Of a stretch of 64,000 bases of DNA, positions 1 to 64,000 are shown piece after piece. Below the pieces are notes generated by a model that saw nothing but the letters and a program-made list of their open reading frames with translations, had not been told where the DNA came from and did not search any database. A program made the translations under genes and the position numbers. The DNA is from Cyclonatronum proteinivorum (GTDB taxonomy: Bacteria > Bacteroidota > Rhodothermia > Balneolales > Cyclonatronaceae). Position 1 is the first letter of the stretch, and the number at the start of each line of letters is the position of its first letter. The stretch lies in the NCBI RefSeq assembly GCF_003353065.1, contig NZ_CP027806.1, positions 2,934,501 through 2,998,500 on the forward strand, in the 5' to 3' direction.

Positions 1-2502
1 TTGAAGTTTTTGCGCTGATCATCCCAGCGGCGGTAGATTGCAATAGAGAAACCAAACATGAGCAGGAATGTTCCGAGCCAAACGACAGAAACCAGCGGCT
101 TGCGTTCGATGGCAACAATAATCCACTCATCTTCGATGAGCTCTTCTATGCCCACAAGGCGGAAGTGCGCTTCATCGGTTCGCGTGTCAATGGTTTCAAA
201 AACCACTTCAAAGTTGAAGTCTTCGAGCTCTACGGCCGGGCTAAGTACGGAGTTAATCCCGTCTTCAAAAAGAATGGCGTATTTGGGCTCAACGGTCATT
301 TGCTGACGCGTCTGAAGGTTGGTGATCTCCAAACGGGCCCGCACGCCTACGATGGCATTCTCAGGCAGCTCCGATTCTGACATATTAATAAATCGCTCAA
401 ACCGCACGCTGTACTGTCCGAGCTGACGGGTAGAGCCGGGGGCAAGACGAATCAGGTTGTCAATATCACTCTGCAGAGACTGTTCGTAGCCGTTCATAAG
501 GATGTCGGCCACCGCCTGAAAGGTCGTTTGGTGCTCAATCCGGTTGTTTTCCCGCTCTACGAGCGAAGAGCCGGAGACATACACGTAAATATCACGCAGC
601 AATCCCATACGCACTTCTGGATCAACCGTCCAGCTCATGTTACCGGCTGACGAGTTTGCAATCATCGGATAAACGACCGGATTTACCGTGAAGGTTCTGC
701 CATTGCGCAGGTCCTTGAACTCAATGCGGTAGCGCTGTTCGCCGGGACGGTTGTCGTGCGTAATATCGGCGTGTGTAAAGGTCACATCGTAGCGGTCACC
801 TACACGCTTGGGCACGTTGATGTCAAGCTTCATCACATCCATCGTTTGGTAAACGCGGAAGCCGTCTTCATCATAAATTTCGCCGCGCTCAACGGCAGCA
901 TTGTAGTTGATGGTCGACCGGTCAAGCAGTGGCGTATCGTAGGCCGCGCCAAGGAAGCCAATCAGCAAAACGGCAAATCCAATGTGTGTTACAGAACCGC
1001 CAATCATTTTGGGGTGAAGCTTCACAAGCTTGAACATGATCATGCCATTGCCCACGATAGCGAATACAGCTGCAAACAGATAGACCATATACAGGATGTT
1101 GGTCACGCCGGACACCACAATAAGCGCTACGGTGATCACAGAAGCCGACACCGTTGGCGTAATCAGCACCCCTGCAAAGCTCTCGGTATCTTTAAATTTG
1201 TTCCACCACAGGTACTGCGTGAGCACGGTCAGGAATGCGATGGCTATGGCAAAGGGAAGCGTCCAGTCGTTGTAGAACTGCGGCTGCGGCGGGGTTGGGT
1301 TGGCCACAAACAGGCGTCCGATAATGGGCGCGCTTGTTCCGAGAATAATAACCAGGGAAACGAGCAGCAGCGTCATCGCACCGGAAAACATGAAAAATTC
1401 CCTTGAGAAAAACGGCGTTTCATTTTTCGGGGATGGAAGCTCACGCATGCGCAGCAGGTACAGAATCAGCCCGCAAAGGGATACTGCCAGAATGAAAAAC
1501 AGCAGCTGATTGTAAAGCCCGAGATCAACAAAGCTGTGTACGGAAGAGTCACCCAAAATACCGGAACGCGTCAGGAAGGTCTGATAGACAATGGTGACGT
1601 AAGCGAGAATCGCAAAGATGATAGACGCTTTGTGCGCGATCTTGCTGCGCTTCTGAATAAGCATGGTGTGAATGCCCGCTGTTCCGAGAATCCACGGCAC
1701 AAGCGACGCATTCTCAACGGGGTCCCAGGCCCAGTAGCCGCCAAAGCTTAGGGTTTCGTACGCCCAGTAGCCGCCCAGGAAAATAGCAACGAGCAGGCAA
1801 AGGTTGGCACCCAGGGTCCAGGGAAAGGCCGGATAAATCCACTCGTGATATTTGCGTTTCCACAGCGAAGCCAGCGCGTAGGCAAACGGAATGGCCATCA
1901 TGGCAAAGCCCAGGAAGATGATGGGCGGGTGAATGATAATCCACGGACTGCGCAGCAGGTCATTGAGTCCGCTGCCTTCAGCCGGGATAAATGCGGGATT
2001 ATTGATGAATACCGGCAGATGGGCAAACTCTGTGGCAGTAAGCCGGAACGGGGACGCGCCTATGTGCACGCCAAAAACCGTCACCCCAATAATCATGGAA
2101 GTCAGGAAAACATGCGTCAGGGTCATGAAAAACATAACCGGCGCACGATAGGTGTCGCTTGTCCATCGGATGAGTCCCAGGCCTACCAAAAATGAAGAAA
2201 GGATCCACAGCATGAAGCTTCCTTCCTGCCCGCTGTAGAAAGCGGCCCAGAGATAGGCGTTGCTCAGATCTGAGCTTGTGTAATTGTACACATAAAAGTA
2301 CTGAAACTGATTGGTCAGCAGCAGATAGACCAGCAGAGCGGAGCCCAAAAACATCATGGCCCCGTGAAAGCCAAAAAGCAGGTGCGCGGTGCGCTCTAAT
2401 GATTTATTCTCTTTTTGTGCAGCAAAAAAATAAAAAACAAAGGCCCCCAAAGAGGCCAGAAAAGCAAAAATAACGGATAATGATCCGATTGTTCCAATCA
2501 TG
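1..2502 (-). CDS. ccmF: Cytochrome c haem lyase subunit CcmF, 3' end beyond the window, frame shift near the start
   Basis: Integral membrane haem-handling subunit that attaches haem to apocytochrome c on the outer side of the inner membrane. The minus-strand frame is open from position 1 to about 2498 and has many hydrophobic segments. It carries the haem-binding WWD signature GGYWAWDPVENASLVPW at about residues 254-270 and a soluble C-terminal region ending in one more membrane segment. The family-typical N terminus MIGTIGSLSVIFAF starts at the ATG at 2502 but lies in a different frame from the rest. The switch falls at a run of five A (plus strand) at 2460-2464. A TTG at 2498 would give an unbroken but atypical start. 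It is the last visible gene of the ccmC-D-E-F run. Family assignment is very sure; the N terminus is not. Confidence 0.9.
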
Positions 2503-2554
2503 AGTTACAGCTAATACTTAGGGTGACAGTCGGTTACTATTTGTTGAATTAACC

Positions 2555-2944
2555 CTACAGGTTAACCATTTCGAGATTTGACGCGTCATTATATTTGGAC
2601 GGGCATTTAACCAGCATGTCATCACTGAGCATTACGCCATTTCTCATTTTGCCTACGACGACCAGGCTTTCCGCGTCTTCGAAATTGTTGGGCTTTGGCT
2701 TGTTGTAGCTTACCCGGCGTACCTGTCCGTAGTTGTCTTCCATATAAAAATTGAAGACCATACGCTGATTGTCGAATCCATGCGGCTTGTCGGGTACCCA
2801 GGTACCGATAACATGTACGCGGTTACCTGAAAGCTCTGCGTCTTCAAATCCGACGTAGCTTCCAAGACTGTTTCCAAAATTCCACATCAAAAGGGATGTA
2901 AAAAGGACAATTGCAACGGTTCCGATAATAACTCTGGGTTTCAT
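2555..2944 (-). CDS. ccmE: Haem chaperone CcmE, CXXXY variant
   Basis: Periplasmic haem chaperone that takes haem from CcmC and hands it to CcmF. The 129-aa protein has one N-terminal membrane anchor (about residues 5-25) and then an OB-fold beta domain containing the segment VHVIGTWV and the strand SLVVVGKMRNGVMLSDDMLV. The haem-attachment motif reads C-P-S-K-Y near residue 115, so a cysteine replaces the histidine of the classical HXXXY. CXXXY CcmE is known from archaea and sulfate reducers such as Desulfovibrio. The gene lies 52 bp upstream of ccmF in the same operon. Confidence 0.85.
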   Translation of the reverse strand: MKPRVIIGTVAIVLFTSLLMWNFGNSLGSYVGFEDAELSGNRVHVIGTWVPDKPHGFDNQRMVFNFYMEDNYGQVRRVSYNKPKPNNFEDAESLVVVGKMRNGVMLSDDMLVKCPSKYNDASNLEMVNL

Positions 2945-3016
2945 AGGCTGTGAAATGTTAGTTGATACAAATAAAATCTTTGCTGTTTGAAGGATACCCG
3001 GCCAAAAGCGGGTTAA

Positions 3017-3283
3017 TTATGATTTTTCCGAAGCGTCAGTGTTAGGTGCTGACGCTGATATTTTTTGTTCCAGCTCATCAATCTTACGATCAACACGAAC
3101 CAGATAGTAGGCTAACACGAACCAAATAATGAGTGTTACTGACAATACCACAAATATAAGGTCATTTGATGACATTATTTGAATAAACATATTTGCTTCT
3201 GTAGCGGTATCCGCACCGGCCCAGTTTTGATAAACAGGATCAGCCAGTGAATCAGCTGCGGAGTACACGATGATATCGTTCAT
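3017..3283 (-). CDS. Small single-span membrane protein, CcmD-like
   Basis: An 88-aa protein with one hydrophobic segment at about residues 41-63, followed by YYLVRVDRKIDELEQK, a charged helix typical of CcmD tails. CcmD holds CcmC and CcmE together during haem loading. The position between ccmC and ccmE supports the call. The N-terminal 35 residues before the membrane segment are longer than in proteobacterial CcmD. Sequence identity in such small proteins is weak, so the assignment rests mostly on topology and place. Confidence 0.65.
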   Translation of the reverse strand: MNDIIVYSAADSLADPVYQNWAGADTATEANMFIQIMSSNDLIFVVLSVTLIIWFVLAYYLVRVDRKIDELEQKISASAPNTDASEKS

Positions 3284-3311
3284 GAACCTTAACTTAAAAA
3301 GAGAGATGGTT

Positions 3312-3980
3312 TTAAAGGTCGGTGTTTCTTGTTTCTAAAGTCAGTACGGCTTTTCGGTAGCGGTAGCGAAGATTGGTCATCCAGTAGGCAAGTGCGAAGA
3401 ATCCCAAAATTGCCGGGTAAAAAACGATACGCAGCTCAATCGCGGTAAACTCACTAAAGGCAGGATTGCCGTCGGCTCCGGGGTGAAGACTCGGGAGCTG
3501 ACGCGGAATGACGTACATCAGGAATGGGATGGTCGAAGCAGCAAAGATGTTGTACACCGCAGAAAGCCGTGCGCGCAGCTGCGGATCATCGAAAGAAGAG
3601 CGTAGGATGAAATAGGCCACATAAATCAGCAGCGCGATGGCAGACAGATTCATTTTGGGTTCCGCAAATGTCCACCAGGCTCCCCAGGTAAACCGCGCCC
3701 AAACCATTCCGGTGAGCAGTCCGCAAATACCAAAAACAACCCCAATAGCGGAAGCCGATTCCGCTTTGAGATCGTCACCGGGATTTTCTGACCAGAGATA
3801 ACGAATACTGTACACCATACCGGCTGCGAAAGCCGCAAACATGGTAAACCACATGGGTACATGAAAAATCAGGTTACGCGCGGTTTCTTCCAAAATGGCG
3901 ATCTGTGGTATGTTTACGAGAAACGCAGCTGCAATCACAACTGTTAACCACGTCAGTACCAAGTACTTCCAGAGCTTCAA
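3312..3980 (-). CDS. ccmC: Haem exporter/handling protein CcmC (CcsA family)
   Basis: A 222-aa protein with about six membrane spans, matching the length of CcmC, which loads haem onto CcmE. The tryptophan-rich haem loop is WGAWWTFAEPKMN, aligned with the WGTWWxWD motif of the family; the usual WD pair is replaced by F-A-E. A histidine in FHVPMWFTMF could be an axial haem ligand. It is first in the minus-strand ccm run, 28 bp before the CcmD-like gene, and divergent from the PH/SHOCT gene, so the promoter should lie in 3981-4155. Confidence 0.85.
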   Translation of the reverse strand: MKLWKYLVLTWLTVVIAAAFLVNIPQIAILEETARNLIFHVPMWFTMFAAFAAGMVYSIRYLWSENPGDDLKAESASAIGVVFGICGLLTGMVWARFTWGAWWTFAEPKMNLSAIALLIYVAYFILRSSFDDPQLRARLSAVYNIFAASTIPFLMYVIPRQLPSLHPGADGNPAFSEFTAIELRIVFYPAILGFFALAYWMTNLRYRYRKAVLTLETRNTDL

Positions 3981-4155
3981 ATGAAATCGGGATATTCGTT
4001 CTTATTTATTTCATGCATTCTAATGAATATATGTGAAACTAAAGTGAAACTGAAGCCCATACTGTTTGGATTCAGATTGTTGCTATACCCGTACACTGAA
4101 GCTTTCCAATCCACTATTCCTGCCGAAAAAAATCACCTAAAGTATTATTCTTTCT

Positions 4156-4692
4156 ATGAGCGCTGAAAAGGCTGTCAGATACAAAACCCATCGCAACTAT
4201 TATCACCGAGAATTTCGAAAAGCTGCCTGGCAAACCTTGCTTTTCGGGTACGGCTTCTTTCAGATTCGTAAGCTGAACAAACAGCTTGAATCAACTTCTT
4301 ACGATGTCTTTAATGACAGAATTGTGATGAAGGACCCCGCGCAAAACGTGGACACAACCATCGAAATAAAAGATTTGACGTCTGTAAAGTGCATTCATCA
4401 GCCGGGTCACAGTAAGTTTGGTATAGCCGATCTTGCGCTTACGACCTCAACAGAGACCGTCACAATGAGGGGTATCGAAAATGCGGATCAGCTTGAAGAT
4501 GTGCTTATCATTGCCATCGAAAAAGAAAAGCGCCGCAAAGCCATGCAGGAGCGGGCAAAAGGCGACTACAACCATTTCCGCGTTGGCGGACTCGAGAACA
4601 TGAATGATCTTGTAGGGATGTGGCAGCAAGGACTCATCTCAGATGAAGATTTTGAAGCGGAGCAGCGCAAAAATAAGAACAAGCCTGTTTAG
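4156..4692 (+). CDS. Bacterial PH-like domain protein with C-terminal SHOCT-like motif
   Basis: A soluble 178-aa protein. Residues about 45-125 look like a bacterial pleckstrin-homology-type beta domain, with short strands such as YDVFNDRIVMKD and IEIKDLTSVKCI. It ends with GMWQQGLISDEDFEAEQRK, a short helical SHOCT-like motif often found at protein termini in oligomerising proteins. No signal peptide is seen. It stands alone between the divergent ccm operon and the convergent dut operon. Function is unknown; both domain calls are made by eye. Confidence 0.6.
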   Translation: MSAEKAVRYKTHRNYYHREFRKAAWQTLLFGYGFFQIRKLNKQLESTSYDVFNDRIVMKDPAQNVDTTIEIKDLTSVKCIHQPGHSKFGIADLALTTSTETVTMRGIENADQLEDVLIIAIEKEKRRKAMQERAKGDYNHFRVGGLENMNDLVGMWQQGLISDEDFEAEQRKNKNKPV

Positions 4693-4868
4693 CCCTTTGG
4701 ATTGGCGATCCCGCTTCTCTGTTCAGCCTGCATTAGAAATCCTGTGCAGAACTTCTCTGTATTAAGCGTTGAGTCATAATTCATTTTGAAGGGTAACACA
4801 ATTTGTGCTTATGAACCGGCCCTGATTAACCCGTAATCACTGATCCCGGTAACGCCAATCGCCCATCG

Positions 4869-5333
4869 CTACCCCTTCCCTGTACTGCCGAATCCCCCTT
4901 GCCCCCTTTCGGTAGCGCTTAATTCATCCCACTCTTCAAACAACACCTTCACAACAGGTGACACAATGAGCTGCGCAATGCGGTCGCCGTGATTAAGCTG
5001 TACCGTTTCCTTTCCGTGATTGATGAGCAGTACTCCGATTTCACCACGGTAATCAGCGTCAATCGTACCGGGACTGTTGAGGACCGTAATGCCGTGCCTG
5101 AAAGCAAGGCCGCTTCGGGGGCGTACCTGTGCTTCAAACCCTTCAGGAAGTGCAATAGCGAAACCGGTGGGAATGAGCTGATATTCCCCCGGCTCAAGTG
5201 TGAAGGGGCCGCCGCATGCGCGCAAATCGGCGCCGGCTGCAAAGGCTGACTCATAAGCCGGCGCACTCTGATCAGGATTGTGGGGCAGCCGCTTGAGCTG
5301 CACCTGCACGGCATGTTTCGAATTACTTTGCAT
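4869..5333 (-). CDS. dut: dUTP diphosphatase (trimeric dUTPase)
   Basis: Hydrolyses dUTP to dUMP and pyrophosphate, keeping uracil out of DNA and feeding thymidylate synthesis. At 154 aa it has the normal length. Five motifs are visible in order: AGADLRA, PRSGLAFRHG, the uracil-binding hairpin GTIDADYRGEIGVLLIN, RIAQLIV and the flexible C-terminal GGFGSTGKG that closes over the substrate. The ATG at 5333 lies 3 bp after the stop of the upstream DUF3108 gene, so the two are probably translated from one message. It complements thyA and folA at 59-61 kb. Confidence 0.95.
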   Translation of the reverse strand: MQSNSKHAVQVQLKRLPHNPDQSAPAYESAFAAGADLRACGGPFTLEPGEYQLIPTGFAIALPEGFEAQVRPRSGLAFRHGITVLNSPGTIDADYRGEIGVLLINHGKETVQLNHGDRIAQLIVSPVVKVLFEEWDELSATERGQGGFGSTGKG

Positions 5334-5336
5334 GTG

Positions 5337-6146
5337 CTATGAACTCCTTTCATTTTTGTGATAGTCTTTCAGGCGTATCCGGACGTTTCCTATCCAAACC
5401 GAAACCCGCGCTTCAATAGGCAAACGCCATGTTCCGGTATCATACCGGGACTCAAACTTCCCGCTAAACCCAAAAGGGCCATCGATGGAGGCGTCACCAA
5501 AGCTTAGATAAACATCCCGCATTTCATTGCCCAGGGCTTCCGAGCGAATGCGGTCTCTTTCTGTGGTGCTGCGGATATTTACGTAGGCCACTTCTTCATC
5601 AATAAATATGGGATAATTGATTTCGGTATCCATGCCGGCATGATTCCGACCCACATAGAACAAAGCGGGTCCGCCATCGAGCAGACCTGGCAGTTCAAGG
5701 GTATCGGCAGGGGTATCGTACTTTTCTACGACAATATGCCCCCGTTCATAATCAAAATGATAGGCATATTCCGGAAAACGCTCCCTGTGAACATTATCAA
5801 CCCAAAACTTATGTGCCCAAACCGTGCTGTCATTTTGGGCGAGCAGGGAGTGATACTCATACCTGCGGCTTCCCATCAGCGGAATACCGGAATTGGACTG
5901 AATGGTAGCTGTTGTGTGAAGGAGCTTTTTCCCGTCAATGAGGGTATCCCTTGCACTCACATAAACATTACCGAGACGCATGAAGCCATAGCGTACTTCA
6001 TAGGTAAACTGTTCACGGGCTTCAAACATAGATGAAAGTTCGGGAGCCGGCTCTGTATCCGCATAGTGAAGGGAAAGCGCTGTTGCCCCTATGCCGGCAA
6101 ACAGCAAAAGCAGCAGAAGTACTGTTTTGACTGAAAAATCACGCAT
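5337..6146 (-). CDS. DUF3108 domain protein, exported
   Basis: About 269 aa from the ATG at 6146. The N terminus MRDFSVKTVLLLLLLFAGIGATALS is a signal peptide or anchor; an open frame continues upstream to 6209 but lies inside the preceding gene. The body is beta-rich with the DUF3108 pattern: FTYEVRYGFMRLGNVYV, a central LLDGGPALFYVGR and a C-terminal LPIEARVSVWIGNVRIRL. DUF3108 proteins are periplasmic beta proteins of unknown role. The start overlaps the stop of the upstream Spx-like gene by 8 bp, suggesting coupled translation. Confidence 0.75.
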   Translation of the reverse strand: MRDFSVKTVLLLLLLFAGIGATALSLHYADTEPAPELSSMFEAREQFTYEVRYGFMRLGNVYVSARDTLIDGKKLLHTTATIQSNSGIPLMGSRRYEYHSLLAQNDSTVWAHKFWVDNVHRERFPEYAYHFDYERGHIVVEKYDTPADTLELPGLLDGGPALFYVGRNHAGMDTEINYPIFIDEEVAYVNIRSTTERDRIRSEALGNEMRDVYLSFGDASIDGPFGFSGKFESRYDTGTWRLPIEARVSVWIGNVRIRLKDYHKNERSS

Positions 6147-6489
6147 ATTCTTCGATGAATCCCGCCAGGGCGTCTTCATCAAAACCAACCATGGCTGCGT
6201 CTCCGGCAAGCACCAGCGGACGCTTAATCATATTTTGATTTTCCAGCAGAATTTCGGCCAGCTCCTGATCCGTTATGTCTTTTCCGGCAAGTCCAAGCTT
6301 GCGCCACATCATCCCCCGCTTATTCATAAGCGTATCAATGCCTACTTTTGACAGTGCGTCTTCCAGCTCTTCTTCGCTGAGCGGGCTCTTTTTGACATCT
6401 CTGAATGTGTAAGGCGTTTCTCTCTCATCCAGCCAGCTGAGCGTTTTTTTGATGGTACTGCAATTCTTAATTCCTACGATTGTGAGCAT
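6139..6489 (-). CDS. ArsC/Spx-family thioredoxin-fold protein (YffB-like)
   Basis: A 116-aa cytoplasmic protein starting IVGIKNCSTIKKTLSWLDE. Its single N-terminal cysteine with C-S-T-I-K-K matches the YffB/ArsC-like group. A basic patch and IKRPLVLAGD near residue 90 follow the family pattern. True arsenate reductases need extra arginines and partner cysteines that I do not see, so a glutathione- or thiol-dependent reductase of unknown substrate is likelier than arsenic resistance. It is first gene of the minus operon with DUF3108 and dut. Confidence 0.75.
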   Translation of the reverse strand: MLTIVGIKNCSTIKKTLSWLDERETPYTFRDVKKSPLSEEELEDALSKVGIDTLMNKRGMMWRKLGLAGKDITDQELAEILLENQNMIKRPLVLAGDAAMVGFDEDALAGFIEEYA

Positions 6490-6757
6490 GTGTATTCGGT
6501 TAAAATTCTGTATTCAGTGGGCAAAGCGCAGCTTCACAAACTTGAGCTGCAGACTGCAGGCCTAAGGTAAAAAATATCCGGCAGCTTCCGGACGGGTATT
6601 TTCGCAATACAGGCGTGCATGCAGCGCCCAACGTCTCAGAATGGGTATGCGTATGATACCACAAAAAAGACGGGGCGGTAACATTTCTTGCGAAATCTTA
6701 TATTCTAAGCTGTATCTTATATTTACATCCAGATTTTCTTCCCAATTTTTACTCCTG
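6490..6757. promoter_or_regulatory. Divergent intergenic region with a TATATT box
   Basis: Separates the minus operon headed by the Spx-like gene from the plus-strand lipoprotein gene. TATATT occurs at 6699-6704 and again at 6718-6723. The latter lies 40 bp before the lipoprotein ATG, which is the right distance for a -10 box; no convincing -35 element is seen. Nothing else is recognisable. Confidence 0.35.
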
Positions 6758-7276
6758 ATGAGATTTTCCAAGTATCTGATCCTGTTTGCCCTTTCCGCAC
6801 TTCTCGCCCTAAACAGCGCCTGCAGCTCCACCGACGACGCGCAGCGTGATTTCGAGCGCGAAGCTTTTCGAACCCCTTCCGGTATTACGGAAACAGACGG
6901 CAGCGGCAACATCATTAGTACGGATGAAGACGACTGGCGCATTGGGCCGCTCTTTGCGGGATTCGTTGAAGTACAGCAGCCCGCCTTCCCCAATCCCACA
7001 ACCGGTCAGATCCTTTCTATTGAATTGCTTGTAACAGGTTTGGGAGCCGTAAACGGACTTGACGTGATGACGCTCGACGACCGTAATTTCTTCAAACGTC
7101 TTTTCTTTGATGAAAGAACGCCGCTTCCGGTAGGATTCACCCAAATCACCATCAACCCGGTTCAGTTTGCCCCCGGTGGCAGCGGAACCATATCCGGCGC
7201 CCGCGGACTCCACAGGGTTTTCATATTTGACGGACGCGAAAATCTCATTACTTACGGTGATATCCGGGTCGAATAG
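6758..7276 (+). CDS. Putative lipoprotein, unknown function
   Basis: About 172 aa from the ATG at 6758. The N terminus MRFSKYLILFALSALLALNSAC is a lipoprotein signal with the cysteine at about residue 22. An in-frame start at 6641 adds a non-signal stretch and is unlikely. The mature part contains FVEVQQPAFPNPTTGQILSI, an extended Ig-like or beta-sandwich arrangement, and ends in a strand-rich tail (LHRVFIFDGRENLITYGDIRVE). I recognise no family beyond this. Envelope location is inferred from the signal. Confidence 0.65.
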   Translation: MRFSKYLILFALSALLALNSACSSTDDAQRDFEREAFRTPSGITETDGSGNIISTDEDDWRIGPLFAGFVEVQQPAFPNPTTGQILSIELLVTGLGAVNGLDVMTLDDRNFFKRLFFDERTPLPVGFTQITINPVQFAPGGSGTISGARGLHRVFIFDGRENLITYGDIRVE

Positions 7277-7342
7277 TCCTGATCCGACCGTGCAAATACA
7301 CCGGAAAATCATCCGGATTTATCTTACAACAAACAATCACAG

Positions 7343-7591
7343 ATGAAAAAAGCGACCCCTTCACAAAAGAAAGTACTCAGTCAGCTTATTTTTATAGAAA
7401 GCTTTAATACTTTGATGAGTGAAACCGGTCTGCAGCGAGGTGAGCTGCGGGATGATCTGATTCAGCTCATCAACGCAGATTTTATACATGTTTTTGAGCC
7501 TGCCACCTTCAGGCAGGTTTACGCTTATGATTCAGACCGCCTTGACTTATTTTGCTTTCGGGCCACAAGCAGAGGGCTCGCACAGCGATAG
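7343..7591 (+). CDS. Small hypothetical protein
   Basis: An 82-aa soluble protein with a good ATG in a plus-strand run, 66 bp after the lipoprotein gene and 39 bp before the biotin carrier gene. It is helix-rich at the N terminus (SQKKVLSQLIFIESFNTLMSE) with a mixed C-terminal half, and has no signal, cysteine pair or catalytic motif. The composition looks like a real gene (charged, balanced codons). Position suggests co-expression with the carboxylase biotin carrier, but no function can be assigned. Confidence 0.5.
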   Translation: MKKATPSQKKVLSQLIFIESFNTLMSETGLQRGELRDDLIQLINADFIHVFEPATFRQVYAYDSDRLDLFCFRATSRGLAQR

Positions 7592-7630
7592 CGGCGGAAC
7601 CATCTCCAACCCATCAATTATCAGCATTCC

Positions 7631-8140
7631 ATGATTATAGAAACGACCATCAACAAACAATCCCGTACGGTTGAAATACTGGATTCAGGCGACAAAGCCA
7701 TTATTGACGGAAAAACACATCCCTTCAGTTTCGAACGACTCGACGCAACCCGCTATATTTTGCGTCTCGGATATCAGACGCACATCATCAGCAACATCAC
7801 CAAAAACGATAATCAGCTCGAGTATACGGTCGATGGCAACTGGCATACGGCCGCTGTAAAAGATGAGCAAATGATGTTGCTCGACCGCATGGGCTTTAAA
7901 GTAGGCGGCAGCGCCAGTGAAGGCATTCTGAAAGCACCTATGCCGGGTAAAATCGTGGATATTCTGGTCAAAGAAGGCGAGACCGTTTCCGAAGGGCAGC
8001 CTGTTGTGATTCTGGAAGCCATGAAGATGGAGAACGAGCTCAAGTCACCGTCCGAAGGTCGCGTGAAAAGCATTAGCGCGGCTCCCGGTCAATCGGTTGA
8101 AAAAAACGGCGTACTTCTGGAGATCGAGCCCCTTGGATAA
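7631..8140 (+). CDS. Biotin carboxyl carrier protein of an acyl-CoA carboxylase
   Basis: A 169-aa protein whose C-terminal 75 residues are a biotinyl domain: APMPGKIVDILVKEGETV, then EAMKMENELKSP with the biotin-accepting lysine in A-M-K-M, then a closing beta hairpin. The N-terminal half resembles the linker/BT-like region of stand-alone carriers in propionyl-/acetyl-CoA carboxylases rather than E. coli AccB. The biotin carboxylase and carboxyltransferase subunits are not in this window. The stop overlaps the murA start by 8 bp. Confidence 0.85.
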   Translation: MIIETTINKQSRTVEILDSGDKAIIDGKTHPFSFERLDATRYILRLGYQTHIISNITKNDNQLEYTVDGNWHTAAVKDEQMMLLDRMGFKVGGSASEGILKAPMPGKIVDILVKEGETVSEGQPVVILEAMKMENELKSPSEGRVKSISAAPGQSVEKNGVLLEIEPLG

Positions 8141-9422
8141 ATTTGTGATTGAGGGCGGCGTACCGCTGAAGGGTGAAATCCGAATCAGTGGTTCAAAAAA
8201 TGCCGCCCTTCCGCTTATGGCCGCCGCTTTACTTGCCGACGGGAAAACGACCCTGCGAAACATACCGGCCCTGCACGATATTCTTACCTTTAATAATGTG
8301 ATGCGTGTTACGGGGGCACGGGTTGAATTCGAGGCCGCTTCTGAAACCCTGACCATCGATCCGGAGAATATTTACTATCCGGAGGCGCCGTACGAACTCG
8401 TGCGTAAAATGCGCGCTTCCTTTTATATGCTCGGTGCTTTACTTGGCCGTGGCGGATACGCGCGGGTTTCCCTGCCGGGCGGATGTGCCTGGGGGCCCCG
8501 GCCGGTTGACCTGCACCTTGAGGGTATGAAAGCCTTCGGGGCAAACATCCGGCTGGAAGAAGGGTATGTCGTTGCCGAACTGCCGGAAAAAGCGAACGGA
8601 CTCAGCGGAGGGCAGTACAAACTGAGCCCTTCGAGCGTAGGCGCGACGGTCAACTTGTTGCTTGCTACCGTGAAAGGTACCGCAACTGCCGTTATTGAAA
8701 ATGCGGCCAAAGAGCCTGATGTGGTACAGCTGTGTCATTTTCTTACCCAAATGGGAGCAAACATTGATGGAATCGGCACGTCCACCCTGCGCATTCAGGG
8801 CGTAAGCAGCCTGAAAGGCGTAACCTTTGACAATGCCCCTGACCGCATTGAAACGGGTACCTTCATGATTCTCGCGGCAATGCACCCTGAATCGCAGCTC
8901 ACGCTCACCAATACGGCCCCCGACGACCTTGGCTTTTTCACCGACTGGTTCAGGAAAACCGGGGCAGAAATTACCATTGAAGGCAGCAGCATTCACCTTA
9001 AGGCCCCCCAAACCATTCAGCCGGTCTCCGTTATCACCGAAATCTACCCGGGCTTCCCGACCGACCTGCAGGCACAGTGGGCAACACTGATGACGCAGGC
9101 CGAAGGCGAGTCGCATGTTACGGATACCATCTACCCGGACCGTTTCAGCTATGTGCCCGAACTTGCGCGACTTGGCGCAAACATCAAAGTGCGCAACAAC
9201 ACCGCTGTGATTAAAGGCAAAACACCGCTGAGCGGTACTTCCATCATGAGCACCGACCTTCGGGCAAGCGTAAGCCTTGTGATGGCGGCTATGTGCGCAA
9301 GCGGACGCTCAGAAGTCCTGCGGGTCTATCATCTCGACCGCGGATACGCAAGGCTGGAAGAAAAACTCAATCAGGCAGGTGCCCGCATTACGCGTGTAAA
9401 CGGCGATGTTGAAGAAGCCTGA
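8133..9422 (+). CDS. murA: UDP-N-acetylglucosamine 1-carboxyvinyltransferase
   Basis: First committed step of peptidoglycan synthesis: transfer of enolpyruvate from PEP to UDP-GlcNAc in the cytoplasm. The fold is the two-domain EPSP-like barrel, with catalytic Cys in LPGGCAWGPRPVDLHLEG, the conserved N terminus DKFVIEGG with GSKNAALPLMAAALL, and YPGFPTDLQAQ carrying the general-base Asp. Length is about 429 aa, normal. I chose the TTG at 8133 because it gives the family-typical MDKFVIEGG; the upstream ATG at 8097 would lie 44 bp inside the biotin carrier gene. The 8-bp overlap suggests coupling. The cysteine form should be fosfomycin-sensitive. Confidence 0.93.
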   Translation: MDKFVIEGGVPLKGEIRISGSKNAALPLMAAALLADGKTTLRNIPALHDILTFNNVMRVTGARVEFEAASETLTIDPENIYYPEAPYELVRKMRASFYMLGALLGRGGYARVSLPGGCAWGPRPVDLHLEGMKAFGANIRLEEGYVVAELPEKANGLSGGQYKLSPSSVGATVNLLLATVKGTATAVIENAAKEPDVVQLCHFLTQMGANIDGIGTSTLRIQGVSSLKGVTFDNAPDRIETGTFMILAAMHPESQLTLTNTAPDDLGFFTDWFRKTGAEITIEGSSIHLKAPQTIQPVSVITEIYPGFPTDLQAQWATLMTQAEGESHVTDTIYPDRFSYVPELARLGANIKVRNNTAVIKGKTPLSGTSIMSTDLRASVSLVMAAMCASGRSEVLRVYHLDRGYARLEEKLNQAGARITRVNGDVEEA

Positions 9423-9910
9423 TTCCTGATTCTTCCGTTTAAAATACTGTGATTGGACTGTTTACTAAAGACAGCTATATCCCGTATATTAAAGAATGAA
9501 TTTTCTTTTCCTGACATTTTGCTGCCTGATTATCGTGTGCACAGCCGCTGTTTTGCGGTCTGTGAGCATGCGCTTTCATGCAGCAGCTGTCACTACCGGT
9601 CAGCATTTAACATCCTGCAGAACAGCTGTTCAGGATGTTCCTACAAACCCAACCCGGCTGCCGGAAACCAAAGGCTATCGTTTCAAAACGTTTGCAGATA
9701 CCCTTTGTAAAAGCGATTCCAAACCTTGTAATACGCTTTATTTTAACAGAAATTTGTACAAAGCGGGTAACGCTTCCCTGTTCAGCCCTGAAAGCTTCAC
9801 AAAAAACTATTTCTCTTCATTTTTTTCTGGTTCTTTGAAACTTCAGTGTTCAGCTTATGCACCTGACAGGTGTACCGTTCTCCGCTTTAAGCATGCGGAT
9901 TTAATTTTTA
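9423..9910 (+). other. Long non-coding leader before the RNase E/G gene
   Basis: 488 bp without a convincing gene. A short open frame at 9496-9978 begins like a signal peptide but overlaps the RNase gene by 68 bp and has a poor protein composition, so I treat it as chance. A small hairpin CACCTGACAGGTG lies about 50 bp before the RNase start. If transcription begins near 9497, the leader is about 410 nt. Confidence 0.4.
9461..9490 (+). promoter_or_regulatory. Candidate sigma-70-like promoter
   Basis: TTTACT at 9461-9466, an 18-bp spacer and TATATT at 9485-9490. The same -10 hexamer precedes several other genes in this window. It would drive the RNase E/G gene with a long leader. Confidence 0.4.
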
Positions 9911-12900
9911 ATGGACAATCAAATAGTAATACATGCAGCGGGTTCGCAGAAGCGGATTGCGCTCATCGAAAATGGTGAATTAGCCCAATTTTTTATTGAA
10001 TCACCTGAGAACCGACGTTCTGTTGGTGATATTTATCTCGCACAGGTCCACAAAGTGATGAGCGGCATTCGTGCCAGCTTCATCGACCTGAGCACCCCCA
10101 AAGACGGCTTCCTGCACTACTCCGATCTCGGAGAGCACCTTGAAGCCTATCTTTCCATGCTGAACGGTCGTGACAGCATACCAAAAAAAGCCAGCGAAGA
10201 ATTGCTGCAGTTCCGGCAGCTGATGGCCAAGAATGAAGTCAAAAATATGACTTCTAAAGATCAGACCATGCACGAGCAGAATCTACTCGGTGCGCTGTTG
10301 AAGCCGGGTCAGAAGGTGATGGTGCAGGTCGTTAAAGAGCCTATCGGCAGCAAAGGACCGCGTGTTTCAACCGATATCACCCTTGCCGGTCGTTTTCTGG
10401 TTCTCATCCCCTTTGGTGACTATGTAGCCGTATCAAAAAGAATCCGCTCCTACAAGGAAAGAAGACGGCTGAAAGGGATCATCAGCGAAATGCTGCCCAA
10501 CGGCTTTGGCGTGATTGTACGCACGGTTGCAGAAGGTCAGGCTGATGATGTACTTCGGGAAGACCTGAAAGATTTGCACGACAAGTGGGTGAATATGCAG
10601 GAAAAGCTGAAGACAGCCAAACCCACTGCCTTGCTGCACCGCGACCTTGACATGACCGAGAGCCTGATTCGGGATTTGTTCTCCAAAAATTACGAGCGGA
10701 TTCTCGTTGATGATACCGAGACCTTTAAGTCTATTAAAGGCTACATCGGCAGGGTCGCGCCGTCCATGGTGAAAAACGTGGAACAGTACAAAGGCAGGGA
10801 TCACGTTTTCGATCACATGAACATCTCCCGGGATGTCAATTCCATTTTCAGTCCAAGGGTGAAAATGCCCAGCGGCGGATACCTGATTTTTGAGCAGACC
10901 GAAGCCATGTATGTAGTTGATGTGAACTCAGGACGCTATGCCGCCAAGAAAGCACAGGAAGACAATTCCCTGAAAACCAATCTCGAAGCAGCCCGCGAAA
11001 TTGCCAAACAGCTGCGGCTCAGGGATATCGGGGGAATCATTGTCGTTGATTTTATCGATTTGCAGCAGGACGCCAATCGGAAAAAGATTTACGACGAAAT
11101 CAAAAAAGAATTCAAGAAAGACCGGGCCAAAACCAATATCCTGCCGATGTCCGATTTTGGACTCATGCAGATCACACGACAGCGGATTCGTCCGAGTGTT
11201 GTGAAATCAGTCTCCAAGGTTTGCCCGATGTGCGGGGGCAGCGGCAGTATTGTTTCCGAAAGCACCCTCCTCTCCGACATTGAAGCATGGCTCAGCAAGT
11301 TCAGCAACAGCTATTCGTACCGCTCGGTTGATCTGTATGTGAATCCGTTCTTCCACTCGGTATTGTTACAGGGCGTAATCAGCACCCGCGTAAAATGGAT
11401 GTTCAAATTCTTCCGACGGATTACCATTCTGCCGGATGAAACCATTTCCCTGAATGATTTCAAGGCGACCCTGCACGGCTCTGAATTTGATATTCATGAG
11501 ACGGTATCCAATGGTGATTCCATCGAAGAAGCCATCAAAGAAAACGAGAAAAACCTCGCCGAACTTGAGAGCGGCGGACGCAAAAACACCGATCTCCTCG
11601 ATATTTACAAGAAAAACGGGCGCAAGAACGGCAATGAGACCAACGGTCAGCAGCGCCGCTCCCCGAATCGTGATGACGCGCAGGGCAGCCGCAATGATGG
11701 TCGCAGCGGATCAGCAAACCGCCGTTCAGGCTCTCAAAATCAGAATCAGAACCAGTCGCAGTCGCAGGACGACGGGCAGGAACGCGGCCGCAAGCGCCCC
11801 GCAGCCGTCAGAATTACGCCTCAGGGCCGGTCTAACAACAAGCTTAAATCGAAGTACTACAAATCCGGCGGCGATGATGATACCAAGGGTTATTCCGATA
11901 ATGATAGTCAGCAGCGCTCTAACCGGAATACTTCTTCCGGGTCGCAGCAGCAGGCGGACTCCAAGCCGCAGAAGCCGGACGCGCCCGAAGTAGCGAAGGC
12001 ACACGCCAAAGAAGAAGTGCCCAATGCCCTTGATGTCGCAAAAGCACACGCAAAGGAAGATGTACCCAACGCACTTGATATAGCAAAAGCACACGCCCGC
12101 AAAGTGCAGCGCGAAGAAACATCCGAAGAGAAAAAGGACGCGGTATCCCAATCCGACAGTTCCACTGATCAAACCGGCCCTGCCGCAGGGGATGGCGCAA
12201 CGGTGCAAACCAAGGATGAGTCCGCACAAACGACCGCTTCAGACAGCAAACAGGCTGAAACTGAAAGCCGTCAGGCGGATTCCACTGCCGATAAACAGCA
12301 GACGCCTGAAACAGATGAAGCACAGGAAACCAAGCCGGCTCAGGGACGTGAGCAAGCAGGTCAACCCGCTGCGGAATCAGCTGAACAGGCAAGCTCAGAC
12401 ACCAAATATGATGAAGACGCTGCCGGCTCCGATGGTGCAAAGCCCAAGCTCAAGGCGCCCAAAAGAGTGAAGCGTGCCCCCCGCGCCGGCGGTAAAAAGG
12501 TGATGGCGAAACCGCCTAAAACCAAAAAGTCGGGCGACAACAAAGAAGACAGCCCGGAAGCTGACGCGGAGAAGACTTCCAATGAACAGCCGCCAAAAGG
12601 CAAAACCGTCAAGACTTCACTCAGTGACGCGAAAGCCGCCAAGTTGCGTGAAATGGACGAACTGAAGGCAAAGCTTTCTGAAGAAACCTTTCGCAAGCCC
12701 GCAGCAGTGAGCGCACAGGACGACAAAAAAACGACGGTTGTCACGAAAACGGTAACACCCCGCAAACCGGCAGCGGCAGACAAACCCGCTAAGGGTGCAA
12801 AGTCCGAAGTGTCCAAAGCTACCCCTGATACTGATTCAGCTTCGGCGGCTTCACCTGCCCCTAAAGACAGTCAGGACCCCTCCGCACCGCCAACGGAAAA

Positions 12901-12922
12901 GGCAGAAGATCGCGACAATTAG
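9911..12922 (+). CDS. rng: Ribonuclease E/G family endoribonuclease with long disordered tail
   Basis: Single-strand endoribonuclease for rRNA maturation and mRNA decay. An S1 RNA-binding domain lies at about residues 35-130 (VGDIYLAQVHKVMSGIRASFIDL). The catalytic domain has its two metal-binding aspartates in VVDVNSGRY (about residue 335) and IIVVDFIDLQ (about 380), and the zinc-link motif CPMCGGSG lies near 440. From about residue 560 to 1003 the protein is low-complexity, rich in S, Q, D, E, K and A. It includes three near-identical 16-residue repeats built on VAKAHAKE-VPNALD (nucleotides about 11990-12105) and a lysine/proline-rich end. The catalytic half is RNase G-sized; the tail recalls the degradosome scaffold of RNase E by architecture, not by sequence. 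Confidence 0.92.
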   Translation: MDNQIVIHAAGSQKRIALIENGELAQFFIESPENRRSVGDIYLAQVHKVMSGIRASFIDLSTPKDGFLHYSDLGEHLEAYLSMLNGRDSIPKKASEELLQFRQLMAKNEVKNMTSKDQTMHEQNLLGALLKPGQKVMVQVVKEPIGSKGPRVSTDITLAGRFLVLIPFGDYVAVSKRIRSYKERRRLKGIISEMLPNGFGVIVRTVAEGQADDVLREDLKDLHDKWVNMQEKLKTAKPTALLHRDLDMTESLIRDLFSKNYERILVDDTETFKSIKGYIGRVAPSMVKNVEQYKGRDHVFDHMNISRDVNSIFSPRVKMPSGGYLIFEQTEAMYVVDVNSGRYAAKKAQEDNSLKTNLEAAREIAKQLRLRDIGGIIVVDFIDLQQDANRKKIYDEIKKEFKKDRAKTNILPMSDFGLMQITRQRIRPSVVKSVSKVCPMCGGSGSIVSESTLLSDIEAWLSKFSNSYSYRSVDLYVNPFFHSVLLQGVISTRVKWMFKFFRRITILPDETISLNDFKATLHGSEFDIHETVSNGDSIEEAIKENEKNLAELESGGRKNTDLLDIYKKNGRKNGNETNGQQRRSPNRDDAQGSRNDGRSGSANRRSGSQNQNQNQSQSQDDGQERGRKRPAAVRITPQGRSNNKLKSKYYKSGGDDDTKGYSDNDSQQRSNRNTSSGSQQQADSKPQKPDAPEVAKAHAKEEVPNALDVAKAHAKEDVPNALDIAKAHARKVQREETSEEKKDAVSQSDSSTDQTGPAAGDGATVQTKDESAQTTASDSKQAETESRQADSTADKQQTPETDEAQETKPAQGREQAGQPAAESAEQASSDTKYDEDAAGSDGAKPKLKAPKRVKRAPRAGGKKVMAKPPKTKKSGDNKEDSPEADAEKTSNEQPPKGKTVKTSLSDAKAAKLREMDELKAKLSEETFRKPAAVSAQDDKKTTVVTKTVTPRKPAAADKPAKGAKSEVSKATPDTDSASAASPAPKDSQDPSAPPTEKAEDRDN

Positions 12923-12947
12923 GAACCTTTAAGCCCGTAATTTAACC

Positions 12948-12984
12948 AAAAGCTGCAAATGGCACGACCTTTGCAGCTTTTGTG
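12948..12984 (+). terminator. Rho-independent terminator after the RNase E/G gene
   Basis: A perfect 12-bp stem (AAAAGCTGCAAA with TTTGCAGCTTTT), a 10-nt loop and a T-rich tail. It overlaps the far-upstream alternative hslV start at 12959, arguing against that start. Confidence 0.8.
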
Positions 12985-13033
12985 CTTTCAATCAACCGGA
13001 CTTCATAACCCGCATACCCACGAATTAAACCCT

Positions 13034-13570
13034 ATGCATATTCATGCCACCACCGTAATCGGTGTGATCCATAACGGCAAAGCCGCAATCTGCGGCGACG
13101 GTCAGGCAACCCTTGACAAAACAGTACTTAAATCAACCGTCCAGAAAGTTAGAAGTCTGCACAACGGCAAAATACTTGCCGGATTTGCCGGCTCTACGGC
13201 AGACGCCTTCACCCTTTTTGAAAAATTCGAAGAGAAACTCAATCAATACAGCGGACAGTTTGAACGGGCTGCCATTGAGCTCGCCCGGGAATGGCGCACA
13301 GATCAGTATCTGCGCAAGCTCGAAGCCCTACTGATCGTGCTCAACAGCGAAAAGGGTCTCCTTATTTCTGGTCAGGGCGATGTTATCGAACCCGAAGACA
13401 ATATTCTCACCATCGGCAGCGGCGGCTCATTTGCCCTAAGCGCGGCCCGGGTGTTAAAAAAGCACGCCCCTCAAATGAGTGCAAAACAAATCGCGGAAGA
13501 AGCCATTCGCACCGCTGCAGACATCGATATTTATACCAATCACAATTTAACGACCTTAGAAATTGGCTGA
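13034..13570 (+). CDS. hslV: ATP-dependent protease peptidase subunit HslV
   Basis: Proteasome-like N-terminal threonine peptidase; forms a double hexamer and works with the HslU unfoldase in the cytoplasm. The ATG at 13034 gives MHIHATTVIGV, so removal of a five-residue propeptide exposes the nucleophile Thr of TTVIGV. It is followed by AAICGDGQATL and the conserved GSGGSFALSAARVL near residue 125. Length is 178 aa, normal. The gene overlaps hslU by 8 bp. Confidence 0.95.
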   Translation: MHIHATTVIGVIHNGKAAICGDGQATLDKTVLKSTVQKVRSLHNGKILAGFAGSTADAFTLFEKFEEKLNQYSGQFERAAIELAREWRTDQYLRKLEALLIVLNSEKGLLISGQGDVIEPEDNILTIGSGGSFALSAARVLKKHAPQMSAKQIAEEAIRTAADIDIYTNHNLTTLEIG

Positions 13571-14993
13571 ATCAACGAAACTCCAGGCACATAAACTCGA
13601 TCACCTCACGCCCCAACAAATTGTTGCTTCCCTTGATCAGTTCATCATCGGACAAAAAGCAGCAAAGAAAAGCGTAGCCATCGCCCTCAGAAACCGCTGG
13701 CGCCGCATGAATGCCGGGGACAGCATACGCGATGAGATCCTTCCGAACAACATCATCCTGATCGGTCCTACAGGGGTAGGAAAAACAGAAATCGCGCGCC
13801 GGCTTGCCAAACTCGCGCGGGCACCCTTCATCAAAGTAGAAGCCACCAAGTTTACCGAAGTCGGCTACGTTGGCCGGGATGTGGAATCCATGATCCGCGA
13901 TCTTACCGAAATCAGCATTGGGATTGTGAAGCAGGAAATGCGTGATAACGTAAAGCCACGGGCTGAAGAAATGGTTGAAGAACGCATTCTTGACATCCTC
14001 ATCCCGCCGCTTTCCAAAAAGCGCAGCACAAACAACTACAACAAAAGCACAACCGCAGGGCAGGAAGTCGGCTTTAACGCTGCCACGGCAAGTGATGAAG
14101 AACTCAATGAGCGCACCCGCGAGAAGTTTCGGCAGAAGCTTGCCAACGGAGAACTTGAAGAGCGCGAAATAGAGCTTCACGTAAAAGCAAGCAGCGGCTC
14201 AACCATGCAAATTTTTGGTCCGCAGGGCATGGAAGAAATGGGGATGAACCTGCAGGATATGCTGGGCAACCTCATGCCTCAGAAAACCAAAAAGCGGAAA
14301 ATGAAAATCAAAAATGCGCGGCAGCACCTGTTTCAGGAAGAAGCCGAAAAGCTCATCGACCATGAGTCGGCGGTTCAGATCGCGCTCGACCGCGTGCAGA
14401 GCACCGGCATTGTCTTTTTGGATGAAATCGACAAAATAGCGGGCAACTCATCCAAATCCGGCGGACCCGATGTGTCGAGACAGGGTGTACAGCGCGACCT
14501 TCTTCCTATTGTTGAAGGCTCTACCGTTACCACCAAATACGGCATGGTAAAGACCGATCACATCCTGTTCATTGCCTCCGGTGCTTTCAACGTCGCCAAA
14601 CCCAGCGACCTCATTCCGGAACTGCAGGGACGCTTCCCCATTCGTGTAGAAATGGATTCCCTCACCGAAGAAGATTTCTACCAAATCCTGACGACGCCCA
14701 AAAATGCGCTCACCATTCAGTATCAGGCCATGATGAAATCCGAAGGCATAGACCTGACGTTCACGGACGAAGCCCTGCGCGAAATTGCAAAAATTGCGGC
14801 CAACGTAAACCACGATGTTGAAAACATTGGTGCGCGCAGGCTGCACACCATCCTTTCAACCGTGCTCGAAGAACTCCTCTACGCCGTCCCGGACGACATC
14901 AGCGAAGGTACCATCCATATCGACCGCGATTATGTCAGCAAACAGCTCGATCAGATCGTTACGGACAAAGACCTCAGTCAGTTTATCCTGTAA
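13563..14993 (+). CDS. hslU: HslU ATPase unfoldase
   Basis: AAA+ unfoldase that feeds substrates to HslV. Walker A is GPTGVGKTEIARRLAKL at about residue 67, followed by the pore motif GYVGRDVESM, the Walker B VFLDEIDKI near 285, the sensor region and the C-terminal ...DLSQFIL that docks into HslV. At 476 aa it is slightly longer than E. coli HslU because of the intermediate domain (about residues 150-240). The start is TTG at 13563 inside the hslV stop region (TTGGCTGA), which implies coupled translation and matched subunit synthesis. Confidence 0.95.
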   Translation: MAESTKLQAHKLDHLTPQQIVASLDQFIIGQKAAKKSVAIALRNRWRRMNAGDSIRDEILPNNIILIGPTGVGKTEIARRLAKLARAPFIKVEATKFTEVGYVGRDVESMIRDLTEISIGIVKQEMRDNVKPRAEEMVEERILDILIPPLSKKRSTNNYNKSTTAGQEVGFNAATASDEELNERTREKFRQKLANGELEEREIELHVKASSGSTMQIFGPQGMEEMGMNLQDMLGNLMPQKTKKRKMKIKNARQHLFQEEAEKLIDHESAVQIALDRVQSTGIVFLDEIDKIAGNSSKSGGPDVSRQGVQRDLLPIVEGSTVTTKYGMVKTDHILFIASGAFNVAKPSDLIPELQGRFPIRVEMDSLTEEDFYQILTTPKNALTIQYQAMMKSEGIDLTFTDEALREIAKIAANVNHDVENIGARRLHTILSTVLEELLYAVPDDISEGTIHIDRDYVSKQLDQIVTDKDLSQFIL

Positions 14994-15011
14994 ACACAGC
15001 ACAGGCACTAT

Positions 15012-15046
15012 AAAAACGGCTCAGCGTACCAACTGAGCCGTTTTTT
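15012..15046 (+). terminator. Rho-independent terminator after hslVU
   Basis: AAAACGGCTCAG pairs with CTGAGCCGTTTT around an 8-nt loop, followed by six T. Confidence 0.9.
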
Positions 15047-15225
15047 GTATATGGGGCAAAAAAACTTTCCACACGGCTGTTTTCCTGTTGCCTGATTCTT
15101 TTTATATGAAACGAACAACAAAGCCGTTACCGTTAAAATTGACATCACCCTTGATATTTGCCTGATGAATTCTCACATTAAGCAAATTCAGCCCATACCT
15201 ATCAAAGCAGTTCTAACATATTTCA

Positions 15226-17109
15226 ATGATTAAAAGATTTTTCGCGTCCGGTCTGACAGGTTTAGTATTGCTCTCAGCTTTATGGCTCTTTGGTTTCGAT
15301 AAAGTTTTTGTAGGCAATGAAACCAATCACGAACACAACCTTCAAAAATACATTCAGACGCAGCGTTGGATTTTAAACAACTACGTGGATGAAGTTGAAG
15401 CCAACGTCCTGTTTAAAGACAGCATGCGCGGCATGGTCAGCAACATCGGCGACTCCACTTTCAGCATTGCCGGCACCCCTATCGATACGACCTTTGCCGA
15501 CCTTCGCGTAAACGACATCCGCGAATCAGCGGTACGGTTTGAGCGCGCCTACACTTTCATCAATCAGAACTTCCCTGATCTTGATATGAATGAGATGACA
15601 GAGCACGCACTTCGCGGGATGTTCACCTCCCTCGATCCGTACACCGACTATATTGATCCGCAACAATCAGACCGGGTGCGTGAAAACTTCGCCGGACGCT
15701 TTCAGGGTATTGGCGTTCAATTTGACATCATCGCAGACAGCATTACCGTCATATCAGCCATTTCCGGCGGACCAAGTGACGTTCTCGGGATTCGCTCGGG
15801 TGACCGCATTGTTTCCATCGACGACGAAAACGCGGTTGGCTTTTCTCAGGAAGACGTTCTCAGCTCACTGCGCGGCCCCAAAGGCTCCGTTGTTCGCGTT
15901 GGAATTGTGCGCCCCGGAAGCCGCAACATCATGAACTTCAACATCACGCGCGATGACATCCCGCTGTTTACCGTTGACACCTCGTACAAACTCGATGAGC
16001 GTACCGGCTACATCAAAATCAACCGCTTTGCGCAAACGACCTTCGACGAATTCATGGAAGCCATGGAAGGCCTCAAAGCGCTCGGCATGGAACGTCTCGT
16101 CATTGATCTTCGCAACAACCCCGGCGGTTTCCTCGATCAGGCCGTACGCATTACCAGTGAGTTCTTCCCGCGCAACACCAAACTCGTAAGCACGCGCAGC
16201 CGCCATGCGAGATTTAGTCAGGAGTACAGAACCCGCACCAACGGACGCTTTCAGGAAATTCCGCTCATGGTGCTCATTAACGAAGGCTCTGCCTCCGGAA
16301 GCGAAATCCTGGCAGGAGCCATTCAGGATAACGACCGCGGCCTCATTGTCGGGCGGCGCACCTTCGGCAAAGGTCTCGTACAGCAACAGTACGAGCTTGT
16401 TGATCAAAGCTTCATCCGCGTTACCATCTCCCGCTACTACACGCCCTCCGGACGCCTCATTCAGAAGCCCTTCAATCAGGGCCGTGAAGAATACGCGCTC
16501 GAAATCCACACCCGCGACCGCGACGCAAGCACCGATGTAGCCAACTTCATCAGCAACCTGCCCGATTCCCTCGTGTATCAAACCCTTGCCGGTCGCACCG
16601 TATTCGGCGGCGGCGGTATCGTACCCGATCACATCATTCAGGCCGACACAACCCGAAGCTACGTGCTTGGGTTTATGCGCCAAAACAATGTCGGTTTTGA
16701 GTTTGTAAGGGGATTCCTCGATGAAGGCTACGATGATTTCCGCAGCGAATGGGGAGACGACTTCGATCGCTTCAGAGCCGATTTCAGCTGGTCAGCCGAC
16801 CAAATGGATAACTTCTGGGACCGCATGTTCGAAGCCGGCCTCGTCCTCAGCGACACAACGGAAACGACTTTCTCAAAAGATGACAAACTGTTCATCAATC
16901 CCGATCTCGTAGAAGCTGACCGATGGATTCCGCCGGCAGCAACCAAAGCCGAACTCGCCCGCCAAATCTGGGGGCAGGCCGAATACTTCCCCGTATTCAA
17001 CGATCTGTTCGACACAACGCTCCATCAGGCCATGGACCTCTGGTTCGAAGTTGAACAGCTCAAAGCCCTCGTACGAAACCTCAGTCAGGAAAGCCCGCAA
17101 GACGGCTGA
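15226..17109 (+). CDS. ctpA: S41-family C-terminal processing peptidase
   Basis: Periplasmic serine protease with a Ser-Lys dyad that trims or degrades proteins from their C termini. Residues 1-25 form a signal/anchor. An N-terminal helical region with LRGMFTSLDPYTDYIDP precedes the PDZ domain (about 150-230, GIGVQFDIIADSITVISAI), and the S41 core (about 250-450) follows. The nucleophile is in NEGSASGSEILAGAI and the lysine in GRRTFGKGLVQ. A ~180-aa C-terminal extension (DUF-like, acidic and aromatic) follows. 627 aa in total. The gene is monocistronic between two terminators. Confidence 0.92.
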   Translation: MIKRFFASGLTGLVLLSALWLFGFDKVFVGNETNHEHNLQKYIQTQRWILNNYVDEVEANVLFKDSMRGMVSNIGDSTFSIAGTPIDTTFADLRVNDIRESAVRFERAYTFINQNFPDLDMNEMTEHALRGMFTSLDPYTDYIDPQQSDRVRENFAGRFQGIGVQFDIIADSITVISAISGGPSDVLGIRSGDRIVSIDDENAVGFSQEDVLSSLRGPKGSVVRVGIVRPGSRNIMNFNITRDDIPLFTVDTSYKLDERTGYIKINRFAQTTFDEFMEAMEGLKALGMERLVIDLRNNPGGFLDQAVRITSEFFPRNTKLVSTRSRHARFSQEYRTRTNGRFQEIPLMVLINEGSASGSEILAGAIQDNDRGLIVGRRTFGKGLVQQQYELVDQSFIRVTISRYYTPSGRLIQKPFNQGREEYALEIHTRDRDASTDVANFISNLPDSLVYQTLAGRTVFGGGGIVPDHIIQADTTRSYVLGFMRQNNVGFEFVRGFLDEGYDDFRSEWGDDFDRFRADFSWSADQMDNFWDRMFEAGLVLSDTTETTFSKDDKLFINPDLVEADRWIPPAATKAELARQIWGQAEYFPVFNDLFDTTLHQAMDLWFEVEQLKALVRNLSQESPQDG

Positions 17110-17136
17110 CCCGACAACAAATGACAATGACATCAC

Positions 17137-17171
17137 AAAATCCCGCATAGCTTGCTGTGCGGGATTTTTTT
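17137..17171 (+). terminator. Rho-independent terminator after the S41 protease gene
   Basis: AAAATCCCGCA and TGCGGGATTTT flank a short loop and are followed by a run of T. Confidence 0.88.
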
Positions 17172-17233
17172 TGTTCTCCGCCACGCAGGTCCAACATTAA
17201 ACCCTGAGCGCAACTGCCCGGCATTTCCGGTCT

Positions 17234-17324
17234 TTATTTTTTTGGGGGAAACTCCGTGAACATCACGGTCTTTCGTGACAGATCAGGGCCTCCCAAGTCA
17301 AAGACAGGTCCCTTGCTTTTTTTT
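17234..17324 (+). repeat. Dispersed ~85-bp repeat, copy A
   Basis: Begins with a T tract and GGGGGAAACTCC, then GAACATCACGGTCT, and ends GTCCCTTGCTTTTT. Copies B (18712-18799), C (25552-25629), D (split by the IS) and E (42818-42904) share these blocks. A and B are in opposite orientations on either side of the hydrolase gene. This copy has an internal CCGTGA/TCACGG palindrome. Confidence 0.75.
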
Positions 17325-17389
17325 CCGCAGCACCGCCATCAGGGGAAACTGAAAAGTACCGGTCAAACTAAATTAAACCGGACTTTATA

Positions 17390-17418
17390 CAGACAGCTGC
17401 GTCAGCTTTGGTTATATT
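17390..17418 (+). promoter_or_regulatory. Candidate promoter of the alpha/beta hydrolase gene
   Basis: CAGACA at 17390-17395, a 17-bp spacer and TATATT at 17413-17418, 45 bp before the ATG at 17463. It supports that start over the upstream in-frame codon at 17256, which lies in repeat A. Confidence 0.4.
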
Positions 17419-17462
17419 TCAACCCCCATTCTTCAACTGACCCTTTCTGCCGCTACACCTTC

Positions 17463-18572
17463 ATGAACTTTATTCGCAACCTGTTCAAATTTACCGGCTT
17501 TCTGCTGCTGCTCATTTTGCTGCTGCTTGCCGGACTCATACGACCTGACCTCTCCGTCGAAAGACTTGCTGAAACCTACGCAACCGAAGACTCTCATTTT
17601 TTTGCCGTTGACGGCATGATCGCACACTACCGCGACGAAGGTCCGGCAGACGCCCCGGTGCTGCTGCTCCTGCACGGCACCTTTGCCTCCCTTCATACCT
17701 GGGACGCCTGGACGGCCGCCCTCACCCCTGACTTTCGCGTCATCCGGGTTGATTTGCCCGGTTTCGGCCTCACGGGGCCGCAGCCCGATAACGACTACGG
17801 CATTCGGGCAACCCTGTCTTTTCTGGAAGCACTCCGGCGCGAAACCGGCACGGAAAGCTGGAGCGTTGCAGGAAACTCCCTTGGCGCTCGCTACGCGATG
17901 GCCTGGGCACAGCATTTTCCGCAGCAAACCGAAAGCCTGATCCTGCTCAATGGCGGCGGTATCCCCGTACAGACGGTCCCGCCGGAACAGCAACAGCAAG
18001 AACAGCAAGAACAAGCACTGGTTGAGCATGAGCCGGAGCAAGCGCATGATGTCGTTGCGGATACCGCGCGGGCCTCAGCTACGCCGGATACGAGCCGCGC
18101 TTCGGCCCAACAGCAACAGCGCAGCTCTCTGCTGCTCGACGCCCTCGGAAATCCGGTCGTCCGAAAAGGGCTGAGTATTCTCACGCCCAAGTTTGCCTTC
18201 CGTCACTCCCTGCGGGAAGTGTACTACGACCGCGAGCGGATTTCCGAAGAGACGGTCACGCAGTATTACGAGCTGCTGCGCCGTGAAGGTAACCGGCAGG
18301 CGTTCCTCACCCGGAATCAGGGTCCCCTGCCCGGGGCCGACCGTTCGCACCTGCCGGAGCTGCCCGAGCCTTCTTCCCTCGATGACACCCCCGTTCTCAT
18401 TCTGTGGGGCGAGCACGACAACTGGATTCCGGTCCAAAACGCGCACCGCATTGCAGCGGCCATCCCGCACGCGTCCCTCATCATTTATGAAGACGCCGGC
18501 CATGTTCCCATGGAAGAAATCCCCGACCGTAGCGTTGCCGACACCGCCCGTTTTCTGAAGGGACAGGAATGA
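17463..18572 (+). CDS. Membrane-anchored alpha/beta hydrolase with Q-rich cap insertion
   Basis: About 369 aa. The N-terminal hydrophobic anchor is MNFIRNLFKFTGFLLLLILL. The alpha/beta-hydrolase core follows: oxyanion loop LLHGTFASLHTW, RVDLPGFGLTG, nucleophile elbow GNSLGA, the acid in LILWGEHDNWIP and the catalytic His in EDAGHVPMEE. Between the nucleophile strand and the cap lies a 50-residue insertion rich in Q, E and A (starting PPEQQQQEQQEQ), absent from typical relatives. The substrate is unknown. Inverted copies of the ~85-bp repeat flank the gene, hinting that it moves or recombines as a unit. Confidence 0.82.
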   Translation: MNFIRNLFKFTGFLLLLILLLLAGLIRPDLSVERLAETYATEDSHFFAVDGMIAHYRDEGPADAPVLLLLHGTFASLHTWDAWTAALTPDFRVIRVDLPGFGLTGPQPDNDYGIRATLSFLEALRRETGTESWSVAGNSLGARYAMAWAQHFPQQTESLILLNGGGIPVQTVPPEQQQQEQQEQALVEHEPEQAHDVVADTARASATPDTSRASAQQQQRSSLLLDALGNPVVRKGLSILTPKFAFRHSLREVYYDRERISEETVTQYYELLRREGNRQAFLTRNQGPLPGADRSHLPELPEPSSLDDTPVLILWGEHDNWIPVQNAHRIAAAIPHASLIIYEDAGHVPMEEIPDRSVADTARFLKGQE

Positions 18573-18955
18573 AAGAACTGTAAGCACCATCTGCCCGAAG
18601 GATGAGAGCCATGAATAACCAAACAACCAGCTTTCATGCACCACGGCAGTCCCGCTGAAACAAGCACCATCGCGTTTTTGATTTTGACTGACCAGGTCCG
18701 GCACCGCCCCCAAAAAGCAAGGGACCTATCTTTGACTTATGAGCCCTGCGCTATCCCCCAAGACCTTGATGTTCACGGGATTTTACCCAAAAAAAAAACT
18801 ACATGACGGCTTAGGAAGCCCGTGGTACGGTCACACAAACACGCGCGGCCCTTTATGGTAGTTTGGGGTTCAGCTTTGGAATGATTGTTTTTATATGTGT
18901 GATTTATGTACTAAATTCGTCACAAACTTTCATCCATAAAGTAAGATCGCATTCC
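18573..18955. other. Intergenic region holding repeat copy B
   Basis: 383 bp between the hydrolase and the radical SAM gene. Apart from repeat B at 18712-18799 I see only an AT-rich stretch at 18860-18925 that could hold a promoter for the radical SAM gene. Confidence 0.4.
18712..18799 (-). repeat. Dispersed ~85-bp repeat, copy B (inverted)
   Basis: Plus strand begins AAAAAGCAAGGGACCTATC and ends GTTCACGGGATTTTACCC plus a run of ten A. Its reverse complement aligns with copy A over nearly its whole length, including the shared AAGTCAAAGA-AGGTCCC block. Confidence 0.75.
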
Positions 18956-20032
18956 GTGTTTTGCTCTCCCCATGCTTCGAATCGTCAGCAAGCCGTGAAA
19001 GGGCGCGGTAAGTCTGCAAACCCCGCGAACCGCTTCGAACCCGTGCATTTTGTTCAGGATGATGACTATGAGCCCCATCAGAAAAAGACGCCGACCCGCT
19101 ACCTGAAGGATGATTCCGAGAGCATTCTTGCGACCAATAACAGCCCGGATATCCCCTTCATGTACTCGCTGAATCCGTACCGTGGCTGCGAGCATGGCTG
19201 CATGTACTGCTATGCCCGGCCGACGCATGAGTACCTCGGCTTTTCAGCGGGCCTGGATTTTGAGTCGGTGATTTTGGTGAAGGAAAACGCACCGGCACTG
19301 CTCCGGAAGGCTTTCCTGAAGAAAAGCTGGCAGCCGCAAACGGTTGTGATGAGCGGGGTAACCGACCCGTATCAACCGGCAGAAAAGCATTTCAGGCTGA
19401 CACGGCAGTGTCTCGAAGTGTTTCTGGAATTCCGGAATCCGGTGAGCATTATCACCAAAAATCACCTGATTACGCGCGATCTCGACCTGTTGACCAAGCT
19501 CGCTGCAGAGCGGCTTGTGCGCGTAAATGTTTCGCTTACAACCCTGAATCCGCGGCTGACCGATACCCTGGAACCGCGGACTTCGCGCCCGCAGCGGCGG
19601 CTTGAAGCCATCCGGAAGCTTAGCGAAGCGGGCATAGAAACCGGGCTGATGACTGCGCCCGTGATTCCCGGCATTAACGATCACGAAATTCCGGCCCTGC
19701 TGGAAGCGGCTGCTGAAGCCGGCGCTTCACACGCAGGATATGTGATGTTGCGGCTGCCATGGGCCGTGAAGGAGATTTTCAGCGACTGGTTCGATCAGCA
19801 TTATCCCGACCGCAGACAAAAAGTGCTGAGTCGCGTGACCGACACCCGGGGCGGCAAGCTGTACGAAGCTGATTTTGCCACACGCATGAAAGGCAGCGGT
19901 CCTTTTGCGGAACAGGTCCGGACGCTGTTTGCCGTATCTGCCAAGCGCTTCGGTCTCAAGCTGCGGCGGCACAGCGAACCGCTCAACACTTCGGCGTTTA
20001 TCCGGGGCGATCAACTGAAATTAGGCCTGTGA
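18956..20032 (+). CDS. PA0069-family radical SAM protein (SplB-like)
   Basis: Iron-sulfur radical SAM protein of unknown substrate. It has the family N terminus VKGRGKSANPANRFE, the cluster-binding cysteines in YRGCEHGCMYCYARPTHEYLG, then MSGVTDPYQPAEK and the barrel strand VNVSLTTLNP, matching the PA0069 subfamily related to spore photoproduct lyase. The frame is open back to a TTG at 18863, but those residues look non-native. GTG codons at 18956 or 18995 put the start just before KGRG; I list 18956 with low certainty. The downstream gene is convergent. Confidence 0.85.
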   Translation: MFCSPHASNRQQAVKGRGKSANPANRFEPVHFVQDDDYEPHQKKTPTRYLKDDSESILATNNSPDIPFMYSLNPYRGCEHGCMYCYARPTHEYLGFSAGLDFESVILVKENAPALLRKAFLKKSWQPQTVVMSGVTDPYQPAEKHFRLTRQCLEVFLEFRNPVSIITKNHLITRDLDLLTKLAAERLVRVNVSLTTLNPRLTDTLEPRTSRPQRRLEAIRKLSEAGIETGLMTAPVIPGINDHEIPALLEAAAEAGASHAGYVMLRLPWAVKEIFSDWFDQHYPDRRQKVLSRVTDTRGGKLYEADFATRMKGSGPFAEQVRTLFAVSAKRFGLKLRRHSEPLNTSAFIRGDQLKLGL

Positions 20033-20062
20033 TCGCCGTCCGACAGTCCGTGCCCTATCACT

Positions 20063-22033
20063 TTACTCCGATGTTGAAACAACCGTGACCCTGTCCTGCA
20101 GCGTCTCCCAGTCAAACGAATGGACTTCACCGGAAGCGTCGGTGATTTCAACAGAGCGAATATTTTCGTTGACCTCGAGCAAAAATACGTTGTGCCCGAA
20201 GCGTCGGCCCTGACGAAAGAGAACCCGCCGGTTGTGCTGAACCCCGGCCCGAACTGTTGGCTCCCGAAACATATTCTGTGCCGGCGCAAGTGGCGGATCA
20301 AAGGGCTTGATACTGCCCTCCGTTTCAACCACGAGATAGACGTTTCCGGTAAATGATACGCCGGCTTCGCCCCCAATACGGGTGATGTGCCGGATACCCG
20401 CCGGCCCCTCTGCGGTTACGGGCTGCGTTTGGCTTACAACATCCATATAAACGGGGCCGAAACGCTGCTCAAGCGCCGCACCGGAAACATCAAGGCTGTT
20501 GGTCATGCTGTCGCGGCCGTAGACCCGGTTAAGGAAATATCTGACGGAAGCCTGATCAGGCCGCTGTAACTCCGGGCGGTTCCAGTTGGGCATTACGGTC
20601 CGGATGTCATAACTCCCGCGGACCATGCCGTCCTCGTGCATGCCAAGGGCAACAGGCGGCCCTTCTCCATCCGTGAACCAGTGCTGCAACCTCATGAAAC
20701 CTGAATTTTCGGCGGGCAGCTTCGTTATGTAGAACATCAGACTCTGCGTATTCGGGGCCTCCAGCCAGGTGACAGACGGAAAGGGTCCGACAACCTGCAC
20801 AAGCTCAGGGCGCTTTTCCGCGCGAAAATCCCAGGGCGTGACCGGAATCCGGTGCAGGCCCATCTCGCGAAGCTGCGCCCGGTCGTACCAGGTTTCGTTG
20901 CCGCTTTTATCGGTAAGGATGACCTCCGTAAACTCCCAGTACTCGTTGAAATTTACCGGGGTGTTGGACGCAAACAGCTGCCCTTCAAAAACACCGCGGT
21001 GTACATCGCCCTCCCGCACAAAACTGGCGGCTTCCCAAATTTCTCCACCAACCCTCGGGATGGAGCTCGCGCTGTACTCAAAATGCACGGCCTGAATGCC
21101 GCTGCCCGCGTCGCTTGCCTCAAAAAAAATCCGGAAGGTATCATCCGGAGAAGTTGCGTTCAGGCGCTCGCTTTCAAACCGGATATTGTGCAGTTGCGGC
21201 TGCGTCAGGTCCTCACCGGGCTGATACACGCCAAAGCGCCCCTTCACCCGAAGCCGCGGGTCGTTAGACACAGGCCGAAAGGCTGCCTGACCCGCCGGGT
21301 CCCAGTCATGGTGCGCATAGGCCACGATGTTTTCGGCGGAAGGCACTGCAGGCCCCTGCGGTTCGTAGGTCACCCAGCCGCCGGCACCGGGAAAGTAAAC
21401 TTCCGTGAGATAATGCGGGATAATGCGGTTCCGCGCGGGATTCCCGATGAAGGTGCGCAGGGTGCGTACCGGAATGCCCATGCTGCGAAGTATGGCCGCG
21501 GGCAGGTGCGTGAAGCCGATGCAGTTCACAACACCGGTATGCAGGGCTTCGAGAGCGGTTTGCACCTCGACGGGCTCGCCCCAGCGCAGATGCTGCCGGT
21601 TCCATCGCAGAACCGCATTCACCGCTTCAAGCTGCGTCTGCGGGTTATGCTCGGCAAGAATCTGATCCCGTATGGCCAGGATCTCCGGGTGATCGCTTTC
21701 AATGGATGAAGACGGCTCAAGATACTGACGGAAGGAAGGGTCAAATTCCTGCGTCGGGAAAGGATCATCGGTGTCGGGAAAACTGCGGTTCACCGTAATT
21801 TGGAGCGTCACTTTTCCATGTTCCCGGGAAACAACTTCCTGCCGCAAATTCAGGGAAGCATATTCCGGATAATCCGGCAGTCCATCGGGATGGACAAGCA
21901 CAAAAAAACGATGGTCAGGCGGCAGCTGCCGGTCAAGCATATCTTCGGTTTCAATGGGGACTTCCTGCGCAGTCACAAACGCCGGCTTTCCCCCTATCAC
22001 CGCACACAGGAAAATGAGAAGTAGAGCTCGCAT
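20063..22033 (-). CDS. Secreted transglutaminase-like protein
   Basis: About 656 aa from the ATG at 22033, which gives the signal peptide MRALLLIFLCAVIGGKPAF ending at an A-Q site; a start at 22072 would spoil it. A transglutaminase-like papain-fold core lies at about residues 145-260: catalytic Cys in GVVNCIGFTHLPAAILRSMG, His in PHYLTEVYFPGAGGW, and the third residue in TYEPQG, where Glu stands in place of the usual Asp. The C-terminal 400 residues are beta-rich (propeller- or Ig-like) and unrecognised. Probable role is peptide or isopeptide cleavage in the periplasm or outside the cell. Confidence 0.75.
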   Translation of the reverse strand: MRALLLIFLCAVIGGKPAFVTAQEVPIETEDMLDRQLPPDHRFFVLVHPDGLPDYPEYASLNLRQEVVSREHGKVTLQITVNRSFPDTDDPFPTQEFDPSFRQYLEPSSSIESDHPEILAIRDQILAEHNPQTQLEAVNAVLRWNRQHLRWGEPVEVQTALEALHTGVVNCIGFTHLPAAILRSMGIPVRTLRTFIGNPARNRIIPHYLTEVYFPGAGGWVTYEPQGPAVPSAENIVAYAHHDWDPAGQAAFRPVSNDPRLRVKGRFGVYQPGEDLTQPQLHNIRFESERLNATSPDDTFRIFFEASDAGSGIQAVHFEYSASSIPRVGGEIWEAASFVREGDVHRGVFEGQLFASNTPVNFNEYWEFTEVILTDKSGNETWYDRAQLREMGLHRIPVTPWDFRAEKRPELVQVVGPFPSVTWLEAPNTQSLMFYITKLPAENSGFMRLQHWFTDGEGPPVALGMHEDGMVRGSYDIRTVMPNWNRPELQRPDQASVRYFLNRVYGRDSMTNSLDVSGAALEQRFGPVYMDVVSQTQPVTAEGPAGIRHITRIGGEAGVSFTGNVYLVVETEGSIKPFDPPLAPAQNMFREPTVRAGVQHNRRVLFRQGRRFGHNVFLLEVNENIRSVEITDASGEVHSFDWETLQDRVTVVSTSE

Positions 22034-22296
22034 ATACGTAGTTTTTGGATTGCGTTGTACCGGCCTGTTCACGGCACGGCTTCGGTTACCATTCGGATTT
22101 CAAGTTTTGATGCGCTTACATCAGAAAAGATCAGCTTTATAATATTAGGCCGTGAATGTACTGACGGCAAATCAAAGGCAAAAAGCACCACATTAAAATA
22201 AGTGTTCAGGTGAAATCAGGCGCCACCTTTTCATACATCATCCCGCACCTGAAAGACCTGCTGCGGTTGCTTTTCAATAATGCAATGCTGCCCCAT

Positions 22297-22965
22297 TTAG
22301 CTGCGGAGCCGGAAGCTTACGTACTGAATGGTCCGGCCTTCTTCGAGATGCATGCTTTCATAGTAGGTGCGTATGCGGAGAAGCTCCGGCACTTCTTTTA
22401 GGGCATACACATCGTCAACCTGTGTCACTATTTCGTGCTGCTGCGCTGCAAGGGTTTCAAGCGTAAACGCAAAGAGTTCCGGCGAATCAGTTTTAAGATG
22501 GATGAGACCGCCGGGCCGCAGTACCTGCCTGTACAGATCGAGAAAACGGGGATACGTAAGTCTGCGCGAACGGCGGCGATGGCTCAGAAAAGGATCAGGG
22601 AAGGTTATCCAGATTTCGTCAATTTCACCGGCTGCAAAGAAGGAAGTCAGGAAGTTAATCTGTCCACGGATAAAGTGAACATTGTGAAGTTCTTCCTGCA
22701 GGGCGGCCTTAGCCCCAACCCAAATACGGTCGCCTTTTATGTCAATTCCGATAAAATTCCGCGCCGGATCCTTCGCGGCAAGCGCCCTCGCATAGACCCC
22801 TTTGCCGCAGGCAAGTTCGAGCGTTACCGGATGATCGTTACCAAAAACATTTTTTGCCCACTTTTCCTTATGCTCAGACACCATCCCGGGCCTGAAGTGC
22901 GAGAAATCGCTTACGTTCTCAAAGTCTGCTATTTCCTGAAAGCGCTGAAGCTTGTTTTTTGACAT
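22297..22965 (-). CDS. trmB: tRNA (guanine-N7)-methyltransferase
   Basis: Makes m7G46 in the tRNA variable loop using SAM. The SAM motif is LELACGKGVYARALA (about residues 48-62), then NFIGIDIKGDRIW and the family signature WITFPDPFLSHRRRSRRL (about 120-137). The C terminus carries LHLKTDSPELFAFT. 222 aa, normal. The start context and length are consistent. Its neighbour the ABC-F gene reads the same way about 85 bp downstream but need not be co-transcribed. Confidence 0.93.
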   Translation of the reverse strand: MSKNKLQRFQEIADFENVSDFSHFRPGMVSEHKEKWAKNVFGNDHPVTLELACGKGVYARALAAKDPARNFIGIDIKGDRIWVGAKAALQEELHNVHFIRGQINFLTSFFAAGEIDEIWITFPDPFLSHRRRSRRLTYPRFLDLYRQVLRPGGLIHLKTDSPELFAFTLETLAAQQHEIVTQVDDVYALKEVPELLRIRTYYESMHLEEGRTIQYVSFRLRS

Positions 22966-23049
22966 GAATAAATGCGTCTGTTAAAAGTGATTCCGGCCTT
23001 CAAGCGGCCTGTTTTGAAACGCTTACCCTGCTAAGATGAACACCGTGAT

Positions 23050-25119
23050 CTAAGCCTGCAGCAACTCCTGCTTCATCTGTTCTTCCAGCAACTCATAGCG
23101 CTCAGCGCGCGCGGCCCACTGCTCGGTGATATCCTCGATTTTTCGGCTGAGATCAGCGTGTTCCTTAATGGCTTTACCAGCCGCTTCGCTCTGATAAAAA
23201 GCCGGATCAGCAAGCTGTGCGTCGAGTTCTTCTTTGCGGGTTTCCAGGTTCGCCATTTTGGTTTCCAGACTTTCAATTTCTTTGCGGAGCTTGCCGGTTT
23301 GCGAACTGTAGCGCTTGCGGATTTCCGCTTCCATGCGCTTCTGCTCCTTCGATTTCGGACCGGTCCTTCGGATGTCTTCTTCGTTCATTCCATTGGTCGC
23401 CGCGGCCTGTACCGGCGCAGCACTGCCGGCTATACCCGATGCCGCGACAACCGGTGCCGGGTCGCCTCCCTCCTTCGATTCAAGCTGCTTGCCCCGTTTC
23501 CACTCATAATAATCGTAGCCGCCGTCGTACTCGGTCACGCGTCCGCCTTCGACCCGCCAGACCTTGGTTGCAAAGCGGCTAAGGAAGTAGCGGTCGTGAC
23601 TGACCGTGAGAATAGTGCCCTTGTACTCCTCGAGCGCCTGAATCAGCACTTCCTTCGAGGACATATCGAGGTGATTGGTCGGCTCATCGAGAATCAGGAA
23701 ATTGGCGGGCTGCAGCAGGGTTTTGGCAAGCGCCACGCGTCCGCGCTCCCCGCCGCTGAGCACCGAAACGGGCTTGAAGACGTCATCCCCCGAGAACAAA
23801 AAGCTGCCCAAAATGGAGCGGATGCGGGACCTGACTTCGGAAGTCCGGGCTTCCGATTCCATCTCTTCGAGAATGCTGCGGTTCGATTCGAGCACGTCGG
23901 CGAGGTGCTGTGCGAAGAAGGTCATCAGCACATTGTGCCCCTCGGCGCGGGTGCCCTCGAAAGGCTCCTGACCGTAGAGGATGCGTGCAAGCGTCGATTT
24001 TCCGGCGCCGTTGGGACCAATCAGCGCAATCTTGTCGCCGCGCTCTATGTGCAGCTGCTGCCCCTGCGTGAACACACGGATTTTGCCGTCGCCCTCCGGC
24101 CTGGGGTAGCTCTTAATGAGGTTGGTCAGCTCCATGACGACCTTGCCGGACTGCGGCGGGTCGGGGAAGCGGAACTGCATCCGCTTTTGCGGGTTATCCG
24201 GCTCTTCGATACGCTCAATTTTTTCAAGGGCTTTCACCCGGCTCTGCACCTGCCGCGCCTTGGTCGCCTTGTAGCGGAAGCGCTCAATAAAGCGCTCGGT
24301 TTCCTCGATTTCCTTCTGCTGCGCCTCGTACTCGCGCTGCTGCTGCTGCACCTGCTCCTCGCGCTGCACTTCGAACTTGTCGTAATTTCCTGTGTAGGTG
24401 TAAATCCGGCGGTTGCGCAGCTCGGCGATTTGCGTGACCATGCGGTTCAGGAAAAAGCGGTCGTGACTGACAATTACGACGGCGCCTTCGTAGGTTTTCA
24501 GGTACTGCTCGAGCCACTCGATGGAATCAATGTCGAGATGGTTGGTCGGCTCATCGAGCATAAGCACATCGGGGCGCTGAAGCAAAAGCTTGGCAAGCAC
24601 CGCGCGCATGCGCCATCCCCCGCTAAAGCGCTGCAAGGGCTGCGACAGCTCTTCGGTATTGAAGCCCAGCCCTTCGAGCACCTCCTCGGTGCGGGACTCC
24701 GCCCGGTCGCCTTCGAGTATGGTGAAGCGGTTGTTAAGACGCTCCATCTCATTGAGCAGATCGCTGTAGCGCTCGCTCTCATAGTCGGTTGATTCGCTGA
24801 TGGCTATACCGATCTCCTCGAGTCGTTTTTCGATTTGTTTGACTTCGGCAAACGCCTGCAGGGCAAAGTCCCGGACCGACTGTTCCAGGCTTATTTCGAG
24901 CGTATCCTGCTCGAGAAACCCGATTTTACAGCCACTCTGCAGGTTTACAGCACCGGCTTCCGGTTCGTAACGCCCGGCAATAAGACGCAACAAGGTCGTC
25001 TTACCGGCCCCGTTCGGACCCACAAGCCCGATTCGGTCCCCTCTTGATGCCTGAAAATTTAGCCCTGAAAAGATGCAGAAGTTTGAAATGAAAAGTGTTA
25101 TATTAGAGATTGTCAACAT
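23050..25119 (-). CDS. ABC-F family ATPase (Uup/YheS type)
   Basis: Soluble ribosome-associated ATPase with two nucleotide-binding domains and no membrane part. Walker A motifs are GPNGAGKTTLLRLIAG (near residue 35) and GPNGAGKSTLARILYG (near 370). The signatures are FSGGWRMR and LSGGERGR, and the Walker B motifs are LMLDEPTNHLD and LILDEPTNHLD. The inter-domain linker (about 235-300) is long and charged, as in ABC-F proteins contacting the P-site tRNA. A C-terminal coiled coil at about 605-689, rich in E/K, resembles Uup. I cannot choose between a resistance role and a housekeeping translation factor. Confidence 0.92.
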   Translation of the reverse strand: MLTISNITLFISNFCIFSGLNFQASRGDRIGLVGPNGAGKTTLLRLIAGRYEPEAGAVNLQSGCKIGFLEQDTLEISLEQSVRDFALQAFAEVKQIEKRLEEIGIAISESTDYESERYSDLLNEMERLNNRFTILEGDRAESRTEEVLEGLGFNTEELSQPLQRFSGGWRMRAVLAKLLLQRPDVLMLDEPTNHLDIDSIEWLEQYLKTYEGAVVIVSHDRFFLNRMVTQIAELRNRRIYTYTGNYDKFEVQREEQVQQQQREYEAQQKEIEETERFIERFRYKATKARQVQSRVKALEKIERIEEPDNPQKRMQFRFPDPPQSGKVVMELTNLIKSYPRPEGDGKIRVFTQGQQLHIERGDKIALIGPNGAGKSTLARILYGQEPFEGTRAEGHNVLMTFFAQHLADVLESNRSILEEMESEARTSEVRSRIRSILGSFLFSGDDVFKPVSVLSGGERGRVALAKTLLQPANFLILDEPTNHLDMSSKEVLIQALEEYKGTILTVSHDRYFLSRFATKVWRVEGGRVTEYDGGYDYYEWKRGKQLESKEGGDPAPVVAASGIAGSAAPVQAAATNGMNEEDIRRTGPKSKEQKRMEAEIRKRYSSQTGKLRKEIESLETKMANLETRKEELDAQLADPAFYQSEAAGKAIKEHADLSRKIEDITEQWAARAERYELLEEQMKQELLQA

Positions 25120-25161
25120 TCAGGATTCACCAAATCAAAATTTAATCGACTCAAAACGTAC

Positions 25162-25356
25162 ATGATCGGAGTAAAAGTCAAAGATAACGAAAGTGTTGAT
25201 CGTGCGATCAACCGTTTTAAAAAACTTATCACGCGTTCCCGCATTCTGATGGAATATAAGGAGCGTCAGCAATATACCAAGCCTTCTGAAGAGAAGCGTG
25301 AAGCGCTCAAAAAGAGTGTTCGTGAAGAACGTCGTCGTCAGCGTTACAACTACTGA
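25162..25356 (+). CDS. rpsU: 30S ribosomal protein S21
   Basis: A 64-aa basic protein beginning MIGVKVKDNESVDRAINRFKK and ending RREERRRQRYNY-like, the bS21 form seen in Bacteroidota and relatives. It binds the 30S platform near the anti-Shine-Dalgarno sequence. Divergent from the ABC-F gene with 42 bp between starts; a TATATT box lies at 25099-25104. The gene is followed by a strong terminator. Confidence 0.95.
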   Translation: MIGVKVKDNESVDRAINRFKKLITRSRILMEYKERQQYTKPSEEKREALKKSVREERRRQRYNY

Positions 25357-25465
25357 TATTTCTGACCTACCGGTCTCCGCACACTAACACTGCGCCCGGT
25401 ATCCTGCTACAGCCGCTCTGCAAGACGGCTGCATGTACAGTTAATGAATAGTATTTGTGTTTTTT

Positions 25466-25493
25466 AAACCGCCCTCCGTGGCGGTTTTTTTTT
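25466..25493 (+). terminator. Rho-independent terminator after rpsU
   Basis: AAACCGCC pairs with GGCGGTTT around CTCCGT, followed by a T run. A second weaker hairpin, GGCGGA (25505) with TCCGCC (25532) and seven T, follows to 25544. Confidence 0.9.
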
Positions 25494-25551
25494 GCGCGTA
25501 TCACGGCGGAAAACAAAACGCCCGGACAAAGTCCGCCTTTTTTTATTTTTA

Positions 25552-25629
25552 GGGAAAACTCCGAGAGCATCAAGGTCTGCAATGCTGGTTCAAGGCATCC
25601 CAAAACGGTCTCATAGCGCCTTGCTTTTT
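25552..25629 (+). repeat. Dispersed ~85-bp repeat, copy C
   Basis: GGGAAAACTCCGAGAGCATC at the left, AGGTCTGCAATGCTGG in the middle, CCTTGCTTTTT at the right. It faces copy D across a 1-kb gene-free field, as A faces B. It gives the intact reference for reconstructing the IS target in copy D. Confidence 0.75.
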
Positions 25630-25635
25630 GCGCGT

Positions 25636-26580
25636 TTGACGCCAATGGAAATGCGGCGATGCTTTCGAGCTACAAAGGTGCCGCTCACGTAGAGACGCAA
25701 AATCTTGCGTCTCCACAATGTTTCGAAACCAAAAAAGGTCATCTCGAACACCGGGGCATGGCAACTCCGCGATCAAAGCCCCAAAGATACGCCTTGCATC
25801 AAAAGCCCATCGAAGCCCCACGGCGTCATCCCGGAAACGCCCACTTAGGTGAATGATTATCAACGCCATAGCACACCGGCGTTATCCGGGATCTACCAGC
25901 TTCGGCCTGTGACCATGCCGGTTGCAGGCCTGTAAAACCGAATGCACACATTTCAGAACAGGCATCCCAAGCCCGCTATCGCATCGCGGCGGCTCCAACC
26001 CCGATATGGATCAACGCTGCGGAGCCCTGCACCTAGGGACCCTTCAACTCCGCTGCGCTCCGCTCAGGATGATACGCTCGCCACACGACAAACGGTGCGG
26101 CAAGCCGCGCCGGGGATTGGGGAGGGCGGTGCTATCATGCTACAAAGGTGTCGCTCCTACCGGAGCTGGTTCGAAATCAAAAACAAAAAACGGGTCATCT
26201 CGAACGCCGGGACATGGCAACGCCGCGATCAAAGCCCCTGAACCCGACCTACTTCGGCAGACCACCGAAGCCTCATGTAAGAGATCTCCTGCGGTTGTCC
26301 GGCCCCGATATGGATCAGCGCTTCGAAGCCCAACACCACGGGACCCTTCGACTCCGCTGCGCTACGCTCAGGATGACAGCGCCGCCGCGTGTCAAACGGC
26401 GCGGCAGGCCGCGCCGGGGGTCTTGGAAATTGCCCCTGTCATCCAGAGCGGAGCCGGAGCGCAGCGGAGGCGGAGTCGAAGGATCTGGTGATGGGGTTTG
26501 GGAGCCTTGTTTCAAAAACATCCTGTCCATCCTGTAATCCTGAAAATCCTGTTCAAAACACTGCGAACCAGGGTAAGCCA
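25636..26580. repeat. Gene-free field of duplicated dispersed repeats
   Basis: About 950 bp with no convincing gene. Two block types alternate. R1 (about 25667-25790 and 26137-26245) runs from GCTACAAAGGTG to CCGCGATCAAAGCCCC. R2 (about 25995-26127 and 26305-26437) contains CCCCGATATGGATCA, GGACCCTTC and GCTCAGGATGA. The order R1-R2-R1-R2 implies duplication of a larger unit, with the second copy shortened by about 160 bp. Further pieces are an ATCCCGGA/TCCGGGAT inverted pair (25830-25900), a fragment in opposite sense (GAGTCGAAGGATC, about 26470) and GTCCATCCTGTAATCCTG near 26525. Open frames here come from the repeats. Confidence 0.7.
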
Positions 26581-26629
26581 AATCCGCTCATATCTACCCC
26601 ATCCGTGTTCTGTCGGCGTGTAACAGGCC

Positions 26630-26686
26630 AAAAAGCAAGGGACCATGAGACCGATTTGGGATGTGCTGAGCCAGCACTGCTGCTAG
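26630..26686 (-). repeat. Dispersed ~85-bp repeat, copy D, left part (split by the IS110 element)
   Basis: Starts AAAAAGCAAGGGACCATGAG and aligns with the reverse complement of copy C up to GCCAGCACTGC. There the match stops at the IS edge. The missing outer end is found 1.4 kb away at 28108-28140. Confidence 0.8.
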
Positions 26687-26720
26687 GTACTGTGTCAAAA
26701 GTCAAGTCATTTTTTTTGTT

Positions 26721-27827
26721 TTAATCTTCAAAAAATGCCATTTCTAGCTCCGGTATGGTCGTATCAACACCGGTATCGCCCTTGGGCGATACCGCGCTGG
26801 CGCTCAGGCCGGCCGGCCTGAGCGCCAGCGCGGCATCAAAGGCCTCGTTTTTCTTCCACAAATGGTACATCAGGCACAACAACTTCTTCTGCAAGGCCAC
26901 ATTGGCCTTCATTTTTATCCCGTGCCGGCTGACTAACCGATCATAATAGCTGTAATATGGTTGCTTCCTGTGCGACAAAATATTGCCAACCGGCATGTAC
27001 ATGGCTGCCCTGATGCGCGCATTGCCCTGTTTCGACATTTTTCTCTTGCCTTTGTGTTTGCCTGACTCCTTAACCACTATATCGTAACCCGCATAGCTGA
27101 TCAGCTGGCTTCTTGTCGTAAAGTATTCAAAGCCCAGCGTCTCTGCCAGCACCGTGGAGATTGTAATCAAACCTATCGACGGAATCGACTTCAGCTTATC
27201 CACCTTTTCTTCGATCTCCGGATCCGAATCCAGATGCCTGGTGATCAGCTTTTCAAGCTTGGTGATCTGTTTATCCAAGGCAGCGATGGTTTGCTGGACA
27301 ATCTTGCGCGTATCTTTGATAGCGTAAGCGCTGTAATTGAGAGCGTGAAGCTGGTTTTTGAGCTGGGTCCGCTGTTCTACCAACGCGCCACGGGTACGCG
27401 TGAGCTGACGCAGCTCGCTCCAATAGGGTTTAATGCCCCGCCATAGCTGCAGCTTCTTGCGCGCACCCATCAGGGCTAGCCCGCGGGCATCAATACGGTC
27501 GGTTTTGTTCTTGAATCCCTCAGACTCATTGAATCTACGCGCCTGACTGGGTAAAACCACGCTTAATGCCCATTCGGGGTGGTTATCAAACAGGTGCAGG
27601 GCAACCCGCTCGTAATACACACCGGTGGCTTCCATGGTGATGCGCACCGGTGCAGGCTGTTTGGACTCCCATTTGGTGACCCAGCTGACAAACTTGGGCA
27701 GCTCTGCCTGGGTGTTGTTAAACTTTCTGGAGGAGCGTACACGCTCGGTCTGTTCAACAGGGTTATACTCGAGGATGCAGGCCTTGAAGTCGTCTTTTGA
27801 GATATCTATGCCAATGGAATAAAACAT
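26721..27827 (-). CDS. IS110-family DEDD transposase/recombinase
   Basis: 368 aa. The RuvC-like DEDD domain shows the acidic residues in SIGIDISKDDF, RITMEATGVYYERVA and KTDRIDARGLA. A helical middle follows (about 120-190), then the Transposase_20 domain (about 210-310) with SIPSIGLITISTVLAETLGF and ESGKHKGKRKMSKQGNARIR, the region that holds the catalytic serine in characterised members. After LYHLWKKNEAFD, where most relatives end, about 35 extra residues (starting ALALRPAGLSASAVSP) are encoded by a palindromic stretch. It appears intact and possibly active. Confidence 0.93.
   Translation of the reverse strand: MFYSIGIDISKDDFKACILEYNPVEQTERVRSSRKFNNTQAELPKFVSWVTKWESKQPAPVRITMEATGVYYERVALHLFDNHPEWALSVVLPSQARRFNESEGFKNKTDRIDARGLALMGARKKLQLWRGIKPYWSELRQLTRTRGALVEQRTQLKNQLHALNYSAYAIKDTRKIVQQTIAALDKQITKLEKLITRHLDSDPEIEEKVDKLKSIPSIGLITISTVLAETLGFEYFTTRSQLISYAGYDIVVKESGKHKGKRKMSKQGNARIRAAMYMPVGNILSHRKQPYYSYYDRLVSRHGIKMKANVALQKKLLCLMYHLWKKNEAFDAALALRPAGLSASAVSPKGDTGVDTTIPELEMAFFED
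26771..26833. repeat. Two adjacent long palindromes in the 3' end of the transposase gene
   Basis: The first, at 26772-26793, pairs GGTATCGCCC with GGGCGATACC across a short loop. The second, 26792-26833, is a perfect 42-bp palindrome whose left arm begins CCGCGCTGGCGCTCAGG. Both are translated as part of the transposase tail. Confidence 0.85.
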
Positions 27828-27879
27828 GACTAATCAATAGTTTAGTGGTGTGTTATTTGCATCCGAAGCAGGATCCTGT

Positions 27880-28085
27880 CGCATGAATTTCACTCATGAA
27901 TGGTAGCTTTAGAAACGGGTCTAAGCTCTTGGTACTGTTGTCTTTCAACGCCAGGATACAAGTCTGGTTATGCCTGGCGTGGTTCATCCGGTTAAACCGG
28001 TGATTGTGATGCTCCGAGGGTGCCAGACTTGCTCCTATTTCGGTTGTTTGGTTTCTAATCTAACACTTGCCCGATTAGACGCCAA
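27880..28085 (-). ncRNA. Candidate IS110 bridge RNA
   Basis: Lies between the IS edge and the transposase start, as bridge RNAs of IS110-group elements do. In transcript order: a 5' hairpin (TCTAATC at 28054-28060 with GATTAGA at 28073-28079); a segment at 28006-28015 whose minus-strand sequence GGAGCATCAC equals the target flank at 28109-28118; a CCGGTT/AACCGG hairpin (27988-28000); an 8-bp stem ACGCCAGG/CCTGGCGT (27948-27980); and a segment at 27931-27938 whose minus-strand ACAGTACC equals the element's own 3' end at 26686-26693. Both matches stop at the shared core dinucleotide, as target- and donor-binding guides should. Ends of the RNA are guesses. Confidence 0.55.
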
Positions 28086-28107
28086 TTTGAATCAAAATTA
28101 ACATATG

Positions 28108-28140
28108 AGTGATGCTCCCGGAGTTTCACCCAAAAAAATA
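28108..28140 (-). repeat. Dispersed ~85-bp repeat, copy D, right part
   Basis: GTGATGCTCCCGGAGTTTCA followed by CCC and seven A, matching the outer end of copies A, B and C. It begins immediately outside the IS edge and overlaps the S9 peptidase terminator. Confidence 0.75.
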
Positions 28141-28172
28141 CCCGGATCGCTGTGGCAATCCGGGTGTTTTTA
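28131..28172 (-). terminator. Terminator of the S9 peptidase gene
   Basis: ACCCGGAT and ATCCGGGT form an 8-bp stem with a 10-nt loop. On the minus strand it is followed by A and seven T; a weaker T run exists on the plus side. Confidence 0.8.
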
Positions 28173-28200
28173 TAGGGGGTAAAGTATTGAGCTACAGCAA

Positions 28201-31131
28201 TCAGTCTGTCAGTTCGAAGCCCTGATGCAGGCCTTTTTCGATGGCCGGTACGCCGTAGCGCATCCAGACAGGCATGGGGGCGTCCATCAGGTAGTGATCG
28301 AAAAACTGCTGCATGCGCCGGGAGAGGTCCTTGCGGTTGACGCGCTCGCGCAGATTGTGGGCCTCGCCGTTGTAGTTGAGCATCCACACCGGCTGATTGA
28401 GGCGCTTGAGCGCGGTAAAGAACTCGATGCCCTGATACCAGGGTACGGCACCGTCTTCGTCGTTGTGCATCATGAGCAGGGGCGTGCGCACGCGGTTGGC
28501 GAAGAAAATGGGCGAGTTCTCGATGTAATAGGTCGGCTTTTCCCACAGCGTACCACCTATGCGGCTCTGCGTTTTTTCGTACTGAAACTGCCGGTTGAGG
28601 CCGCTTGCCCAGCGGATGCCACCGTAGGCGCTGATCATATTCGAAACCGGCGCACCGGCCATGGCCGCAGCAAACATATCCGTGCGGGTAATGATGTGCG
28701 CAATCTGATAGCCGCCCCAGCTCTGCCCCTGAAGCCCGATGCGGTCGGCATCAACGAAGCCGCGGTCGAGCAGGTGCAGGGTCATGCCGATGACCGCGTT
28801 TTCGGCACTGCGTCCCGGATTTCCGATGGTGTACACGATGTCGGGCATCGCAACGATGTAGCCGCGGCTCGTGTAAAATGCGGGCGTGATGGTCGAGGCC
28901 GAGGGCGCGGGCGGGCGGTACCAGTGCAGGCGGTTGCTCGTACGCTCGTAGAAATACACGATCATGGGATACTCTTTGTCGGGGTCGAAGTCTTCAGGTG
29001 TGTACAACAGACCTTCAAGACGTTCGCCATCGAGGCTTGTGAAGTGGAACAGCTCGACATCCCCCCATAAGTACTGATCCTGCTGCGGATTGGCGTGCGT
29101 TACGCGCTGGAAATTCCGGAAGCGGCGGTCGGTGAGGTACACATCCTGATACTGCTGAAAGGTGCTTTTGCGGACCATCCAGCGCTCGGCATCGGCGGCT
29201 TTGACCGGGGTGAAGGTGCGGAAATCGCCGCGCCAAAGCTGATTCGGATTGCTTTCTTCGAGCTTGGCCGTGTAAAAGCCGGAAGATTTGTCCACGTCAA
29301 AAAAGGCGCTCAGGAAGATCTCATCTGAGGGCAGGTGGCGCGCCTCGCGGTCTTCGGCAAAGCTGCGTAAGGTAACCTGATTTTCGCGACCATAGCCCCC
29401 GGTGAGCCGGTGACCGCTGCCTTCCTGCGCGGGATCAAACACCCAGAGATCGAAACGGTCGCGGATAATGACGCGCGCGTCGCCTTCCGTCCAGCCTTCG
29501 ATGCCGTAGGGATTTGGATCAGAGGGCGCATCGTGCAGCTCGTTGAAGAACGCCACATCCAGATGGCCGGTCAGGTTCGTGCTGCGTCCGGTTTCGAACT
29601 CGTACGTGTACCAGTTCTGATCTGCGTAATCGTACCAGATGAAGTAGCGTCCGTCGGGCGAGGTCTGACTCGCTGCCTTGATGCCTTCCGCAAACAGGCT
29701 GCGCTCTCCGGTTTCGATATCCACAACAAACAAATCGGTGCGGGCCGGAAAGCCATCCCACTGTGTGAGGTAGAGATAGTGCCGGTTTTGGGCGCCCATC
29801 GCAAAGGGTGCATTGCCGCGGTCGGGCACGGAGATATTTTCCAGACTGCGGTCTTCAAGCTGTAAGAAGCGGTCGTCTGCAATGTGATAGACTGCACGGA
29901 AAGTTTGCCGCTGATCATTGCGCAGCTGCACGAGCTGCTGACTTTGAAGCCGCTCATCCTGCCAGTGCCAGATATCTACTTCAGCCATGTCGATGGCTTC
30001 AACGGAGCGGTCGCGGCGCATGGGCTCGGGCGCGGTGCCGAAAAAGAGGCGGCGGCCATCTTCCGAAAAGGAAGGGGAACTGTGCTCATTGATCATCCAG
30101 CTTTCGGCCAGCCAGCTGCTGTTTTCGTCGGCGATGTGTTGCGCTTCGGTGCTGCCTGCTGCGACAAACCAAAGCCCGTAATACTCAGGCGTATCATCAT
30201 CCGCAGTGCTGTTTTCCTCTGCGTCTTCGCCGTTTTCAGTTTCTGTTTCGGGCTCAGGCTGCTGCGCGATGAAAGCAATCTGCGAACCGTCGGCTGTCAT
30301 CGTAATGCCCCTGTAGTTTTTAAGGCCTTCACTCACCGTAAAAAGCTCGCCGCTTTCAAGTTCAAGCACATGGATACCGGCAGTGCTGAGGGTGTCCTGC
30401 TCAAGGGTCAGCATCACGAGACGCTCACCTCCTTCACTGAAAAAGTAGTCATCTACCCAGGGAAATACGCGCTCCTCACCGGTACGCAGATCCCGCAGCA
30501 CAAGGTCGTTTTTGGTTGTTTCGGGTGAAGCCTCCGCGTCTTCATCTGCTTCATCGGTGTTCGGCTCCTGCGATGCTTCGCCGGATTCTGACTCCCCTTC
30601 GGAAGCATCCTTTGAATCTGATGATGCGGCCGAACGATCGTTTCGCTCGAAGCGGTAGGCCAGCCAGTCGCCGTTTTCATCAGGCATTTTAAAGGAGGTG
30701 ACCTCCCCTATTTTCTCAAGCTCCGCGGTTGCCAGCGAATAAACCGCAAGGGTGTCGGTGAAGACATCCCGCAGCCGTTTGCCGTCAATGCGCGCCTGCC
30801 GCTCTTCGGCGTAGGGATTAGCCAGGAACATCACCAAATGCGTACCGCTATGGTTCACCTGAAACCGCTGTCCGCGCGCAATGCTGTTCTCGCGGTTCGT
30901 GCGCAGGTTCCGGACAACGACTTCGCCATCGCCTTCCTGCGGATTCAGGCTATAGATTAGAAAATCCCCGTCGCGGGTAAACTGCTCGTTGGAAACAGCG
31001 CGCCACTGATCAAAATCGCTGTGATCCAGCGGCACTTTATCCCCCGTTCGCGTGCTTTGGCCGGTCGCGGTACACGAAGCGAGCGAAAGCCACAGAACAA
31101 GGGCAAGACTCATCGTAACAAATGATCTCAT
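28201..31131 (-). CDS. S9-family prolyl oligopeptidase-like lipoprotein
   Basis: About 976 aa from the ATG at 31131. The lipoprotein signal MRSFVTMSLALVLWLSLASC places it on the envelope; an upstream in-frame start at 31233 has no signal. A beta-propeller region (about 60-690) gates a C-terminal alpha/beta-hydrolase peptidase. The nucleophile Ser is in GLQGQSWGGYQIAHI, the Asp in HNDEDGAVPWYQG and the His in YNGEAHNLRER. Two acidic low-complexity loops interrupt the propeller (about 175-215 and near 310), rich in E, D, S and T. It probably degrades peptides outside the inner membrane. Confidence 0.88.
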   Translation of the reverse strand: MRSFVTMSLALVLWLSLASCTATGQSTRTGDKVPLDHSDFDQWRAVSNEQFTRDGDFLIYSLNPQEGDGEVVVRNLRTNRENSIARGQRFQVNHSGTHLVMFLANPYAEERQARIDGKRLRDVFTDTLAVYSLATAELEKIGEVTSFKMPDENGDWLAYRFERNDRSAASSDSKDASEGESESGEASQEPNTDEADEDAEASPETTKNDLVLRDLRTGEERVFPWVDDYFFSEGGERLVMLTLEQDTLSTAGIHVLELESGELFTVSEGLKNYRGITMTADGSQIAFIAQQPEPETETENGEDAEENSTADDDTPEYYGLWFVAAGSTEAQHIADENSSWLAESWMINEHSSPSFSEDGRRLFFGTAPEPMRRDRSVEAIDMAEVDIWHWQDERLQSQQLVQLRNDQRQTFRAVYHIADDRFLQLEDRSLENISVPDRGNAPFAMGAQNRHYLYLTQWDGFPARTDLFVVDIETGERSLFAEGIKAASQTSPDGRYFIWYDYADQNWYTYEFETGRSTNLTGHLDVAFFNELHDAPSDPNPYGIEGWTEGDARVIIRDRFDLWVFDPAQEGSGHRLTGGYGRENQVTLRSFAEDREARHLPSDEIFLSAFFDVDKSSGFYTAKLEESNPNQLWRGDFRTFTPVKAADAERWMVRKSTFQQYQDVYLTDRRFRNFQRVTHANPQQDQYLWGDVELFHFTSLDGERLEGLLYTPEDFDPDKEYPMIVYFYERTSNRLHWYRPPAPSASTITPAFYTSRGYIVAMPDIVYTIGNPGRSAENAVIGMTLHLLDRGFVDADRIGLQGQSWGGYQIAHIITRTDMFAAAMAGAPVSNMISAYGGIRWASGLNRQFQYEKTQSRIGGTLWEKPTYYIENSPIFFANRVRTPLLMMHNDEDGAVPWYQGIEFFTALKRLNQPVWMLNYNGEAHNLRERVNRKDLSRRMQQFFDHYLMDAPMPVWMRYGVPAIEKGLHQGFELTD

Positions 31132-31414
31132 AAACCTCAGTTTTTTAGGATGGTTAGTTGATTCGCCTAAAATACACGGCAATTTGTAAACTGCTGTACT
31201 GAGGTTGTGAGAAAATGTGCAGCCCGGAATCAATCAGGCTGTTTTTCACGCCATGACCTGCATGGTTTTTCAGCCACAAAGACGTGTTTGCATCACCAGT
31301 GCAGGAACACCCCGCCTCTTCGGTAAATTTTTTATACCAACAAGGTGTCGTCAACAGGAAAATTCCGACGCTTGCCGACGACAGGATTCCTTACTCGAAA
31401 ATCGTAAGTAATGG

Positions 31415-33118
31415 TTAGAAACGATAGCCCACCGAAGCCCTGAAAAACAGATCGGGAAATGCGGCAATGTTTACCCCTACGGTAAAGTCATCAAAAACCG
31501 AATACCACCGTCCCATTGAAAATGATGTTGGCGTAGGGTTATCAAAGAGGTCTTTGAAGTCCTCATCGGTACTTTCCGCTAAGGCCCCTGAAAACATGAC
31601 TGAAGCGCCAAAGCTGTAATTTGGATTGCTGTATCGGGTGTATTGGCTGAATGCCTGAAAAAGCAGCCCGTCTATATCGAGAAACAGAAGTCGTACCGGT
31701 ATCAGCGCCAGATTCCAGCCCTTAAGTTTTTCCGGGAAAACAAAATTGGCCCCCAGTCCGAAACCACTACCGGCACTTTTGCCAATAATATCATCCCCAA
31801 ACTCGAGCCTGAGCGGGCTTGTGTAGGCGATATAATTTAAGACGATGGTGTGCCGTCCGGCTTTAAGATCTACACCCAAACGAAGGCTCGAGGGCAGCTG
31901 CAGCCTGGAATCCGAAATGAGATCCGATATATCCCGCTCAGTTGAAAGGTTTGGTTTGTTGGCTTGCAGTGAGTCGAGCTCAAGTTCAAGATCACCGCTG
32001 AGCACATCCTGCCCAACGATAAATACCGGCAGAAATGCCCTGCTGAATGAGTTGGGGTCGGTCAGCGAAAATTCCGGCATGTGATTGTAGGATAGAGAAA
32101 TATCCGCAAACCAGGGCGTTTTCCAGGAAGCGGAAAACTGAAAGCCGTTTCGGGTATCCTGGAAGTCCCCGGAAGCCTGCATGACAAAATCGTTGGATTC
32201 ACCGGCCGCGAAGTTCAGGTTTGGATCGTTTGGATTGTTAAAGAAACGTTCATCAGCTCCCCCCACCACAACAAAGCCGTTCAGGTCAGTACTTAAAATC
32301 CTGCGGTGAGCTGTTGTATATCGGTTTAGGGCAAAACCTCCCGCGACGTCCCCTAACTCACCGCTGTAAAGAAGCGCACCAAGACCAACCGTGAAGTTTT
32401 GCATCTGAAAGCTGAAATCAAGCAGCGAGGAAATATTCATCAAAATATCGAACCTCACGCTGACATCATCAGTGCCCTGCTCTTCCCTGATTTTGGTTGA
32501 AAGACCAGACGACTGAAGCCTGAAACGAATATCTGCCGGCTGCGTTGCGCCAAGACCCAGCACTACATTCCGGTAAACCGGCCATGCAACCGCAAACGAC
32601 GTAAACCCGCTGCCAACACCGGCCCGAAGGCTGTTAATTTGTGTTGGCCTGATTGTTGGACTTGCCGACAGGATAAAATTATCGGGATCCCGGACGAAGT
32701 TGTCCGTCTCTGTTTCAATTTCATCGTTAAATGATGAAATAATGTTGTTTTCGATGGATGAAGTAGTCCATGAGCCGTAGCCGAGTTGTGTGTCAAATAC
32801 GAAGTCACGGTTTTGTATAAACCCAAGTCCGGCCGGGTTGTTAAAAATGATTGCGGCGTTATGCCCTACCCCTGCTGAAAGAATACCTCCCATCATAGCA
32901 GACCCATAGCCGGCGCCCGTGGCGTTCAGATTATACCGGAAGTCGATATTTAAAAGCCCTCCGCGCCACAATGAAAGTAGCGGCGGATCATCGTCATCAG
33001 CTAAAGCTGCAGCAGCAGAAGCCGCGTTTGTTAGGGCGAAGAGCGACAGTACCGGCAGGAGCAAAACCCAAACCCGTAAAAAGTGTTTTGCTTCGGTTTT
33101 ATTTTTTGATGAAGTCAT
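31415..33118 (-). CDS. Outer membrane beta-barrel protein, FadL/OmpP1-like
   Basis: 567 aa with a cleavable signal (LLLPVLSLFALTNAASA) and a body of alternating amphipathic strands ending in aromatic Phe (FRASVGYRF), the usual barrel terminus. Near the mature N terminus, GHNAAIIFNNPAGLGFI matches the NPAGL pattern of the FadL/PorV superfamily. It is third in an operon after the giant repeat protein and the PorV-like barrel, 13 bp downstream of the latter. Transport of hydrophobic ligands, or a partner role for the surface protein, are both possible. Confidence 0.75.
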   Translation of the reverse strand: MTSSKNKTEAKHFLRVWVLLLPVLSLFALTNAASAAAALADDDDPPLLSLWRGGLLNIDFRYNLNATGAGYGSAMMGGILSAGVGHNAAIIFNNPAGLGFIQNRDFVFDTQLGYGSWTTSSIENNIISSFNDEIETETDNFVRDPDNFILSASPTIRPTQINSLRAGVGSGFTSFAVAWPVYRNVVLGLGATQPADIRFRLQSSGLSTKIREEQGTDDVSVRFDILMNISSLLDFSFQMQNFTVGLGALLYSGELGDVAGGFALNRYTTAHRRILSTDLNGFVVVGGADERFFNNPNDPNLNFAAGESNDFVMQASGDFQDTRNGFQFSASWKTPWFADISLSYNHMPEFSLTDPNSFSRAFLPVFIVGQDVLSGDLELELDSLQANKPNLSTERDISDLISDSRLQLPSSLRLGVDLKAGRHTIVLNYIAYTSPLRLEFGDDIIGKSAGSGFGLGANFVFPEKLKGWNLALIPVRLLFLDIDGLLFQAFSQYTRYSNPNYSFGASVMFSGALAESTDEDFKDLFDNPTPTSFSMGRWYSVFDDFTVGVNIAAFPDLFFRASVGYRF

Positions 33119-33131
33119 ATCATTACCCTCT

Positions 33132-34142
33132 TTAAAAATTTACCTGTAGACCAATGCGATGCGTATTGGCGATATCATCAATAATGTACCCGTAATTCAC
33201 TTGTATGTGATATTCTGATAGGGGTACCTGCACACCAGCTCCCATCATATACTTATTATCGGCGCGGGTGTTGAGCCACTGCTCTGTTCCGAGACGCAGG
33301 GCTATGATGTCTAAGAAAATGCGTTCAAAACCGATTCTCAGGGCATCATCCTGTTCGCTGTCAAACGATGGTTTGTATTCAACTGAAAAAATGGTGTGTC
33401 CACCGGCTGACCATGAAGTCCCGAGCGCTGCTTCAAAAGGTACGCGCTCACTATAACTGCCCTTTGAGCGACTGTCAGCGTTACGGGTCTTGCTGTTCCA
33501 GTAAACGGGTGCGAAAATATCGCGGAGCATTAGTCCGAAACTAAGTTCATCACTCATTCGATAGATAAGACCTAAATCGAGGCCAAAGCCGTTGGCGTTA
33601 CCATAAACCTGATTGGAAATGCCAATACTAATTTCATTCGGGTCAAATATTCCGTCGAAATCTTCCGGGTTGAGGGTGTTATTTCCAAAACCAGACCGCC
33701 TGTACTTAAGGGCTGCCCCGGCTGAGAGACCCGGCAACACCTCACGGGCATATCCCAAATGAAGGGAGAACTCGCGCATTAGGTCATCACCGGAAGAAAT
33801 GATTGCCAATGCCGCGGATTGTTTTTCTGACAATGGCAAGCCGGCTGAAAAAAACTGATAATTCACCAGCCCCATAAGCCTTGTATGGGTAAACTCGATC
33901 TCATACAGGCTCAGTGAAGTAAGACCTGCGGGATTCAGATAAACAGCATTTATATCATCCGCAAGGCCCGCATAGGCATTTCCCATACTTACGGGTCGGG
34001 ATCCGAAACCAACATCTGCGAATGCTGCCGGTATAGCACTGAGTTGCTGTGCTTTGGCAATACCAAAATCAGATGCAACAAGTACAAGTACGAGAAACAG
34101 GCATCTGCAGGTTTTAAACAAAACTTTAATTTGAGAAATCAT
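33132..34142 (-). CDS. PorV/PorQ-family outer membrane protein
   Basis: 336 aa with a signal peptide ending in AKAQ, then DVGFGSRPVSMGNAYAGLAD and VYLNPAGLTSL, the hallmark N-terminal pattern of the PorV/PorQ family, and a barrel ending in IGLQVNF. PorV proteins shuttle cargo of the type IX secretion system in Bacteroidota; related barrels occur outside that system. It sits 13 bp after the giant repeat protein gene, consistent with helping that protein reach the surface. The rest of the type IX machinery is not in this window. Confidence 0.82.
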   Translation of the reverse strand: MISQIKVLFKTCRCLFLVLVLVASDFGIAKAQQLSAIPAAFADVGFGSRPVSMGNAYAGLADDINAVYLNPAGLTSLSLYEIEFTHTRLMGLVNYQFFSAGLPLSEKQSAALAIISSGDDLMREFSLHLGYAREVLPGLSAGAALKYRRSGFGNNTLNPEDFDGIFDPNEISIGISNQVYGNANGFGLDLGLIYRMSDELSFGLMLRDIFAPVYWNSKTRNADSRSKGSYSERVPFEAALGTSWSAGGHTIFSVEYKPSFDSEQDDALRIGFERIFLDIIALRLGTEQWLNTRADNKYMMGAGVQVPLSEYHIQVNYGYIIDDIANTHRIGLQVNF

Positions 34143-34155
34143 GGCTGCATCTCCC

Positions 34156-37100
34156 CTATTTTACGAGCACTATCTGCTCAATTTTGGTGACTTGGTTGCG
34201 ACCGTCGCGTACATGAATGCGCATGATGTAGCGTCCGTTGTTGGCCATACGCCCGTCATCGGTAAGGCCGTCCCAGGTGATTTCAAGCGGTGAACTTGCA
34301 CTGCCGTAGCGTCCGGGCATTTGCTCGGAATCCCGAAGTAACCGCCTCACAAGCTGCCCCCTCATATTGTATATAGTAATATTAACAATTGCGGGTGGTG
34401 CGTCAGAAGTAAGGAAATATCCGATACGTGCACCCGGTTCAATGTAGGGTGAAAACGGATTCGGCAGTATTCCGATTCTTTGAAGGGATAGCGGCTCATT
34501 TTCAGCAAGTACCGTAAACTGTCCAAGCCTTGAAAAGTCACGTATGTGCAGCAAAGAGCCTGACTCGCTGGTTTCGAAAAGCTGCCACTGCAGCTCATCA
34601 TTATTAAAGCGGCCAATATGACGCTCACCTTCAAACAAACGAAGTGATTCGGGGAGCGGTAGCGAAAGCTCTGCCCCCGGGTTAAGGGACGGACCTGTGT
34701 ACCTGAGCCTGTAAACTTCATCAGAAGCGGTTAGACTTAAGTCTGTACCAAATGCCACCACAAATTTTTTGGGGGTTTCAGGCCTTGTGATTCGAAGTGA
34801 AACCTGTGCATTATCGGTTATTGCTTCTTCCGGCAGATACAGCAGCATTTGGCTGCCGTCCGTAAAGAAATACTCATTACCTACCCGTATTTCGCCAAAC
34901 ACACTAACTGTACGGGAAACAGCTTCGATGCCTGTTTGCTGATCAGTGGCGATAGCGCGGAATTCGGCAATTACTTCGGGATCGGGTGTAAAACGACCGG
35001 TTGGAGATATAACACCGGAATTCGCATTGCTGAGCGACCAGGTTAAATCTGTACCCAGTAATATCGGCTGCCCGTCAGAGGTCTGTGCTGAATAAGTAAA
35101 TGTACGCGTATTGCGGTTGCTGATTTGCGGAGCCGGTCGACTGACACTCAGGCTGCTTACCGGCTCATCCGTCACCATTAAATTAAAGGCGGATGCCTGA
35201 ATCTGTTCACCAAGGGTTGCTGTGATATTCAGGTTTGCCACCCCGGCAGCTGTGCTGCTATCGAACTCGAAAAGACCATCAGAAAGGGATTGCGTAATAT
35301 CGTTTCCGTTGAGTTCTACGGTAACGGTTCCATCGGCATCCTCTCCGGTAAAGCGACCAAGCATACTATTATTTTCACCATCCCTGATATCAAGACGTAC
35401 TCTGTAGGTATCGGATGTACGTATCCTGATCTCAGATATATCCGGCTCAAGCCGTATTTGGCTGAGCAGATCAGTGGCAAGCGGGCTTTTGACAAACTCC
35501 GGACTTCGGAAAGTTCGGGATGTTTTAGCATCGCTCACTTCAGTGAAGAAAATCACATCTTCCAGAGACAGCAAAGGCGGGAGCACAGCTTCGATACCAT
35601 TACCAACGAGCTGTGCAGAAAAGGGCTCCTGTCTGAATGTACTTTGTGATTCAAGTCTGTAAAACAGTCTGCCCGTGAGCCCTTCCGGCTCATACCCTTC
35701 TGTAAATTCAATCCTGAAGGTTGCTTCCTGCCCGGCAGCTATTTCATTTGGTGGTGAGAAAGTAAACGGGAGCTCAATATCGACTTCAACACTGCTTGTG
35801 TCTGATTCAAGTGTTGCCGTGTAACTCTGTACGGGAACCATAAACCGCTCTGTAACAACTCTCAGGTTGTAGGTACCGCCACGCAGCGTAAACGGGGTTT
35901 GGAATGTACCGTTCTGATCTGTTCGGTACTCTGTAACCGTTGACCCGCCTGCTCTGTTGAACAAAATTATTAGATCAGCAACCGGGGCTACACCATCCGT
36001 CACATTGGCACGTACTGCTCCGCTTGGAAGTATGAATTCGGGTACTGTAATACTGCTGCCCGCTGCAGATTGGGGTATCCGCAGTGTTTGACTTGCAGAA
36101 AACTGACCTGTATTCACACTTATAACAGCAAGTGTAGTATCCTGAGCCCCAGATCGTATCGGAAATGGCGCCTGTCGGTACCGCCCGGCTGCATTGGTCA
36201 CGAGGTCAAAGGTATTGTCACCCGTTATCTCTACTTGCACACCTTCCACCCCGTCACCCCGGTAAAATACGAAGCCCTGAAGGAAGTTGAGTTGGGAGGG
36301 CTGCAACGAAAAATTCTGGTCCGTGACCTGCTGATTAAATGGAACATCTACCAGAAGGGTGTCGGCAATATATCCAACACGTGTCGCAATCAGGCGGTAA
36401 CTGCCCGCACTTAAGGTAGCGAAGCTGTAGTTGCCATTATTTCCTGTCGTGAATTCCCGCTGCTGCCCGGTTGCGAGATTACGCAGCCGCACCCGCGCGT
36501 CTGACAACGCATTACCGGTATCGCTTCGGCTCACACGTCCGCTTACAGATGACAAGGCCTGCTGCATTTCAAATGAGAGACTCACTTCTGCACCTATATT
36601 GAGCGTTACATCTTGTGGTGGTGCCAGAAAACCCTCTCTGCTTGCCGTTACGGTATATGTCCGCCCGGCAGGTATGTCACTAAAAGTAACCGTACCGGAT
36701 TCTCCGGCTGTCCGGTTAAATACAAATGATTCATCATCGCTGACGGCTGTAAAAACGGTACCGCCAACAGGTTCACCTGCAGTTGTAACTGCTGCAGCCG
36801 TTATGGTACCTACATTGGGCGTTGCCGTAAAATTCAGCTCCGCCGTCTGTCCAAAAGCAAGGTTATTTACCTCGGCCTGCACGGGATTAAAGACAAAACC
36901 GGCCTTAACCGGCTGAACAAGATAATCGCCGGCAGGAAGAAAGCGGAAACGAAAGAACCCGTCGGGCTCGGAAACGCGCGAATCAATCAGCTGCTGCTCC
37001 CCATTATCTATAGAAAACAAGCGGACAGTTACCGCATCAGTACCTGCTGTACCCTGAATCCTGCTGTTGTTTACCTGTATAACCAGTGGTTCATCAAGCG

Positions 37101-40100
37101 TTACGACAGTCTGATCGAACGGATAAAAAAGCGTTGTACTTCCGTTTATAAACCCCTGCTGTGTTGCATTCGTCTGAATGGTATAGGTCTCACCAGGCTG
37201 AATACCTGCAACAGAAAACTGTCCCTCAGAATTGGTATTTGTGTTATAAACCAGCTCATCGGTAAATATTCTCACAGGAATAGGCTGCCCAATCGACTCA
37301 TTGAGCTGATTGGTTACTATGCCCTGAATGGTACCGTCATTCAGACTCAGCGCTCCATTCACAACAACGTTGGGTTCTTCATCTGTGATGGTTAATTCCT
37401 GTGTAAAGCTGCTGTAACCCGACCTTGTAGCCTGCAGCACATACGTACCGGCCGTGAGATTTTCGATCTGGTAGACACCATTTACATTGGTTACCGCTGA
37501 ACCTGAACCTGCTGGTCCGTCAACAGAAATGTTAACCTGACGTAACCCGGCTCCGGTCTGCTGATTGGTAATTACCCCCTGCACAACACCGCTGTTAAGC
37601 TGAAGTCCGGTTATTTCCAAACCGGTCAGATCTGGATCATCCGGTTCAAGCGTAAATGACAGGTTTTCCGAAGCAGAATAACCATTAAGGCTGGCATTCA
37701 TAACATAGGTATCAAAAGCAGCAGGGATAAAACTGAACTCTCCCTGCTGATTCGTAGTACGGGTACGAACCTGTCCTGTAGTTGTGCGGGTAAGGAAGAC
37801 CGTTGCATCAGCTAAAAGGACACCATCCTGGTTTGTTACAAAACCTGAGATACTCCCGGTTTGCGGTATGAGTGTGAACGTTTCGGCAATTTGCTGCCCT
37901 TCTTCTGCTTCAAAATCAGTAATGGTAAGCGGGTCAAACCCTTCACGGCTAATGCTAATCGAATACAGGCCTGTCACAAGGGTGCTAACCGTAAAGTTTC
38001 CGCCTGCATCCGTTGTGCGCGTTGCCCCACTTCCACCACCCTGCCTTGTAATATTTACCAAAGCTCCTTCCACTGGTTCTCCGGCAGCAGATATAACCTG
38101 ACCCGCCAACAGTGCAAAATTACGTGCGATTTCAAAATTTACCCCGGTCAGGTTTTGCCCGTTACTCAGAATTATATCATTTATCACTTCAGAAATATGG
38201 CCGGGTCTCGAAGCCTGCAGGGTATAAGTACCGGCGCTCAGACCCGCGTTATAAGTCCCGTTACTTTCGGTTTGTCTGGTTTGGATAAGTTCACCTTCAG
38301 AATTAAAGATTTCAACCAAAGCCCCTGACACTGCATTTCCGGCATCATTTTGAACAAGCCCGCTGATCTGAGCCGGCACCGGATTAATTTGTATATTTCT
38401 GTTAAGCGGCTGCGGATCCGGCGACAAGTTTTCAACTTCTGCTGTACCGGAAGTGAAGCCTGTTCTTGTAACCGTAATCAGATAGGATTTGTTGACTTCC
38501 AACGTGAAAGCATAAGCACCGGACACCTGTGTTTGCGTCGTTTGGCTAAAAGAGGGGTCATCAGGGCTGGTTACGAGCACTTGTGCGTTGGAAACAGCCC
38601 CCTGAGGACTGGAGACAACACCGCTTACAACCCTTGTATTGGGGATCAGAGAAAAATTCCGGCCACTCGTTTGCTGCCCGGCAGAGAGCGTGAGTTCAAT
38701 AGTTGAAGGCGGGAGAAAGCCCGAACGCTGCGCTGAAAGCGTATAGCTGCCGGGACTTACGTTTAGGGAATAGGTTCCGTTTCCGCTGGCCGTAGTCGTA
38801 AATGTACCACCGGTTCCAACGGCCGTAATAAGCGTATTCGGTACAGGCTGCCCAAACGTAAGAACCTGACCTGAAACGGTTGCTGCATTGGGCGTCATTA
38901 CAAATGAAATACCGCTGAGCTGTTGCCCGGCTTCCAGGCTTACCTGCTGCGGACCATCAGAGAAAAAGCCTGAACGCGAGGCTTCAAGCTGAAATGATCC
39001 CGGCGGCAGACTTAGCGTAAAAGCACCGGCCGCACTTGTTGTAGCAGTTGCAAGCTCTCCTGCCTTTACGGTTGCGCCGCTCAAAGGCGAGCCGTCTGGC
39101 CGCTGTACAAGACCGGAGATCTCACTGTCATTAGGGTTGATAATCAGCTCAAGACCCGATAATGTTTCATTAAACCCAAGGGTGAGGTTTAGGGGATTCT
39201 GAAGGGTAAAGTTCGGCCTTTGCGCCAGTAGCTGAAAACTTCCGCTGCTCAGGTTAAGGGTAAACTGACCGGCCGGATTGGTAGTCGTTTCTATCGTAGA
39301 ACCAGATGATGGCTGGGCAAGAACCCTTGTATTCCCTGCCGGTACAAGGCTTGTGCTTCCGTCAGCTGCTGTAACAACGCGCCTTACAAACCCTGATATC
39401 TGGTTGGCACCCCCGCTCAGCGTAAAATTGTTGTTCTGAACCACATCACCCACACCTAATGACAGCTGCTGAACGTCGGACGGTACAAATCCCGACCTTG
39501 TTGCCCGAACCTCCCAATTGCCGGAAGTAAGGGTAAGCGAATAGAATCCCTGTGAATTGGTATTCGTTTCTATCACACTTTCACCCTGCTGCGCTCTAAC
39601 ACGTACAAGCCCGATAGGAATATTACCCGGACTTCGGACAAAGCCTGATACCTCAGCAACATCATTTGTCAGTACAACAGGCTCCGAGAGTTCAAGCTGC
39701 TCATCGAGATCAAGGTTGAGAAACAAGTTGGGGGGACTAGCATATCCGGAGCGGGATACACGTAATTCAAAAGAGCCGGATGGTACCGAGAGGCCGAAAG
39801 CGCCGTCACTATCAGAGAACGTAATCGTATTGTCTTGGGTCTCAAGGTTTCTCAGGCGCACCCTGGCATTGCTCACCGGAATGCCGGTTTCGTCTTCAAC
39901 GATGCCGCTTATAAAGGCTGGCAGAGGTTCTAACTGAAAGGCCATATCCGTACGCTGACCCGGATTTATGGTTCGGGTGAGTATCTTATCTGCAAAGCCT
40001 TCCTTAACCACTTTAAACTCATAGGTTCCGGCAAGCAGGTTTTCAGTGATATTTGTACCCTGCAGAAAGAAAGGATAAAGAGGCGTAGCACCTTCATTAA

Positions 40101-41289
40101 TAGCTGTAGCAAAAAGCTGTGCACCTGCTTCTGAATCGCCGGTTTCGGCATTTGAAAGGGTTGCCCTAAACTCGCCTGTATCGGCGTCATATACAAAGCT
40201 GCGTCTTTGTGAATAGCGCCCTGAACCAAACTCCGTATTCGCAATAACTTCCCACTGATACTCAGCAGACTGCAAATTTCCCAGCGCGGGGTAAGTGATC
40301 TGTGTATTGGTTGTGGTTGTACTCCATGAAAGCAATACCGCGTCAACCCCCTGTTGCGTCACTTCCTGATACAGGTTTATAGTGTAGTTAGTCGCCTCAT
40401 CCACTTCTGTCCACTGAAATGTCAGCTCAGGTTCAGCTATGAATACTTCATTATTAGCCGGGGATGTTAGCTGCGGCGGATCAATAGCTTCGGGGTCGAA
40501 AAAAGTAACCGGGGTTACGCCCCCAAACACAGAACTTGCAAAAGCAGGGTTTGACTCCGAGTACATGTTCAGGATGGTATAACTGTACTCCTGACCTGAA
40601 TTAAGCGGAGGTGCGTCGAACACCTCATCACCGTCTTCATTGACATCACCGTATGTGGCCGTATTGTCTGTAGTGTAATGTGACCACAGCAGGGTAACGC
40701 CTTCGACTGATACATCGCCGTCATCATCTGTTGTAATCTGAAAGGGTGTACTGGAAAAAATAATCCAGTAGCCGATTACACCAGGAACTTCTTCCCACTC
40801 AAAAACCGGAGTGGGATCGTCAATTACGCCCCGGGGGCCAATTACAAAGGGCGCCTCCTGAGCTTCAACAATAATCATCACCTGATTTGAATAAACCAAA
40901 TCAACTCTTGGATCTGATATTATAGCTGATGTTGTCGAAAATGCTGAGTTCGTAATACGCGCATAATATCTGCCGGGGGGAAGATTAATGGCCGGATCAG
41001 AAGGCACAAACTGAAAAGAACTGCCGCTGACGGGTATAGACCTGAAAGTGTAGCTATTCGCGGTTCGGCCAATCTTGAGCTGCGCTCCTGTTCCTGTTAA
41101 ATCAGCACCATAGAACAGCTGTATTATATTATCAGGTTTGTGAAGCAACCTGAAATCGAAATTTGTCCCCCCCGCCGGGTCAGACTGTGGTGGCTGCAAT
41201 AAAAATTGCTGTGCCTTAGCTTCTGTGCCAAATATGGCGATGATTATACACAGAAAAAAAAGCTGTGATATACCCCTTAACTTATTCAT
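34156..41289 (-). CDS. Giant surface protein with ~17 carboxypeptidase-regulatory-like repeats and FlgD-like C terminus
   Basis: About 2,377 aa from the ATG at 41289, which gives the signal MNKLRGISQLFFLCIIIAIF ending before A-Q; a start 22 codons upstream is unlikely. The N-terminal 400 residues hold fibronectin-like segments (FEWEEVPGVIGYWIIFSS, FQWTEVDEATNYTINLY). About 17 repeats of 80-90 residues follow (about 390-1800), each with a pattern like SGxVxxPxGxPVxNAxV, a GxFxLxLxxGSYxLxAxRxGF core and a linker, typical of CarboxypepD_reg Ig-like domains. Ig-like segments come next, and finally a domain with LPNPFSPYIEPGARIGYFL, NITIYNMRGQLVR, ITWDGLTDDGRMANNGRY and a terminal IEQIVLVK, which resembles FlgD-like and type A sorting domains. 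Likely a long cell-surface stalk or adhesin. Confidence 0.85.
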   Translation of the reverse strand: MNKLRGISQLFFLCIIIAIFGTEAKAQQFLLQPPQSDPAGGTNFDFRLLHKPDNIIQLFYGADLTGTGAQLKIGRTANSYTFRSIPVSGSSFQFVPSDPAINLPPGRYYARITNSAFSTTSAIISDPRVDLVYSNQVMIIVEAQEAPFVIGPRGVIDDPTPVFEWEEVPGVIGYWIIFSSTPFQITTDDDGDVSVEGVTLLWSHYTTDNTATYGDVNEDGDEVFDAPPLNSGQEYSYTILNMYSESNPAFASSVFGGVTPVTFFDPEAIDPPQLTSPANNEVFIAEPELTFQWTEVDEATNYTINLYQEVTQQGVDAVLLSWSTTTTNTQITYPALGNLQSAEYQWEVIANTEFGSGRYSQRRSFVYDADTGEFRATLSNAETGDSEAGAQLFATAINEGATPLYPFFLQGTNITENLLAGTYEFKVVKEGFADKILTRTINPGQRTDMAFQLEPLPAFISGIVEDETGIPVSNARVRLRNLETQDNTITFSDSDGAFGLSVPSGSFELRVSRSGYASPPNLFLNLDLDEQLELSEPVVLTNDVAEVSGFVRSPGNIPIGLVRVRAQQGESVIETNTNSQGFYSLTLTSGNWEVRATRSGFVPSDVQQLSLGVGDVVQNNNFTLSGGANQISGFVRRVVTAADGSTSLVPAGNTRVLAQPSSGSTIETTTNPAGQFTLNLSSGSFQLLAQRPNFTLQNPLNLTLGFNETLSGLELIINPNDSEISGLVQRPDGSPLSGATVKAGELATATTSAAGAFTLSLPPGSFQLEASRSGFFSDGPQQVSLEAGQQLSGISFVMTPNAATVSGQVLTFGQPVPNTLITAVGTGGTFTTTASGNGTYSLNVSPGSYTLSAQRSGFLPPSTIELTLSAGQQTSGRNFSLIPNTRVVSGVVSSPQGAVSNAQVLVTSPDDPSFSQTTQTQVSGAYAFTLEVNKSYLITVTRTGFTSGTAEVENLSPDPQPLNRNIQINPVPAQISGLVQNDAGNAVSGALVEIFNSEGELIQTRQTESNGTYNAGLSAGTYTLQASRPGHISEVINDIILSNGQNLTGVNFEIARNFALLAGQVISAAGEPVEGALVNITRQGGGSGATRTTDAGGNFTVSTLVTGLYSISISREGFDPLTITDFEAEEGQQIAETFTLIPQTGSISGFVTNQDGVLLADATVFLTRTTTGQVRTRTTNQQGEFSFIPAAFDTYVMNASLNGYSASENLSFTLEPDDPDLTGLEITGLQLNSGVVQGVITNQQTGAGLRQVNISVDGPAGSGSAVTNVNGVYQIENLTAGTYVLQATRSGYSSFTQELTITDEEPNVVVNGALSLNDGTIQGIVTNQLNESIGQPIPVRIFTDELVYNTNTNSEGQFSVAGIQPGETYTIQTNATQQGFINGSTTLFYPFDQTVVTLDEPLVIQVNNSRIQGTAGTDAVTVRLFSIDNGEQQLIDSRVSEPDGFFRFRFLPAGDYLVQPVKAGFVFNPVQAEVNNLAFGQTAELNFTATPNVGTITAAAVTTAGEPVGGTVFTAVSDDESFVFNRTAGESGTVTFSDIPAGRTYTVTASREGFLAPPQDVTLNIGAEVSLSFEMQQALSSVSGRVSRSDTGNALSDARVRLRNLATGQQREFTTGNNGNYSFATLSAGSYRLIATRVGYIADTLLVDVPFNQQVTDQNFSLQPSQLNFLQGFVFYRGDGVEGVQVEITGDNTFDLVTNAAGRYRQAPFPIRSGAQDTTLAVISVNTGQFSASQTLRIPQSAAGSSITVPEFILPSGAVRANVTDGVAPVADLIILFNRAGGSTVTEYRTDQNGTFQTPFTLRGGTYNLRVVTERFMVPVQSYTATLESDTSSVEVDIELPFTFSPPNEIAAGQEATFRIEFTEGYEPEGLTGRLFYRLESQSTFRQEPFSAQLVGNGIEAVLPPLLSLEDVIFFTEVSDAKTSRTFRSPEFVKSPLATDLLSQIRLEPDISEIRIRTSDTYRVRLDIRDGENNSMLGRFTGEDADGTVTVELNGNDITQSLSDGLFEFDSSTAAGVANLNITATLGEQIQASAFNLMVTDEPVSSLSVSRPAPQISNRNTRTFTYSAQTSDGQPILLGTDLTWSLSNANSGVISPTGRFTPDPEVIAEFRAIATDQQTGIEAVSRTVSVFGEIRVGNEYFFTDGSQMLLYLPEEAITDNAQVSLRITRPETPKKFVVAFGTDLSLTASDEVYRLRYTGPSLNPGAELSLPLPESLRLFEGERHIGRFNNDELQWQLFETSESGSLLHIRDFSRLGQFTVLAENEPLSLQRIGILPNPFSPYIEPGARIGYFLTSDAPPAIVNITIYNMRGQLVRRLLRDSEQMPGRYGSASSPLEITWDGLTDDGRMANNGRYIMRIHVRDGRNQVTKIEQIVLVK

Positions 41290-41628
41290 GCTATTTGGAT
41301 TAATAATTCTCAATAAAATCCTGGCACATAGCTTACAAACTCCATGTTCGTACACTACGCTGGTATTCTTTAATTACCCGAAATCGTCGGATGCGCCGAT
41401 TCGCTATTAAATACCAACCGTATTTTAGGACTTAAATTTTACATAATCAATAAAATAAAATTACTAAAGAACGAATTTCTCACAAATAAAATAATTTTGC
41501 CTGCTTTTCTGAAACATCGTCCTTACATAAGCTGCTATTAATACAATACCTAACTATGATATTATATTATTGGCTGAAAAATATTAAGAAGTCTTAATTT
41601 CAAAGAACATTCTGCGCGCCTGATGTGA
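41290..41628. other. AT-rich intergenic region upstream of the giant-protein operon
   Basis: 339 bp, strongly AT-rich between about 41410 and 41600. It should hold the operon promoter (minus strand). A small hairpin, ATTAAGA/TCTTAAT at 41583-41598 followed by a T run on the minus strand, could end the upstream lipoprotein transcript. No gene is seen. Confidence 0.4.
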
Positions 41629-42525
41629 CTAACAGTCTTTATTGAAGTATTCCAGTACTTTTTCCTGATTTCTCGCAGTGATATAAAAGCGACACAGGTC
41701 AGGGCTGATGCTCAGGCCGCGGGGGTCGTCGGTTTGGGAGCTTAGGTCGAAGCTGCTGTGGTAGACCGCAGTTTCCAGCTGCCAGGGGGAGGCAAGCTGA
41801 TACTGCATGAGTTCCATACGCACGGTATCGAGCAGTAGCATTACACGCCCGTCGAATATAAACTCGATACCACGTACCTCCTCTTCCAGATCACTGATAT
41901 CAAGCGTAAATACGTGCCCGGCTGTGGTAATATCCCAGGCAGTTGACAACTGATACTGATGCACGGCCTGCGCATTGCGGTCATCGATGAACAGCATAGT
42001 ACCGTCAGGATGGAAATGCATATCGTGGCCGCGTTCAACAACAGGCGTCAGATCTTCATAATGCAGGACTTCGGCTGTTGTGATGTCCCAGGCGGTATTC
42101 AATTGCCAGGCCCACATTTCGGTGCGGTTAAACACCCACATCAGGCTGCCATCCGGACTAAAGAACAACCCGTGCGCCCGCGAGAGATCATTGTTCTGCT
42201 GCAGGGCCTCAGCTACCGATACGGAGGCCGCATACACCGCGCCTTCGAGTTCCCACGGGGAAATGGTCTCCCAAGCTACAACGGACTCCGTGAAGCGGCT
42301 GGCAATGTACATGGTGTTTCCGGACGGATGCCAGAAGGTCGCGCGGGCATTGTCTGTATTTCCGGATATATCGAGTTCTGTACCGCTAAACTCAAAAGAT
42401 TCAAAAGAAAGCGTCGCTGGTATTTCATCCTGCTCTGACGCACAACCCAAGCATAGAACTGAAATAAAGAGCAGGAAGCTACAAAGCAGCGGGCGATAGT
42501 TTGGCAAACCGTTAAACGTCGTCAT
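41629..42525 (-). CDS. Lipoprotein with beta-propeller-like repeats
   Basis: 298 aa. The signal ends in a lipobox-like LCLGCAS. The mature protein has four or five repeats of about 50 residues, each with a HPDG or SPDG turn, and the linkers SPWELEGAVY, TAWDITTAEVL, TAWDITTAGHV and SPWQLETAVY. This P/A-W-x-I/L-x-T-A repeat occurs in predicted propellers of marine bacteria and viruses, from memory. Function is unknown. It reads towards the giant-protein operon. Confidence 0.75.
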   Translation of the reverse strand: MTTFNGLPNYRPLLCSFLLFISVLCLGCASEQDEIPATLSFESFEFSGTELDISGNTDNARATFWHPSGNTMYIASRFTESVVAWETISPWELEGAVYAASVSVAEALQQNNDLSRAHGLFFSPDGSLMWVFNRTEMWAWQLNTAWDITTAEVLHYEDLTPVVERGHDMHFHPDGTMLFIDDRNAQAVHQYQLSTAWDITTAGHVFTLDISDLEEEVRGIEFIFDGRVMLLLDTVRMELMQYQLASPWQLETAVYHSSFDLSSQTDDPRGLSISPDLCRFYITARNQEKVLEYFNKDC

Positions 42526-42817
42526 AATCAGGTAGTAAGAAGATTTGATGATTTCAAAAGACCGAATCTAATCATTTGAATGCTGTTGTGTTTTATGTTT
42601 GCGTTAATTTTTCGGCTTTGAGATAGGGTGAAATAATCAGTCAGTCAGACACATCAATAAAAGCTTTATCACTACAGTACTCTATTGGCAGAACGTTTTT
42701 TTACGTGAGGCGGGCTAAGCCGAATTTATTGGCAGTACACCCGGATGGTGCTTAAATCTGGAGAATCGGTGACTTTTCCACATTTATCCAGTCCGTGAGC
42801 TGACTGACATCCTAACC

Positions 42818-42904
42818 AAAAAAGCAACGCCTTCATCTTCGTTTTGGGAACTCGCACTTTGCTACGAATCTCCTGATGCTCTGTGAGTTTTCCCCAAAAA
42901 ATAA
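42818..42904 (-). repeat. Dispersed ~85-bp repeat, copy E
   Basis: Plus strand AAAAAAGCAACGCCTTCATC, then CGTTTTGGGAAC, then CTGATGCTCTGTGAGTTTTC and a C/A tract. It is the most diverged copy and has no inverted partner nearby. Confidence 0.65.
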
Positions 42905-42982
42905 AAACACCTGAAATGTTTGGTAACCGGGTTTAGGCCGCCCTTTGGGAGTCCATAGGCGTTTTTGGCAGTTAAAAACAGC

Positions 42983-43017
42983 AAAGCCCCGAGACAGTAT
43001 GGACTGTTCGGGGCTTT
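42983..43017 (-). terminator. Terminator of the PBP1A operon
   Basis: AAAGCCCCGA pairs with TCGGGGCTTT, extended by an inner ACAGT/ACTGT stem. T-rich sequence follows on both strands; the converging PBP1A operon ends 94 bp away. Confidence 0.75.
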
Positions 43018-43110
43018 TCGCTTAAAGTTATTTTTCCAATTGGTTTGTTTGCCGGGCCAAACGCTGAATGACCGTAATCAGGAAATGATTTTACCTATGG
43101 CGTGATGGCC

Positions 43111-45468
43111 TTACCAGTCTACCCGCCCTCTGTTGTCGCTGTCCTGAGGTTGGGGGCGCTGATCACGGGGCGGATCTGGGACGAAGCCCGGGGGTTGGGT
43201 GAAGGCGTCGAAGCTCCAGTTGCCGTTATCATCGTTGATTACGCGCAGGGCCCATTCAGCTACGATAGGAAGGGCCGTACGGGCACCCTGCCCCAGTACG
43301 CTGCCCTGCGGGAAGCGGATGCGGGCGTCTTCTCCGCCAACCCATGAGCCCGCTACAACGTGCGGAAACACGCTGACGAACCAGGTATCAACGGCGCGGT
43401 TTGTAGTTCCGGTTTTGCCGGCTACATCCTGCCGTATGCCCATGTTTCTGAAACGGATTCCTGTGCCGTGTCCCCACTCACCTCCGGAAATCACGCCGCG
43501 CATCATGTCGATCATGGTGTAGGCGGTTAAGGGGCTCATAACCTCCTGCTGCATTTGGGGCGGGGCCTCGAAAAGCACGTTTCCTTCGCGGTCTTCAATG
43601 CGCATGATGACGAGGGGGTCCATATAAACACCGTTATTGGCAAAGGTGGCGTAAGAGTTTACAAGCTCGAGCAGGTTTACTTCTGCCGTACCAAGCGCGA
43701 TGGCGGGCACAGCTTCCATGCGTGACCGTATGCCCATATTCCGGGCCATGTCCGCAATTTGTCGGGCGGCGGGAAACAGATCTTCGAGGTTATCGGTACC
43801 GGGTGCACCGGCGAGCTCAGGCAGCATGCGTACGGTTACGTTGTTCAGGCTTCGGGCGATGGATTCGCGCATACTCACGTATTCCGGACCGGGGGCAATG
43901 CGGATGTCGTTGGGTGCCCATACATTGCCGGAGCGGTCCCGGAAACTGACCGGAAACCTGGAGAATTCGTGGTAGGGCATGTAGCCGTTGTCAATGGCAA
44001 GGGCGTACACAAATGGTTTAAAGGTAGACCCTGCCTGCCTGCGCAGCTGGGAAACATTATCACGCTGAATGGTAGAAAAGTCGGTACCTCCAACCCATGC
44101 AAGGACGTGTCCGGTACCGGGTTCGATGGCGACGAAGCCCGACTCAAGACGCATTCGGGAGCGGAGTATGCGGTGCGTGAGCTCTCTGTTCTGACGCAGA
44201 CGCTGCAGGGCCTGCTCCCTGCTGAGTCCTTCTTCACGGATGAGCTGCTGGAACTCACCCGATTCCATCAGGAAGCCGTCGATGTGGTGCGGAAACTGCT
44301 CCTGATATCGCGGCATGAAGCGATCAGGCCCATTGTCGCCTCCCCATACATTTACGAAAATGGTTTGGAGGGAATCAACTTTTTGCTCGACAACACGCTC
44401 TGCATGCCGCTGCATGTGTGCGTCAATGGTGGTGCGAATAACAAGCCCGTCCCGGAAGAGGTCGTAGCCGTTTTCCTCCGCCCAGCGGCTAACCTGAAGC
44501 CGGACGTATTCACCGAAATAGCGGCTCTGTCGGGTTGCCTGCCGCGGCCGCTGATAATCAAGCGCAATAGGAGCGGCAACCAGGGAAGTGAAGTCGTCAT
44601 CGGTCAGAAAGCCGTGGCGGTTCATCTGCATGAGCACGATGTTTCTGCGTCGCTGCGCATTTTGGGGGTTCAGCCTTGGGTTGAAGAATGATACGGCCTG
44701 AAGGGTACCAATGAGGGTAGCGGACTCTTCGACATTAAGTTCCAGCGCAGGCTTGTTGAAATGTGTTCTTGCTGCAGCTTCAATGCCGAAAGCGCTGTTG
44801 CTGAACTCAACGGTGTTGAGATACATTTCGATGATTTCCGCTTTCGTGTAGTTGCGTTCTATCTGAATTGCGGTAATCATTTCGCGCAGCTTCCGGATTA
44901 CGCTTACCTCCCTGCCGATAGAGCGGTACAGGTTCCGCGCCAGCTGCTGTGTTATGGTTGATCCGCCCTGCGGAGCTCCCCTTAGCACGTGGTACGGAAT
45001 AGCAAGCGTACGGCGCATGTCAATGCCCCAGTGATCGAAAAAGCGGTGATCTTCGGTCGCAATCAGCGCATTGATGGTGTGGGGAGAGATTTCATCTATG
45101 GTTACATAGCGGCGGTTTTCAACGAAATAACTGTCTAAAACGACGCCGTCCCTGCTCAGCACAAAGGAAGCAACGTCGGTTCGGGGGTTTTCCAATTCTT
45201 CAATCGAAGGCAGGCCCTGCACCAAAAAACTGATAAATATCGCGAGGCCTATCAGGCTTACCAGAATGATACCGCCAAAGATTCCCACAAGCATTTTGGG
45301 CACAGAACGCCGCGGTACAGCATGCTTCGTTTTTTTTGAGGAAGGGGATTTGTCTCCCTTAGAAGCATTGCTTCTGTCCGATTTCAGAACAAACTGTTTA
45401 CGTATTCGCTCCCTGTATTCGGGATCATTAAGGTAACGTTCGTCGTCGTTCAGGTTTGAATCGCTCAT
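43111..45468 (-). CDS. Class A penicillin-binding protein 1A
   Basis: Bifunctional peptidoglycan synthase, 785 aa. A cytoplasmic basic tail and one membrane span lie at about residues 50-75. The GT51 glycosyltransferase domain has the catalytic Glu in ALIATEDHRFFDHWGID, GGSTITQQLARNLYRS and RKLREMITAIQIER. The transpeptidase domain (about 400-740) has the active-site Ser in AGSTFKPFVYALAID, S-L-N in ARSLNNVTV and KTGTTNRAVDTWF. The C terminus is proline- and asparagine-rich. Its start overlaps the LpxH-like gene stop by 4 bp, so it is the last gene of a coupled operon. Confidence 0.95.
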   Translation of the reverse strand: MSDSNLNDDERYLNDPEYRERIRKQFVLKSDRSNASKGDKSPSSKKTKHAVPRRSVPKMLVGIFGGIILVSLIGLAIFISFLVQGLPSIEELENPRTDVASFVLSRDGVVLDSYFVENRRYVTIDEISPHTINALIATEDHRFFDHWGIDMRRTLAIPYHVLRGAPQGGSTITQQLARNLYRSIGREVSVIRKLREMITAIQIERNYTKAEIIEMYLNTVEFSNSAFGIEAAARTHFNKPALELNVEESATLIGTLQAVSFFNPRLNPQNAQRRRNIVLMQMNRHGFLTDDDFTSLVAAPIALDYQRPRQATRQSRYFGEYVRLQVSRWAEENGYDLFRDGLVIRTTIDAHMQRHAERVVEQKVDSLQTIFVNVWGGDNGPDRFMPRYQEQFPHHIDGFLMESGEFQQLIREEGLSREQALQRLRQNRELTHRILRSRMRLESGFVAIEPGTGHVLAWVGGTDFSTIQRDNVSQLRRQAGSTFKPFVYALAIDNGYMPYHEFSRFPVSFRDRSGNVWAPNDIRIAPGPEYVSMRESIARSLNNVTVRMLPELAGAPGTDNLEDLFPAARQIADMARNMGIRSRMEAVPAIALGTAEVNLLELVNSYATFANNGVYMDPLVIMRIEDREGNVLFEAPPQMQQEVMSPLTAYTMIDMMRGVISGGEWGHGTGIRFRNMGIRQDVAGKTGTTNRAVDTWFVSVFPHVVAGSWVGGEDARIRFPQGSVLGQGARTALPIVAEWALRVINDDNGNWSFDAFTQPPGFVPDPPRDQRPQPQDSDNRGRVDW

Positions 45469-46274
45469 ACGGTGATGGCAGTTTTTAAATGTTGAAATCT
45501 ACGGTTGGCACAGTCCCACTTAACGAGTGCGAAGCCTTCTTTTGTGTGTAGCGCTAAAGTTTCCCCAAAGCCAAAATTGCCAAGGTTGAGGTATTCGCGT
45601 GTTCCCACCTTTAAATGGATGGCATTATGATGATGACCACAGAGCAATACATCAGCTTTATTATCCGCTTTAAGAAACTCAGTAGCCCAGACATCAAGCA
45701 TGCGGGGCTTGTTATCAGGTCGTAGCATATAATCGCGCAGCTTTGACTTTTTAGAAAATTGGCGCATGAGCTCAATGCCGGCAGCCGGGGGGAAAAAAAA
45801 TTGGTATAATTTTATAAAATACGGATTTCTGAGGAAGCGGTGAAACGCGGGCCTTGGAAGCTTCATATCCGGATCAGACAGCCCATCACCGTGCATCACC
45901 AAAACTTTACGCTGTTCAATTTCAAGAATCCGGTATTCATGCTCAAGTTCAAATCCGATCTCCGGTAGCTTCGGACCCGTCCAGTTGTCATGATTGCCGG
46001 TTATGAAAAGGGTTGACGTTTGGGTACGTTCGTGAAACCCCTGAAAAGCTTCAAGCACGCGGTCAAAAATGCGAGGCCATTGGTTGCGGTAATCCATCCA
46101 GTAATCAAACAGATCTCCGGCTATCACCAGTCTGAGCTTGTTTTCCTCCACATGCCGGAGGAGTTCGAGCATATTTCTCTCAATCCGCTCATTTTCCGCT
46201 ACTTCAAATCCGCCAAGGTGCACATCCGATACAAACACATAATCGCCCGCACAGGGCGTCACTTCTTCGCTCAT
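45465..46274 (-). CDS. lpxH: UDP-2,3-diacylglucosamine diphosphatase-like hydrolase
   Basis: Calcineurin-type metallophosphoesterase, 269 aa. Metal ligands are visible in order: SDVHLGG, AGDLFDYWMDY, TGNHDNW, VMHGDGLSD and LCGHHHNAI. In lipid A synthesis this family cleaves UDP-2,3-diacyl-GlcN to lipid X at the inner face of the membrane. The hydrophobic helix near residue 150 (NPYFIKLYQFFFPPAAG) would insert into the membrane to reach the substrate. It is flanked by 4-bp ATGA overlaps on both sides. Confidence 0.85.
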   Translation of the reverse strand: MSEEVTPCAGDYVFVSDVHLGGFEVAENERIERNMLELLRHVEENKLRLVIAGDLFDYWMDYRNQWPRIFDRVLEAFQGFHERTQTSTLFITGNHDNWTGPKLPEIGFELEHEYRILEIEQRKVLVMHGDGLSDPDMKLPRPAFHRFLRNPYFIKLYQFFFPPAAGIELMRQFSKKSKLRDYMLRPDNKPRMLDVWATEFLKADNKADVLLCGHHHNAIHLKVGTREYLNLGNFGFGETLALHTKEGFALVKWDCANRRFQHLKTAITV

Positions 46275-46801
46275 TTTCTCTCTTTAAACAGACGCATAAA
46301 CAAATCAACATCAGCTTCGAGACCCCTGGGATCAGCAAGCTCACCAGGATCTTTAACGGACACCGGAGCCTTCTTTTTTTTAGGAGGCTGTTTCGCGCCG
46401 GCAGATCCGGGAACTATCTTATTTTTGAGGCTGCCTAAAAAAGGATCGCAGCGAATCACATCAACGCCATAGAAAAAAGCTTTTTGGCGGATTTCCGTAT
46501 CATCGGTAACGACGCTCCAGTTTTGAGAGGCGCCCTCATCTGAAAGCATTGCGATGATGACCTCATCCGCAGTACGCTCCCGGGAAAACCGCACTTTAAG
46601 GCGGGCATAAGTGCCAGGGATGATTTGAGGCACGCCGTCAAAAATCAGGGACGCTCTTCTGTTTTGAGCAACACACCAATCAGATACGTAACGGCAGATT
46701 TCACGCATTGCAAGGAGATGATCCTGACGCAGTGTTTTTTTGATCTGAGGATGTTTGTGCATCAGGTTGTGCGCATCAATAAGCAGCTGACGACTTTTCA
46801 T
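46271..46801 (-). CDS. NYN-domain (YacP-like) RNA-binding/nuclease protein
   Basis: 176 aa. The PIN-like NYN fold is shown by LLIDAHNLMHKHP at the start, LIFDGVPQ, FSRERTADEVIIAML and VTDDTEIRQKAFFYGV, with conserved acidic residues for a metal. The C-terminal 55 residues are lysine- and proline-rich (KQPPKKKKAP). The family is thought to cut or bind structured RNA (YacP/Rae1 type). It overlaps the LpxH-like gene by 4 bp. Confidence 0.8.
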   Translation of the reverse strand: MKSRQLLIDAHNLMHKHPQIKKTLRQDHLLAMREICRYVSDWCVAQNRRASLIFDGVPQIIPGTYARLKVRFSRERTADEVIIAMLSDEGASQNWSVVTDDTEIRQKAFFYGVDVIRCDPFLGSLKNKIVPGSAGAKQPPKKKKAPVSVKDPGELADPRGLEADVDLFMRLFKERK

Positions 46802-46815
46802 AGGGCGTGCTTTTT

Positions 46816-47805
46816 CTATTTTTTTCTGCTTGTGATGTAGGTAATCAGCTGTTCCATATCATCCCGAGCTTGCGTAGGCGGGAATTTACCAAGATTCGCC
46901 AAGGCCCGCCTGCTGTATGTTTCCATATCAGAAGCCGCGGCTTCGAACCCTCCGCTTTCATGCACAAAGCTTGTTATTTTTGCAACTTCACCGGTTGATT
47001 TATGCTCTTTTCTAAAGCGGAGCTTCCACTTCTGCCGCTCAAGAAAGGAGCAGGTTTCCAAAGCTTTTATGAAAGGAAGCGTAATTTTTTTCTCGCGAAT
47101 ATCATTACCAAGCGGTTTTCCAACATTGTCGACGCCATAATCAAAGAGGTCATCCCGGATCTGAAAGGCAATGCCAAGATCAAGTCCTATTTCCCGCATG
47201 AGTTGCACCTCTGCCGGATCCGCAGAAGCTGAAGCAGCGCCGCTTTCCGTACAGGCAGCGAGCAGACTTGCTGTCTTATCTCTGATGATTTCAAAGTATT
47301 TCTGCTCGGTCATATTCTGGAGCTTTGAGGCTTTAAGCTGCCGCAATTCCCCTTCGCTCATGGCTTTGACAGCCTTAGACATGATTTTAAGGAGTTCAAA
47401 CTCATCGGCCTCAAGTGATACAAGCAGACCTTTTGAAAGGAGAAAATCTCCAAGCAGTATGCTTGCCTTGTTTTTCCAGACCTGATTGATACTAAGCAAT
47501 CCTCTGCGCTGTTCGGCGTCATCTACTACATCATCGTGAATGAGCGTAGCCGTGTGCAGCAGTTCTATCATGGTTGCAGCCCGAAAGGTCCGCTCATTGA
47601 TGCCGCCGCAAAGCCGCGCCGCATACAGCACCAAAATCGGCCTGAGTTCCTTACCCTTCATGCGGTGCAGGTACCGGATCATCTGATCCAGCAAAAACAC
47701 ATCTGTTTTAAGCTCCTGTCTGAAGAAAGTCCGGAATGCTTTCAGCTCACTGCCGACCGGACGACGCAGATCATCGAGCGTAATTTTGTCGGTATCGCGC
47801 TCCAT
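46816..47805 (-). CDS. Polyprenyl synthetase (all-trans, long-chain)
   Basis: Trans-isoprenyl diphosphate synthase of about 329 aa. It has both aspartate-rich motifs, LIHDDVVDDAEQRRG and QIRDDLFDYG, plus GGKELRPILVL-like binding near the N terminus (MKGKELRPILVLYAARL). Octaprenyl/heptaprenyl-type enzymes making the quinone side chain share this layout. I chose the ATG at 47805 because it has GGGCGG about 7 bp upstream; the GTG at 47838 has no such site. It is first gene of the operon with NYN, lpxH-like and PBP1A. Confidence 0.9.
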   Translation of the reverse strand: MERDTDKITLDDLRRPVGSELKAFRTFFRQELKTDVFLLDQMIRYLHRMKGKELRPILVLYAARLCGGINERTFRAATMIELLHTATLIHDDVVDDAEQRRGLLSINQVWKNKASILLGDFLLSKGLLVSLEADEFELLKIMSKAVKAMSEGELRQLKASKLQNMTEQKYFEIIRDKTASLLAACTESGAASASADPAEVQLMREIGLDLGIAFQIRDDLFDYGVDNVGKPLGNDIREKKITLPFIKALETCSFLERQKWKLRFRKEHKSTGEVAKITSFVHESGGFEAAASDMETYSRRALANLGKFPPTQARDDMEQLITYITSRKK

Positions 47806-48162
47806 TATACCGCCCTGTAATTGACTATTGGATTCCACAAAGAATAAAATTCTGTTCCATAAATTAATTGGCTCAAATCGTGAAAGCGCTTGTATCGTTC
47901 GGAAATGGGTTATTGAGAAACCGGCAATTCTGATTTCGGGCTAACACGAATTCAGCACCTACACAAAAAAGCGCCCCGCCACTAAATTCAAAATTCTGTT
48001 ATTAATACACTTACATACAATATTAAGAAAAGCCGCAAAATGCAATTTCACATTATATGAAGGTAGCACTCAATGCCATCAAATTAAAACTAACTTGTTT
48101 GGTCACAGCTAAGTGTGTAATTTTGTCGGTTCTGTTAGTTTGATAACTTAACATATATCCTT
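47806..48162. other. Divergent intergenic region before pfkA
   Basis: 357 bp between the polyprenyl synthetase and pfkA. AT-rich, with the pfkA promoter candidate at 48095-48123. No other structure stands out. Confidence 0.5.
48095..48123 (+). promoter_or_regulatory. Candidate pfkA promoter
   Basis: TTGTTT at 48095-48100, a 17-bp spacer and TAATTT at 48118-48123. The downstream box also fits the Bacteroidota TAnnTTTG element (TAATTTTG). Confidence 0.5.
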
Positions 48163-49140
48163 TTGAATACGATAAAGAAAATTGGGGTACTTACAAGCGG
48201 CGGCGACTCCCCTGGAATGAATGCCGCAATTCGTTCGGTAACACGTGCAGCCTTATATAAAGGACTTGAAGTAACCGGTATCAGATACGGATATCAGGGC
48301 GCTATAGAGGCAGATTTTGTCGAGATGAAGAAGTTAACTGTCTCGAATATGATACAAAGGGGCGGAACCATACTAAAGTCAGCGCGATCAGCTGAATTCC
48401 GGACCCCTGAAGGCCGTAAGAAAGCGGCCGAAAATTTAAGAAGTCAGGGCATTGAAGCGCTGGTAGCTATCGGCGGTGATGGTACATTTCAGGGTGGCAC
48501 TATCCTGCAGCAGGAACATGGATTTCCGGTTATTGGAATCCCCGGCACCATCGATAACGACCTCAGCGGTACGGATGAAACCATCGGTTACGACACCGCA
48601 CTCAATACCGCACTCGATGCCATCGATAAGATCAGAGATACAGCCGACGCGCACGAGCGCATGTTTTTGGTTGAAGTGATGGGCCGCGATGCCGGCTTTC
48701 TCGCACTTGAAACGGGCATTGCTTGTGGCGCTGAACTCACCCTCCTTCCCGAAACCCTTGTCCATATTAAAGAAGTGAAGGAAACCCTTCGGAATATCCT
48801 GACCAACAAAAAGCGCAGTACGCTTGTAGTGGTAGCGGAAGGGGATGAATCCGGCGGTGCCATGGAGCTTTACAGCAACCTGAAAGAGGATTTCAGTGAT
48901 ATCGACACCCGCGTTTGCGTACTCGGTCATATTCAGCGGGGCGGCAACCCCACGGCACGCGACCGCGTTTTGGCCAGCAGACTTGGCGTAGCAGCGGTAA
49001 ATGCACTCCTCGACGGCCATGTCAGTGTGATGGTCGGCGTTGTAAACAATAATATTAAGCTCACGCCCCTGAAGAGCGGCTGGAGTAAGAAGAAGTCAAT
49101 CCAAACAGAGTTACTCGATCTCACCAAAATTCTAAAATAA
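48163..49140 (+). CDS. pfkA: 6-phosphofructokinase
   Basis: ATP-dependent phosphorylation of fructose 6-phosphate, the committed glycolytic step. 325 aa, standard length. ATP site GVLTSGGDSPGMNAAIR at the start, then AIGGDGTFQGG, and the catalytic and substrate motif GTIDNDLSGTDETIGYDTA. The family R-E-M-G segment reads VEVMGRDAGFLAL, and HIQRGG follows near 245. The only plausible start is TTG at 48163, giving NTIKKIGVLTSGG. pgi follows after 7 bp. Confidence 0.95.
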   Translation: MNTIKKIGVLTSGGDSPGMNAAIRSVTRAALYKGLEVTGIRYGYQGAIEADFVEMKKLTVSNMIQRGGTILKSARSAEFRTPEGRKKAAENLRSQGIEALVAIGGDGTFQGGTILQQEHGFPVIGIPGTIDNDLSGTDETIGYDTALNTALDAIDKIRDTADAHERMFLVEVMGRDAGFLALETGIACGAELTLLPETLVHIKEVKETLRNILTNKKRSTLVVVAEGDESGGAMELYSNLKEDFSDIDTRVCVLGHIQRGGNPTARDRVLASRLGVAAVNALLDGHVSVMVGVVNNNIKLTPLKSGWSKKKSIQTELLDLTKILK

Positions 49141-49147
49141 GCAGACC

Positions 49148-50440
49148 ATGATTCGATTTGATTTTGAGCATGCGCATTCCTTTGTAAGTGATGATGCGCT
49201 GTCATCCGCAAAAAAACGCGCTGAAGAATCCTTTAAGCAAGTCCAAACACAGACTGGTCCTGGCCCGGAATGGCTGGGATGGAGAAGCATACTCGCACAG
49301 CCCAATGATGCCCTTCTCAGCGAAATTGACGGACTTGCAACAGCCATCCGTCAGGAAGCAGACGTATTTATTGTATGTGGTATCGGCGGTTCCTATCTCG
49401 GCGCCAAAGCAGTTATTGACGCGCTTTGCCCCTTTTTTGGGGGTAAAGGACCCGAGATTCTCTATGCCGGACATCACATGAGCGGTCGCTACCTGAGCGA
49501 GCTTATGGAATACCTGAAAACCCCAAAAGCTGATGGTACAACCAAAAAGGTTTTCGTAAACGTAATCTCAAAATCAGGTACAACTACCGAAACGGCCTTA
49601 GCCTTCCGCGTGATCCGAAGCTGGATTCACGAGACCTTCGAGCAGCCTGAAAAACATATTATCTGCACCACGAGTGCAACTGGCGGCGCACTAAATAAGA
49701 TCATTGATGCCAATGGCTACAAAAAATTTGTCCTTCCGGATGATGTCGGGGGACGTTTCTCGGTACTCACGCCCGTTGGCTTACTCCCGATAGCTGTAGC
49801 CGGTATTGATATTCGTGCCCTGTTCTATGGCGCTGTCTCCGCTTTCAACGAAACCGAACAAAGCCCGGACGCTCTCCTAACCTATGCCGCAACCCGTCTC
49901 GCCCTCTATGAGCAGGGCAAAATGATGGATATGATTGCGAGTTTTGAGCCCGAGCTTTCCGGCATGGGCGGCTGGATGCAGCAGCTTTACGGTGAAAGTG
50001 AAGGTAAAAACGGCAAAGGCATGTTCCCGGTCCTGCTCGGCTATTCCACCGACCTTCACAGTGTTGGTCAAATGGTACAGGAAGGGCAGCGTAACATGAT
50101 TGAAACCTTCCTGGTGGTTGACAAGCCCGGTAAAACGGTAACCGTTGCTGCCGAGGAAGATGATGCCGACGGCCTGAACTACTTAAGCGGGAAGGATTTC
50201 CACTACATCAACGGGAAAGCATACCTGGGGACGCGTGAGGCCCATGTAGAAGGCGGCGTACCTTGTCTCAGTATTCACTTTGAAAAGCTGGATGAAGAGC
50301 ACATTGGCCGCTTCATCTATCTGTGCGAAATCGCGATTGCGGTTTACGTGTACTGCCTGAACGAGAATCCGTTTGATCAGCCCGGGGTTGAAGCTTACAA
50401 AAAAGCAATGTTCAGGCTGCTCGGCAAACCGGGATTCTGA
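49148..50440 (+). CDS. pgi: Glucose-6-phosphate isomerase
   Basis: Interconverts glucose 6-phosphate and fructose 6-phosphate. 430 aa, of the shorter Gram-positive-like type. Sugar-isomerase motifs are ICGIGGSYLGAKA-like (VVCGIGGSYLGAKAVIDAL region), VISKSGTTTETALAFR and DDVGGRFSVLTPVGLLP. The C-terminal HVEGGVPCLSIHF region carries the conserved His and Lys. Operon position after pfkA couples the two upper glycolytic steps. Confidence 0.94.
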   Translation: MIRFDFEHAHSFVSDDALSSAKKRAEESFKQVQTQTGPGPEWLGWRSILAQPNDALLSEIDGLATAIRQEADVFIVCGIGGSYLGAKAVIDALCPFFGGKGPEILYAGHHMSGRYLSELMEYLKTPKADGTTKKVFVNVISKSGTTTETALAFRVIRSWIHETFEQPEKHIICTTSATGGALNKIIDANGYKKFVLPDDVGGRFSVLTPVGLLPIAVAGIDIRALFYGAVSAFNETEQSPDALLTYAATRLALYEQGKMMDMIASFEPELSGMGGWMQQLYGESEGKNGKGMFPVLLGYSTDLHSVGQMVQEGQRNMIETFLVVDKPGKTVTVAAEEDDADGLNYLSGKDFHYINGKAYLGTREAHVEGGVPCLSIHFEKLDEEHIGRFIYLCEIAIAVYVYCLNENPFDQPGVEAYKKAMFRLLGKPGF

Positions 50441-50451
50441 ATACAAACCTG

Positions 50452-51087
50452 ATGACCGTTTCTTCAAAAAAATATTTTACTGCGATTGCCGGCAATATCG
50501 GAGCCGGTAAATCATCCCTTACCGGGCTTCTGTCCAAACACTTTGGATGGAAGCCCTATTATGAAGCCGTTGATAACAACCCGTATCTCTCGGATTTTTA
50601 CAACGATATGCGGAGATGGAGTTTTAATCTGCAGGTGTATTTTTTATCGAGCAGATTTAAACATCAGAAAAAACTCATGCAGCGCGATGAGAGCTACATT
50701 CAGGACCGCACGATTTATGAAGATGTCGAAATCTTCGCTAAAAACCTGTTTCAGATGGGCCTGATGAGTGAGCGGGATTATGAAAATTACAGCTCCTTAT
50801 TTGAGGAGATGACTTATTATCTGAAGCCACCTGATTTACTTATCTACCTCCGGGCTGATGTTCCGACGCTGGTGCGGCAAATACAGCAAAGAGGGCGCGA
50901 CTACGAAACAACCATTCGAATCGACTATCTCGAAGGGCTTAATAAGCTCTATGAGGACTGGATTGCCCGATATCCGCATGAAAAGCTGATTATTGAAACC
51001 GACGCGCTCGATTTTGTAAACAGCAATGAAGACCTCGGCACGGTTATTAGCATAGTAGAAAGAAGGCTCTACGGACTTTTTTCATAA
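50452..51087 (+). CDS. Deoxynucleoside kinase (dGK/dAK type)
   Basis: Salvage kinase of 211 aa. P-loop GNIGAGKSSLTGLLSKHF, substrate segment YYEAVDNNPYLSDFY, base-binding RWSFNLQVYFLSSRFKHQ, the DRTIYED motif with catalytic residues and a lid-like region RQIQQRGRDYE. This matches the deoxyadenosine/deoxyguanosine kinase family rather than thymidine kinase. It follows pgi by 11 bp and is probably transcribed with it. Confidence 0.9.
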   Translation: MTVSSKKYFTAIAGNIGAGKSSLTGLLSKHFGWKPYYEAVDNNPYLSDFYNDMRRWSFNLQVYFLSSRFKHQKKLMQRDESYIQDRTIYEDVEIFAKNLFQMGLMSERDYENYSSLFEEMTYYLKPPDLLIYLRADVPTLVRQIQQRGRDYETTIRIDYLEGLNKLYEDWIARYPHEKLIIETDALDFVNSNEDLGTVISIVERRLYGLFS

Positions 51088-51108
51088 AAGCCTTTGGGGC
51101 GCATCAAA

Positions 51109-51137
51109 TTGATTATCTTGTCTGAATATCTTATATT
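51109..51137 (+). promoter_or_regulatory. Promoter of the DUF177-rpmF-plsX-fab cluster
   Basis: TTGATT at 51109-51114, exactly 17 bp, then TATATT at 51132-51137, 26 bp before the DUF177 start codon. The clearest sigma-70-like promoter in the window. Confidence 0.6.
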
Positions 51138-51163
51138 TGCAGGCTTGTAATTAATTTTTTGTG

Positions 51164-51670
51164 ATGAAATTCAGAATAAGCGACATACCTGACAGTAAAT
51201 CGAATCTGCAACTTGCGTTGGATGAACGCACGTTCAAACTCGAGGAATGTGATCACGGTCCGGTACAACTGAATGTTGAGTTCGTTAAAATGCTCAACAC
51301 CATTCAGGTATCCTTTGAAGCTTCAGTTACCCTGCAGCTGACCTGTGACAGAAGCCTTGAGGTATTTGATTATCCGGTATCTGTTACGTACAAAGTTTTA
51401 TTCAAGCCTAACGCTGAACCTGAAGAAGATACGCTGCAGGCCCTTCGCCCGCTCAACACTTCTTCAAATATTATCTCGATTGAAGAAGAAATCCGCGACA
51501 GCATACTGCTAAGCCTCCCGATCAAAAAGCTTCATCCCCGATTTTTGGATGACGATGGAAACCCTTCATTGTTTTTTGAGACCTTTGGAGAGAGCCCAAA
51601 TGCTGAAACTGAAATCGAAGAAACTGATGACCGTTGGGCAGCTCTAAAAAAGCTAAAGAATAATTCTTAA
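51164..51670 (+). CDS. DUF177 (YceD-like) protein
   Basis: 168 aa. In most bacteria this protein is encoded just before rpmF and assists 23S rRNA accumulation. Features are LNVEFVKMLNTIQVSFEASV, then TLQLTCDRSLEVFDYPV (one Cys of the CxRC-type motif remains) and a conserved acidic ISIEEEIRDSILLSLPIK near residue 110. An ATG at 51164 is preferred over the GTG at 51161. Confidence 0.85.
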   Translation: MKFRISDIPDSKSNLQLALDERTFKLEECDHGPVQLNVEFVKMLNTIQVSFEASVTLQLTCDRSLEVFDYPVSVTYKVLFKPNAEPEEDTLQALRPLNTSSNIISIEEEIRDSILLSLPIKKLHPRFLDDDGNPSLFFETFGESPNAETEIEETDDRWAALKKLKNNS

Positions 51671-51744
51671 GAGATTTCCCGTCAGAGTTGTTTTATTGCT
51701 GAATGCATCACTTTTAAACCATAAGCCCCAAATAATATTCAAAA

Positions 51745-51921
51745 ATGGCACATCCAAAGAGAAAAACTTCTAAAGCACGCAAAAACAAACGCAGAACACA
51801 TCAGAAACTTGAAGATGTAACCCTTTCAACCTGCAACAATTGCGGTGAAGTACATCGTGCACACCATGCCTGCGTTGCTTGCGGCTACTACAGAGGGCGT
51901 CAGGTTCTCGCCGTAAACTAA
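51745..51921 (+). CDS. rpmF: 50S ribosomal protein L32
   Basis: A 58-aa basic protein starting MAHPKRKTSKARKNKRRTH, with a zinc ribbon (CNNCGEVHRAHHACVACGY, four Cys) and ending GRQVLAVN. It completes the DUF177-rpmF-plsX arrangement common to many bacteria, which links ribosome assembly with membrane synthesis. Confidence 0.95.
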   Translation: MAHPKRKTSKARKNKRRTHQKLEDVTLSTCNNCGEVHRAHHACVACGYYRGRQVLAVN

Positions 51922-51952
51922 TTTTCTACCACTGCTAAGCCGGAATCTTTCT

Positions 51953-52939
51953 ATGCTGAAAATTGCAATTGATGCCGTCGGGGGTGACTACTATCCGCAA
52001 AACCCTGTGAAGGGTGCGATAATGGTTCTCGAAGAGAGAGAAGACATCCATATCATTCTGCTTGGGCCGGAAGAGCTTGTACAGAATGAAATCGCCAAAC
52101 AGGGGTACAGCGGGGACAGGCTTACTGTTGTCAATGCCCCTGAAATCATTGGCATGGATGAATCTCCGTCAGTAGCCCTGAAAACCAAAAAACATTCCTC
52201 TATTGCCATTGGTTTGACCATGCATGCTCAGGGGAAATGTGATGCATTTTTCAGCGCAGGAAACACAGGGGCTTTACTCGGTGCCTCCATGTTTATACTT
52301 GGCAAAATTGAGGGCGTACTCAGACCAACCATCGGTAGCATCTATCCTTCTATTGAAGGGAATAAATTGATGCTCGACGTCGGTGCCAACATTGATGTAA
52401 AGCCGGAAGCACTCGTTCAGTTTGGTATCATGGGTAAGGTTTTTGTTGAGAACATTCTCGGCATCAAAAACCCCAAGCTCGGTTTGATGAATATTGGCGA
52501 AGAAGAAGAAAAAGGCCGTGAAGCCGTACGTCAGGCCTATGCAATGCTCCGGGAACGTGATGACTTTGTGGGTAACATTGAAGGTCGTGATGTCATGAAA
52601 GCAAAAGCGGATGTTTATATTTGCGACGGCTTTGTTGGCAACCTCCTTCTGAAACTTGGTGAGTCCATTCCTGAAAACATTCTGGAGATCATTCGCCGGT
52701 CTGAGCGTGCTAAAACACTCAGCAAAGAAGAACTCGGCCTGATCAAGTCTGTAATGCTTGATGCGCTCGCGCCTTTTGATTATCAGCTGATTGGCGGCGT
52801 TCCTTTTCTCGGCATTAACGGAGTCAGCATGGTCGGCCATGGCGGAAGCACCCCCCTTGCCATTAAAAACTCTATTTTATCTGCCGAAAAGATAGTTCTC
52901 AAAAAAGTGAATGAACAGATAAAAGCTGCCCTGAACTAA
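51953..52939 (+). CDS. plsX: Phosphate acyltransferase PlsX
   Basis: Makes acyl-phosphate from acyl-ACP for phospholipid synthesis. 328 aa. Conserved segments are IAIDAVGGDYYPQ at the N terminus, AFFSAGNTGALLGASMFIL, LLDVGANIDVKPEALVQF-like and VCDGFVGNLLLKL (here ICDGFVGNLLLKLGES). The closing region VPFLGINGVSMVGHGGS is typical. Starts 31 bp after rpmF. Confidence 0.95.
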   Translation: MLKIAIDAVGGDYYPQNPVKGAIMVLEEREDIHIILLGPEELVQNEIAKQGYSGDRLTVVNAPEIIGMDESPSVALKTKKHSSIAIGLTMHAQGKCDAFFSAGNTGALLGASMFILGKIEGVLRPTIGSIYPSIEGNKLMLDVGANIDVKPEALVQFGIMGKVFVENILGIKNPKLGLMNIGEEEEKGREAVRQAYAMLRERDDFVGNIEGRDVMKAKADVYICDGFVGNLLLKLGESIPENILEIIRRSERAKTLSKEELGLIKSVMLDALAPFDYQLIGGVPFLGINGVSMVGHGGSTPLAIKNSILSAEKIVLKKVNEQIKAALN

Positions 52940-52950
52940 ACCCTTTCTAC

Positions 52951-53949
52951 ATGTCCGACAGACCTAAAGCCACAATAACAGCATTGGGCCACTATTTGCC
53001 CGATTATGTACTGACCAATGCAGAGCTCGAGCAGCTTGTTGATACCAATGATGAGTGGATTAAAACCCGAACAGGTATCAGCGAGCGCCGGATTTTAAAA
53101 GATCCGGATAAAGCTACCGCATTCATGGGAGGGCAGGTCGCCCATGAAATTCTGAAAAAACGCGGTATCGAAGGTTCTGAGATTGACTGTATTATTGTGG
53201 CGACGGTAACTCCTGACTACTTCTTCCCGGCTACAGCCTGCCTCATTCAGCGCGAAATTAAAGCCGTTAACGCCTATGGCTTTGACGTATCTGCAGCCTG
53301 TTCCGGCTTCCTTTATGCTTTGTCCACCGGCGCCATGCTGATTGAGTCTGGCCGGTATAAAAAAGTGATGGTGATCGGCTCAGACAAAATGAGTTCTATT
53401 GTTGATTACACGGACCGCACGACCTGTATCATTTTTGGAGATGCGGCGGCAGGTGTTCTTTTGGAACCAAGTACGGACGGCAGCGGTATTCAAGACGTAA
53501 TACAGCGATGCGATGGCAATGAAGCTGAGCTCTTACGTCAGGAAGGCGGGGGCAGCCTCAACCCCGCTTCACATGAGACCGTTGATTCAAAGAAGCATTT
53601 TATCCGTCAGGAAGGACGCATCGTTTTCAAAAAAGCTACAGAATCGATGGCCGATGTTTCGCTGGAAATCCTGAAACGCAACGCGCTCAGTCATGATGAT
53701 GTGAGCTGGTTTGTTCCGCATCAGGCCAACAACCGGATTATCTCTGCCACAGCCAAACGCATGGGTGTCAGCATGGATAAAGTGATGGTCAACATCGACC
53801 GGTACGGAAATACTACTGCCGCTACCATCCCGCTTTGCCTGTATGAATGGCAGGACAAGCTTAAGGAAGGGGACAACGTCATCCTGGCATCCTTTGGCGG
53901 CGGCTTTACCTGGGGATCAGTTTACATTAATTGGGGGAAAACATTTTGA
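52951..53949 (+). CDS. fabH: Beta-ketoacyl-ACP synthase III
   Basis: Starts fatty acid chains from acyl-CoA and malonyl-ACP. 332 aa with Cys in SAACSGFLYAL, His in VPHQANNRII and Asn in DRYGNTTAATIPL forming the triad. The ITALGHYLPDYVLTN start and GGGFTWGSV end are typical. Stop overlaps the fabD start by 4 bp. Confidence 0.95.
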   Translation: MSDRPKATITALGHYLPDYVLTNAELEQLVDTNDEWIKTRTGISERRILKDPDKATAFMGGQVAHEILKKRGIEGSEIDCIIVATVTPDYFFPATACLIQREIKAVNAYGFDVSAACSGFLYALSTGAMLIESGRYKKVMVIGSDKMSSIVDYTDRTTCIIFGDAAAGVLLEPSTDGSGIQDVIQRCDGNEAELLRQEGGGSLNPASHETVDSKKHFIRQEGRIVFKKATESMADVSLEILKRNALSHDDVSWFVPHQANNRIISATAKRMGVSMDKVMVNIDRYGNTTAATIPLCLYEWQDKLKEGDNVILASFGGGFTWGSVYINWGKTF

Positions 53950-54836
53950 GTAAAACAGCACTCCTTTTTCCGGGACAAGGCTCTCAAAAAGTTGGGATGG
54001 GCAAAGCCCATTACGAGTCAGATCCGGTATTCAGGAAAGTTTTTGATGAAGCAAATGAAATACTTGGCTTCAGTCTCAGCGAAATTATGTTCGAAGGTCC
54101 GGATGAGTCGCTTCGTCAAACCGAGAACACGCAGCCCGCAATATTTCTGCATTCAATCGCCCTTTTCAAAACGCTTGATCTGCAGGCTGACGCCGTAGCA
54201 GGTCACAGCCTCGGCGAGTTTTCAGCACTTGCAGCTGCCGGGGTGCTTTCATTTGAAGACGCACTCCGTGTAGTAAGAAAACGGGGGCAATTAATGCAGC
54301 AGGCCGGAACCGATAACCCCGGTACAATGGCCGCTGTTATTGGTATGGCTGATGAAAAAGTGGCCGAAATCTGTAAAGAAGCCTCAAAAGGCGCTGACGA
54401 TATCGTTGTTCCTGCAAACTACAACTGCCCCGGACAGCTCGTCATATCAGGTCATGAGACGGCAATAGACCGGGCTCTTGTGCTTCTTAAGGAGCAGGGA
54501 TGTAAAATCGCTAAAAAACTCCCTGTAAGCGGTGCGTTCCACTCTCCTCTTATGCAGTCCGCCTATGACGGCCTCAAAGCGGAACTTGATCAGGTATCCT
54601 TTCATACCCCGTCCTGCCCGGTTTACGCCAATTATACCGCACGTCCGACAACCTCGGCTGATGAGATAAAAGAGAACCTCCTGAGTCAGCTTCTCAATCC
54701 GGTTAAATGGACCCAAACCCTTCTGCAGATGAAAGAAGACGGTTTGGAAGCATTTACCGAAGTTGGTCCCGGCAATGTACTGCAGGGTTTGGTAAAACGC
54801 ACGCTGAAAGGCACCGCTATCAGCGGTCATCAGTAG
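53946..54836 (+). CDS. fabD: Malonyl-CoA:ACP transacylase
   Basis: Loads malonyl groups onto ACP. About 296 aa; ALLFPGQGSQKVGMG at the start, active-site Ser in VAGHSLGEFSALAAAG, Arg/His region near 190 (SGAFHSPLM) and LQNPVKW-like tail (LLNPVKWTQTLL). The TTG at 53946 is preferred: it sits in the TTGA overlap with fabH and has GGGGGAA seven bases upstream. A TTG at 53931 would add five residues. Confidence 0.93.
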   Translation: MSKTALLFPGQGSQKVGMGKAHYESDPVFRKVFDEANEILGFSLSEIMFEGPDESLRQTENTQPAIFLHSIALFKTLDLQADAVAGHSLGEFSALAAAGVLSFEDALRVVRKRGQLMQQAGTDNPGTMAAVIGMADEKVAEICKEASKGADDIVVPANYNCPGQLVISGHETAIDRALVLLKEQGCKIAKKLPVSGAFHSPLMQSAYDGLKAELDQVSFHTPSCPVYANYTARPTTSADEIKENLLSQLLNPVKWTQTLLQMKEDGLEAFTEVGPGNVLQGLVKRTLKGTAISGHQ

Positions 54837-54865
54837 TTAATCCCTAACACAACGAATCATTATCT

Positions 54866-55612
54866 ATGTTTTCTTTAGAAGGAAAGTCCGTACTTGTAAC
54901 CGGCGGAACCCGCGGTATCGGAAAAGCAATAGTTCTTGAACTTGCTAAAGCCGGTGCGGATGTTGCCTTTACGTATGCCCGCTCAGCTGAAGCAGCCGAA
55001 ACAGTCAAAAAAGAAGTTGAGTCTTTGGGTAAAAAAGCTCTTTCCTATCAGGCGGATGCAGCAGATGCCACGCGCGCAGAAGAAGTAATTGGCGACATTG
55101 TTAAAACATGGGGTAAGCTTGATGTCCTCGTTAACAATGCCGGTATTACAAAAGACACACTCATCATGCGCATGAATGAACAGCAGTGGGATGATGTAAT
55201 TACGACCAACCTGAAGAGTGTTTTTAATTACAGCAAGCATGCTGTACGTCCTTTCATGAAAGCGGGTGCAGGTTCCGTCATCAATATTGGTTCCGTTGTA
55301 GGACTGTCCGGTAACGCAGGTCAGACCAACTATGCAGCTTCTAAAGCAGGTATCATTGGTTTCAGCAAATCCCTGGCAAAAGAACTTGCAAGCCGCAATA
55401 TCCGGGTTAATGTGATTGCCCCGGGCTATATCAAGACAGAAATGACCGGGCAACTTTCCGACAAAGTTATGGACAGCATTAAGGCAAGCATTCCTATGGG
55501 TGAAGCCGGTGATGTTCAGGATATTGCTGCAGGTGTGATTTTCCTTGCCAGCGACGCCAGCCGGTATATTACCGGTGAAACCATCCGCATTGACGGTGGC
55601 ATGGCCATGTAG
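54866..55612 (+). CDS. fabG: 3-oxoacyl-ACP reductase
   Basis: NADPH-dependent SDR enzyme, 248 aa. Cofactor motif TGGTRGIGKA, NNAGITKDTLIMRM, catalytic Ser in INIGSVVGLSGNAGQ and the YAASKAG Tyr/Lys pair, ending in ITGETIRIDGGMAM. Functions after FabH/FabF in the elongation cycle. Confidence 0.95.
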   Translation: MFSLEGKSVLVTGGTRGIGKAIVLELAKAGADVAFTYARSAEAAETVKKEVESLGKKALSYQADAADATRAEEVIGDIVKTWGKLDVLVNNAGITKDTLIMRMNEQQWDDVITTNLKSVFNYSKHAVRPFMKAGAGSVINIGSVVGLSGNAGQTNYAASKAGIIGFSKSLAKELASRNIRVNVIAPGYIKTEMTGQLSDKVMDSIKASIPMGEAGDVQDIAAGVIFLASDASRYITGETIRIDGGMAM

Positions 55613-55724
55613 CGCATTGTAAATGCTGTGTATTTCAAAGCTTTAACGTTCTATTTTTTGGAAATACCCACAATTTTTAAGTACATTTTAACCAACCTCT
55701 AACCTTTACCTTAAGCAAAAACAA

Positions 55725-55964
55725 ATGTCACAAGACCTCGAAAAAAAAGTAACTGAGATCATCGTAGAAAAACTTGGCGTAGATGAAGCTGATGTTGTAC
55801 CTGCAGCAAACTTCGCTAATGATCTTGGCGCAGATTCACTTGATTTGGTTGAACTGATTATGGAATTCGAAAAAGAATTTGACACTCAAATTCCTGACGA
55901 AGATTCTGAGAATATCGCAACCGTTGGTGATGCTATCGATTACCTGAAAAACAAAGTTCAGTAA
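55725..55964 (+). CDS. acpP: Acyl carrier protein
   Basis: 79-aa acidic helical protein. The phosphopantetheine attachment site is Ser in [16 protein letters not shown] 112-bp gap before it and 54 bp after may hold its own promoter, as ACP is usually made in excess. Confidence 0.96.
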
Positions 55965-56018
55965 TCTTCGAACTAAACTTCTTGTTTACCACACGCATAA
56001 CTCTTTAACTGAGTATTA

Positions 56019-57263
56019 ATGGCTGAACGCAGAGTAGTAGTTACCGGTATGGGTGCTATAACACCAATTGGTAACGATTTAGAGCAGTTTTGGGATGGTC
56101 TGAAAAACGGTAAGAGCGGTGTTGACTATATCAAACACTTCGATACCGAACGATTTGCCACCAAGTTTGCCGCAATGGTTAACGACTTCAAACCCGGTGA
56201 TTTTATTGAGCCAAAAGCCGCGCGCAGGCTCGACCGGTTTTCGCAGTTCGCCCTCGCGGCTTCCGATATGGCAATTGCAGACGCTTCCATCGACCTCGAA
56301 ACCGTTGACAAAAATCGGGTTGCAGTTCTTGTAGGAACAGGCATCGGTGGCATGGACACCTTTTACAAGAATTGTGTCGCCTTCGAAAAGATGGGCCCAC
56401 GCGGAATATCTCCTTTTTTCATCCCCATGCTAATCCCGGATATTGCCTCCGGGCATATTTCGATTAAGTATGGATTCCGTGGTCCGAACTACTGCGCCGT
56501 TTCAGCTTGTGCAACAGGTTCACACAATATAGGACTGGCCTACGACCACATTCGGTCGGGCCAGTCTGATTTTGCTGTTTGTGGTGGTGCAGAAGCGCCC
56601 ATCATTGAAATGGGAGTTTCAGGCTTTAATGCAATTAAGGCCATGTCAACCCGCAACGATGACCCGCAGACAGCTTCAAGACCTTTTGATAAAGACCGCG
56701 ACGGTTTTGTCCTTGGCGAAGGTTCCGGAATCCTCTTCCTGGAAACCTATGAAAGTGCTGTCAAGCGTGGTGCCCGTATTTATGCCGAAATCGTTGGATA
56801 CGGTTTCTCAGCAGATGCACACCACATTACAGCACCCGATCCGGAAGGTGCCGGTGTGATGTTAGCAATTACGCAGGCGCTGGAAGCAGCTAACATCAAG
56901 CCCGAAGACATTGATCATATCAACATGCACGGGACCTCAACCCCGCTTGGTGATATAGCGGAAACCAATTCTATTAAAAAAGTTTTCGGCGATCACGCGT
57001 ACAAAATTAACCTGAATTCCACCAAGTCTATGACCGGTCACATGCTTGGTGCTGCAGGAGCCGCTGAAGCCATTGCAACCATTTTGGCGCTTTACCATGA
57101 CCTTGTACCACCAACCATCAATCATTTCAATACTGACCCGCTCTGCGACCTGAATTACACCGTAAATGAAGCGCAGGACCGGAAAATGAATTATGCCCTT
57201 AACAATGCTTTTGGATTTGGTGGGCACAACACAACCCTTGTAATGAAAAAATTTGACGAGTAA
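56019..57263 (+). CDS. fabF: Beta-ketoacyl-ACP synthase II
   Basis: Elongating condensing enzyme, 414 aa. Catalytic Cys in SACATGSHNIGLAYDHI, His in INMHGTSTPLGD and His in KSMTGHMLGAAGAAEA. The N terminus RRVVVTGMGAITPIGN is typical. rnc begins 2 bp after the stop. Confidence 0.96.
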   Translation: MAERRVVVTGMGAITPIGNDLEQFWDGLKNGKSGVDYIKHFDTERFATKFAAMVNDFKPGDFIEPKAARRLDRFSQFALAASDMAIADASIDLETVDKNRVAVLVGTGIGGMDTFYKNCVAFEKMGPRGISPFFIPMLIPDIASGHISIKYGFRGPNYCAVSACATGSHNIGLAYDHIRSGQSDFAVCGGAEAPIIEMGVSGFNAIKAMSTRNDDPQTASRPFDKDRDGFVLGEGSGILFLETYESAVKRGARIYAEIVGYGFSADAHHITAPDPEGAGVMLAITQALEAANIKPEDIDHINMHGTSTPLGDIAETNSIKKVFGDHAYKINLNSTKSMTGHMLGAAGAAEAIATILALYHDLVPPTINHFNTDPLCDLNYTVNEAQDRKMNYALNNAFGFGGHNTTLVMKKFDE

Positions 57264-57265
57264 GA

Positions 57266-58024
57266 ATGATGTTCATGCTGAAGCTGAGAAAACTTAGAGC
57301 TTACTTTACCAAAAAGAAGCTTGATTCAGCTACACAGCATAAAATATCTACACTTGAACAAATAATCGGGGATTCAATTCAAAACCCCAATATCTATTTG
57401 CGAGCCTTACGGCATCGCTCAAAACTCATTGAAGATGGCCTCGAAGATGTTGAGAGCTACGAACAACTTGAGTTTTTGGGCGATGCCGTTCTTGATTTGG
57501 TCATAACTGAAATACTGTTTGAGTTATATCCGAACAACAATGAAGGGTTCATGACTAAAGTCAGATCAAGGCTTGTTCGCGAAGACACCCTGGCCGATCT
57601 TTCAAGGAAACTCGGCTTCCCTTCCTTAATTGAAGTAGGCAAACGCGTCCGCGGGCAGGGAATTGAATTAAAAAACAGCGTTTTATGTGATATATTTGAG
57701 GCTGTTGTAGGCGCTGTTTATAAAGATTTGGGCTTCTCAGCTTCACAGACCTTCATCCGGAATGTTTACACGACACACATTAATATTAAGGATGTAAGCG
57801 TCACACAGGACAACTACAAAAGCATGCTTCTTGAATTTGCCCAGGCCAGGAAACTATCCGTCCCTGAATACAAAATCGTGTCTGAAACCGGACCCGATCA
57901 CGACAAAACCTTCGAAGTAAATGTTCTGATTAACGGAGCCGTTGAGGGTATGGGTAAAGCAAAAAACAAGAAAAAGGCAGAACAGGCCGCAGCTAAGCTT
58001 GCCCTTGATAAACTAAATCACTAA
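57266..58024 (+). CDS. rnc: Ribonuclease III
   Basis: Double-strand-specific endonuclease for rRNA and mRNA processing, 252 aa. The signature is YEQLEFLGDAVLDLVITEIL with its Glu/Asp metal ligands, a second acidic cluster in CDIFEAVVGAVYKD, and a C-terminal dsRBD (about 175-250) starting YKSMLLEFAQARKL with KNKKKAEQAAAKLAL. Placement after fabF, instead of the rnc-era pair, is common in Bacteroidota. Confidence 0.95.
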   Translation: MMFMLKLRKLRAYFTKKKLDSATQHKISTLEQIIGDSIQNPNIYLRALRHRSKLIEDGLEDVESYEQLEFLGDAVLDLVITEILFELYPNNNEGFMTKVRSRLVREDTLADLSRKLGFPSLIEVGKRVRGQGIELKNSVLCDIFEAVVGAVYKDLGFSASQTFIRNVYTTHINIKDVSVTQDNYKSMLLEFAQARKLSVPEYKIVSETGPDHDKTFEVNVLINGAVEGMGKAKNKKKAEQAAAKLALDKLNH

Positions 58025-58116
58025 TTAAGAAAAACTATTCAACACATCAGGGCATTTCTCTGAATAACAGATTCGACTTTTAGCTCTCTAAATTATTAAT
58101 TAAAACCCCACTACTT

Positions 58117-59208
58117 ATGTCTGAAACCAAGGTAACCGCCGTAGATCAAACTTTCCCGGTTAAGAAGACAACCGCTTCCCGCCTGCAATCCGTCAACTTT
58201 AGCGACCTTCGGTTTGGTGACGTATTCAGTGATCACATGTTTGAACTGATCTATGAAAACAACAGCTGGCAAAAGGGAAAGATTATCCCCTACGGACCGG
58301 TCAACATCATGCCTTCGGCGAACATACTGCACTACGGACAGGGCGCCTTTGAAGGCATGAAGGCTTTTACCATGGAAAACGGGGAAATTAACGTCTTCAG
58401 GATTCATGACCATTACAACCGTTTTAATGACTCCTGCAAGCGACTCAACATCCCGTCCATACCGGAAGAAACCTTTACGCAAGCCATCCTGCAGCTCGTT
58501 GACCTTGACCGTGAATGGGTACCGAGTGACAAATACAAATCACTTTACCTGCGTCCTTTTGTGTTCGCAACAGAAGAGTTCCTGGGCCTTAAAACGTCTA
58601 CGACCTACCGTTTCTACATCATCACTGGACCGGTCGGAAACTACTATCGGGAGGGGATTAATCCGGTTAAACTCACGACCATGCCGGACTATGTACGTGC
58701 AGTTAAAGGCGGAGTCGGTAATGCAAAAGTTCCGGGCAACTATGCCGCAAGCCTGTACCCGGCACATGTAGCTATGCAGCAAGGCTACTCGCAGGTACTT
58801 TGGCTTGATGCCATCGAGCGAAAGTATGTGGAAGAGGTCGGAGCCATGAACATCTTTTTTGTCATTGACGGCAAAGTGTCAACGTCTCCCCTTACCGGAA
58901 CCATTCTGCCCGGCGTCACCCGGCGCTCAGTACTTGAACTCTGTAAACTTTGGGGCTTACCGGCTGAAGAACGAATGATTTCTATCGACGAGCTTTTTGC
59001 AGCCTATAGAGAAGGCCGATTGACCGAAGCCTTTGGTTCAGGTACAGCTGCAGTAATCTCTCCCGTTGGGGTTATTCATCATAAGGGCGAAGTTATTACG
59101 CTTGATACAGAAAAAATGGGGCCGGTCGCAGAAAGACTGTACGCAACCATCACCGGTATTCACCACGGAACAGAGGAAGACCCTGCAGGATGGTGCAACA
59201 TCATTTAA
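58117..59208 (+). CDS. ilvE: Branched-chain amino acid aminotransferase
   Basis: PLP fold-type IV transaminase, 363 aa, of the longer eukaryotic-like/BCAT2 form. The PLP lysine lies in GGVGNAKVPGNYAASLYP, followed by EVGAMNIFFV, GTILPGVTRRSVLEL and the closing EAFGSGTAAVISPVG. Substrates are leucine, isoleucine and valine and their 2-oxo acids. Monocistronic, ending in a terminator. Confidence 0.94.
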   Translation: MSETKVTAVDQTFPVKKTTASRLQSVNFSDLRFGDVFSDHMFELIYENNSWQKGKIIPYGPVNIMPSANILHYGQGAFEGMKAFTMENGEINVFRIHDHYNRFNDSCKRLNIPSIPEETFTQAILQLVDLDREWVPSDKYKSLYLRPFVFATEEFLGLKTSTTYRFYIITGPVGNYYREGINPVKLTTMPDYVRAVKGGVGNAKVPGNYAASLYPAHVAMQQGYSQVLWLDAIERKYVEEVGAMNIFFVIDGKVSTSPLTGTILPGVTRRSVLELCKLWGLPAEERMISIDELFAAYREGRLTEAFGSGTAAVISPVGVIHHKGEVITLDTEKMGPVAERLYATITGIHHGTEEDPAGWCNII

Positions 59209-59231
59209 TACCGCGGTAAGAATGTCAATGC

Positions 59232-59275
59232 AAAAGCCGGTTCATCACTTTTAGAGCGTGAAACCGGCTTTTTCT
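59232..59275 (+). terminator. Rho-independent terminator after ilvE
   Basis: AAAAGCCGGTT pairs with AACCGGCTTTT across an 18-nt loop, then T-rich sequence. Confidence 0.85.
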
Positions 59276-59277
59276 TT

Positions 59278-59306
59278 TTCAGAATGAGGCCGCACACGTT
59301 TATATT
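59278..59306 (+). promoter_or_regulatory. Candidate thyA-folA promoter
   Basis: TTCAGA at 59278-59283, a 17-bp spacer and TATATT at 59301-59306, 78 bp before thyA. The -35 box is weak; the -10 matches others in the window. Confidence 0.35.
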
Positions 59307-59383
59307 ACATCCTTTGCTATATCCGAAAAGCTTAACTCATCAAAACATCACACCAAAATACCCTGTAAGCCGCACAGGATCAC

Positions 59384-60232
59384 ATGAAAGCATATCATCA
59401 GTTAGTAGCGCGTGTACTTGAGCACGGCGTAAAAAAAGAGAATCGAACGGGCACAGATGCCATCAGCAGCTTTGCAGAAAGCTACCGCGTTGACTTAAGT
59501 GAAGGCTTTCCCCTTCTCACGACTAAAAAGATGATGTTTCGCTCAATCATTCTGGAACTGTTATGGTATCTGCGCGGCGAAAGCCATATCAGATGGCTGC
59601 GAGATGAAAACGACTGCCATATCTGGGACGCCTGGGCCGATGAAGAAGGGAATGTAGGTCCGATTTACCCGGTACTGTGGCGGCGTTTCCCTTTTACCTG
59701 TTACGAAGAAGTTGACTTTGAAGGGGTCGGGGGTGCATTTAAAAATGATATGCCGACCCGCAAAGAGTTTGATCAGATTCAATATATCATTGATCAGATA
59801 AAAGAAAACCCGACGAGCAGAAGGCTTGTGTTAAGTGCCTGGCATCCGGGTTTGCTCGATCAGATGGCACTTCCCCCCTGCCATATCATGGCCATCTTTA
59901 ATATAACCGACGGAAAGTTAAACTGTCATCTGACACAGCGATCCGGTGACATTGCGCTTGGTATTCCGTTTAATCTTGCCTGTTATGCAGCTCTTACCAT
60001 GATTATAGCGAGACAGACAGGCTATGAGCCCGGCATATTTGCACATACTATAGTTGATGCTCATATTTATGAAAATCATGTGGATGGGCTTAAAAAACAA
60101 CTCGAGCGTGAGCCTTTCCCACTGCCAACACTTGAAATTGCAGATAAAAGTCTTGACAAACTAAGTCTGGAAGATTTCACCCTGCACAACTATCAGCATC
60201 ATGAAGCTATCCGGTTTGAAGTAGCCGTGTAA
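59384..60232 (+). CDS. thyA: Thymidylate synthase
   Basis: Methylates dUMP to dTMP with methylene-tetrahydrofolate. 282 aa. Nucleophile Cys in ALPPCHIMAIFNI, RSGDIALGIPFNLACYA, and the C-terminal Asp/His/Tyr set (HIYENHVDG). A 25-residue insertion after GPIYPVLWRRFP (about residues 105-130) distinguishes it from the shortest forms. The dUMP comes from dut at 5 kb; the dihydrofolate made is recycled by folA next door. Confidence 0.95.
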   Translation: MKAYHQLVARVLEHGVKKENRTGTDAISSFAESYRVDLSEGFPLLTTKKMMFRSIILELLWYLRGESHIRWLRDENDCHIWDAWADEEGNVGPIYPVLWRRFPFTCYEEVDFEGVGGAFKNDMPTRKEFDQIQYIIDQIKENPTSRRLVLSAWHPGLLDQMALPPCHIMAIFNITDGKLNCHLTQRSGDIALGIPFNLACYAALTMIIARQTGYEPGIFAHTIVDAHIYENHVDGLKKQLEREPFPLPTLEIADKSLDKLSLEDFTLHNYQHHEAIRFEVAV

Positions 60233-60292
60233 AATCAGCTTATATCTTAACAGCTTTCAGCTTCACCCTTTTTTCTTCTGCACTCCATTTAA

Positions 60293-60793
60293 ATGCCTGA
60301 ATTCATCATCATCGCTGCACACGACCCAAACCTTGTGATAGGCAAGGATGGTAGTATGCCGTGGCATTATCCGGACGATTTAAAACACTTTAAGCAAACA
60401 ACCCTTGGAAGTCCCCTGATTATGGGGAGAAAAACCTTTGAATCAATCGGGGGCAAACCACTGCCGGGGCGTCCATGCTACGTACTTTCAAGAAGTAAAC
60501 GAAAAGCCGAAGGGGTAACTTTTTTCAAAGATTTTCCGGAAGCCCTTTTGTATTTCAGTCAGTCGTCTTACGAGCGCGTATTTATTGCGGGCGGGTCAGT
60601 ACTGTACAATCAGTTTCTCATTATGAGCAATAAGATGATTATTACAGAAATCAGGCAGACCTACGATGGGGACACTTTTTTTCCGGAGTACAGGGATCAG
60701 ATACCGGAAAAATGGAAGCTTATCTCTTCAGAAGACCGGGACGATTTCGTCATCAAAACCTACCAAAACACGCAACCCGAGCCATATTATTAA
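60293..60793 (+). CDS. folA: Dihydrofolate reductase
   Basis: NADPH-dependent reduction of dihydrofolate, 166 aa. The N terminus IIIAAHDPNLVIGKDGSMPW is followed by HYPDDLKHFK with the catalytic Asp, then GRKTFESIGGKPLPGR and VFIAGGSVLYNQFL. Follows thyA by 60 bp, the usual pair. Confidence 0.95.
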   Translation: MPEFIIIAAHDPNLVIGKDGSMPWHYPDDLKHFKQTTLGSPLIMGRKTFESIGGKPLPGRPCYVLSRSKRKAEGVTFFKDFPEALLYFSQSSYERVFIAGGSVLYNQFLIMSNKMIITEIRQTYDGDTFFPEYRDQIPEKWKLISSEDRDDFVIKTYQNTQPEPYY

Positions 60794-60844
60794 CAGTTTC
60801 GGTGGATTGACAGCGGTAAGCGTTCACCGATTTCACAAAAAAAG

Positions 60845-60893
60845 AAAAGGCGTCGGTTCACTTCCTGAAAAGAAAGTTAACCGACGCCTTTTT
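60845..60893. terminator. Shared terminator of folA (plus) and atpC (minus)
   Basis: AAAAGGCGTCGGTT pairs with AACCGACGCCTTTT, with an outer T run on each strand, between two converging genes. Confidence 0.85.
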
Positions 60894-60959
60894 AATTCAG
60901 CTTAGGCGGCAAGGTATTAACCTGCCTCAAAACTTAGCGCACGACTTGAAGCTTCATGC

Positions 60960-61373
60960 TTAGCGTTTGAGCTCATGCAGTTTAATACGGTTTATGGCCC
61001 GACGCAGTGCGAGTTCTCCTTTAAGGACTTCATCCTGTGCAGCTTTTTGGGCCTTGTCATCTTTTATTTTGGCCGTGGCTTTTTCGCGTGCAACGCGTGC
61101 TCTCTCAAGATCAATGTCGCGAACGTTTTCAGCTGATTCAGCCAGTACCGTTACACGGTTATCATTCACCTCGACAAATCCGCCATTTACAGAAAAAACT
61201 TCTTCTTTACCACCTTTCTCACGAACTATAATTTTGCCGATATCCAGCATAGACATCAGGCTCGCGTGATTAAACTTCACTTCAAAAGCACCTTCCGTGC
61301 CCGGCAGATTAACGCCTGTAGCAAGTCCTTCGTAAACTGCGCCGTATGGCGTGATAATGTTGGTACGAATCAT
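60960..61373 (-). CDS. atpC: F1-ATPase epsilon subunit
   Basis: 137 aa. A beta-sandwich N-terminal domain starts with TNIITPYGAVYEGLATGVNLPG and contains GAFEVKFNHASLMSML; a C-terminal two-helix part (LERARVAREKATAKI) follows. It lies on the rotor stalk and regulates ATP hydrolysis. Paired with atpD 130 bp upstream. Confidence 0.92.
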   Translation of the reverse strand: MIRTNIITPYGAVYEGLATGVNLPGTEGAFEVKFNHASLMSMLDIGKIIVREKGGKEEVFSVNGGFVEVNDNRVTVLAESAENVRDIDLERARVAREKATAKIKDDKAQKAAQDEVLKGELALRRAINRIKLHELKR

Positions 61374-61503
61374 AAAAACAAATCCTGATCAGTAGTTTTT
61401 AAAACTGGGATAATTCTCTGGAATAAGATATACGCAGCGTTTTGTGGCTCTTAAAACCACAACCCGACTGCAAAATCATGAATACTGCAATGCAAACGCA
61501 GGA

Positions 61504-63099
<1,596 letters not shown>

Positions 63100-63209
63100 C
63101 TAATCGCAACTTTAAAAGCTGTTTACACCCGCTTTTCATACACATATTGAGCCAAATTTCCTTTATATTACTTCGCTAATAATTTTAACCCTGTAACTTA
63201 TTTTCAATT

Positions 63210-64000
63210 TTGGAACATCTAAGCCAATCACGATTAGCAAGTATCCGAACACTTGAGAAATTCGAGCATTCGAATCGTATCGACATGGATTTGCTCAATA
63301 AACTCAACAGACAGGAACGGCAGCAAGCGAACGAATATGTACAGGGTATTCTGAGACGCAAATCCTATCTGGACTTCCTTATTTCCCGCTACAGCTCGGT
63401 TGATATTGCCGGCATGGACGCTTTCTTCAAGAATATCCTCCGCATCGGGATTTATGACCTCCTTTTTATGGATTCCACGCCGGATTACGCTGCCATCAAT
63501 GAAAATGTAGAGATTGCGAAAACGCAAATCAGCGCCCGCTCCGGGGACCTTGCCAATGCCATCCTCCGCAAAATTCAGCGGGAAACCAACGAACTGCCAA
63601 CGCCGGATATGGAAGACCGTACCGATTTGGTTGCGACCACTTTCTCGCACCCGGCATGGCTTGTGAAACGCTGGTCGGATCGTTTTGGCGAAAGAGAAGC
63701 TTTTCAGCTCATGACCGCCAACAATCAGCGCCCCAACTACTATCTGCGGGCGAACTGCCTCAAAACTTCACCCGATACCTTCCGCCTCAGGCTGGAGCGT
63801 GCCGGCATTGAGTTTGAAGAAAGCGACTGGCTGCCCGGCTATTTTAAGGTTTCAACCCTCGCGGAAGTACGTGCAAGGGGCTGGTTTGAAAAAGGCCTGT
63901 GCTACGTACAGGATATCGCTGCCGGCTTTGCGCCCACCATCCTGGACCCCGTTTCCGGAGAATCGGTGATTGACTTGTGCGCGGCTCCGGGCACCAAAAC
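63210..64000 (+). CDS. rsmB: 16S rRNA cytosine-C5 methyltransferase RsmB, cut by the window end
   Basis: N-terminal 263 codons. Residues about 1-135 form a NusB-like RNA-binding domain; the methyltransferase domain follows, reaching the first SAM motif VIDLCAAPGTK at the window edge. Preceding segments RPNYYLRANCLKTSPD and VQDIAAGFAP are typical of the RsmB/NOL1 family, which makes m5C967. The start is TTG at 63210; the frame is closed upstream by a TAA at 63186. A TATATT box lies at 63164-63169. Confidence 0.88.
   Translation, partial: MEHLSQSRLASIRTLEKFEHSNRIDMDLLNKLNRQERQQANEYVQGILRRKSYLDFLISRYSSVDIAGMDAFFKNILRIGIYDLLFMDSTPDYAAINENVEIAKTQISARSGDLANAILRKIQRETNELPTPDMEDRTDLVATTFSHPAWLVKRWSDRFGEREAFQLMTANNQRPNYYLRANCLKTSPDTFRLRLERAGIEFEESDWLPGYFKVSTLAEVRARGWFEKGLCYVQDIAAGFAPTILDPVSGESVIDLCAAPGTK

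Follow-up and report, generated by a model that had tools for sequence, protein, structure and literature searches.

The window, that is, the entire 64-kb stretch of DNA under analysis, belongs to a genome of 4.29 Mb in a single contig and contains an RNase E/G gene (9911..12922, + strand) coding for 1003 amino acids, identified from its open reading frame and from matches to PF10150 and TIGR00757. The gene is located between murA, which precedes it, and hslV-hslU, which follow it, and both its place and its reading frame are kept in relatives. The three neighboring genes accompany it in L015-L019, L022 and L031; in L041, murA alone was matched beside it within the stretch examined. Across positions 7631-14993 of the window, the order biotinyl-domain protein, murA, RNase E/G, hslV, hslU is retained in L015, L016 and L017. 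Just 3′ of the gene, between its stop codon and hslV, lies a perfect inverted repeat (12947..12982, unstranded; 13-nt arms, 100% complementary), a possible terminator or attenuator. A search of the entire window against Rfam returned no match.

The catalytic part comprises residues 1-560 (9911..11590, + strand), with PF10150 matching residues 157-425 (332 bits for a cut-off of 25.5) and TIGR00757 residues 15-458 (481 bits for a cut-off of 325.95); residues 125-453 align with solved RNase E chains. The motif CPMCGGSG, read from the sequence at residues 438-445 (11222..11245, + strand), conforms to CPxCxGxG, the Zn-link of RNase E/G according to the available part of PMC4435900. The RNase E/G proteins of the outgroup loci L105, L109, L113, L118, L125, L128 and L132 lack CPxCxG at the position where Balneolales have it. 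A preliminary description of this DNA had called the catalytic half RNase G-like. RNase G (NF008689) is indeed the closest equivalog profile, but at 352.5 bits the protein stays below the cut-off of 594. The RNase E equivalogs are also below their cut-offs (NF008074, 218 of 908 bits; NF052586, 311 of 900; NF052588, 256 of 1400). PF10150 matches once in the whole genome, which makes this its sole RNase E/G, and the idea of a paralogue was rejected on that ground.

Composition and motifs of the tail

Residues 561-1003 (11591..12919, + strand) form a tail of 443 amino acids with low hydrophobicity. ILVMFWYC account for 8.4% of it versus 34.8% of residues 1-560, 35% of its residues are charged, tryptophan is absent, and a Pfam search of the tail gave no match even at E 1. 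Judged by composition, the tail looks disordered; the 440 disordered residues of the preliminary description are thus close in length, and probable as to disorder. The tail had also been said to equal that of E. coli RNase E in length; it is long, but somewhat shorter than the ‘over 500 residues’ given in the accessible portion of PMC4435900. A basic patch (motif D, residues 848-870; 12452..12520, + strand), with a net charge of +11 in block 841-870, is internal, and the basic end first described has to be given up, as the last 13 residues have a net charge of -2. In RNase E-type scaffolds, the catalytic part is followed directly by an amphipathic helix that targets the membrane. At this place, residues 571-630 contain no ILVMFWYC at all, and therefore no membrane helix directly follows the catalytic part.

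Within the family of the window protein (f1; f1 to f5 denote GTDB families of Balneolales, by label), ten tails were compared, L005 being left out. Four islands of conservation lie above the 95% limit obtained by shuffling columns: residues 561-574, 641-658, 717-738 and 921-930. The first contains motif A, LDIYKKNG, at the very start of the tail (residues 563-570; 11597..11620, + strand). The second (11831..11884, + strand) surrounds motif B, SKYYKS (residues 647-652), and the last overlaps motif E, LREMDELKAKLSEETFRKPA (residues 912-931; 12644..12703, + strand), part of which is helical (907-922) in a model of low confidence. The patch at 848-870 does not exceed the limit; several tails of the family have a lysine-rich stretch akin to motif D, below the island threshold.

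The third island covers part of a repeat. Motif C occurs as a degenerate copy 1, KPDAPEVAKAHAKE (residues 688-701; 11972..12013, + strand), detected by DNA self-comparison and profile; as copy 2, VPNALDVAKAHAKE (residues 703-716; 12017..12058, + strand), detected in addition by a matrix trained on f5 and predicted by AF2 to be helical; and as copy 3, VPNALDIAKAHARK (residues 718-731; 12062..12103, + strand), detected by profile and island. Comparison of the DNA of this region reveals three 45-nt units in register, hence a period of 15 residues. The triple 16-residue repeat reported earlier accordingly keeps its three units, with a corrected period and with two good copies plus the degenerate copy 1. 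Profile E-values are 2.6e-3, 2.6e-7 and 7.9e-8 for copies 1, 2 and 3, respectively, and below E 0.8 these three copies are the sole matches in the genome. A search of solved structures with the same profile gave one match, at E 0.33, which was judged to be due to chance.

Structure prediction fits a helical tendency of motif C. The full-length AF2 model, made from 4 sequences, is poor throughout (mean pLDDT 37), and in the tail it draws just two helices of at least 4 residues, 707-713 at copy 2 and 907-922 at motif E. A single-sequence AF2 model of fragment 640-740 contains a single element of at least 4 residues, a helix at 706-738 whose block 720-729 has pLDDT 83; that this helix runs unbroken through the repeats is predicted from one sequence only.

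Motifs across Balneolales

An RNase E/G protein was matched in 119 of the 128 genomes of the order. From the 119, 48 proteins were read, a set that omits ten duplicates (L002, L004, L012, L013, L014, L017, L018, L027, L032 and L038). Past residue 560, their tails measure 95-444 amino acids in f1 (n = 11; a contig end truncates the shortest), 116-261 in f5 (n = 17), 194-399 in f3 (n = 4), 419 in f4 (n = 1) and 13-94 in f2 (n = 15). Motif C was found in 10/11, 14/17, 4/4 and 1/1 tails of f1, f5, f3 and f4, and in 0/15 of f2. Its consensus is [LVK]P[NSDQ]A[LI][ED]VA[KR]x[YH] and that of the repeat unit LPxALEVAKAYAxK; the positions A..VA are invariant or nearly so among 21 instances.

A profile (A1) built from these 21 instances was scanned against 244 genomes of the class at E<1e-4. 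It matches 31 of the 36 genomes of the long-tailed families (f1 11/11, f3 4/4, f4 1/1, f5 15/20), none of the 92 genomes of the short-tailed f2 and none of the 116 genomes of other families of the class; ten further genomes, at 0.009-0.096, were taken as noise. The five missing f5 genomes comprise G112 and G113, which are 60% and 51% complete and without an RNase E/G match, G124 (L033), whose frame ends with the contig, and G122 and G123, of one genus, with short tails devoid of motif C. Because the 21 instances come from these very families, matches of the profile within them are in part built in, and the independent tests are the negatives and the matrix trained on f5 alone. This matrix finds motif C in 10/11 f1 tails (the exception, L005, ends at a contig edge), 4/4 of f3 and 1/1 of f4, as well as in 1/4 f5 tails outside the training set; in every tail with motif C, 0-9 of 1000 shuffles score as good. 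In f2 it picks 1 of 15 tails (L031, 3 of 1000 shuffles), counted as chance because 15 tails were tested and the conserved core is absent. In a draw of 394 genomes from the phylum, 7 match the profile (E<=0.003), all of them Balneolales. The phylum survey proposed in the preliminary description thus shows the repeat unit recurring within this order, normally as a single copy, and the independent evolution it had suggested is favored to the extent that motif C was not met outside the order in either scan.

Copy number is the variable element, with three copies in the window protein, two in its closest relative read (L015/G003) and one elsewhere. By this survey, the window repeat is an expansion of a conserved, normally single-copy short linear motif. 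A neutral product of slippage in a functionless tail would also vary in copy number and sit in a tail most of which drifts, as this one does, but it would hardly explain why four families have retained a single-copy motif beyond what shuffles give. The survey makes such an origin most improbable, and the codons of copies 2 and 3 (4 differences at same-residue codons, 6 at changed residues) are too few to decide. Poor conservation of the tail, once named as grounds for abandoning the docking idea, is half true, in that most of the tail drifts but the motifs are conserved.

Motif B, as [KR]Y[YF][KR], is present in 38/48 tails, whereas 500 shuffles gave 0.17 on average and never more than 2; it is missing from 9/15 f2 tails and from L040 (f3). 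It precedes motif C in 28/28 tails having both, with 17-102 residues between them: the order is kept and the spacing drifts. In 6/15 of the f2 proteins read, motif B is at or near the C-terminus, and because it is practically C-terminal in several, those enzymes look like long ones cut after B. In the genome of the window, the bare KYYK pattern at the DNA level was uninformative (11 matches vs 20 for a reversed control). Near the tail end of L019, L043 (f3) and L041 (f4), an extra hydrophobic island is seen, e.g. ASGIVQALVASSKLKE and AGIQLISSLVAEVVKDK, perhaps another lineage-specific docking motif.

Could motif C be a contact of the enzyme with itself, docking on the catalytic part to regulate it or to order a multimer? 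Such a contact would put the motif and the catalytic part on one stretch, and 29 of the 31 profile matches share contig and stretch with the RNase E/G match, the other two (G001, G121) being in frames on other contigs. The full-length AF2 model gave no decision, and since it is poor, the tail may still fold back on the enzyme. Most f2 matches, however, show a core identity of about 60-65% with the window protein, yet the f2 enzymes do without motif C, and the very variable B-C spacing suits a fixed internal contact badly, so that self-contact is regarded as quite improbable.

The history of the motif was examined on a tree of the catalytic core, with 11 of 30 outgroup loci and without L058. 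A supported branch sets off each of f1, f2 and f3, and f4 and f5 group with f1 with a modest support value of 84. At its base the tree does not separate the possible branching orders of f2, f3 and the remaining families. Motif C was therefore either an ancestral feature that f2 has lost or a later gain, made once f2 had branched off. Parsimony counts two changes, the frames L005 and L033 that end at contig edges being set aside. As f2 and genus g36 of f5 (L021, L058) do without it, motif C is dispensable within the order. In other families of the class, a charged insertion of about 120-380 residues is found inside the S1 domain of L111, L118, L121, L123 and L131, flanked by segments that align with residues ~85 and ~129 of the window protein; the insertion of L118 has about 380 residues, and in genome coordinates the charged stretch reaches up to about 490 residues in G177. 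Charged low-complexity stretches thus appear to be placed differently within the class: in Balneolales as a C-terminal tail, in several other families within the S1 domain.

A candidate scaffold and known degradosomes

RNase E/G, RNase Y and RNase J are the three main kinds of nuclease that initiate RNA decay in bacteria. In the genome of the window, RNase E/G alone is above its cut-off; the best RNase Y score is 26 of 454 bits and the best RNase J score 23 of 400. With a sole nuclease of this type and a conserved array of motifs in a low-hydrophobicity tail, a degradosome-like scaffold is the simplest reading. Such scaffolds have a long tail of low hydrophobicity with conserved short motifs, both observed here, and a disorder that composition suggests. 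Their partners include PNPase, a helicase and enolase. The best reading is that the tail represents a Balneolales-specific array of protein- and RNA-docking motifs, functionally like proteobacterial degradosome scaffolds and with motifs of its own. The docking role proposed earlier for the repeats is in keeping with a unit conserved across four GTDB families in a drifting tail and with the two AlphaFold helices.

On balance, a disordered scaffold whose short linear motifs tether RNase E/G to partners is probable, with binding, coupling and partner identity all presumptive. Tethering would couple cutting to further RNA decay. Motif C would form a short amphipathic helix upon binding a protein partner, and its tandem expansion from one to three copies in this lineage would raise valency. 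Motif B (basic-Tyr-Tyr-basic), together with basic patch D, may contact either RNA or an exonuclease, for instance PNPase. The PNPase gene is present in this genome, but PNPase was found in 20/20 genomes searched (19 above the cut-off), and its presence therefore does not follow that of motif C; PNPase as the partner of motif B is a guess, and a doubtful one. A further step, tentative and below even chances, would be a degradosome of Balneolales' own on an RNase G-like core, in which motif C recruits a protein through a new helix-groove contact, motif B serves PNPase or RNA, and the multiplied C site brings more partners to each enzyme.

Alternatively, the tail could be mainly RNA-binding or condensate-forming, motifs B, C and D contacting RNA or promoting clustering in the absence of a dedicated protein partner. 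It is lysine-rich and highly charged, with a patch of net charge +11, and in the available part of PMC11964227 the duplicated REER repeats of P. aeruginosa RNase E bind RNA and support foci. Motif C, however, is not net basic and its near-invariant A..VA suits a protein groove better, which leaves this alternative rather unlikely.

If the scaffold with its helix-groove contact is real, motif C would use a contact found in no described degradosome. The tail-scaffold architecture itself is already known. In the searchable literature, mostly without subscription papers, neither the Balneolales motifs nor any work on RNase E or RNase E/G tails of the order was met, so that a prior description is possible. 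Where the starting point was a vaguely described ‘disordered tail’, the survey yields three or four defined peptides, present in some lineages and absent from others, so that a peptide pull-down becomes a simple way to identify partners. The survey is also relevant to the origin of degradosome scaffolds.

RNase G lacks a long tail. The window core has RNase G as its best equivalog profile, but the protein scores below the profile cut-off and has a long tail. A second likeness concerns the C-terminal GWW peptide by which Caulobacter RNase E binds PNPase (PMC3376730, accessible part). Like it, motif B has two adjacent aromatic residues between basic ones and is C-terminal or nearly so in 6/15 f2 proteins; unlike it, motif B has Tyr/Phe and is internal in the long-tailed proteins. 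In place of a C-terminal GWW flanked by arginines, the window protein has KYYK and a tail devoid of W, and the likeness would be in kind, not in letters. The gamma-proteobacterial enzymes of E. coli and P. aeruginosa differ by their hydrophobic stretch after the core, which the window protein lacks, by the letters of their motifs, and by the core, nearest here to RNase G. In P. aeruginosa RNase E, NDPR binds PNPase and AR1 binds RhlB, and a duplicated motif region parallels the repeats of the window protein (PMC11964227, as far as available). Tandem repeats have been proposed as progenitors of RNase E microdomains (PMC4435900, available portion). In the parts of these sources that are accessible, the gamma-proteobacterial enzymes share with the window protein the overall plan of a catalytic part followed by a long tail with short motifs.

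Follow-up and report, generated by a model that had tools for sequence, protein, structure and literature searches.

A conserved three-gene cassette of Bacteroidota pairs a 17-repeat stalk of constant length with linked PorV-family and FadL-superfamily barrels

What might a very long repeat protein encoded directly ahead of two outer membrane barrels do, and how would it reach the cell surface? The question is raised by a locus in the window, i.e. the 64,000-nucleotide stretch of the Cyclonatronum proteinivorum genome that we analysed. The genes for the stalk, the PorV-like barrel and gene 3 lie head to tail in this order (Table 1), and each product has an N-terminus predicted to be Sec signal-peptide-like. 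The sequence-only reading had described three genes with 13-bp gaps, the first encoding a 2,377-aa stalk with about 17 tandem CarboxypepD_reg-like domains. The open reading frames on the minus strand (41289-31415) agree with this, both gaps being exactly 13 bp, and a repeat HMM derived from the stalk protein puts the count for the window copy at exactly 17 repeats (aa ~380-1840), Pfam finding 14 CarboxypepD_reg stretches (E 5.7e-153). An alternative start at an upstream GTG would give a stalk of 2,399 aa.

Table 1. Coordinates of the cassette genes and of the parts of the stalk within the window.
Feature	Position	Strand	Extent	Description or basis
Stalk gene	41289-34156	minus	2,377 aa from ATG	
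N-terminal tip	40150..41211	minus	aa 27-380	Predicted Fn3/Ig-like tandem
17 CarboxypepD_reg-like repeats	35770..40149	minus	aa ~381-1840, period ~86 aa	Repeat HMM, Pfam
Non-repeat domains before the tail	34504..35769	minus	aa ~1841-2262	Alignments
Putative type IX C-terminal domain	34159..34503	minus	aa 2263-2377	hhalign, NCBIfam, Pfam
PorV-like gene	34142-33132	minus	336 aa	Cassette-specific PorV-family barrel, putative carrier
Gene 3	33118-31415	minus	567 aa	FadL-superfamily outer membrane barrel

The three genes are one conserved cassette. Among 394 sampled Bacteroidota genomes, gene 3 occurs in 16 (~4%, in several classes) and the stalk tip in 17, and the two are found together in 15. Every intact copy examined has the three genes in the same order, whether it comes from Balneolales, from another family of that class or from one of several families of other classes. 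The exceptions to co-occurrence are a weak partial match (G372) and two decaying copies: in G014 the stalk is gone and the PorV and gene 3 are truncated (L054:5673-7163), while ~615 aa of the stalk are left in G352. Apart from one decaying copy and one contig edge, gene 3 was not found without the other cassette genes, and it has no match among 72,556 plasmid records. The co-occurrence in 15 genomes and the decaying copies imply that the cassette genes persist and decay together. The trees of the three genes have 10-11 of 13 splits in common; between the stalk and SprA trees, 10 of 12 splits agree. A chance neighbourhood is ruled out by the conserved gene order and the congruent trees, in line with the colinear recurrence in more than 15 genomes.

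There is one conflict with the SprA tree: in all three gene trees the window groups with a genome of another family (G407), and the genus-mates of the window are without the cassette. On the basis of these trees, the most plausible history is one of ancient vertical inheritance, numerous losses and one probable transfer of the whole unit involving the window. An S9 peptidase gene neighbours the cassette; in the genus-mates it lies in another context or at a contig end, and the empty site is unreadable there.

Absence of all type IX genes would have refuted the sequence-only reading, but genes for the translocon and the sortase are present. The complete 4.29-Mb host genome encodes SprA (1,541 bits), PorU (955), PorV (337) and PorQ (307), with PorU adjoining PorV, and holds about 90 canonical type A tails. 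SprA is present in all cassette genomes, yet this co-occurrence is a weak test because 302 of the 394 sampled genomes have SprA and the listed SprA-negative genomes are nearly all of one family.

As to the stalk tail, the earlier assignment to FlgD-like or type A sorting domains stood in its first half only. FlgD_ig (PF13860) is matched in Pfam by 16/16 stalk tails, and the PorU C-terminus model in NCBIfam likewise by 16/16. The type A models (TIGR04183/PF18962) are matched weakly by a single tail of the 16 (E 4.6e-4 and 0.0058), which is not that of the window stalk; the marks are of the PorU type instead. A TIGR04183 match in the full-length stalk lies inside the repeats (aa 970-1027), away from the tail. 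At E 0.01, the stalk has no match to type B (TIGR04131), nor any to type C (cl41395) in Pfam/NCBIfam, a library whose content of a type C model is unconfirmed. By hhalign, the nearest tails are those of PorU (97.9%, E 3e-13), and the tails of other genes preceding PorV paralogues score 97.7%; type A tails are further away than PorU (94.1%, E 1e-7), and the stalk repeats, used as negative controls, stay below 3%. The likeness to PorU continues upstream across the junction. We reject type A identity on the one weak match in 16 and the greater closeness to PorU. From these profile comparisons, we conclude that the tail is a putative divergent type IX C-terminal domain (CTD) that most resembles the tail of PorU, the sortase. 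The stalk combines the two marks of type IX cargo, i.e. a signal-peptide-like N-terminus and a C-terminal domain homologous to known CTDs. The last stalk residue is a Lys, invariant among the homologues; type A tails have a near-invariant Lys near the end, which contacts PorV (PMC10994853). A literature search returned nothing on FlgD with PorV, on Ignavibacteria with PorV or on an FlgD Ig-like sorting domain.

The second gene had been read as PorV-like, PorV being the known carrier of such cargo. It is indeed a PorV-family homologue, although not the known PorV. The PorV/PorQ family model (NF033709) is matched over nearly the whole length at 78 bits (E 9e-22), below its cut-off of 90. The equivalog models also score below their cut-offs: PorV (NF033710) 20.8 against 250, PorQ (NF033711) 20.8 against 220 and PorV2 (NF052325) 67.7 against 325 bits. 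The 336-aa barrel passes Pfam PorP_SprF marginally (25.4 vs 22.3), its best fit being PorV_fam at 78 bits, and at 19 bits it falls below the T9SS_PorP_fam cut-off of 90.55 that would mark a type B/SprF partner. A tree was built from 54 PorV-family proteins, taken from four genomes together with the cassette copies; all 14 PorVs of the cassette fall on a single branch (support 98/91), separate from PorV, from PorQ and from the remaining paralogues. We infer that this barrel is the dedicated carrier of the stalk.

Pairing of this kind extends beyond the cassette. In the four genomes, many PorV-family paralogues lie directly 3' of a gene with an FlgD-like tail, which makes the cassette a specialised instance of a more widespread arrangement and draws attention to further, unstudied PorV-tail pairs in these bacteria. 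The paralogue known as NCBIfam PorV2 is a different one and is unpaired with a tail gene. Between 10 and 21 PorV-family paralogues were counted per genome, in Balneolales and others (G000 L010, L013, L014, L017; G053/G212/G333 L096-L125). At least four tail subtypes are paired with different PorV branches, one of them with two PorV-family barrels in tandem. At L043:8702-17707 (G000:C1:3254701-3263706), a tail-bearing gene and its PorV paralogue are duplicated in tandem; the PorV copies are identical, and the cargo proteins are of 946 and 1,325 aa.

The stalk itself is best conserved at its two ends. The conservation profile ranks the tail above the tip and places the mid and lower rod lowest, and identity of tip and C-terminal domain is ~0.5 within Balneolales. 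The tip was modelled with AF2 at pLDDT 84, and the Foldseek matches of the model are Fn3 tandems; by sequence, the tip gave only chance-level matches to the PDB. The Fn3-like N-terminus is most likely the distal tip of the stalk. Since Fn3-like folds are generic, the fold points to no ligand. Between the repeats and the tail we counted by eye about four Ig-like domains, and in the alignments this non-repeat region closes with a conserved GQF.V.A.NEPL junction before the tail.

In tandem-repeat surface proteins, the number of repeats commonly varies. Counted from the first mature residue, the 17 stalk copies measure 2,323-2,373 aa (mean 2,354, CV 0.63%), whereas the CV is 4.5% for the SprA frames of these genomes. 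The lowest pairwise identity among these copies is 25%, and the 17-copy alignment contains no indel of at least 12 aa relative to the window except in a linker at aa ~2248. With the repeat HMM, the other copies have the same 17 repeats, one repeat being missed in one copy, and a few copies give stray weak extra matches outside the array. General slowness does not explain the fixed length because the stalk sequence evolves faster than SprA (median end branch 0.58 vs 0.23). The length of the rod seems to matter, given that 17 repeats and total length are kept in the intact copies despite drift to 25% identity. With 17 repeats and a length held within ~0.6%, the stalk lends itself naturally to testing whether selection acts on how long a bacterial surface structure is.

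The model that we favour, with some reserve, is that of a SprA-exported stalk which stays uncleaved on its own PorV-like barrel with the tip outward. The stalk would reach the periplasm via Sec, by its signal peptide, and its divergent PorU-like tail would then take it across the outer membrane by way of the SprA translocon; this export is proposed from homology, since the tail scores below the type A model. The cassette PorV-family barrel may then accept the tail from SprA and hold it uncleaved as a membrane anchor, non-cleavage being suggested by the likeness to PorU and the conserved junction. In Porphyromonas, PorV retains the tail of PorU and PorQ that of PorZ, both uncleaved, and cognate PorV-like barrels have been suggested to protect tails (PMC10202324); the cassette provides a clear, testable example for the proposal that such barrels keep some tails uncleaved. 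Gene 3, as a FadL-fold barrel, might be a partner of the anchor, a step that draws on linkage and that we hold most lightly. The 17-repeat rod would hold the Fn3-like tip outward at a fixed distance, ~70-100 nm if extended, an estimate that takes domains of typical size. A length so strictly kept suggests the bridging of a set distance, for instance across a surface coat or over to an adjacent surface, and the job of the cassette would most likely be contact or adhesion. The earlier idea of a dedicated surface-display cassette is supported by these findings: the locus has a PorV-family carrier of its own and a barrel of the FadL family, and the host genome has type IX genes. Only tentatively do we extend the model to a fixed-length ruler of ~100 nm, with the number of domains under strict selection, the tail and shuttle forming a fourth type IX class (not A, B or C) and gene 3 belonging to a permanent anchor.

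Gene 3 brings in the alternative that survives best, namely that the locus is an uptake system in which the stalk and its PorV barrel form an arm that captures a ligand, hydrophobic or other, and feeds it to the FadL-fold barrel for import. The barrel had been read as FadL-like, and this is supported by family and fold: FadL/TodX (PF03349) is matched by 9 of 17 aligned gene 3 homologues (best 1.9e-8, the window copy itself being without a match), the gene 3 profile finds TodX weakly, and the NPA motif is conserved. The top Foldseek match of the AF2 model is the P. aeruginosa FadL homologue (prob 1.00); the model is of low confidence (pLDDT 60, six sequences) and is counted only together with the family matches. 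Some members of the superfamily are known to import hydrophobic compounds, and the near-strict tie of gene 3 to the cassette, broken by the one decaying copy and the one contig edge, would also suit such a system. However, a stalk of tens of nanometres would be an odd feeder, FadL-fold barrels of Bacteroidota also have non-transport roles, as in PorV and BamG (PMC12578637), and no catabolic gene keeps a place next to the cassette across the clades compared. We thus regard uptake as unlikely.

Two further readings are each quite improbable. One takes the stalk as an SprB-like gliding adhesin that the type IX motor would carry over the cell surface, on the grounds that a long repeat protein with a dedicated shuttle recalls type B adhesins and SprF (PMC12618676); the tail lacks the TIGR04131 match, however, the carrier belongs to the PorV rather than the SprF family, and about 4% of sampled Bacteroidota is a narrow range for the cassette. 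The other takes it as ordinary type A cargo, with PorU cleaving the tail and leaving the stalk on lipopolysaccharide or released, and the adjacent PorV as a spare paralogue. Homology to type A tails by hhalign and the presence of PorU agree with this, but the lone weak type A match, the linkage of the cassette PorV to the stalk across classes, and a likeness to the uncleaved PorU tail that spans the junction too speak against it. That the FlgD-like domain is a mere Ig-like module and the stalk no type IX substrate is very improbable: PF13860 does occur outside type IX systems as well as in all 16 members, but the profile matches to PorU, PorV-adjacent and type A tails come with clean negative controls, a PorV-family gene always follows the stalk, and an extended rod of such length would be too long for the periplasm.

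Cognate pairing of CTD and shuttle is already known in type IX, and what is notable here is the constant 17-repeat rod. In the attachment complex, PorU-PorV and PorZ-PorQ likewise pair a CTD protein with a PorV-family barrel, whereas the cassette cargo is a rod of 24 or so domains without a peptidase domain, its barrel lies on a separate branch, and a second FadL-fold barrel is added. The SprB-SprF systems resemble the cassette in placing long surface repeat proteins beside a dedicated shuttle of the PorP/SprF type, and type B tails require their cognate SprF (PMC12618676); the cassette differs in its PorU-like tail and PorV-family barrel. Closest in layout are the other pairs of FlgD-like CTD and PorV family (NF033709) in the same genomes, where the CTD gene also lies immediately upstream of the PorV paralogue, although with another tail motif, other PorV branches, varying cargo size and no conserved 17-repeat rod. 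Gene 3 has its fold and NPA motif in common with FadL/TodX (PF03349) and BamG, the latter a FadL-fold protein of non-transport role, but it is longer, is matched by Pfam in part of the family only and is tied to the stalk.

Several neighbours of the cassette were recorded. Just upstream in the window lies a gene for a 298-aa lipoprotein-like beta-propeller on the same strand (41629-42525), whose adjacency is not conserved in the other loci compared. An IS110-family transposase gene, also on this strand, is found ~3.6 kb from the cassette end (26721-27827). In one related family (L093, L094, L095, L135, L136), the cassette sits near a conserved gene whose product starts IIPINIEEEMKSS and which we take to be possibly DNA gyrase A; at four of the five loci, this gene and the cassette are separated by a gene for a ~750-aa CarboxypepD_reg barrel and one for a ~312-aa lipoprotein-like product.
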